Virus record (IMG/VR): IMGVR_UViG_3300025154_000350
Location: 1 to 26,554 of that record
Length of the DNA: 26,554 bases
Source of the DNA: a virus
Direction: 5' to 3' (one strand)
This document shows positions 1 to 26,554 of this stretch, piece after piece (position 1 is the stretch's first letter; every line of letters begins with the position of its first letter). Made by a program: the position numbers and the translations under genes. The notes under the pieces were generated by a model, which saw only the letters and a list, made by a program, of their open reading frames with translations, made no database searches and was not told where the DNA came from.

Positions 1-795
1 ATTGAAGCCACCTACGAACAGATATGCCATGTTCTCGAGGCTGGCGTAAAGCTGGTCCAAACGGGCGCGGCTGATGGTTCGGGCAGCGGCAAGATTTACA
101 CCTATACGCTGCCAGTGACCGCCGCCAACACGACCCGGACATACACCATCGAAGGTGGCGATAATATCGCGGCTGAAGAGATGGAATATGCCTTCGTGTC
201 AGAGTTCGGTCTGGACGGGGAAGCTGGCAAGGCACTGATGATCTCATCGACATGGAATGGCAGGCAGGTATCAACATCCACCTTCACCGGCTCGGTTGCC
301 TTGCCGACCGTAGAGGAAATCCTGTTCTCCAAATGCGTCCTGTACGCGGACAGCGTAGGTGGAACGATCGGAGCCACCACACAATCCAACACATTGCTCA
401 AGGCGTCGTTGAAGATCACCACTGGTTTGATCCCGGTCTATACTGCCTCCGGGCAACTTTATTTCAGCTTCACAAAGCAAGCTGGGCCGGAAGTCACATT
501 ATCTTTGACCTACGAACACGACGCTACCAGTGTAGCGGAAAAGGCTTTTTACGTGGCAGGCACAGCGCGCCAGATACGCCTAAAGTTCCCAGGATCAACC
601 CTGACCACCGCCGGGACATCCTTTTCAACCAAGATTTTGCAGATCGACCTGGCTGGCAAATGGGAGAGCTTCTCCAAACTGGACGAACAGGACGGCAATG
701 ACATTCTTACCGGCGTATTCCGGGCGCGTTATGACTCAACAGCAGCCCTCTTTGCCTCACTGAAAGTATGCAATCTGCTCACATCGTTACCCTGA
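1..795 (+). CDS. Major tail tube protein (partial, 5' end outside window)
   Basis: The frame is open from base 1 to the TGA at 793-795, giving 264 residues with the N-terminus missing, so the real start lies upstream of the window. The protein is rich in Thr, Ser, Gly and short beta-strand-like segments (for example GGDNIAAEEMEYAFVSEF and the Gly-Glu-Ala-Gly-Lys stretch), typical of siphovirus tail tube subunits that stack as hexameric rings around the DNA channel. The strongest support is position: it directly precedes the frameshifting tail assembly chaperone and the tape measure gene, the usual place of the tube gene. No Ig-like C-terminal extension is evident. The family assignment comes from context and general character, not from a diagnostic motif. 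Confidence 0.72.
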   Translation: MEATYEQICHVLEAGVKLVQTGAADGSGSGKIYTYTLPVTAANTTRTYTIEGGDNIAAEEMEYAFVSEFGLDGEAGKALMISSTWNGRQVSTSTFTGSVALPTVEEILFSKCVLYADSVGGTIGATTQSNTLLKASLKITTGLIPVYTASGQLYFSFTKQAGPEVTLSLTYEHDATSVAEKAFYVAGTARQIRLKFPGSTLTTAGTSFSTKILQIDLAGKWESFSKLDEQDGNDILTGVFRARYDSTAALFASLKVCNLLTSLP

Positions 796-1172
796 TGAAA
801 ATAATCTTTCCGAAGGTCGTACGACCGTTACCATTGTCAGAATATATGGCGGAACTCACACCTGTCATGCAGGTGTGGGTCAACCCGCCGCGTGCTTTCC
901 TGGACAGCTTCGGCGAAATCTCAGAGATCATCAAACTTAAAAAAGGCGAGAAGATAGTCCCGGTTGAAAGGCTCACAGAATATAAAGGTCGGGTCTATGC
1001 CTGGGTGTCTGAGTTATTATCCCAGGGCGAACCTGATAGCAAGATAAGCCCGGATGAATTGCAGCTTATGGTGGATGAAACCACATCGACCGATCCGCAG
1101 TTCTGGGGCTGGCTGCAAGCGCGTATTATCGCAATGATCAAGGATCACCGGACGACAATAAAAAACGCCTGA
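795..1172 (+). CDS. Tail assembly chaperone, short (0-frame) product, gpG-like
   Basis: This 125-residue protein starts at the ATG at 795, which overlaps the tail tube stop as TGATG and so is probably translationally coupled. An in-frame ATG at 768 lies inside the tail tube gene and is less likely. It is a soluble, mostly helical protein with no motif I can name. Its size, its place between tail tube and tape measure genes, and the slippery heptamer in its last codons identify it as the upstream member of a G/GT-type chaperone pair. Such proteins bind the tape measure protein and load tube subunits during tail assembly and are not part of the virion. Normal termination is at TGA 1170-1172. 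Confidence 0.75.
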   Translation: MKIIFPKVVRPLPLSEYMAELTPVMQVWVNPPRAFLDSFGEISEIIKLKKGEKIVPVERLTEYKGRVYAWVSELLSQGEPDSKISPDELQLMVDETTSTDPQFWGWLQARIIAMIKDHRTTIKNA

Positions 1173-1378
1173 GCGCCGCGAGTACTCGGCTTGCGGCGGG
1201 GATAGGCACGGAAGACGAATACATGGTCAAGATCATCAAGGCGAATAACATCTATCTTACTTGCGGCGTTCCTGTCTTGCCGTGGGAGGTGGATAAATGG
1301 CCGGATGACTGGCTGGATGCTATAACTGAGTTTGCATACGAGCTGCCAGAGAAACAGAGGAAGAAACTGAATGGCTAA
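795..1378 (+). CDS. Tail assembly chaperone, long -1 frameshift product, gpGT-like
   Basis: A -1 shift at the heptamer A_AAA_AAC (1160-1166), four codons before the normal stop, enters a frame with no stop from 1166 to TAA 1376-1378. It adds about 70 residues (beginning RLSAASTRLA, with WEVDKWPDDWLD near the middle), giving a fusion of about 194 residues. The extension has no start codon at its beginning; the first internal ATG is at 1223 and would give only 51 residues. Its stop overlaps the tape measure start (ATG 1371). This is the lambda G-GT arrangement, where the T extension recruits tail tube subunits. The fusion is inferred from the sequence signal and gene order. Confidence 0.78.
1160..1198 (+). 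promoter_or_regulatory. Programmed -1 ribosomal frameshift site: slippery heptamer plus hairpin
   Basis: The slippery sequence A_AAA_AAC at 1160-1166 is in the exact zero-frame phase (codons ATA AAA AAC). After a 7-nt spacer, CGCCGC at 1174-1179 pairs perfectly with GCGGCG at 1193-1198 around a 13-nt loop. Both heptamer and spacing match known prokaryotic -1 sites in tail chaperone genes. The zero-frame stop codon lies in the spacer. Confidence 0.8.
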
Positions 1379-3101
1379 TATCATTGAGATCGTCACCCGT
1401 GAAATCGTAGAGGGGAAAGGGAATATAGCAGGCATTGGCAAAGAGCTGGATACCGTCCAGGACAAAGCCAATGACGTCAATTCCGGGCAAAGGGATTTAG
1501 CAGCTACGTTCAAGGGTTCGTGGACTGAAATATCATCCATGCTCAATGTCGGCGCGCAAGCCATCGAATTGGTTGGTGAGGCATACTCTAAGACAATCGG
1601 GGTTTTTGTCGACTACGCTGAGCAGGTGCGTAACATATCCCAGGTAACGGGCGAGAGCGCTGAAGAGGTCTCACGGCTATTGCAGGTCACAGATGATTAT
1701 AAGATCGACGCTGAGAAACTGACGCAGGTCATGAAGAAAATGGCGCGGGAAGGGTTTGCCTTCACAACCGACGCACTGGCGGATTTATCTGACGAATACC
1801 TGAAAATACAAGACCCGGTCGAGCGTACCAATTTCTTGTTCGATACCTTCGGGCGCGAGGGAGAAGCCTTTGCCGAGGTCATGCTACAGGGCGGGGCTGC
1901 CATACGCGACCAGAGCGCGGCAATCGCTGATGGTTTAATATTGACACAACAGGCAATAGATGACGCCCGCGAGTATGAAAGAGCTATGGATGCCCTGAAA
2001 GAAACTACTGAGGCATTGGCAATATCTATAGGCGGAGAACTAATCCCGGCTGTTACTTTTTATGCAACTTTGCTGGAAACAATTATTACAGACACTAAAA
2101 ATGTAACTTCGGCTACAGATTTATTGGGGATATTTTTTGACAAGCTCGGCGACTTAGGTTGGGGGAATATACCGCAAACAAACGAACAGTTGGAAAGAAT
2201 GACCGATAATCTCAACGAAGAAGCTGATGCTGCTAGAAACGCCGCCACGGCGACTGGAGATTTTGGAAAGATCGCTTCCACAACCGTGACTGGCGCACAG
2301 ATGTTGGACACGCAAAACAAAAAACTTGCCGATTCAATCACGGCTATGAAAGACGCTGAGGTTGCATACGTCGATTATAAAAATGCCAATCCGTTGGATA
2401 CTGCCGGTATTCAGGCGATGCGCGATAAGTGGGTTGGGCTGGCCGGAAATGTGAAAGACGTGCAGGATGCAAATGACCTGCAAACTAAGGCGTGGCTGGC
2501 AAATATCCTGCTGCAGCAGTTGTCTTTAGGTCCGGAAGGGTTATCTGGTGCGGAGATGGCTTTCTATCTTCAATACATGGAAGATAGCGGACTGATGACC
2601 GAGGAAAGCCGGATCAAGACCGAGGCAATGTACAACGACATGGTAACAATGGCGGGCGGGTTCAGCGAGGCAGCAGAACAAGCAGAAAATATATCAAAGG
2701 GTCTGGCTAAAATTCCAAAAGAAGTAACCAGCAATGTCACCATAACAGAAACGACCATCCGCAAAGTGATAGATTATTCCGGCGGGCAATCAAACAGGCG
2801 CGCTACAGGCGGCGGAATCAATGCCGGTTCGATGTTGTTTGATGGAGCCTTTGCGGGCGGTGGCTCATTCGGGGGGGATTACCTCTGGAACGAGAGCGCA
2901 CAGTCACGCCCTGAAGTATTCGTGGGCGGCGGCGGCTATGTCCTGACCAAACAGGATGCTATGAAAGCGCTGGGCGGGGGCAATGGCGGCGGAGGCGGAG
3001 CTGTGATAGTTTTGAATTACTCTCCGATGTTATCAATGGGTGATCGGGCTGAAATGGAAACCGTACTTATCCCCTTACTCAAGGAACAGTTAGGATTATG
3101 A
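1371..3101 (+). CDS. Tail tape measure protein
   Basis: This 576-residue protein is the largest in the tail module and directly follows the chaperone pair, overlapping its frameshift stop. The N-terminal two thirds are long helical, Ala/Glu/Lys-rich stretches. The C-terminal part (about 475-545) is Gly-rich with runs such as GGGSFGG and a PEVFVGGGGYVLT-type motif, very common near tape measure C-termini. In siphoviruses this protein fills the tail tube, sets its length and helps DNA entry. By the usual scaling of about 0.15 nm per residue the tail would be near 85 nm, a rough inference. No peptidase or transglycosylase domain is apparent. Base composition is more AT-rich around 2035-2340 than in the rest. 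Confidence 0.88.
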   Translation: MANIIEIVTREIVEGKGNIAGIGKELDTVQDKANDVNSGQRDLAATFKGSWTEISSMLNVGAQAIELVGEAYSKTIGVFVDYAEQVRNISQVTGESAEEVSRLLQVTDDYKIDAEKLTQVMKKMAREGFAFTTDALADLSDEYLKIQDPVERTNFLFDTFGREGEAFAEVMLQGGAAIRDQSAAIADGLILTQQAIDDAREYERAMDALKETTEALAISIGGELIPAVTFYATLLETIITDTKNVTSATDLLGIFFDKLGDLGWGNIPQTNEQLERMTDNLNEEADAARNAATATGDFGKIASTTVTGAQMLDTQNKKLADSITAMKDAEVAYVDYKNANPLDTAGIQAMRDKWVGLAGNVKDVQDANDLQTKAWLANILLQQLSLGPEGLSGAEMAFYLQYMEDSGLMTEESRIKTEAMYNDMVTMAGGFSEAAEQAENISKGLAKIPKEVTSNVTITETTIRKVIDYSGGQSNRRATGGGINAGSMLFDGAFAGGGSFGGDYLWNESAQSRPEVFVGGGGYVLTKQDAMKALGGGNGGGGGAVIVLNYSPMLSMGDRAEMETVLIPLLKEQLGL

Positions 3102-4531
3102 CGCTGACTTGGACGCTGAATATGTATTGGAATGGATATACTGGAGGCGGAGAAACCGACGAAAGCGGGCGCATGAGGGGCGTTTCAGTAGTGCGCGGCA
3201 AAAAAACTATGTTCGGGAATACTGGTTTTACCCGTCCACAACCAGGAACATTAACGATTGATCTTGATAATTGGGACGGAAGATACGATCCGTGGAACAC
3301 AAGCAGCCCGTTGTACCCAGATTTCAAGCCAGGTGTTTATGCTCAATTATCTGTTGATTACGGATCATCACATGGAGTATTTGCAGGGATAATAAAAAAT
3401 ATTATTCCTGGCATTGATAAAACGAGGGTGGTTTTTGCGGACACATGGGAATGGCTGAAAGGAAAAAACTCGTATGTTGATCTGCATGAAAACATAAATA
3501 CTTATGATGCAATTAGTCATGTTCTTGTATCTGTAGATTGTCCGGAGTATTTATCTATTGGCTATTTATATAAGAACGAGAATCCAATCCCTTATTTTTG
3601 GGCTGGAGGTCAATCGGCGCACGACCTTGTGCACGAACTTAGCGAGAGCGAATTGGGTCAGATTTACGTTAATTTCTTTGGTGATTTCAAATACAAGTCC
3701 AGACAGTCAACCTATACCGATGTGTCCGCAGTAACCATAACGCAAGCGGATCTGCTTAAGGATATTTATCTACCTCAGCCCTGGGATAATATTCGCAATT
3801 TAGTCAAGGCGAAAGCGCACCCCCGGACATTGCAATCGTTACAGGTATTATGGACATTGAATGACATCCCGGCTGTCTCTCCAGGTGAGAGCATCACACT
3901 CTACACACCCTACTCCTACGCAGGCAAACCCGTCCCTGGTTACGCTGTAGTCTCTCCGGTTGCGAACACAGACTACACCATGAACACCGCCAGCACAGGA
4001 GCCAGCGTAGACTTGACGGCAAGTTTCACGGTAGTACAGACCAAATATGGCGACACGTCAAAACTCGTGATCACAAACAATCATGTCAGCCTACTTGGTT
4101 ATATTATATTACTACAGGTGCGCGGGCAACCTCTGGACACCCCCGACCCCATCGAGGTCATAACTGACAAAAGCGGCACCAGCCAGCCACGCATTTTGTC
4201 AATCGATCTACCCTGGCAACAAAACTATAACTCAGCCAGAGACTTTTCAAGTTATCTGGCGTGTTTATATTACCTGCCCAAACCAATTCCAATAATCCAA
4301 ATAGAGGCGCGTGATTCTCTACAATTTGATTATGAGCTTTACACTAAAATTACGCTACAAATTGCGAAACTTGGTATCTCAGCGGATTACTATATTATCG
4401 GTATTGAGCACAAAAGCCTTAACGATGGTTGCCAGAAAATAGTGACCACTTATTATCTGGAGCCAACCGAATCAGTGGCAGCCTGGACGTTCTCAACCAA
4501 TATTGGCGTGAGTTCAATATTGGCTTATTAG
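3098..4531 (+). CDS. Tail-tip / minor tail protein (distal tail hub-like)
   Basis: This 477-residue protein starts at an ATGA overlap with the tape measure stop. Its N-terminus contains the pattern LTIDLDNWDGRYDPWNTSS followed by PLYPDFKPG, a signature seen in many siphovirus minor tail/baseplate proteins that sit just after the tape measure gene. The remainder is beta-rich with no catalytic motif I recognise. Position and motif suggest the distal tail or hub protein that joins the tube to adhesins. The reading frame is AT-rich over roughly 3340-3720 and more GC-rich afterwards, suggesting modular exchange. The label tail-tip is safer than a precise Dit or Tal assignment. Confidence 0.7.
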   Translation: MTLTWTLNMYWNGYTGGGETDESGRMRGVSVVRGKKTMFGNTGFTRPQPGTLTIDLDNWDGRYDPWNTSSPLYPDFKPGVYAQLSVDYGSSHGVFAGIIKNIIPGIDKTRVVFADTWEWLKGKNSYVDLHENINTYDAISHVLVSVDCPEYLSIGYLYKNENPIPYFWAGGQSAHDLVHELSESELGQIYVNFFGDFKYKSRQSTYTDVSAVTITQADLLKDIYLPQPWDNIRNLVKAKAHPRTLQSLQVLWTLNDIPAVSPGESITLYTPYSYAGKPVPGYAVVSPVANTDYTMNTASTGASVDLTASFTVVQTKYGDTSKLVITNNHVSLLGYIILLQVRGQPLDTPDPIEVITDKSGTSQPRILSIDLPWQQNYNSARDFSSYLACLYYLPKPIPIIQIEARDSLQFDYELYTKITLQIAKLGISADYYIIGIEHKSLNDGCQKIVTTYYLEPTESVAAWTFSTNIGVSSILAY

Positions 4532-4541
4532 GAGTAATATT

Positions 4542-5150
4542 ATGCCATTACCAAACACGTTCCCAACCGTTGCAACAAATGATCTATGGACAGCCGCAAA
4601 CCATAATACCTACCTACGCGATAACCTGAATTATCTTGACAACAAAGTAGCCGCGAATATCTGGTTATCTGGCGCGGGTGGTTGGGCGTCTCAAACTCTT
4701 GGCGCGGGTGCGGGCGGGCAACTTGAAATGGGAACCAACAAGCAAAACATAAAATACATCAGCTTTGCGGATGCGGCTTTCAGTTATGCGGAGTGGGGAT
4801 TTGTTATGCCGGATGATTGGGACGGTGGCACTTTTACAGCTAAATTTCATTGGATGCATCCTGCTACAGTTACCAACTTCGGGGTGGCGTGGGGGCTGCA
4901 AGGACGCGCTTATGCCAATGACGATGCGCTGGACCAAGCCTGGGGTACAGAAGTCGTGACAGTGGATACAGGTGGCACGACCTCGGATATTTACGTCAGT
5001 CCGGCGTCAGGAGCAATTACACTGGCAGGCAGTCCCGCAGCCGGTCAATATGTCCAGTTCCGGGCGCGCCGCAAATATGACGATGGCTCGGATAACATGG
5101 CTGTAGCTGCTTATCTGATCGGTATTCAATTGACCTACACGAGGACTTAA
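4542..5150 (+). CDS. Probable beta-rich tail adhesin / receptor-binding protein
   Basis: This 202-residue protein has GGAG 7 nt before its ATG and begins 10 nt after the tail-tip gene. The N-terminus has the segment TNDLWTAANHNTYLRDNLNYL, a helix-like start often seen in small tail-fibre-like proteins, followed by Gly-, Ala- and Thr-rich sequence with alternating strand character and aromatic residues (FHWMHP, GVAWGL). No enzyme motif is visible. Its position at the end of the tail module suggests a virion surface component that contacts the host. The function is inferred from context only. Confidence 0.5.
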   Translation: MPLPNTFPTVATNDLWTAANHNTYLRDNLNYLDNKVAANIWLSGAGGWASQTLGAGAGGQLEMGTNKQNIKYISFADAAFSYAEWGFVMPDDWDGGTFTAKFHWMHPATVTNFGVAWGLQGRAYANDDALDQAWGTEVVTVDTGGTTSDIYVSPASGAITLAGSPAAGQYVQFRARRKYDDGSDNMAVAAYLIGIQLTYTRT

Positions 5151-5830
5151 TGACAATAGCATTTGATGCAATCGCTTCTAAAGCATCGACATCAGGCAGC
5201 ACGACTTGGACACATACGCCATCAGGAACTCCGGCGGGCGTATTGGTTTTTATCCATCAAAGACAAGACCAGACGGACGTTGTAACGGCGGTTACTTATG
5301 GCGGGGTTGCCATGACGCGTTTAGCGAGAATTGGAAACTCGGGAATAGCTCTTGCCAGTTCTGAATATGCTTATTTTCTAGGCAATGGTGTTCCGTCAGG
5401 CGCACAAACTGTCTCGGTAACCCACAGTTCTGCAAAGGACTGTGTCTATGAGAGTATAACCTATACATCTAGCACCAATATTTCTAAAGTACAGGATTAT
5501 AAAACCTTATCCGCAGACGGGGCAGCCCCACGCGGTACTAATTTGTCACTTGGTGGAAATACTTGTCATGTCTCTTTGGGGTATGCGACAGAGCATTATG
5601 CCCTTACTCAATACGCGCCGTTGGCAGGGTGGACGGTGCGCAGAGAGACAGACCATACAAACGACTGTACGGGGTGTGAAACTTATGATACGGTTGGAAC
5701 GACTGATGTGTCTTGGGGGCATGATGTATCTGGAGAAACAACTAAATTCTTTGCTTCGATAGCGGTTGCGGTGACTGAATTTAGCGGCGGCTCCAACCCT
5801 GCCCCAATCAGCCCGTTTTTGATGATTTAG
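5150..5830 (+). CDS. Probable beta-rich tail-associated protein, last gene of tail module
   Basis: This 226-residue protein starts within the preceding stop (TTAATG, a one-base overlap at 5150) and is probably coupled to it. It consists of Ser/Thr/Gly-rich beta-type sequence with patterns such as TAVTYGGVAMTRL and ETTKFFASIAVAV, as in jelly-roll-like surface proteins often found beside phage adhesins. There are four scattered cysteines and no catalytic motif I can name. It ends 23 bases inside the oppositely oriented HTH gene, so the two transcription units converge here without any clear terminator hairpin. A role as adhesin or decoration protein is inferred from composition and place. Confidence 0.45.
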   Translation: MTIAFDAIASKASTSGSTTWTHTPSGTPAGVLVFIHQRQDQTDVVTAVTYGGVAMTRLARIGNSGIALASSEYAYFLGNGVPSGAQTVSVTHSSAKDCVYESITYTSSTNISKVQDYKTLSADGAAPRGTNLSLGGNTCHVSLGYATEHYALTQYAPLAGWTVRRETDHTNDCTGCETYDTVGTTDVSWGHDVSGETTKFFASIAVAVTEFSGGSNPAPISPFLMI

Positions 5831-6197
5831 ATTGCTGTTCAATGCGTAATTCAAACTGGATCAATTCTTGGGTGTCGATGGTATTCAACAACGCCGTCCC
5901 GTAAGCCGACCAATTCGCATGACCAAAATACCGCGCGATCGCATTAAGCCCGTCGTTGCGTTTGCGGGTGTAGACCTGTTCATTAGATAATGGTTTTTCT
6001 GGAAGCGCCAGACCGAGCCTTCTACATATTTTTTTACTTGTTGGAATGTTTCCGTTTACCAGTAAATCCCAGACATACCGAATATTTACACGATATTTTG
6101 CAGCCATTTTATGAATACTCTTAATTCCTAAATATTCGTTTTGCAGACGTTTTATATCTGGATTGGCACTATCTACCATATTTGCTATTTTACGCAT
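5808..6197 (-). CDS. Putative helix-turn-helix DNA-binding protein
   Basis: This 129-residue basic protein has a probable helix-turn-helix at about residues 27-50 (IHKMAAKYRVNIRYVWDLL), followed by a segment like those in small phage or plasmid regulators (SKKICRRLGLALPEK). AGGA lies about 9 nt before the ATG at 6197. A perfect 11-bp inverted repeat sits 15 bp upstream of the start, an obvious candidate operator. It is the last gene of the minus-strand module and overlaps the convergent tail gene by 23 bp. The HTH is recognised by eye only, so a repressor function is plausible but unproven. Confidence 0.5.
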   Translation of the reverse strand: MRKIANMVDSANPDIKRLQNEYLGIKSIHKMAAKYRVNIRYVWDLLVNGNIPTSKKICRRLGLALPEKPLSNEQVYTRKRNDGLNAIARYFGHANWSAYGTALLNTIDTQELIQFELRIEQQSKSSKTG

Positions 6198-6211
6198 TTA
6201 ATATGTCCTAT

Positions 6212-6238
6212 TTTCTATGTTATTACATAACATAGAAA
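6212..6238. promoter_or_regulatory. Perfect inverted repeat, candidate operator upstream of the HTH gene
   Basis: TTTCTATGTTA at 6212-6222 and TAACATAGAAA at 6228-6238 are exact reverse complements around a 5-base spacer. The repeat lies between the 41-codon membrane-protein gene and the HTH gene, 15 bp before the HTH start. The stem is AT-rich and has no T-run that would make it a good intrinsic terminator, so a protein-binding site (autoregulation) is the more natural reading. No clear -35/-10 pair was found around it. Confidence 0.55.
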
Positions 6239-6240
6239 TT

Positions 6241-6366
6241 TTATCGCATCCACGGGTCATCCCGCATCCCGTCCAGAATAGCATTAGCATCATGCCACGC
6301 CCAGACAACCAGGACGATGAAATAAATGGTCACAATTACCAGTAGTATTATCCCAAGTATCAGCAT
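6241..6366 (-). CDS. Small single-pass membrane protein (41 aa), unknown
   Basis: The ATG at 6366-6364 lies inside the last codons of rusA (ATGCTGA overlap) and the frame ends at TAA 6243-6241. The 41-residue product starts with MLILGIILLVIVTIYFIVLVV, close to a perfect membrane segment of about 20 residues, then has a short polar tail ending DDPWMR. The overlap with the upstream stop is the same coupling used throughout this operon, which supports it being a real gene. I do not recognise the family. A role at the host membrane (for example an accessory lysis or exclusion peptide) is possible but speculative. Confidence 0.55.
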   Translation of the reverse strand: MLILGIILLVIVTIYFIVLVVWAWHDANAILDGMRDDPWMR

Positions 6367-6719
6367 GGCAGCTCCTCTATCGTTATCGTAACCTTCCCGC
6401 CGGGGAACGGATCGTCAAGGTCAATGAGTATCTTTTTTATCTGGTGGTCATCCGCTCCGCACGCCGCGAAAATCCCATCTATTCCAGCCTTGCAACTCGA
6501 TAGCAAATTATCCATGTCGTAGTGACGGCGCGTGGGCGGGCTGAATACCACCTCCATCACGAGCGGCTTATTGTTAGGTATCTGCATCTTGTTTTCCAGG
6601 GCGAATAGGCGACCTTCAAACTTTGCGCTTGCGGCTGCCTTTGCCTTGACCCTGTAATGGACACGGGCGTTGGGTGACAATTCGTGGGACGGCCACGGGA
6701 GTTCTATGGTGTTTGTCAT
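6360..6719 (-). CDS. rusA: RusA-family Holliday junction resolvase
   Basis: This 119-residue protein has the usual RusA length of about 120. Near the N-terminus is SPNARVHYRVKAKA (15-28), the typical family start. The central motif PPTRRHYDMDNLLSSCKAGIDGI spans 61-83, with Asp68 and Asp70 in the D-x-D-N-L metal site, followed by GADDHQI (88-94) carrying another acidic pair. RusA enzymes cut four-way junctions and branched DNA, usually to resolve recombination or replication intermediates before packaging. The ATG overlaps the preceding stop as ATGA. Membership in the family is clear; the symbol denotes the family. Confidence 0.9.
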   Translation of the reverse strand: MTNTIELPWPSHELSPNARVHYRVKAKAAASAKFEGRLFALENKMQIPNNKPLVMEVVFSPPTRRHYDMDNLLSSCKAGIDGIFAACGADDHQIKKILIDLDDPFPGGKVTITIEELPC

Positions 6720-7096
6720 TTTATCTTTTCAAAACTTACACTCTCTGAATAATACCCGTTAGATTCTCCGTACCATCGGATTGTTACATAACCCTTTATA
6801 GTAGCGAGTTTATAAAAAGTCCACGTAAAACTGTCTTGATATTCTATTGTTACATTTTCTGGATTTTCGTTACTCTCTACCTCCTCGGCTAAAAGAATTG
6901 GAGAGCCTATTAGATCGTCCAACTCCCCACAAATATCTTCTATTTCCACATTCTCACAACAATCTTGACCGTGAAATAAGCGATATGATTCGCCGTTATC
7001 ACAGATGAATATTAGTTCTTCGTTGTTTTCGTTTCTTACTTCTGTCAAGGTCTTTCCCACTAAACTTTCAAATTGAATTTCGTTATACTCGTTCAT
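6716..7096 (-). CDS. Conserved phage protein of unknown function (DUF7448-like)
   Basis: This 126-residue acidic protein is preceded by GGAGGAGG before its ATG. It contains the stretch YRLFHGQDCCENVEIEDICG (about 38-57) followed by LDDLIGSPIL, a pattern I associate with a widespread uncharacterised phage protein family (DUF7448), and then a Trp/Tyr-rich C-terminal half (FTWTFYKLATIKGYVTIRWYG). There is no known catalytic motif. It sits between rusA and an ABA-sandwich-type protein in the AT-rich part of the early operon. The family name is from memory and should be treated as tentative. Confidence 0.6.
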   Translation of the reverse strand: MNEYNEIQFESLVGKTLTEVRNENNEELIFICDNGESYRLFHGQDCCENVEIEDICGELDDLIGSPILLAEEVESNENPENVTIEYQDSFTWTFYKLATIKGYVTIRWYGESNGYYSESVSFEKIK

Positions 7097-7100
7097 TATT

Positions 7101-7418
7101 TTATTCCTCCTCCGTCAGTAAAGCAGCACGACAGATTGCGAGGGGAAGCTCATCGGAATAAATGCACACAGGTTCGCCTTTTATATTCCCTATCACTTCC
7201 CATTTTCCCGCTGGACTTGTATTCTTTGATATAGAGATGTCTTCAAACATATCCACCACTTCCCACGCATCGGATATGTAGGATGAATAATGTTTAAGAG
7301 TAAACTCAAAATCCCAGGATTTTTTCACTATTCCAAATAGTTTGTCAGCCACCAGCGCATCCAAACATCTTGAGGCTGGGTGATCCATTATGTCTATTCC
7401 GCAGGTGCATGTTTTCAT
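7101..7418 (-). CDS. Phage ABA-sandwich-domain-like protein
   Basis: This 105-residue protein has AAGGA 7 nt before the ATG. The order of features resembles small phage proteins of the ABA-sandwich type: an N-terminal CTCGIDIMDHPASRCLDALV segment, a central YSSYISDAWEVVDMF, and a C-terminal LPLAICRAALLTEEE, where the conserved LPxAICRAAL ending is characteristic. The N-terminal cysteines (CTC and CLD) could bind metal but this is uncertain. Members are common in early regions of phages of Gram-positive bacteria and their role is unknown. Confidence 0.6.
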   Translation of the reverse strand: MKTCTCGIDIMDHPASRCLDALVADKLFGIVKKSWDFEFTLKHYSSYISDAWEVVDMFEDISISKNTSPAGKWEVIGNIKGEPVCIYSDELPLAICRAALLTEEE

Positions 7419-7430
7419 TGTTTTATCCTT

Positions 7431-7736
7431 TCATAACATTGACATCAGATGCTCGTTATCTACTCTCAGCCGTTGGTTTTCTTTTTGTAATTTTTCTTTG
7501 AAATCAATGTAAGCATGTTCGATTTCGGTAATCTTTACAAGCAGGTCTGCAAGTTCAGATATATGGGCGTCAACTAATTTAACCCACTCCGCCTTCAGCC
7601 GCGCGTTCTCTGTGCGGAGGGCGGCGAGTTCTTTTTTTGCACCGCCAACTACGCAATTACAATCACCGTTACCGCGTGAATACATACAGATATTGGTGTG
7701 TCTATTGTATCCAACAACTTCATCAAGTGCGCTCAT
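7431..7736 (-). CDS. Small coiled-coil protein, unknown
   Basis: This 101-residue protein starts immediately after the upstream stop (TAAATG) with GGGAG before it. Residues 34-101 are almost entirely heptad-like helix with Leu, Ala, Glu and Lys (for example LAALRTENARLKAEW and LRVDNEHLMSML), predicting a coiled coil. The N-terminal third has three cysteines (ICMYSRGNGDCNCVVGG) and may form a small metal site. The gene lies in a run of small unknowns between the lysin and rusA. No function can be given. Confidence 0.55.
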   Translation of the reverse strand: MSALDEVVGYNRHTNICMYSRGNGDCNCVVGGAKKELAALRTENARLKAEWVKLVDAHISELADLLVKITEIEHAYIDFKEKLQKENQRLRVDNEHLMSML

Positions 7737-7985
7737 TTAAATCTCCCTATAAAACTTCGGTATCGGCTTACCTTCGAGGTCGTGTTCAAGTACCAGCATG
7801 TAGATATACGCCAGACAAACAGCCCTGCTCTGGTTTCCGAGATATGCAATTTGTTTCAATGCCTCAACGTGCGCATCCGCCAGCGATCTCTTTTCCGGGG
7901 GCAGGTTCGCCTTCCATTCGTCAAATGTATCCGCTATGCCCTGTGCATTTTCGGTTGTGACTTTCATGTTCATTTCAGTATCCAT
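7737..7985 (-). CDS. Hypothetical small helical protein
   Basis: This 82-residue protein is mostly helical, with AHVEALKQIAYLGNQSRAVCLAYIYMLVLEHDLEGKPIPKFYREI as its C-terminal half written in parts: the AYLGNQSRAVCLAYI segment is amphipathic and moderately hydrophobic but too polar for a clear membrane span. The start is ambiguous. ATG 7985 gives the longest form, but ATG 7973 overlaps the upstream stop as ATGA, the usual arrangement in this operon, and would give 78 residues. I do not recognise the family. Confidence 0.55.
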   Translation of the reverse strand: MDTEMNMKVTTENAQGIADTFDEWKANLPPEKRSLADAHVEALKQIAYLGNQSRAVCLAYIYMLVLEHDLEGKPIPKFYREI

Positions 7986-8092
7986 GACACGATCACAGCC
8001 ACGATCAGAAAGAACACGGTATCAAACAGGATGCAGATCAAGCATCCTTGCATGGAACAGGGTACTCCGGGCGTCTCTAGATCGCCGTTCAT
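7970..8092 (-). CDS. Small membrane protein (40 aa) coupled to the endolysin gene; candidate holin-like peptide
   Basis: The ATG at 8092-8090 overlaps the endolysin stop as ATGA and the frame ends at TGA 7972-7970, where it overlaps the next gene. The product has a short polar N-terminus with three cysteines (CSMQGCLIC) and a C-terminal hydrophobic segment, ILFDTVFFLIVAVIVSWIL (about 21-39), long enough to span the membrane once. Because holins or lysis accessory proteins often neighbour the endolysin, a lysis role is possible. It is much smaller than classical holins and there is no homology evidence. Confidence 0.5.
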   Translation of the reverse strand: MNGDLETPGVPCSMQGCLICILFDTVFFLIVAVIVSWILK

Positions 8093-9168
8093 TGTCCCAA
8101 CTCCGAGATCAGGCTGTCAATATAAGCCTTCACTTTTTTAAGCGCGTCGATCACGTCTTCAACATTGTTGATAGGCGGGACAGGCGGCGGGGTGATAGTG
8201 TCGTGCAGGACATACTGGTTGGACACATATCCTGCAAGCGGGTAGTCAATTCTAGACCACCAGATACCCGCCAGGACTGTACCGGTCACATTGATGCGCG
8301 TGCCAGTTGGCAGCGTCTTGATAATTGTGCCTACAGTGGAGGCTATGGATCTGACGTTCAGGTTTACGGTCGTTTGTGCGTTCGTGATCGCGGGCATTGG
8401 TTCCTCTGTTGGTGGTTGAGCGACCACCTCGCCAAATAAAAGAGTAAAGTTTTCATCACTACAAATATTTATGTCGATGTGCTTCTGCCAATAGGTAAGT
8501 TGGTCCAAGTATGGGAACCAGGTCAATGCCTGCCACAAATTGACGGTCGTTACTCCGAGAGGGTTGGGCGGCCAATAATTATTGATCTTCTCCATGATCT
8601 TGCGCAGGCTTGAGACTGGAATTGTTGGGATCTCTTTGTCCCACTCCGCACCCAGAGAACGGATGTAATTCTGATACCAGGTGAAAGGCTTAACGTAGTA
8701 AGCGCTCCAATAAGGCGCGGTGTTGATCCATAGGTATGCTTTGGGGATGTAGGTATTGAGCACCCACCCGCCCGAGTAGTTACCAACTATCTTATTGGGG
8801 AAGGCGTCACGCATGTAAGCAAACACCGTCTTATAGAACGCGTTCAGGGTGTCAGGAGAAATTACATTTCCGGAACTAAAATACTTTGTCTCTTCAATAT
8901 CCACCCAGACCGAGAGGCAGTCGGGGTATTCATTGACCAGAACCTCAAATAACTCACACTGTGATTTGACCGCCAGTCCGGGGTAATAATAAAAATAAAA
9001 ACCGAACGGCAGCCCCAGCTCCCGACACCACTTGACGAAGGTTGGCAGCATGTCATCCTCAGAATGTGCCGCGCCCGCCCGGATGATCACGCCGTCAATG
9101 TCAAGTAATTTGAATTTCTCGAGGGTGTAGGTGTCTTGGTAAACTGAAACGTCGGCTATGATTCGCAT
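8089..9168 (-). CDS. Endolysin: GH25 muramidase with bacterial SH3 domain
   Basis: This 359-residue protein hydrolyses peptidoglycan glycan strands to release progeny. The GH25 domain (about 1-246) shows IADVSVYQ with Asp6, DGVIIRAG, GFYFYYYP, and VWVDIEE with Asp90 and Glu92 as the D-x-E catalytic pair, and it closes with the KHIDINI segment at 229-235. A bacterial SH3 wall-binding domain follows at about 266-321 (VNLNVRS, then GIWWSRIDYPLAGYVSNQYVL in two parts). After a Pro-rich linker a short helix (335-359) may oligomerise. There is no signal peptide, so release needs a holin. GGAGG lies 9 nt before the ATG. It is unusual for being in the early minus-strand operon. Confidence 0.9.
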   Translation of the reverse strand: MRIIADVSVYQDTYTLEKFKLLDIDGVIIRAGAAHSEDDMLPTFVKWCRELGLPFGFYFYYYPGLAVKSQCELFEVLVNEYPDCLSVWVDIEETKYFSSGNVISPDTLNAFYKTVFAYMRDAFPNKIVGNYSGGWVLNTYIPKAYLWINTAPYWSAYYVKPFTWYQNYIRSLGAEWDKEIPTIPVSSLRKIMEKINNYWPPNPLGVTTVNLWQALTWFPYLDQLTYWQKHIDINICSDENFTLLFGEVVAQPPTEEPMPAITNAQTTVNLNVRSIASTVGTIIKTLPTGTRINVTGTVLAGIWWSRIDYPLAGYVSNQYVLHDTITPPPVPPINNVEDVIDALKKVKAYIDSLISELGQ

Positions 9169-9174
9169 GTTATC

Positions 9175-9366
9175 CTACCTCCAAGTAGAGGTACTGCCCC
9201 ACAACCAACCGCGCTCTGGTGACCTGCGATAATAATTTTCGTATTTTTTGATCGCGGTTTCGATGGTCTCCTCCCTGTCCAGTGAGTAGCACCTGAGCTT
9301 CTCGGGCGCTGGTAATTCCCGTCCGTCTTTTATATTTGTGATGTTGATCGCTACTGTGTCGGTCAT
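9175..9366 (-). CDS. Hypothetical small protein (63 aa)
   Basis: The ATG at 9366 overlaps the preceding stop as ATGA, which selects this frame over a longer frame (9170-9403) whose start lies deep in the upstream gene. The product is soluble and begins with a beta-like TVAINITNIKDGRELP segment followed by CYSLDREETIETAIKKYENYYRR in two parts and a Trp-rich end (GWLWGSTSTWR). It ends just before the endolysin and carries the endolysin's Shine-Dalgarno in its last codons, so the two are coupled. I do not recognise the family. Confidence 0.55.
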   Translation of the reverse strand: MTDTVAINITNIKDGRELPAPEKLRCYSLDREETIETAIKKYENYYRRSPERGWLWGSTSTWR

Positions 9367-9680
9367 GCGTCTTCTCCCATGATAATTTCGGCAGCATCTT
9401 CAAGCTGATTTTCCAGTTCTGCTATGCGTTCACGTTGGGTTGCGTTCAAAAGCGCAAGCTCGTTGTTTGCTATTATATATTGCCCGAATTGCATGTGGAG
9501 TTTCGTGTCATTGTCTTCCAGTTTTTTGATACGCTCATAAAGTTCGGCTAATTCCTCCGCCGCACTTGTGGCTGTTGCACTAAAATCGTCATCATACGCC
9601 GCAACAATACATTTTTCAATTGACCCTTCAAGTACTCCCGCCTGATGTTTTGACAATAAAACATTTATCTCGCTCATCAT
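9363..9680 (-). CDS. Small acidic coiled-coil protein, unknown
   Basis: This 105-residue protein has GGAGG 6 nt before its ATG, which overlaps the preceding stop as ATGA. After an N-terminal 35 residues, two helical stretches with heptad character follow (EELAELYERIKKLEDND at about 42-58 and RERIAELENQLEDAAEII near the end). It is strongly acidic. It resembles the other small coiled-coil protein at 7431-7736 in general type but not in sequence. Nothing in its motifs shows a function. Confidence 0.55.
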   Translation of the reverse strand: MMSEINVLLSKHQAGVLEGSIEKCIVAAYDDDFSATATSAAEELAELYERIKKLEDNDTKLHMQFGQYIIANNELALLNATQRERIAELENQLEDAAEIIMGEDA

Positions 9681-9904
9681 TCCTTGCCTCCTCTTGATCT
9701 CTCCATCGACAATTTAGCGTGCAAGTTCTGCGGCACGCACTCGCAGAATATCAGCCTGCCAAACTCCTGCTGTGTTGGGTGCAATTCACGGCGCAGCCAG
9801 CCCGTACCTTTGCAGACTGTACAATTAAACTTGCCCGGGCTTCCCGGCTGCCACAGGCTCCAGGATGGTATCTGCGATTGCCAGTCGTGGATGTAGATGG
9901 TCAT
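9677..9904 (-). CDS. Small zinc-binding protein with DnaJ-like CxxCxGxG motif
   Basis: The chosen start, ATG 9904, overlaps the methyltransferase-like gene's stop as ATGA and has GGGGAG 7 nt upstream; an ATG at 9919 would bury that site inside the gene. The 75-residue product contains C28-T-V-C31-K-G-T-G and later C54-E-C56, a plausible four-cysteine zinc site like one repeat of a DnaJ zinc finger. The N-terminus is Trp-rich (HDWQSQIPSWSLWQPG). Such small zinc proteins are frequent in phage early regions, where they may bind nucleic acid or proteins; the exact role is unknown. Confidence 0.6.
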   Translation of the reverse strand: MTIYIHDWQSQIPSWSLWQPGSPGKFNCTVCKGTGWLRRELHPTQQEFGRLIFCECVPQNLHAKLSMERSRGGKE

Positions 9905-10518
9905 TTTATATCTCCCCATTGACTTGCCATCGCGTCTGCTATTCCCTGAAAGGTACGGCTTCTTTCGTGTCCACTTCTGTGTTTTCCTTCTGTAAAATAC
10001 CGTTTCTTTTTTCTTAGTGTGTTGCTAATGGTAAAAGGCTCTGGTTTTTTTGTATGGGTTTTTTCTTCAAAGAACGTGTCCTGTTCTGAATGGATAAGAA
10101 GCGGCAAGTTTTTTAACCACAACCAGGTTGTTTTTATATCCTCGTTTCCAAAATAATAGGGTTGAATTTCTTGAGAATATTTTGCAATAGTAGGACTGGC
10201 ACAACCTTTTGGGTTTTCAACGCATATTTTGTCAATAGGAGCTTCCCATAATTGCCTAAAAAAATCCAACGCATCAAGTCTTAATTTACACCTGCCTGGT
10301 TTATTCCAATGTGCTGTTCCGGCATAGCTAATATAAGTGCACGGTGGATGCGCTATCATCAAATCCCAACCATCCTTTATTATTTCCAAGACATCCCCTT
10401 GTAAATGCTGTCCTGGTATCTCGGTTGGCAATAGATCGCAACTCCACGCATCATGCCCTCGTTTTGCAAATGCCTCTCTGACTATTCCGCTAAACTCACA
10501 TGCAACCAACACTTTCAT
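9901..10518 (-). CDS. DNA cytosine-methyltransferase-like protein (phage type, atypical motifs)
   Basis: This 205-residue protein starts with the SAM-binding-like VLVACEFSGIVREAFAKRG and has DLMIAHPPCTYIS at 52-64 in the place of the cytosine-C5 methyltransferase motif IV Pro-Cys, and ENPKG at 101-105 in the place of the ENV motif VI. The C-terminal SRTFQGIADAMASQWG matches the end of the same phage family. The expected Gln after Pro-Cys is Thr and the target recognition region is very short, so activity on DNA cytosine is uncertain. It may protect phage DNA from restriction or make the 5-methylcytosine that a downstream modification pathway needs (see the glycosyltransferase at 18962). The gene is more AT-rich than its neighbours. 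Confidence 0.65.
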   Translation of the reverse strand: MKVLVACEFSGIVREAFAKRGHDAWSCDLLPTEIPGQHLQGDVLEIIKDGWDLMIAHPPCTYISYAGTAHWNKPGRCKLRLDALDFFRQLWEAPIDKICVENPKGCASPTIAKYSQEIQPYYFGNEDIKTTWLWLKNLPLLIHSEQDTFFEEKTHTKKPEPFTISNTLRKKKRYFTEGKHRSGHERSRTFQGIADAMASQWGDIK

Positions 10519-11111
10519 AATCTGCCTTTGCCTCCGAATTTATCAGCCAGCATTTTTATATCTGCTTTGGTTTGTTCTTCCATCGCCCTGTTGTCATAGT
10601 CTGTCAATGCCGGATGCTGCAAGGTCTCATCCCTGACCTGCTCGATAACTTCTTCATAAATTTTTAGGAAGCGCATCCTGGTAAAATCCTCTTTCCCGTT
10701 CTCTATCTCCAGACAGATTTGCGGGAAGCCACCCATGCGCCTTAGCGTCTCTCTTGTGGACGGGTGGTCCAGGATCGGAGAGCTGCCACCGCCTGATAAA
10801 TTGCCGGCAGGCATGCGCACTATTGATTCTCTGCACTCCGCCCAAACCGCGCTGCCTGTCTCAAGTCCGGTATTCTTTACACGCATCCCGGCAACCTTGC
10901 CACGTATCTCACCTGGGGATGGTGCAAAGGCGCGTCCGCTTTCAAGGCAGCAGGATTTGACTGCGAGCTGCAGTTCCTGGTATGGTACATCACCCAACAG
11001 ATCCTCTAACACGTCAATGGTTGTTAATCCACCCTCGATGATCGGGTTGTAGTTTGGAAATGCCAGTTTGATATACGCCACAATATTCGTTATGTCATTA
11101 CGCGTTGCCAT
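10515..11111 (-). CDS. Probable helicase loader / replication accessory protein (G39P-like)
   Basis: This 198-residue protein has GGAGGTGATCG before the ATG and overlaps the replisome organizer gene by 14 bp. The N-terminal 75 residues (YIKLAFPNYNP, then VLEDLLGDVPYQELQLAVKS, then FAPSPGEIRGKV) follow the pattern of phage replicative helicase loader/inhibitor proteins of the G39P type, a small helical domain that delivers hexameric helicase to the origin. The C-terminal half is charged and disordered-looking. Its direct neighbour is the predicted initiator, the usual pair in phages that recruit the host helicase. No helicase or polymerase is in the window, consistent with use of host replication enzymes. 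Confidence 0.6.
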   Translation of the reverse strand: MATRNDITNIVAYIKLAFPNYNPIIEGGLTTIDVLEDLLGDVPYQELQLAVKSCCLESGRAFAPSPGEIRGKVAGMRVKNTGLETGSAVWAECRESIVRMPAGNLSGGGSSPILDHPSTRETLRRMGGFPQICLEIENGKEDFTRMRFLKIYEEVIEQVRDETLQHPALTDYDNRAMEEQTKADIKMLADKFGGKGRL

Positions 11112-11841
11112 CGATCACCTCCGGTACTCTAAGTTTATTAAGCTTCGTGAAAAAGTCCTCGTTACTGTCTTTCTTTCCTGGCTTGCTCTGCCCTTGCTTC
11201 CAATTCTTCGCCGCCGTCTCCATACTGTCCATCAGCCCCATGCGGTTGGTCATGTTGATCTCTTTCTTCTCAGCCCATTCTGCGATACGTTGCGCTTGCT
11301 CGAACCCGACCGATTCAACCAGGGCGATCCATCGTTTTTGTTCTCTCTGATTATTGAAGTTCCCGAAGTGAGCAAAAAATTCAGCATCCGTTGGTGATTT
11401 TGATGATGTTGCCGTATTATTATTAATCTTTTCTATATCTTCCTCTGTATCTTCCTCTGTATCTCCATCACGTTTCGTTGCATCATCGTTTCCGTTGCGT
11501 TCCGTGTAGATACTTTTTTGTTTCACAATCCTGTGTTGTCGTGACCTTTCTGTTGATGGTACAGGTGCTTGACGTTCTGAAAACTTGCGGATCATAATAC
11601 CTTCTTCACATTCAACTAGAAAATTGATGGCTGCCAATTCATTCTTGACACTAAACCACCAATCAACGTCACGCCTGGTATAAAAGCAAACATCTTCTAA
11701 ACTTGGGATTACTCCATCACTACCGATCTTCTTACACAGTAACATCAATTCATACATTCCAACCCTTGCAGCATCAGATAACTTGTAATACTTCGGGTCG
11801 TCTAGGATCTCGACATATAATTTCAACCAGTAACCTGCCAT
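11098..11841 (-). CDS. Replisome organizer / replication initiator-like protein (winged-helix N-terminus)
   Basis: The start is ATG 11841, 5 nt after AAGGTGG; a GTG at 11850 is in frame but overlaps that site. The 247-residue product begins with WLKLYVEILDDPKYYKLSD and a following helix-rich segment ending in DVCFYTRRDV, the pattern of phage replisome organizer and DnaD-type N-terminal winged helices. A low-complexity acidic/Asn-rich linker (about 110-145) separates it from a C-terminal helical domain (REQKRWIALVESVGFEQAQRIAEWAEKK in two parts). It is the first gene behind the strong promoter and structured leader at 11864-11996, so its expression is probably regulated there. It likely binds the phage origin and recruits the loader encoded next. 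Confidence 0.65.
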   Translation of the reverse strand: MAGYWLKLYVEILDDPKYYKLSDAARVGMYELMLLCKKIGSDGVIPSLEDVCFYTRRDVDWWFSVKNELAAINFLVECEEGIMIRKFSERQAPVPSTERSRQHRIVKQKSIYTERNGNDDATKRDGDTEEDTEEDIEKINNNTATSSKSPTDAEFFAHFGNFNNQREQKRWIALVESVGFEQAQRIAEWAEKKEINMTNRMGLMDSMETAAKNWKQGQSKPGKKDSNEDFFTKLNKLRVPEVIDGNA

Positions 11842-11863
11842 AAATACCACCTTGTAAAAAGAA

Positions 11864-11962
11864 ACCTCGCTACAACATTTTGCTCTACCTTGTCACAGGT
11901 TCGAGAAGTTGTTGTTATAGCGAGGTGTCTTTAGAGCAAAAAACTTCTTGAACCCTGTGACA
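11864..11962 (-). promoter_or_regulatory. Structured 5' leader with three interlocked inverted repeats (c-b-a-c'-b'-a')
   Basis: Read on the minus strand, block c (11962-11942), block b (11941-11932) and block a (11926-11913) are followed by the reverse complements c' (11910-11891), b' (11887-11878) and a' (11877-11864). c/c' pair over about 20 bp with one mismatch and one bulge, b/b' over 10 bp perfectly, a/a' over 13 of 14 positions. Because the order is the same in both halves, the three helices cross one another and cannot all form in a plain secondary structure, so pseudoknots or a switch are implied. The transcript from the promoter at 11968-11996 would start at about 11961-11963, within a base of block c, and a' ends 10 nt before the Shine-Dalgarno of the replisome organizer gene. 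Confidence 0.7.
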
Positions 11963-11967
11963 TATTT

Positions 11968-11996
11968 AGTATATAACTTTCCGCACCCAATGTCAA
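11968..11996 (-). promoter_or_regulatory. Strong sigma-70/sigma-A-type promoter for the replication genes
   Basis: On the minus strand the -35 TTGACA (11996-11991, perfect consensus) is followed by exactly 17 bp and the -10 TATACT (11973-11968). It starts 3 bp after the stop codon of the membrane-protein gene at 12000. The predicted start site is near 11962, exactly where the interlocked leader begins. Confidence 0.8.
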
Positions 11997-11999
11997 GCA

Positions 12000-12299
12000 T
12001 CAAATCAAGATCCCAATTATGTAGATATTATTTACCACCGGGTACAGGGACACCAGGCAGGGCAGCCAGTACGCAGGAACCAGCCGTCTCAGCGCCGGGA
12101 TGTTTATTGGATATTCCAACACGCCCGTAAAAAAGGTTATCCACATCAGCTTGATCAGGTACGCTCTCCACATCGGCATACTGGAAAATATAGGGTTGCC
12201 TTCGATCATGCCGAAGTAAGACAGCCCGACCATAGTTGTCAGGATGTCAAGCATTTCGAGGAGTAGGAATAACTTGGTGAAGTTACGTAGTTTAAGCAT
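12000..12299 (-). CDS. Multi-pass membrane protein, DUF5658-like
   Basis: The ATG at 12299 overlaps the methyltransferase stop as TGATG. The 99-residue product has an N-terminal segment LLLEMLDILTTMVGLSYFGMIEGNPIF in which the LDxLTT then GxxEGNP pattern matches the small membrane family DUF5658, followed by two or three further hydrophobic stretches (YLIKLMWITFFTGVLEYP, WLPCLVSLYPVVNNIYIIGIL). The function of the family is not known. Its place between DNA modification and replication genes gives no clear clue; a membrane role in superinfection exclusion is one possibility. Confidence 0.6.
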   Translation of the reverse strand: MLKLRNFTKLFLLLEMLDILTTMVGLSYFGMIEGNPIFSSMPMWRAYLIKLMWITFFTGVLEYPINIPALRRLVPAYWLPCLVSLYPVVNNIYIIGILI

Positions 12300-12811
12300 C
12301 AAACTTGCTCCAAGTCCTGCCAGAATGTTAATTCTTTCCCAATATTTAAACCATTAGTAAACCATGCGGTTGCAAACCATGACCCAGAACCCTCACCAGA
12401 TGGGGTTTTAAAATTAACTCTTTTTGGAAGAAATATAATCTCTAAGCCATTCTCCCTAAATAAGTTTTGTCTCGTAGTGGTTTCAAGAGTTGTCAACGGC
12501 AGCAATAATGCAAACGGCAATCCTGTCTCGTAGCACCTTTCAAGGAATTTATTTTTTATTGTGTAGGGTGGATTTGTTATAATGCTCGTAACCCCATCTG
12601 GAATATCACAAGTGATAAAATCTGTTCCTGTCATTAAGTCAGTACCGATTGTCTCGATATAATAAGATAATCCCTTGACTAAGTTACCATCCCCGCAAGC
12701 ACACTCCCAAACAATACCATCTGGAATATATTGGATAAGTGGATTAAGAACCCATGCCGGCGTTTGAAAATCGTTGCTGTGCCCTTGCTGCATAGTAGTT
12801 GGTTTTGTCAT
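12299..12811 (-). CDS. Phage DNA adenine (N6) methyltransferase
   Basis: The start is placed at ATG 12811, two bases past the upstream stop with AGGAG 10 nt before it; ATG 12838 would add nine residues and overlap the neighbour. The 170-residue protein carries the SAM-binding motif I as WECACGDGNLV (35-45) and the catalytic motif IV NPPY at 80-83 (SIITNPPYTIKNKF), in the order I then IV. Its small size fits phage amino-methyltransferases of the Dam type. It would transfer a methyl group from SAM to adenine N6 in DNA, most likely to evade host restriction; a paired nuclease-like gene lies directly upstream at 12813-13292. The gene is AT-rich compared with its surroundings. Confidence 0.8.
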   Translation of the reverse strand: MTKPTTMQQGHSNDFQTPAWVLNPLIQYIPDGIVWECACGDGNLVKGLSYYIETIGTDLMTGTDFITCDIPDGVTSIITNPPYTIKNKFLERCYETGLPFALLLPLTTLETTTRQNLFRENGLEIIFLPKRVNFKTPSGEGSGSWFATAWFTNGLNIGKELTFWQDLEQV

Positions 12812-12812
12812 A

Positions 12813-13292
12813 TCAATACATCTCCTGGTACAACTCATCCTGCCTTGCCGAATACACCGCCGTCCTTTGCCTTGTGCTCGCGTCGATCCTGCCCGGTCTC
12901 AGCAGATCATCAGCCCGCATGTACCCGCAGAATAAATAGACAGGGAGGCGACCGACAAGCAGCACGAAATAATCTGGTTTCGTTCTCCATTCCTTGATAG
13001 CCTTCGCTTGCAGACGGGCATCCATCCTGAGCGAATGTTTCACGTCAATGCGCCGCCCGTTTACAATGGCATCGTAGGGTGCGAAGTGTCTGGGGTTCAT
13101 GTCCGGCGCGGCTCTTGTCATCCGGCAAAATGCGACCTCGGCGCCGAATGAATTAATCTCATGCTCCAGCCGATCACCTGCGAAGTAAGGCGAATAACCA
13201 GCCTGAACCTGCTGACAATATTGCACCCGCAGGCTGGCGATCCGCTTCACCTCGGTAATGTCGTGCTGATCCAGGCTGATAAGTTGTGTCAT
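12813..13292 (-). CDS. PD-(D/E)XK nuclease-like protein
   Basis: This 159-residue protein has Glu52 in FGAEVAFCR, Asp74 in PYDAIVNGR and the motif IDVKHS with Asp83 and Lys85, then the core strand-like DYFVLLVG (107-114). This E, D, D-x-K order with a following hydrophobic strand is the PD-(D/E)XK fold used by restriction, resolving and repair nucleases. The ATG follows the upstream TAA directly, and only a weak CGGAAC stands before it. It may act in phage DNA processing or host DNA degradation. As it directly precedes an adenine methyltransferase, the two could also form a small restriction-modification-like pair, but that is inference. Confidence 0.6.
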   Translation of the reverse strand: MTQLISLDQHDITEVKRIASLRVQYCQQVQAGYSPYFAGDRLEHEINSFGAEVAFCRMTRAAPDMNPRHFAPYDAIVNGRRIDVKHSLRMDARLQAKAIKEWRTKPDYFVLLVGRLPVYLFCGYMRADDLLRPGRIDASTRQRTAVYSARQDELYQEMY

Positions 13293-13706
13293 TTATTGTT
13301 CCGAAGTCATAGTAAGTTCTTTGACTTCAAACCTCATGGTTGACTGGCGGCTTTCAAAATACGCAGTAATTGGTTTATCCCTTGTGGATAGCATACCCAG
13401 AGAGCGCGCCTTGATATTATTATCTTCGGTCACGCGTGCCTGCACAGAGATATTCACTTGCAAAGTTTTGTGGTCTGTCTTGACCGATTGCACCCAACAA
13501 TCAATCGTAGTTGACAGATCCTCGTCCCCATCTTTTTCGTGAATTTTTAGAGAGCAAGGTACTTCATTCCTGGCTAACCCACCGAGATTTTCCCGTTCAA
13601 ATTCAGCATCGTCGACAGACGAAGCTATGGATATTTTTATTTCATCATCTGCCCAGTTTGTTGTAACTGTTTTGATGTACCCATTTAGTACGATTTTTTC
13701 AAACAT
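13293..13706 (-). CDS. Hypothetical beta-rich protein
   Basis: This 137-residue protein has AAAAGGAG 6 nt before the ATG. It is rich in short alternating strand-like segments (IVLNGYIKTVTTNW, LQVNISVQARV, STMRFEVKELTM) with many charged residues and contains two cysteines (PCSLKI and DCWVQS). No motif I recognise is present. It sits between the nuclease-like gene and the small membrane protein in the early operon. A DNA- or protein-binding role is possible but not shown. Confidence 0.5.
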   Translation of the reverse strand: MFEKIVLNGYIKTVTTNWADDEIKISIASSVDDAEFERENLGGLARNEVPCSLKIHEKDGDEDLSTTIDCWVQSVKTDHKTLQVNISVQARVTEDNNIKARSLGMLSTRDKPITAYFESRQSTMRFEVKELTMTSEQ

Positions 13707-13724
13707 TAGTATCTCCTTTTAAAT

Positions 13725-13814
13725 TTATTCCTGCTGCCCGCGCACATACCAGCCAGCGGCGAAACCAGCGAACACACAAATAAAGATCATGGCAAATAAC
13801 CAAGGGGGGATCAT
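13725..13814 (-). CDS. Tiny single-pass membrane protein (29 aa)
   Basis: The ATG at 13814-13812 overlaps the pentapeptide gene's stop as ATGA and the frame ends at TAA 13727-13725. The 29-residue product starts MIPPWLFAMIFICVFAGFAA, a membrane span of about 17 residues, then WYVRGQQE, a short basic-then-polar tail. Stop-start coupling and a clean hydrophobic core favour a real gene, but the shortness makes it easy to mistake chance for coding. No function can be assigned. Confidence 0.45.
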   Translation of the reverse strand: MIPPWLFAMIFICVFAGFAAGWYVRGQQE

Positions 13815-14443
13815 GTCTGCTCCTCGATAATCTTTGCTGACAGTTTGACCATCGCCTCGTAGTTGGACTTCAACCCGTATTTCAGGCGAATGGCTGCTAC
13901 GGTATTTTTTAGGTTCTCCTCACTGCAACCCAGGCGGATTACTGCCTTGCCGTCTTTATCCAGCCATGCGTAACCAATACGCTTTGTTTCGCCGATTGGA
14001 CCAAAAGACATTATTCCGTCGGCTTCGTACAGGTTGGCTCCGCTCAGGTTGGCTCCGCGCAGGTCGGCTCCGCTCAGGTTGGCTCCGCGCAGGTCGGCTT
14101 CGTACAGGTTGGCTCCGCTCAGGTCGGCTCCGCTCAGGTTGGCTCCGCGCAGGTCGGCTTCGTACAGGTTGGCTCCGCTCAGGTTGGCTCCGCGCAGGTC
14201 GGCTCCGCGCAGGTCGGCTCCGTACAGGTTGGCTCCGTACAGGTTGGCTCCGTACAGGTTGGCTCCGCGCAGGTCGGCTCCGCGCAGGTCGGCTCCGTAC
14301 AGGTTGGCTCCGTACAGGTTGGCTCCGTACAGGTTGGCTCCGCCCAGGTTGGCTTCGCCCAGGTCGGCTCTGGAACCGCCTTCCTCGTCACATAGCCATT
14401 TGATATGCAGGTCTAAGATATTTTTGATCTCGTTTGCGTTCAT
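13811..14443 (-). CDS. Pentapeptide repeat protein
   Basis: This 210-residue protein has 24 N-terminal residues, then 23 uninterrupted pentapeptides of the form A(N/D)LXX (about residues 26-140), such as ANLYG, ADLRG and ANLSG, and a C-terminal globular tail (IMSFGPIGETKRIGYAWLD and beyond). Pentapeptide repeats fold as a right-handed quadrilateral beta-helix about the width of DNA; members such as Qnr and MfpA bind DNA gyrase as DNA mimics. With 23 repeats this helix would have nearly six coils. A gyrase- or nuclease-targeting role is inferred from fold only. The coding DNA is extremely repetitive, so copy number is probably variable. Confidence 0.88.
   Translation of the reverse strand: MNANEIKNILDLHIKWLCDEEGGSRADLGEANLGGANLYGANLYGANLYGADLRGADLRGANLYGANLYGANLYGADLRGADLRGANLSGANLYEADLRGANLSGADLSGANLYEADLRGANLSGADLRGANLSGANLYEADGIMSFGPIGETKRIGYAWLDKDGKAVIRLGCSEENLKNTVAAIRLKYGLKSNYEAMVKLSAKIIEEQT
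14024..14368 (-). repeat. 23 tandem 15-bp repeats encoding pentapeptides
   Basis: The 345 bp are exactly 23 units of 15 bp, with almost identical codon use (GCCAACCTG or GCCGACCTG plus two variable codons). A second-order repeat of 75 bp (three ANLYG then two ADLRG units) occurs twice in succession. The repeats leave long open frames on both strands, which are by-products of the period and low codon diversity. Confidence 0.92.
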
Positions 14444-14444
14444 C

Positions 14445-15179
14445 TCACTTTTTCCTTATGGTCACACTAGGATCGCCCACGTCGTAGCAACTCTTGACTT
14501 CCGGGTTGCGCTCGACATAAGCATCCAACCGCTTGGCGTTCCATGTCTTCTTACCTTTGACATAGATTGCCTGATAGTGCGTACCATCAACCGTGTATCC
14601 GATCTCTTTGGTGGCTGTCTTGATCTCGCTCTTGAGCTTCTCGATGTTCTCCTCAACTGCCTGACGTGATCCTGCAAACTCAGCTTCAATGTCAGCCTTG
14701 CGTTTTGCAACATCTGCGTAGACCGCTCGTGTACCGTCGTTGATATCCGCTTCAAGTTCCAGCCTGTCGTTATTGATCTGTTCGCGGATAGCCGCCATTT
14801 GTCTGGCGTCAAACTCTTGTATTCGGTTGCGCTGCCGGTCGATCTCGGCCAGTGCTTCTTTGATCTCGTCAGGAACAACAATCTTTGCGAGGCCGGCAGT
14901 TATTAGTTCACGGTGGGCTTTCAGTGCTGGTTGATACTTATTCTCAACCTCGCCCAATAACTTCATTCCGTTGGCCACGATCGCCTCAACCTCAGCCGGG
15001 ATCTTCACTTCTTCCAGCAGTTCACGTTTTTTGATCTCGATCAGGTCACGCTGTGATTCAAATTCTGTCAGTTGATCCAACTTTTCCTTGATGTATTCTT
15101 CAGTGGATGGTATTCCCCTGGCGGCTGCTGCGAACAATCCGGCTGCGCCTGTCTTGTATTCTGCATTATTTTCTGTCAT
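14445..15179 (-). CDS. Coiled-coil protein of the early module, unknown
   Basis: The start is ATG 15179, with GAGGAGG 7 nt before it; an upstream ATG at 15239 in frame is not preceded by a site. The 244-residue product is largely long charged helices (about 25-195, for example EIDRQRNRIQEFDARQ and ADIEAEFAGSRQAVEENIE), predicting an extended coiled coil. A short C-terminal domain (YTVDGTHYQAIYVKGKKTW and ESCYDVG-type sequence) resembles the ends of conserved phage proteins near recombination genes. Its neighbour at 15261 is such a candidate. The function is unknown, but an accessory role in recombination or DNA binding fits its place. Confidence 0.55.
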   Translation of the reverse strand: MTENNAEYKTGAAGLFAAAARGIPSTEEYIKEKLDQLTEFESQRDLIEIKKRELLEEVKIPAEVEAIVANGMKLLGEVENKYQPALKAHRELITAGLAKIVVPDEIKEALAEIDRQRNRIQEFDARQMAAIREQINNDRLELEADINDGTRAVYADVAKRKADIEAEFAGSRQAVEENIEKLKSEIKTATKEIGYTVDGTHYQAIYVKGKKTWNAKRLDAYVERNPEVKSCYDVGDPSVTIRKK

Positions 15180-15260
15180 AATAAACCTCCTCGAATGTAA
15201 TCCCCACCTTGCCGTCAAGCCATTCAGCGGCAATGTCACGCACAGGGTAGGGATTGGGTA

Positions 15261-16166
15261 TTAGCTGCTGGCTTGCGCCTTTGCATCGTCCACGAACTGC
15301 TTGAGATCCTTATACATTGATCGGATCTTATCAATGGTCACGTTCTCAGGGATCTCCTCAGCGAAGAGACCGAGGGCAGCCGCGTCCAGTTCCAGTTCCT
15401 TGTACAGTCGGATGCCTTTTTCAATGGGGCTTTCCTTGACAGCTTCTTTCTTGGCTGCTGGCTGTGCTGGTGTGGCTGGTACATCCACAAATTGACCGGG
15501 CAGGAAGTCGTCAATGTCTTGGGTAAAGTATTCGCTCATTCCAGTTGCTATCAGGGTAGCGGCAACCAGAGCGCGCTTATCCGCCATTTTCAGGATCGTA
15601 TTTACCAGGTCGGATACATCCGGGTTCTTGACCTGCCCGACATCCTGCCCGGTGATCGCTGTATCTGCATCCGCAAACTTGGCACCGCATCCGCCTTTCT
15701 TGGCGAAGCACAACCACCCACCGCCGTACTCAGCCTTACCTTTGATGATGGTTGGCTTTCCACAATTCGGGCAAACCCGCTCACCGCCGCGATAGCGATA
15801 TTTCTTCTCCCATGAATTGCAGGAGCCGTCCACACTAGCTACCAGTTGATCGCCGCGCCAAAGATTGCAAGTGCGGCGATAAAAGAAAAATGGTTCGCCG
15901 CCGTGCTGTTCGCCTGTCCAATCATTGACCACCTCAGCGTCAACGAAGCGGGGAGATAAACCGAAAAACGATGTGGCTTTTTCGGCACCGGCTTTCAAAA
16001 GGGTTGGCTTGGTTGATCCTGGAATAATGCCATAATCAACGTCCGCTTTCATAATGCCGTCAATCAAATCTTTCTTCGCTTGATACGCTGCCAGCGCATC
16101 CTTGACGGTGACTACAGGAGCCATAAACCCTGCTTGTTGGCTGACTACGATCTCATTTCTTGTCAT
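15261..16166 (-). CDS. Conserved phage zinc-ribbon protein, possible recombination/ssDNA-binding function
   Basis: This 301-residue protein has GAGGAGG 7 nt before its ATG. The N-terminal domain contains DYGIIPGSTKPTLLKAGAEKA (44-64), then a zinc site CPNC (132-135) with C153 and C160 (WLCFAKKGGCGAKF), then KNPDVSDLVNTILKMADKRALVAAT (180-204). This order is familiar from a widespread phage family in recombination/replication regions, usually called hypothetical. The NTILKMADKRA stretch loosely recalls annealing proteins, but I cannot place it in RecT, Erf or Rad52. The C-terminal part is a Pro/Ala-rich linker followed by a helical tail. A DNA-annealing or ssDNA-binding role is inference. Confidence 0.6.
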   Translation of the reverse strand: MTRNEIVVSQQAGFMAPVVTVKDALAAYQAKKDLIDGIMKADVDYGIIPGSTKPTLLKAGAEKATSFFGLSPRFVDAEVVNDWTGEQHGGEPFFFYRRTCNLWRGDQLVASVDGSCNSWEKKYRYRGGERVCPNCGKPTIIKGKAEYGGGWLCFAKKGGCGAKFADADTAITGQDVGQVKNPDVSDLVNTILKMADKRALVAATLIATGMSEYFTQDIDDFLPGQFVDVPATPAQPAAKKEAVKESPIEKGIRLYKELELDAAALGLFAEEIPENVTIDKIRSMYKDLKQFVDDAKAQASS

Positions 16167-16178
16167 TGTCTTGCCTCC

Positions 16179-16523
16179 TCAAAACGGTAAAAATTCGGAT
16201 AAAATGCTGCGCTGTGTATCGCGCAGGTCTTGCTCGTCTGCTGCTCTTTCGATCTCATCCTGCATCCGATCTTCATAGACCAGCTCGGATTGCATAGCTG
16301 CCAGCCGCTCCACCATCAGCGGGTACATCTCGCCTCTGCTCTGCTCCGGTCGACTGAAGAACCATTCCTCACAGTCGGGATCAATGTCCATCAGTTCTCT
16401 GGCGACCCGGTTGTATTCCCTCAGCCAGACTGCGTTACGATCAGCTTCTAATTCTTCCCGCAATTGCCGCTTTTCGATCCTTGCTGCCATTCCTGTGCAT
16501 TTGCCGTTCAAAGTGCGTGCCAT
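16179..16523 (-). CDS. Hypothetical charged helical protein
   Basis: This 114-residue protein has GGAGG 8 nt before an ATG that overlaps the upstream stop as TAATG. It is highly charged and helical (RIEKRQLREELEADRNAVWLREY in parts, and DEIERAADEQDLRDTQRSIL), with one cysteine pair far apart. The N-terminal MARTLNGKCTGMAARIEK is basic and may contact nucleic acid. It lies between the zinc-ribbon protein and a 62-residue unknown. No family is recognised. Confidence 0.5.
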   Translation of the reverse strand: MARTLNGKCTGMAARIEKRQLREELEADRNAVWLREYNRVARELMDIDPDCEEWFFSRPEQSRGEMYPLMVERLAAMQSELVYEDRMQDEIERAADEQDLRDTQRSILSEFLPF

Positions 16524-16711
16524 TATTTTTCCTCCAGTTCGACAATTCTTTGGTGCAAATTATCAATCACCTCAACCATGTATTTCATGGTATCCAGGAG
16601 CATAAAGTCCATGTGCGTCATATAGGGCGCGCCGGGGATGGTGTCGTTATCTCCATTATATTTTTCTTCCAACTGATTGATTCTGCGCTTTACATTTTCT
16701 GTGTTTACCAT
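16523..16711 (-). CDS. Hypothetical small protein (62 aa)
   Basis: The start is placed at the second of two adjacent ATGs (16711), 4 nt after GGAGG; the first at 16714 is only 1 nt from it. The short, acidic product has an N-terminal helix (ENVKRRINQLEEKY) and a C-terminal coiled-coil-like helix (MKYMVEVIDNLHQRIVELEEK in parts). Its stop overlaps the next gene's start, so it is translated with its neighbour. No function is evident. Confidence 0.5.
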   Translation of the reverse strand: MVNTENVKRRINQLEEKYNGDNDTIPGAPYMTHMDFMLLDTMKYMVEVIDNLHQRIVELEEK

Positions 16712-16828
16712 CATTCCTCCAATAACTACTTGATTTTTATATTCGGATGCTGTATCATGGAGTTGTCTTTTCCTCCTAGATTGGACACCCGACTATTTGC
16801 CGCCTGCCTGCACCGGGCGGCATTTAGG
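16712..16828 (-). other. Gene-poor gap with a hairpin, an orphan Shine-Dalgarno and a 10-residue ORF
   Basis: Just after the RHH stop, GCCGCC (16804-16799 region) and GGCGGC (16821-16816) can form a 6-bp stem with an 11-nt loop, but no T-run follows, so it is a poor terminator. Downstream is a strong AGGAGG followed 13 nt later by a start (16758) of a 10-residue frame ending at 16726. A leader peptide, a degenerate gene start or nothing are all possible. Confidence 0.3.
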
Positions 16829-17131
16829 TTAAGCGTAGATACCTTCACCTGCAAGATAATCGTGTTCATCCTGAGACATTGGCGCATCGTCAGAGTAATC
16901 AATCCCAGCCACTGGTTTTCGACCATGTTGTTTCTCGAAACTCAGTGGAAAACTTTTGATACCCTTCTCGCTGATGGTTCCGACCAAAGGAATTTTAGCG
17001 ATAAGCCATTCCTTTTCAATAAGGGTGCGGATAACCTCTGACATTGACATACCTTTTTCTTCCGCCAATGTTTCCAGCTTCGTTCTTACCTCACTGTCTG
17101 CCCTGAAAATAAATCTCTCATCTTTATTCAT
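16829..17131 (-). CDS. Ribbon-helix-helix (CopG/Arc-like) transcriptional regulator
   Basis: This 100-residue protein has a classic RHH core at about 5-42: strand ERFIFRA followed by helices SEVRTKLETLAEEKG and MSMSEVIRTLIEKEW. RHH proteins dimerise and insert the paired strands into the major groove of short palindromic operators. A perfect 12-bp palindrome overlaps its own -10, so autorepression is likely. It is the first gene of the minus-strand unit, transcribed from the divergent control region, and is a good candidate for the early-late switch. The remainder (43-100) is polar and lacks recognised motifs. Confidence 0.75.
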   Translation of the reverse strand: MNKDERFIFRADSEVRTKLETLAEEKGMSMSEVIRTLIEKEWLIAKIPLVGTISEKGIKSFPLSFEKQHGRKPVAGIDYSDDAPMSQDEHDYLAGEGIYA

Positions 17132-17142
17132 AGTACCTCCTT

Positions 17143-17154
17143 ATGTATATACAT
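17143..17154. promoter_or_regulatory. 12-bp palindrome, candidate RHH operator
   Basis: ATGTATATACAT is a perfect palindrome at 17143-17154 that overlaps the last two bases of the -10 at 17153-17158 and covers the predicted start site, just upstream of the RHH gene. A bound repressor dimer would block transcription from this promoter. The assignment to the RHH protein is inferred from position and site type. Confidence 0.5.
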
Positions 17155-17181
17155 TATATAACGTATGCACATCGAAGTCAA
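17153..17181 (-). promoter_or_regulatory. Strong sigma-70/sigma-A-type promoter for the RHH gene and early unit
   Basis: On the minus strand TTGACT (17181-17176) and TATAAT (17158-17153) are separated by exactly 17 bp, one base from full consensus. The start codon at 17131 is preceded by AAGGAGG. This would drive the whole early module unless terminated. Confidence 0.8.
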
Positions 17182-17200
17182 GCATTTTTGGAAACTCGTT

Positions 17201-17243
17201 TTGACCAATCTATTGTCTAATCAACTAAAATATGTTGTACAAT
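17201..17243 (+). promoter_or_regulatory. Weak candidate promoter(s) for the plus-strand late unit
   Basis: TTGACC (17201-17206) lies 19 bp before TAAAAT (17226-17231), and TTGTCT (17213-17218) lies 19 bp before TACAAT (17238-17243). Both have too long a spacer, so unaided promoter strength would be low, consistent with an activated late promoter. The first gene starts at 17290 behind AAGGAGA. Confidence 0.35.
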
Positions 17244-17289
17244 AATAAGTAATGGTTCCTGTTCGTTTTCGTTACGAAGGAGATATAAA

Positions 17290-17709
17290 ATGATGATTGA
17301 AAACTTGATAGCTGTAGCTGCCGTACTGCTCACCATCTCGTATGGGGTTGAAAGATTTATAGAAGTGTTCAAACCCCTGTTTGAAATGATCACGCATCCC
17401 AAGTGGCAAAGTTCCATCAAACTATTATCAGCCATCCTGATCGGCATAGCCTGCGCCTTCCTGCTGCAATTCAACCTGTTCCTAAAATTGGGCGTGAGTG
17501 TGGCGGACATCGTTGGTTATCTGTTTGCCGGACTGATCGCATCCACTGGCAGCACGACCATAAACCGATTGCTTGAATGGCTGAAAACCTTACGCAATGA
17601 TACAACCACAACCGTGACCAAGACCGTCGAGCTGCCCAAAGGCAACTCCGTGGTGGTCGTAGCTGAGACATCCAGCCAGAGCGCAAAAGATCCAATTGCA
17701 GTCGGATAG
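17290..17709 (+). CDS. Multi-pass membrane protein, holin candidate
   Basis: This 139-residue protein starts at ATG 17290 behind AAGGAGATATAAA. It has an N-terminal amphipathic/hydrophobic helix (about 3-18) followed by SYGVERFIEVFKPLFEM, then two clear spans at about 43-60 (IKLLSAILIGIACAFLL) and 70-88, and a hydrophilic Thr/Val-rich C-terminal tail. The VERFIEVFKPL pattern and the three-span layout resemble holin-like proteins of phages. It is the first gene of the plus unit, far from the endolysin on the other strand. Holin function is suggested by topology and company only. Confidence 0.5.
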   Translation: MMIENLIAVAAVLLTISYGVERFIEVFKPLFEMITHPKWQSSIKLLSAILIGIACAFLLQFNLFLKLGVSVADIVGYLFAGLIASTGSTTINRLLEWLKTLRNDTTTTVTKTVELPKGNSVVVVAETSSQSAKDPIAVG

Positions 17710-17715
17710 CCTGAA

Positions 17716-17997
17716 ATGGCGAACCCGATCACATCGCCGATACTGTACGGTATCTCCATCGCGGCACTTATTTACATGCTCCTGACCATTGGGGTCAGCC
17801 GCCGGAGAGTATGCAAGTTACTAGCAACAGCCTGCATAGCGCATATTGTTTTGTTCTACACTTACTTTCTTTTCTTCGGGGGGTATCCAGTCATCACCCC
17901 TGTCATCAACGGCTGGTCATCCGGCATCCGCGTCCATTCGATACTCACACTTGTCCTGATGACCACCAACTTCGCAAAGGTGAATCGATATGGATAA
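17716..17997 (+). CDS. Membrane protein (three spans), possible lysis-cassette component
   Basis: This 93-residue protein starts 6 bp after the previous stop with no clear ribosome binding site, so it is likely coupled. Hydrophobic spans lie at about 8-26 (ILYGISIAALIYMLLTIGV), 33-54 and 72-85, separated by a basic loop (SRRRVCK) that suggests an inside location after the first span. It ends inside the next gene by 8 bp. The size and topology suit a holin, antiholin or other small phage membrane protein, but I recognise no family. Confidence 0.45.
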   Translation: MANPITSPILYGISIAALIYMLLTIGVSRRRVCKLLATACIAHIVLFYTYFLFFGGYPVITPVINGWSSGIRVHSILTLVLMTTNFAKVNRYG

Positions 17998-18343
17998 TCT
18001 AACCACAATGATCCTTACCATCATAGGCAGCGGCATCCTGTCCACCATAATTGTTGTGTGGGGCAACCGGCACGTGACTGCCTCCAGCGCGGCGGAGAAC
18101 ATAACCAAAGCTGCCAACTCATTGATAGCGCCACTCGAAAAGGAAATATCAAAGCTGGTTGACCGGGTCCAGTTCCAGGAGACAACGATCAAGAGGCTGG
18201 AAGGCAAGATCAAGCAGCTGGACAAAATTAACGAACGCTGGGAATGTGAAAATCAGGAACTGCGCGAGCGCGTGAAATACCTGGAGGATATTATCTCTAG
18301 CAACGGGCTGGCGCACTTATTGAAACAGAAAGTAGGAAAATGA
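17990..18343 (+). CDS. Membrane-anchored coiled-coil protein
   Basis: This 117-residue protein has AAAGGTG 6 nt before its ATG and overlaps the gene before it. One N-terminal membrane span (about 5-24, TTMILTIIGSGILSTIIVVW) is followed by a long coiled coil (about 40-105, with KLVDRVQFQETTIKRLEGKI and ELRERVKYLEDIIS). This is the layout of small phage membrane proteins of the XhlA or spanin-like kind. It lacks a lipobox and the usual cell-envelope motifs, so the role stays open; it may work with the two membrane proteins before it. Confidence 0.5.
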   Translation: MDNLTTMILTIIGSGILSTIIVVWGNRHVTASSAAENITKAANSLIAPLEKEISKLVDRVQFQETTIKRLEGKIKQLDKINERWECENQELRERVKYLEDIISSNGLAHLLKQKVGK

Positions 18344-18972
18344 CGGACTATAAGAATAGGATAATATCTCACGGCAGCAAACCAGCAAGCCAGTTTATGG
18401 CGCATCCAAACAACTGGCGTAAGCATCCCAAGAATCAACGTTCAGCGGTTCGGGGATCACTTGAATCGTTGGGCTGGGTGGCTGAGGTGATCGAAAACAA
18501 AACCACAGGCAGGCTGATAGATGGACACGAGAGAGTGTGGAACGCATTACAGAACGGGGATGCTGAAGTACCTTTTATCCAGGTAGAATTGACCGAAGCG
18601 GAAGAGGCGCAAGCCCTGCTAAGTCTGGACGCAATCGCGGCGATGGCAGAAACAGACAGGGAACAGGTGAACGCATTACTGGAACAGGTGGAGACGGATA
18701 ATGCGGATGTTATGAATTTTCTTAACCAGTTTTCAGCAAGTAATGGAATTATAGAAGGTGTGGACTATGAGAAGGAATGGCAGGGGATGCCTGAGTTTGA
18801 GATGATGACAGATAAGTATAGAAGTTTAATAGTTCATTTCACTAATGCAGATGATTTGAAGGATTTTTGTAGTTTAGTTAATCAAGACGTAACCGATAAA
18901 ACCAAATTTATTTGGTATCCCGCTAAAGAAAAAAACGATCTAAAAAATTTGGAATTTACGAATGAATCCTAA
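18340..18972 (+). CDS. ParB-like nuclease-domain protein (phage ParB/Srx type)
   Basis: This 210-residue protein has an ATGA overlap with the preceding stop. Residues 12-105 form the ParB/Srx-type domain: NWRKHPKNQRSAVRGSLESLGW (25-46), then GRLIDGHERVWNAL (57-70) corresponding to the ParB arginine/glycine-rich box, then LLSLDAIAAMAE. After a helical section, DKYRSLIVHF, then TKFIWYP, match the C-terminal domain seen in phage proteins of the same type. Such proteins occur beside terminases and DNA-modification genes; biochemical activity in phage is unclear. Composition turns sharply AT-rich after about 18720, within the gene, suggesting that its C-terminal part came with the next gene. Confidence 0.7.
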   Translation: MTDYKNRIISHGSKPASQFMAHPNNWRKHPKNQRSAVRGSLESLGWVAEVIENKTTGRLIDGHERVWNALQNGDAEVPFIQVELTEAEEAQALLSLDAIAAMAETDREQVNALLEQVETDNADVMNFLNQFSASNGIIEGVDYEKEWQGMPEFEMMTDKYRSLIVHFTNADDLKDFCSLVNQDVTDKTKFIWYPAKEKNDLKNLEFTNES

Positions 18973-19840
18973 TTATCCTGTTTATGTCATTTCTAAAGGC
19001 AGATGGGAAACTCGTTTTACAAGTAAAGAGCTTGAATATTTGCACATTCCTTATCATATTGTAATCGAACCACAAGAATACAATAATTATGCAGCAGTAA
19101 TTGATCCAAAAAAAATATTAGTCCTTCCGTTTAGCAATCTAGGATATGGCGGCATACCTGCAAGGAATTGGGTTTGGGAACACTCTATAAGCATTGGTGC
19201 GGAACGGCATTGGATACTAGATGACAACATAAAAGGATTTAGTCGTGTTTACAAAAGCAAAAGATACAATATATCCGACGGCACTATTTTTAAAATTGCC
19301 GAAGATTTTACAGACAGATATAAAAATATTGCATTGTCTGGGATGCACTACAGAACTTTTATTCTCGGCGCACTAGACGACAAGAAAGGGAAACCGTTTT
19401 TGCTTAATCACAGGATTTATTCTTGTATTCTTATAAAAAACGATATTCCCTACAGATGGCGCGGGAGATATAACGAAGATACAGACTTATCCTTGAGAGT
19501 ATTAAAAGATGGTTGGTGTACTGTACTTTTTTGGTCATTTCTTGCAGATAAAGCACCTACAATGACAGTAAAAGGCGGAAATACCGAAAGTCTTTATAAT
19601 CTACAAAATGAGGATGGACGCTTATTAATGGCAAAGTCATTACAAGAACAGCATCCAGACGTTACAACTATAACCCGCAAGTGGGGACGCTGGCAGCATC
19701 AAGTAAACTATAAACCATTTAAGAATAATAAGTTGATAAGAAAAGAAGGTATCATAATCCCCGAGGGAATAAATAATTATGGGATGAAATTGGTACATAA
19801 ATTAGACATACAGAACGGAATCAGTACAGATGACAACTAA
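18962..19840 (+). CDS. TET-associated glycosyltransferase-like protein (DNA hypermodification)
   Basis: The 292-residue protein overlaps the ParB-like stop. Its N-terminus PVYVISKGRWETRFTSKEL (6-24), then IEPQEYNNYAAVIDP (35-49), LPFSNLGYGGIPARNWVWEHS (55-75 in parts) and the acidic WILDDNI (84-90) are the landmarks of the TAGT family, which adds sugars to 5-hydroxymethylcytosine in phage DNA. NEDTDL (171-176) is a second acidic cluster usual in GT-A-type enzymes. Known partners make 5-methylcytosine and then oxidise it with a TET/JBP dioxygenase; the cytosine-methyltransferase-like gene at 9901 is a candidate first step but no TET is visible here. The gene is AT-rich and may have been acquired recently. 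Confidence 0.8.
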   Translation: MNPNYPVYVISKGRWETRFTSKELEYLHIPYHIVIEPQEYNNYAAVIDPKKILVLPFSNLGYGGIPARNWVWEHSISIGAERHWILDDNIKGFSRVYKSKRYNISDGTIFKIAEDFTDRYKNIALSGMHYRTFILGALDDKKGKPFLLNHRIYSCILIKNDIPYRWRGRYNEDTDLSLRVLKDGWCTVLFWSFLADKAPTMTVKGGNTESLYNLQNEDGRLLMAKSLQEQHPDVTTITRKWGRWQHQVNYKPFKNNKLIRKEGIIIPEGINNYGMKLVHKLDIQNGISTDDN

Positions 19841-20141
19841 AGACCTAATCCCATTCGTCAAGGGTGATCCCCGCATAAACCGCAAAGGTCGCCCCAAGAG
19901 CTTCGATGCCCTCCGCAAACTTGCCGTACAGATAGCAGGTGAACAGGCTGGTGAAACCGAATTGACGCGGGTACAGCTTATGCTCAAGGCGATGGCAAGC
20001 AGCAAGAACCCACGCGATCGGGAATTGTTTTTGGCGTATGCTTACGGGAAACCTCGCGTTGATATGGACATTACCAGCGGGGGAAAGCCTCTTGACATCA
20101 CCCTGACATGGCGGACATTCGAGGAGCCTAAAGAAGAATGA
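19830..20141 (+). CDS. Small terminase subunit-like protein (DUF5681-type)
   Basis: This 103-residue protein overlaps the glycosyltransferase gene by 11 bp and the large terminase by 4 bp. It begins with a basic FVKGDPRINRKGRPKSFDALR segment (9-29 in parts), a pattern typical of the DUF5681/terminase-small family, followed by a helical section and a C-terminal GGKPLDITLTW tail. TerS proteins recognise the packaging site and regulate TerL. It is small for a full TerS, but its place directly before terL supports the assignment. Confidence 0.7.
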   Translation: MTTKDLIPFVKGDPRINRKGRPKSFDALRKLAVQIAGEQAGETELTRVQLMLKAMASSKNPRDRELFLAYAYGKPRVDMDITSGGKPLDITLTWRTFEEPKEE

Positions 20142-21319
20142 ATATCACGCTTCCAGCCTTACACGCCAAACAATCTGAAATAGCCACCCATCCGGCGCGC
20201 TACAAGGTCGTGGACTGCGGGCGTAGGTGGGGCAAGACGCGGCTGGCGGTTGTGCTGGCAATGGCTGAACTGCTGAAAGGCGGGGCGGTCATGTGGGTTG
20301 CCCCGTCCTACGACAAAGCAAACATCGGCTGGCGTCTATTTGAGGAACTATGCCTGCAATTGCCTATGGTCACTGTGCTCAGGGGAGAACGAAGGATCAC
20401 AACGGCTGCAGGCGGCTGGATAAATGTCTTATCTGCTGACAGTCAAGGCGGGTTGCGCGGTGAGGGTGCGTCTTTGGTCATAGTGGATGAGTGCGCTCAT
20501 GTCCGTGACTTCATGCGTGTCTGGGAGCAGGAATTGAGACCGGCATTGACAGACCGTAAAGGCAAGGCGGTTTTCATCTCCACGCCCAAAGGATTTAATC
20601 ACTTTTTCGAGTTATACCGACTGGGGCAGGGGGGCGGGGATTGGATGAGCTGGCAGATACCGTCATCATCCAACCCGTTTCTTGATCCGAAGGAATTGGA
20701 AGCTGCTGCCAAAGATTTACCGTCTCTGATTTACAGGCAGGAGTACGGCGCGGAGTTCGTACAATTGGCGGGAGCTTTATTCCGGCGCGAATGGTTTGAT
20801 GTCATCGAAACATTGCCGGCGATGTACAAGCAATCCAGGCATTGGGATCTGGCAGCCTCGCAAAAGACACAGGCTGATTTTACAGCCGGCGTCAAGGTTG
20901 GTATGACCGACACAGGCGATGCGATTGTCCAGGACGTGGTACACGGGCGTTGGGATTGGGCGTCATTGGTCAAGGTTATTGCTCAAACAGCATTGTCAGA
21001 CGGTCACGGCGTATCGCAGACCGTCGAGACCACCGGCACACAAAAGGGGATGCTTGACCTGCTGCTGGCGGAGCCGTCTTTGGCAGCAACCCCATTCAGG
21101 GGGATCAATCCGGTAAGTGATAAAATCACAAGGGCTAATACCTGGCTGGCACGAGCCGAACAACACAAGGTCAAGCTGCTGCGCGGAGCATGGAATAATG
21201 CCTGGCTGGATGAGGTTTGTGCATTTCCAGAATCGGAACATGATGACATGGTGGACGGCACGAGCGGAGCGTTTACCGATCTGGCTGACACAGGATTTGA
21301 GATCCTATTTGGAGCGTAA
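20138..21319 (+). CDS. terL: Large terminase subunit (packaging ATPase/nuclease)
   Basis: This 393-residue protein has Walker A at GRRWGKTR (28-35), Walker B at LVIVDE (113-118) with the catalytic Glu, and motif III-like FISTPKG (146-152). The C-terminal RNase H-like nuclease is marked by HWDLA (Asp237), Asp247 and HDDMVD (368-373). It drives ATP-powered packaging of DNA into the procapsid through the portal and cuts the concatemer. The ATGA overlap with the small terminase couples their translation. Its length is short-normal for the family and all key motifs are present, so it is probably functional. Confidence 0.95.
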   Translation: MNITLPALHAKQSEIATHPARYKVVDCGRRWGKTRLAVVLAMAELLKGGAVMWVAPSYDKANIGWRLFEELCLQLPMVTVLRGERRITTAAGGWINVLSADSQGGLRGEGASLVIVDECAHVRDFMRVWEQELRPALTDRKGKAVFISTPKGFNHFFELYRLGQGGGDWMSWQIPSSSNPFLDPKELEAAAKDLPSLIYRQEYGAEFVQLAGALFRREWFDVIETLPAMYKQSRHWDLAASQKTQADFTAGVKVGMTDTGDAIVQDVVHGRWDWASLVKVIAQTALSDGHGVSQTVETTGTQKGMLDLLLAEPSLAATPFRGINPVSDKITRANTWLARAEQHKVKLLRGAWNNAWLDEVCAFPESEHDDMVDGTSGAFTDLADTGFEILFGA

Positions 21320-21321
21320 AT

Positions 21322-22818
21322 ATGGCGAAATTATATAGCGAGACTATCAAAGCGATCACACATATCCCCTCGTGGGCCTCATCCGAGGAAGACTACGGGG
21401 ACAAGATCAAGACCACCCAGGCGTCATACAAGCTGGTCCCGCTGGTCTATCGGTCGATCCGCTTGCGCTGCGATGCCATTTCCAGCGTGCCGGTCAGAGT
21501 TTACAACCAGTCTGACACCCTGGTGGATTGGCCGTTCGTGGTCTCCCCATCCCGCTTCCTGCGCCTGACCGAGGCATCCAAACTGCTGTACGGCGCGGGT
21601 TTCTGGCTGAAGCTGCCCAACCCGTACCGACCCAAGACGCTGGACTTTATAAACCCATTTACGATGAACCAGCCCAAGTTACTGTCTGATGGAACCCTGC
21701 AATTCAGCCAGACCATCAACGGGCAGATCGTGGCAGTCTGGAAGGAAGAGGACATTGTTTACGTCAAGGATTTTTTCAACCCTGAGGATGACATCGGGCC
21801 GGGCGTGTCCGCTGCCGGTGTGGCATTGGCGGATAGCGGGCTATTGCATTACATGTCCAGGTTCTCCAGCAAGTTCTTTGAATCTGGAGCCATGCCATTG
21901 ACCATCGTTGCCATTGACGGCACGATCGACGAGCCGGAGCGCAAGCGCGTGGAGAACTTTTTCAAGCGCAATATGACCGGCATGGCCAACGCCTGGCGGG
22001 TGCTGGCGATGCGGATGCGTGGAACCATGAAGCCCGAAGTCATCACCCCCAAAATATCCGACATGGCGATGGACAACAACTTCACTATTGCCGCCAAGAA
22101 TATCGAATACGCCTTTGGGATCCCAGAAGGGATGCTACGATCCGAGAGCAACCGAGCCAGTGCCGAGGAGCACCGCAAATCATTCTGGCAGGACACCGTC
22201 AGACCGTCCGGGCAGGGGACAGAGGACATACTCAACGAGCAATTGTTTCAACCTATGGGCTTGCGGGCTGAGCTGGCTTTCGAGGATCTGGACATATTTC
22301 AGGCGGACGAAGCCGCGCGGGCCGGCAGTCTCAAGAGCCTGGTGGATGCTGGCGTGCCTCTACTCATGGCAATGGAGCAACTTGGCTATGACCTCGACGA
22401 TGATCAGATAGCAGAATTGAGCAAGAAGCCTGCACCTGCGCCCGTGTCTGTTCCTTCTGACAACAGCCAGAGTGATGCAGAGCAAGACCTTGCAAAATGG
22501 GAGCGCATGGCGATCTCGCGCGTGCGGGCTGGCAAGACCATCCGCGACTTTACCAGCGACTGCATCCCCGACGAATTACATGCTGGAATTTCTGAGGCGT
22601 TGCAGGACGCCAAGACAGAGGCGGATGTCAAGCGCATATTTGCGGACAAGCCTATTGGCAAGCCGGATAATCAGGCGGAGGCGATACTCAAAGCTATTGA
22701 GCTGGAGGTCGCGGCATTGCAGACCAGCCAGCCGATCAACGTCACGGTCAATAATTATCAAGAAAAGCAGCATCCCGTCAAAGATAATGGGGATGAAACA
22801 ACCTCAATAGTCGTATAA
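21322..22818 (+). CDS. Portal protein (HK97 type)
   Basis: This 498-residue protein has GGAGCG before its ATG, 2 bp after terL. The core follows the HK97 portal pattern: an N-terminal helix region with YRSIRLRCDAISSVPVRVY (44-62), the GAGFWLKLPN loop, FNPEDDIGPGVSAAGVALAD (residues about 150-172), RFSSKFFESGAMP, and FGIPEGMLRSESNRASAEEHRKSFW in parts. Portals form the 12-subunit ring at the capsid vertex through which DNA passes. The C-terminal 100 residues are polar and low in complexity. It is followed not by the expected MuF gene but by three adhesin-type genes. Confidence 0.92.
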   Translation: MAKLYSETIKAITHIPSWASSEEDYGDKIKTTQASYKLVPLVYRSIRLRCDAISSVPVRVYNQSDTLVDWPFVVSPSRFLRLTEASKLLYGAGFWLKLPNPYRPKTLDFINPFTMNQPKLLSDGTLQFSQTINGQIVAVWKEEDIVYVKDFFNPEDDIGPGVSAAGVALADSGLLHYMSRFSSKFFESGAMPLTIVAIDGTIDEPERKRVENFFKRNMTGMANAWRVLAMRMRGTMKPEVITPKISDMAMDNNFTIAAKNIEYAFGIPEGMLRSESNRASAEEHRKSFWQDTVRPSGQGTEDILNEQLFQPMGLRAELAFEDLDIFQADEAARAGSLKSLVDAGVPLLMAMEQLGYDLDDDQIAELSKKPAPAPVSVPSDNSQSDAEQDLAKWERMAISRVRAGKTIRDFTSDCIPDELHAGISEALQDAKTEADVKRIFADKPIGKPDNQAEAILKAIELEVAALQTSQPINVTVNNYQEKQHPVKDNGDETTSIVV

Positions 22819-22842
22819 TAAATTAGACAAAGGAGCAATAAA

Positions 22843-23367
22843 ATGGCACTTCCACTTCCAAATCCAAGAACTGTAATAGGTGATTCGAGCAACCCCCTCG
22901 CAATAACCGGATTTACAAAACTGGCGCGTGTTATCCCGACGCTTTCAACCCATGCCGCATACGCAGCCAACGATTACGTTGGCACATCCGGCGTAGCTAT
23001 GGTGTTCACCGACGCTGCCAGGATCATAAACGGAAAAGGTCGGATCATGGGCGCAACCCTGATTGACTATGCCCTGCAATCTGTAGCCTGTGAATTATGG
23101 TTATTTGATACTGCCATAACTCCGCCAGCCGATAGTGCAGCTTGGACATTATCTGACGCACATGCAGCCCGACTGGTGTGTGTCATTCCATTCAGCACCT
23201 ACTACGCCAGCGCATTGAACAGTATCTCACATGGCGTTCCCGCTTTTCCTGCTGCATTTCAGACGCTTGCGGCATCGAAAAACCTGTACGGATGCCTTGT
23301 TACTCGTGGTGCGCCTGCTTATGCGGATGGCGATTTGACCGTCATTGTAGATATTCTACAGGACTAA
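22843..23367 (+). CDS. Conserved beta-rich phage structural protein (decoration/head-fibre-like)
   Basis: This 174-residue protein has AAAGGAGC 8 nt before the ATG. It opens with IPTLSTHAAYAANDYVGTSG and VMVFTDAARIINGKG-type sequence, followed by LIDYALQSVACELWLFD, a pattern common to a widespread family of small phage surface proteins next to fibres. It contains no enzyme motif. Placed between portal and MuF genes together with a carbohydrate-binding-like protein and an SGNH hydrolase, it is probably a virion decoration. Function is by context and general type. Confidence 0.5.
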   Translation: MALPLPNPRTVIGDSSNPLAITGFTKLARVIPTLSTHAAYAANDYVGTSGVAMVFTDAARIINGKGRIMGATLIDYALQSVACELWLFDTAITPPADSAAWTLSDAHAARLVCVIPFSTYYASALNSISHGVPAFPAAFQTLAASKNLYGCLVTRGAPAYADGDLTVIVDILQD

Positions 23368-23368
23368 C

Positions 23369-24406
23369 ATGAACAGACGACAGATGTTGTTGCTGATGGG
23401 GAATAGATTGAACCTCCCATATTCGATAGATTTTTCTGGTCTATCGGACGGGCCGCTACCACCCAAGTTCCTTGGGCCAACTTGGTCTATTGTAAGCGGG
23501 AAAGCAGTCAATACTCCAACACTGAATGGAGAACTTCTTGCTGACCCCGGCCTGGAGGCAACTTATACTGATGGCAAATGTGACACTTTATTGAAGGGCG
23601 GAACGCCTACATTATCCGAATCTTCTGAAGTTCACGGGGGGTCAAAAGCGCAAGACTTTACAGCAGGTGCAAATAACGATTCTTTGAAGTGGGCTGGGCA
23701 GGCAGGGATAGCAAGTGTGTGGTATCAGGTTTCAGGTTGGGTAAAGAGGTTGGCTGGAACTGCAAGCCAAGTGTTTTTGGCAGTATACACTGGTGGAGCG
23801 GGCACAGCGTTTCCGTCTAATATTACCAGACTACCAATAAAATCTGCGACCTATACACAAAAGAAATTAAACTTCATTCCCCTAACAACCGGACTAAATT
23901 ATGTTTATCCAACATGGCAAATTGGAGCAACTGGAAATGATAATGTTTTAGTGGATGATATTAGTTTACAAAGAATAAGTAACGAAACTTTATTTTCGCT
24001 TCTTCCTTCTTCTCAACCAGATGTAGTTATAAAGGTGCGCCCAGACACTCTGGTAGACAGCACTTGTTTTGGAATGGTTCTTAGAGCAGAAAAACAATTC
24101 AATCCGAATAACTACGTTATAGGGATATGCCGTTTAGATAATACAGAAGCAAACGTAAATTTTATGATCATTAAATGCGTTTCTGGTTTATATACGATTG
24201 TATTGGCTGAAACAGCTAAAGCTATTGTTGCTGATGCCTGGTTTGAATTGAGGGGTAGCGGTTCGTCTATTTCCGTCTGGTACAACAACCTTCAAGTTGG
24301 GACAACTCAAACAATTAGCGATGCCGAGATATTATCAAATCGTCATCATGGCGTAATAAGCGGAGGCAGCAATAAATTCAAAAATTTTTTCTTATCAACA
24401 AACTAA
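23369..24406 (+). CDS. Probable adhesin with carbohydrate-binding/jelly-roll-like domains
   Basis: This 345-residue protein starts one base after the preceding stop, with AGGA close before it. The first 40 residues include SIDFSGLSDGPLPPKFLGPTW in two parts; residues about 55-195 form a carbohydrate-binding-module-like region (LADPGLEATYTDGKC, WYQVSGWVKRLAGTASQVFL, VDDISLQRIS). The second half (about 205-345) resembles a concanavalin/LamG-like sandwich with WFELRGSGSSISVWYNN. Such modules bind cell-surface sugars. It is translated together with the SGNH hydrolase that overlaps its stop. Domain names are by sequence appearance. Confidence 0.55.
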   Translation: MNRRQMLLLMGNRLNLPYSIDFSGLSDGPLPPKFLGPTWSIVSGKAVNTPTLNGELLADPGLEATYTDGKCDTLLKGGTPTLSESSEVHGGSKAQDFTAGANNDSLKWAGQAGIASVWYQVSGWVKRLAGTASQVFLAVYTGGAGTAFPSNITRLPIKSATYTQKKLNFIPLTTGLNYVYPTWQIGATGNDNVLVDDISLQRISNETLFSLLPSSQPDVVIKVRPDTLVDSTCFGMVLRAEKQFNPNNYVIGICRLDNTEANVNFMIIKCVSGLYTIVLAETAKAIVADAWFELRGSGSSISVWYNNLQVGTTQTISDAEILSNRHHGVISGGSNKFKNFFLSTN

Positions 24407-25332
24407 TGGCATTTCCGTTTGCTTTCGCCGGGTCGTCAATTACTTACTCAACTACTGGTTACAGGCAGATGACAATGGATTATTTAGAGGATTCGTTTCT
24501 GCAATATGAATTTGCCTTCACCAGTATTGCCAAGAACGGATATAACACTTGGGCTAATTCGGTGAATTTATCTACCACGATGGCTGAGTATCCCGATATG
24601 TTGGTATTTGATACCACGAATGACACTCTATATGATGCAGATTGGGTGAACGCTTATAGGGAAGCATTTATACGAAAAATATGGACAACTAAACCGAGTT
24701 GCAGAATTGCTTGGATGAATTTCTTCCAAGTGTCCGATATAGACATTGACGACCCTACGGCGCTCAATCAGACAGATATAACCAGCATGAAAGCCCTCTG
24801 TGCTCATTACGACATTCCAGTGGTGGATTATCAAGCGGAAATTGTCCGTTTAGTGAGCGGCGGTGCTCATCTCAATACTTATTTCAGCGACCAGACTCAT
24901 CCAACTTTGGCAGGACATACCGTAGCGACTAACCTCCTGAAGGCACAAATCCCAAGTGGAGGAAAATCTGTTGCTGTGTTGCCCGCCCGGCTATATGCCT
25001 CGTCTGAAAACTACGAAAATACTCCAATCCGAGTAAGTGGTAGTGACGAGACAAGTAAAACCGGAACGTGGACAGACGATGGAACTAGCATATCCAGTTC
25101 AACTTCCGATAGCACAATTACATTTACAGCAACCTGCCAAAGTTATGGGGTTTATCGAGCAGATGGTGAGACTAATGGAACGGTTGCGGTGAGCATTGAT
25201 AGTGGGGCTTATGGAAGCAATTTTGTAATTAACCAGAACGGATACGAAATCGCTGGAGCGAGAGCATTACATACAATAACCATAAAGGTTGTTAGTGGTA
25301 CTCTAAAAATAGACGAATTTTGGGCAATATAA
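24406..25332 (+). CDS. SGNH/GDSL-type hydrolase with C-terminal beta domain, probable tail/head spike
   Basis: This 308-residue protein overlaps the previous stop by one base (TAATG). Block I is AGSSITYS (8-15), in which Ser11 would be the nucleophile but the usual Asp is Ser; block II may be NGYNTW (44-49) and block III TND (71-73, Asn72); block V is DQTHPTLAGH (162-171), with Asp162 and His165 completing the triad. The family removes acyl groups from sugars, and phage members deacetylate surface polysaccharides during adsorption. Residues about 195-308 form a Ser/Thr-rich beta domain. The gene is AT-rich compared with portal and MuF genes, which suggests that it was acquired as part of a cassette. 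Confidence 0.65.
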   Translation: MAFPFAFAGSSITYSTTGYRQMTMDYLEDSFLQYEFAFTSIAKNGYNTWANSVNLSTTMAEYPDMLVFDTTNDTLYDADWVNAYREAFIRKIWTTKPSCRIAWMNFFQVSDIDIDDPTALNQTDITSMKALCAHYDIPVVDYQAEIVRLVSGGAHLNTYFSDQTHPTLAGHTVATNLLKAQIPSGGKSVAVLPARLYASSENYENTPIRVSGSDETSKTGTWTDDGTSISSSTSDSTITFTATCQSYGVYRADGETNGTVAVSIDSGAYGSNFVINQNGYEIAGARALHTITIKVVSGTLKIDEFWAI

Positions 25333-25407
25333 ACACGACCTGATATAGCAAGGTCAGGCGCGTAAAAACTAAGCTTGCTAGAAAGCGCACAGGATACTCG
25401 GAGAACA

Positions 25408-26112
25408 ATGACCAAACAAGCCCTGATCGACGCTGTTGAATACCTGGAAAAATGCGGACGCGAGATACCTCTTGCTCTCATGGTCTCGCTTGTCAGTCTG
25501 GGTGTCAAGACCGTGGAGTATTTCCAATCGACATTGACCCGCATGGTGCGCAATGTCTACGACGGCGACTTGGGCGGGGAATTTGTCCAGATCATGCAAG
25601 ACCTGGTACTTGGGCAAATATCACAAGCGTTTGAGACTGCCTGGACGGATGACGGCAACGAGCTGCCTCCGCCTGAGTACATCAGGGATGCAAGTCAGGA
25701 CATGGTGCACGAACAATGGTCTCACATAGACGATTTTTACCGTGCCATCGTTGACGCCAGGGTAGACCAGACCGGGGTTGATGCGCTATTGAGCCGTGTC
25801 CAGTTGTGGGCGAATAGGTACAACGAGGCGTATAACGAGGGGGTGAGATTGATCGCCCTCGAAACAGGCGGAAAGTTGGTCTGGCGTTTGGGAAAAACTG
25901 AGGAGCATTGTGATACATGCTCGCGGCTGAATGGCATTGTCGCTTATGCCTCAGAATGGGAAACAGCCCAGGTAAAACCACAGGCAGCCCCCAACGAATA
26001 TTTAACCTGCGGGGGGTGGCGATGTGATTGCTCGCTTGACCCGACCAAGAAGCGCAAGACGCCGGGCGCATTGGATAAGATACTTGGCATTATCGTAGGC
26101 GGTCACCTATGA
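25408..26112 (+). CDS. MuF-like head morphogenesis protein
   Basis: The start is ATG 25408 behind CGGAG (5 nt); a TTG at 25375 in frame has no site. The 234-residue product has a helical N-terminal half and the MuF-type C-terminal domain LVWRLGKTEEHCDTC (157-171) with cysteines at 168 and 171 and a GWRCDC cluster (206 and 208), a likely zinc site. MuF proteins are injected or incorporated into the procapsid near the portal and aid head assembly. It is separated from the portal gene by the adhesin cassette (22843-25332), an unusual position. The next gene overlaps its stop (ATGA). Confidence 0.8.
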   Translation: MTKQALIDAVEYLEKCGREIPLALMVSLVSLGVKTVEYFQSTLTRMVRNVYDGDLGGEFVQIMQDLVLGQISQAFETAWTDDGNELPPPEYIRDASQDMVHEQWSHIDDFYRAIVDARVDQTGVDALLSRVQLWANRYNEAYNEGVRLIALETGGKLVWRLGKTEEHCDTCSRLNGIVAYASEWETAQVKPQAAPNEYLTCGGWRCDCSLDPTKKRKTPGALDKILGIIVGGHL

Positions 26113-26554
26113 TCCAGGTCACCATCCGCAACGCCAAAGAAGTGGCAGCCTTCCTGAAGTCCGTTCCCGTTGACACAAAGAAGATTGCGCATCACAGCGT
26201 ATTGGTTTATGTCATGGGCAATAAGGGACACGGGTTGATGCACTACGTCCCGTACAAGCACATCACGGTCAAACAGGCGGGCGGCTGGAAGTCTGACAAG
26301 CAACGCCGCTATGTCATGGCGAAGATCCGCGAAGGCAAGATTGATCCGGGCGTGCCACATCGCACCGGAGAGATGCAGCGAGCCTGGGATATACAGCATA
26401 TCGGAGACCAGGAGCGGATCATCAATCCGTTGGGTTATCCTAACTTCGTCATGCAGGATGAGGAGCAGACTTTGGGACACAAGAAGCGCGGCTGGCGGGT
26501 GGTCTCGGAGGTGGTCAAGAATAACCTTGCCGGGGCATTGAGATACGCCAACGC
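26109..26554 (+). CDS. Head or head-tail region protein, partial (3' end outside window)
   Basis: The ATG at 26109 overlaps the MuF stop as ATGA and the frame stays open to the end of the window (148 complete codons, start MIQVTIRNAKEVAAFLKSV). The visible part is helical and basic at the start, then contains HRTGEMQRAWDIQ and GYPNFVMQDEEQTLGHKKRGW in two parts. The TGEMQRAW and W-rich segments are like gp10/neck-type or minor capsid proteins that follow MuF genes, but I cannot name the family with certainty. The remainder lies beyond the window. Confidence 0.55.
   Translation, partial: MIQVTIRNAKEVAAFLKSVPVDTKKIAHHSVLVYVMGNKGHGLMHYVPYKHITVKQAGGWKSDKQRRYVMAKIREGKIDPGVPHRTGEMQRAWDIQHIGDQERIINPLGYPNFVMQDEEQTLGHKKRGWRVVSEVVKNNLAGALRYAN

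Follow-up and report, generated by a model that had tools for sequence, protein, structure and literature searches.

A recurrent phage leader RNA with crossing helices as a candidate transcription attenuator

A stretch of viral DNA of 26,554 nucleotides (IMG/VR virus record IMGVR_UViG_3300025154_000350, positions 1 to 26,554; hereafter the window) carries, between a predicted promoter and a replisome organizer gene, three sequence blocks that are followed in the same order by their reverse complements. The helices that such blocks can form cross instead of nesting, and the question raised by the locus is what this arrangement may do at the start of a phage transcript. A first-pass annotation had read the region as a leader RNA under a consensus promoter, its crossing helices calling for pseudoknots or alternative folds, and had proposed for it a part in the control of replication genes, with a DNA role as the main alternative. 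We show herein, from sequence, the layout of the leader, its promoter, its U-tract, the adjacent Shine-Dalgarno sequence and its recurrence. As to its role, we see an even chance that it is a cis-acting transcription attenuator RNA, in which termination, a topological obstruction and a trigger would each play a part.

Layout of the leader and its promoter

The features of the window leader (W) and of the genes behind it are as follows.

11968..11996, minus strand: sigma-70 type promoter TTGACA-N17-TATACT, 11/12 consensus matches
11942..11962, minus strand: block c, TGTCACAGGGTTCAAGAAGTT, 5' end of the predicted transcript
11932..11941, minus strand: block b, TTTTGCTCTA, inverted repeat with b'
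11913..11932, minus strand: block a, AAAGACACCTCGCTATAACA, 5' arm of a terminator-like stem
11891..11910, minus strand: block c', AACTTCTCGAACCTGTGACA, inside the loop of a/a'
11878..11887, minus strand: block b', TAGAGCAAAA, inverted repeat with b
11858..11877, minus strand: block a', TGTTGTAGCGAGGTTTCTTT, 3' arm of the terminator-like stem
11856..11864, minus strand: U-tract, TTTCTTTTT, directly 3' of the GC-rich part of a'
11847..11853, minus strand: Shine-Dalgarno sequence AAGGTGG, 5 nt 5' of the ATG at 11841 and identical in R1 (see below)
11098..11841, minus strand: replisome organizer, 247 aa, first gene behind W (phrog_3926, E=1e-8; phrog_186, DnaD-like helicase loader, E=1e-6)
10515..11111, minus strand: G39P-like helicase loader/inhibitor, 198 aa, second gene (PF11417, E=3e-4, over the curated cut-off)

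On the minus strand from 11962 to 11858, the blocks run c-b-a-c'-b'-a', a crossing order, just as the first-pass annotation had described them. The c/c' helix, estimated there at about 20 bp, comprises 19 Watson-Crick pairs with one bulged base and one A-C mismatch. The 10 perfect pairs reported for b/b' are present but are reduced to 9 if a also forms, because base 11932 is common to b and a. For a/a', given earlier as 13 of 14, the pairing stands and its extent had been understated, since 18 Watson-Crick pairs and one G-U pair occupy 19 of 20 positions. The terminator character of this stem had been overlooked; a' runs into the U-tract TTTCTTTTT, and a/a' is therefore a candidate intrinsic terminator. 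The last block had also been placed 10 nt from the Shine-Dalgarno sequence. The actual distance is shorter, with 2 nt between the end of the U-tract at 11856 and the start of AAGGTGG at 11853.

The consensus promoter named in the annotation was recovered, and its predicted +1 is the G at 11961 on the minus strand, in keeping with the earlier view that transcription starts at block c, which begins at 11962. Upstream of it, the gene for a DUF5658 membrane protein (window 12000-12302), which is very conserved in relatives (92-96%), ends 3 nt before the -35 element. Other short inverted repeats are also present near the leader. The three-helix score of the 170-nt region of W was 88, higher than that of any of 1000 dinucleotide shuffles (maximum 63), and the claim that the arrangement lies beyond chance is thereby upheld.

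Recurrence in related phages

Relatives were reached through the C-terminal part of the initiator and through neighbouring genes, and comprised three IMG/VR contigs. With W, these contain five leader instances in four related phages: R1 and R2 in G001, R3 in L003 and R4 in L012. The order c-a-c'-a', the promoter and the U-tract are kept in 5/5 instances, in sequence that is largely unrelated, and every instance exceeds 1000 of 1000 shuffles. The idea of a structured leader under a strong promoter is thus borne out by relatives in which the pairing is kept. The complete layout expected of related phages was found in part: b/b' is kept in W, R1 and R2 (3/5) but is missing from R3 and R4. Promoters on the same strand and at the same place have 12/12 consensus matches in R1, 11/12 in R3, 9/12 with a TG in R2 and 12/12 in R4. 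Block c starts exactly 6 nt after the last -10 base, that is, at -1/+1, in W, R1, R2 and R3; R4, in which c is not at +1 and the contig ends in the U-tract, is a looser member. Wherever the sequence continues (4/4 instances), a Shine-Dalgarno sequence lies 0-6 nt 3' of the U-tract.

In R1 (L002) all three helices are kept, with c TGTCACAGTTC..GGCTTT, b TTTATTCC and a GAAGACGCCCGCCCCAATG, each with a matching partner. Between W and R1, the only two of the five instances that align, 8 pairs changed on both sides, 2 on a single side without loss of pairing, and 8 were gained or lost; these are counts rather than a formal covariation statistic, the leader being present in four genomes. Scanning revealed a second leader on the same contig.

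L009 19744-19636 (contig IMGVR_UViG_3300025154_000239), minus strand: R2 leader with its own promoter, c, b (one G-U pair), a and U-tract

R2 is located directly 5' of a GIY-YIG/T5orf172 gene, and has no sequence similarity to R1 even though both belong to the same genome. At the place matching R2, the window (6200-6260) carries a simple hairpin and another small gene. This contig carries portal-region sequence at both ends (L009 1-1654 and L010 13335-14810) that matches the window at 21.3-23.4 kb with ~88% identity at each end, indicative of redundant or chimeric contig ends. R3 has a c helix of 21 pairs and an a helix of 18 pairs, is unrelated to W in sequence and lacks b. The contig of R4 matches the window at 93% identity as far as the promoter and then enters an unrelated leader with c-a-c'-a'. 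That contig, IMGVR_UViG_3300025009_000542, ends exactly in the leader U-tract (L012 7189-7190); strains perhaps differ at a hypervariable spot.

No sequence core or repeated motif is common to the five instances, and the genes behind them are of different kinds. R1, like W, precedes a replisome organizer, while R2 precedes the GIY-YIG/T5orf172 gene and in another relative the first gene behind the leader is a 64-aa ORF. The assignment to replication gene control is consequently not supported, and a replication-only role was rejected on account of the position of R2. The replisome organizers themselves (window 11098-11841; L002 3593-4351; L003 3494-4309) have a conserved C-terminal half, about 88-90% identical, joined to unrelated N-terminal domains of three kinds (phrog_3926-like, mycobacteriophage/Gordonia-like and Geobacillus E2-like), which amounts to a modular domain swap. 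Since these N-terminal domains come from different lineages, the leader is not bound to one initiator type.

To what extent such leaders occur elsewhere was approached by several searches, each covering a limited part of the collections. When both strands of 518 kb from 53 viral records were surveyed (U-tract required, score cut-off 70), 7 hits reached 70 or more, all in records of the leader-bearing phage group, compared with ~0.7 per shuffled copy. Fourteen loci (181 kb) from other phages that have related replication or early genes yielded nothing above shuffles, and a promoter-pattern scan that brought up 49 viral stretches revealed no new member. In Rfam 15, no family matched the leader above its gathering score, in agreement with the earlier description of an undescribed RNA. 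Two opposite-strand hits to microRNA precursors were sub-threshold (29.5 versus 60 bits and 16 versus 70) and are attributable to the inverted repeats of the leader; microRNA-precursor identity was rejected. DNA homology to known phages and plasmids did not go beyond chance, and two scans of GTDB genomes gave no host prophage. Because only the topology is conserved, sequence searches would miss such leaders. At the protein level, no close relatives were found in named phages for the initiator, the helicase-loader-like protein, the DUF5658 protein, the lysin, the portal or the GIY-YIG protein; the 198-aa protein has one distant match, in Moorella phage MCACPph1. Elsewhere in the window, the repeat array of a pentapeptide-repeat protein (13811-14443; ANLYGADLRG...) opens long frames on the opposite strand too, and a 301-aa protein (15261-16166; phrog_10048), the product of a widely exchanged early gene, shares 45% identity with a relative in Myxococcus phage Mx4.

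A possible attenuator and its rivals

As in a transcription attenuator, a GC-containing stem is followed directly by a U-tract in 5/5 instances, and lies upstream of a gene start in the 4 instances where one is seen. Possible alternative pairings, c/c' and b/b', are present upstream. Any competition with a/a' would come about by crossing, since c and a have no base in common, and in the best helices a pairs only with a'. The c and a stems are nearly equal in energy: for W, R1, R2, R3 and R4, respectively, the c duplexes have -24.5, -23.9, -22.7, -33.7 and -21.4 kcal/mol and the a duplexes -26.1, -25.9, -28.3, -24.9 and -25.7 kcal/mol. R3, which is without b, has the strongest c of all, roughly equivalent to c and b of W combined. 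When growing transcript prefixes were folded, with nested folds only, c/c' was the best fold from about 62-70 nt (from 76 nt in R3), and a/a' took over only at about 94-108 nt, when the 3' arm of the terminator emerges; both steps came later in R4. By a length count, b and a cannot both be complete, in that the linkers reach 12-19 Å where 28-45 Å are needed. By the same count, c and b are sterically possible together, and so are c and a with b single-stranded, each stem being wound by 1.5-1.9 turns.

An attenuator of this kind would begin with transcription from 11961, block c forming the 5' end of the transcript. As c' and b' emerge from the polymerase before a', c/c' and then b/b' could pair first and would make up the read-through fold, a/a' being the stop fold. 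With c/c' held, a/a' might be prevented from winding into a full stem, because its 5' arm would be trapped in a closed loop, the polymerase would still hold its 3' arm, and b directly adjoins a on both strands. The polymerase would then proceed into the Shine-Dalgarno sequence and the gene. If c were instead kept off c', by a protein, by a second RNA or through the speed or pausing of the polymerase, a/a' and the U-tract would form and transcription would end after about 105 nt. The exclusion would be topological, given that c', though enclosed by the loop of a/a', uses none of the bases of that stem. We infer this mutual exclusion of c and a purely from kinetics and topology, the two stems being sterically compatible by the length count. 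A fixed ratio of stop to read-through, set without any trigger, is also possible. A bolder proposal, which we regard as doubtful, is that of a natural RNA knot acting as a switch: two stems of ~16-21 pairs cross, and the closing of the first before the second threads would decide termination, so that control would be exerted by topology. If c and a formed together, the leader would be a natural knot candidate.

Candidates for other modes of attenuation were sought around the five instances, and no trigger, no antisense promoter and no conserved leader peptide came to light. No short ORF is conserved across the instances (by eye), and a leader peptide was rejected. An alternative terminator, composed of upstream read-through RNA, c and the T-run after c, was discarded because upstream shuffles match the observed pairing in 16-118 of 500 cases, inconsistently.

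The attenuator has to be weighed against four other explanations. That the arrangement arose by chance, or is an ordinary terminator whose extra complementarity is accidental, might be thought of in intergenic AT-rich DNA, which is rich in short inverted repeats and has several others nearby; it is barely credible given that all five instances surpass every one of their 1000 shuffles and that the survey hits are confined to the leader-bearing group. A DNA element, in which inverted sites bound by the replication initiator (an origin) or forming an operator array of the promoter take the place of RNA stems, would fit the position immediately 5' of the initiator gene in W and R1, the variation among relatives of both the leader and the initiator N-terminal domain, and the frequent occurrence of inverted repeats near +1 in operators. 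Against it, one copy precedes the GIY-YIG gene, and no repeated motif is common to the instances, as would be required of sites for one common protein; both points make a replication-linked DNA role unlikely. Moreover, the order is always promoter, c, a, c', a' and U-tract, then a Shine-Dalgarno sequence where the sequence continues, and the paired sites stay complementary within each element while their sequence changes between relatives. The strand also bears on the matter. Among non-Watson-Crick positions, G-U outnumbers A-C by 13 to 4, a weak lean as strand evidence because the helices were called on the sense strand, and the duplex energy sums (-278.6 sense, -261.8 antisense) give the sense strand a modest advantage that is not seen in every helix. 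The strand of the promoter (5/5), the U-tract (5/5), the Shine-Dalgarno sequence (4/4) and, weakly, the G-U excess favour an RNA role, and we hold a DNA element to be distinctly improbable.

Two explanations keep the RNA and change its task. The leader may be a free-standing small RNA of ~105 nt, bounded by the promoter and the terminator, with its compact or knotted fold as the actual product; it would work in trans or as a decoy, and the gene behind it would be served by leaky read-through or upstream transcription. All five instances do form a complete promoter-terminator unit, the genes behind them differ (replisome organizer, 64-aa ORF, GIY-YIG gene), and the stem sequences differ so much that the shape alone is kept. 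Nonetheless, the element is tied to the next gene by a Shine-Dalgarno sequence, which follows the U-tract within 0-6 nt in every instance with continuing sequence, and a search of the phage genomes for complementary targets gave the leaders themselves and otherwise matches of chance size; we consider a small RNA rather unlikely. Alternatively, a paired first base and a knotted leader could shield phage mRNA from 5'-end-dependent decay, the U-tract being incidental or a weak terminator. The start of c at -1/+1 in W, R1, R2 and R3 would indeed leave the very 5' base paired. However, a plain 5' hairpin would suffice for this without crossing stems, c of R4 is not at +1, and a U-tract in 5/5 instances next to a balanced a/a' stem goes unexplained, which makes a shield very unlikely.

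Relation to known systems and implications

In the fluoride, ZTP and preQ1 riboswitch classes, a leader pseudoknot precedes a terminator-like stem and the decision is co-transcriptional. In contrast to these, no conserved ligand-binding core was found in the five leaders, the genes behind them are not metabolic, and Rfam gave no match. Type III toxin-antitoxin loci (ToxI type) resemble the leader in consisting of a promoter, a pseudoknot-forming RNA, a terminator and then an ORF. The leaders differ in having no tandem repeats, and in being followed by a replisome organizer, a small ORF or a GIY-YIG protein gene in place of a ToxN-like toxin.

The attenuators of pT181 and pIP501 are similar in that a 5' leader before a replication initiator gene sets an intrinsic terminator against an upstream pairing. 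The pT181 anti-terminator binds the 5' arm of the terminator itself, and an antisense RNA serves as the trigger (PMC4878617). An anti-terminator complementary to the 5' arm is absent from the leader, in which c pairs with c' in the loop and c/c' uses none of the bases of a/a', and one copy lies before a gene that does not serve replication. No opposite-strand promoter site was found in 290-500 nt around W, R1, R2, R3 and R4, and pT181-like antisense control was rejected on that ground. The put RNA of HK022 likewise forms the extreme 5' part of an early phage transcript, and acts in cis without a known protein; it is about 70 nt long, has two stem-loops and a sequence common to its members, and binds RNA polymerase (PMC9378689). 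Unlike put, the leader has crossing stems and a terminator-like stem of its own at the end, and neither a pair of plain stem-loops nor sequence similarity was found among its unrelated members.

As judged from sequence, the layout of W, R1 and R2 corresponds to the ABCABC or 'pseudotrefoil' pseudoknot, which is known but uncommon (51 sequences in a set with 1939 structures; PMC3390330), while R3 and R4 correspond to ABAB. Among high-resolution experimental RNA structures, RydC was the first with a trefoil (PMC11218946), and RNA knots almost never occur in solved structures (PMC11218946, PMC5381007). Roughly 11 pairs is the stem length above which knotting is said to be possible (PMC5381007). 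In comparison with the ABCABC class and RydC, two of the three crossing stems of the leader, at 16-21 pairs, exceed that length, and they would sit at a transcription decision point.

The five instances illustrate that a putative regulatory RNA family can keep a crossing order while its sequence changes. If the leader is an attenuator, it would control termination without the usual overlap between anti-terminator and terminator. If the knot switch is real, neither sequence nor covariance searches would reveal such leaders, which may then occur more widely than is known. For the question of whether natural RNAs truly knot, the leader offers a compact natural sequence in five instances with largely independent stems.
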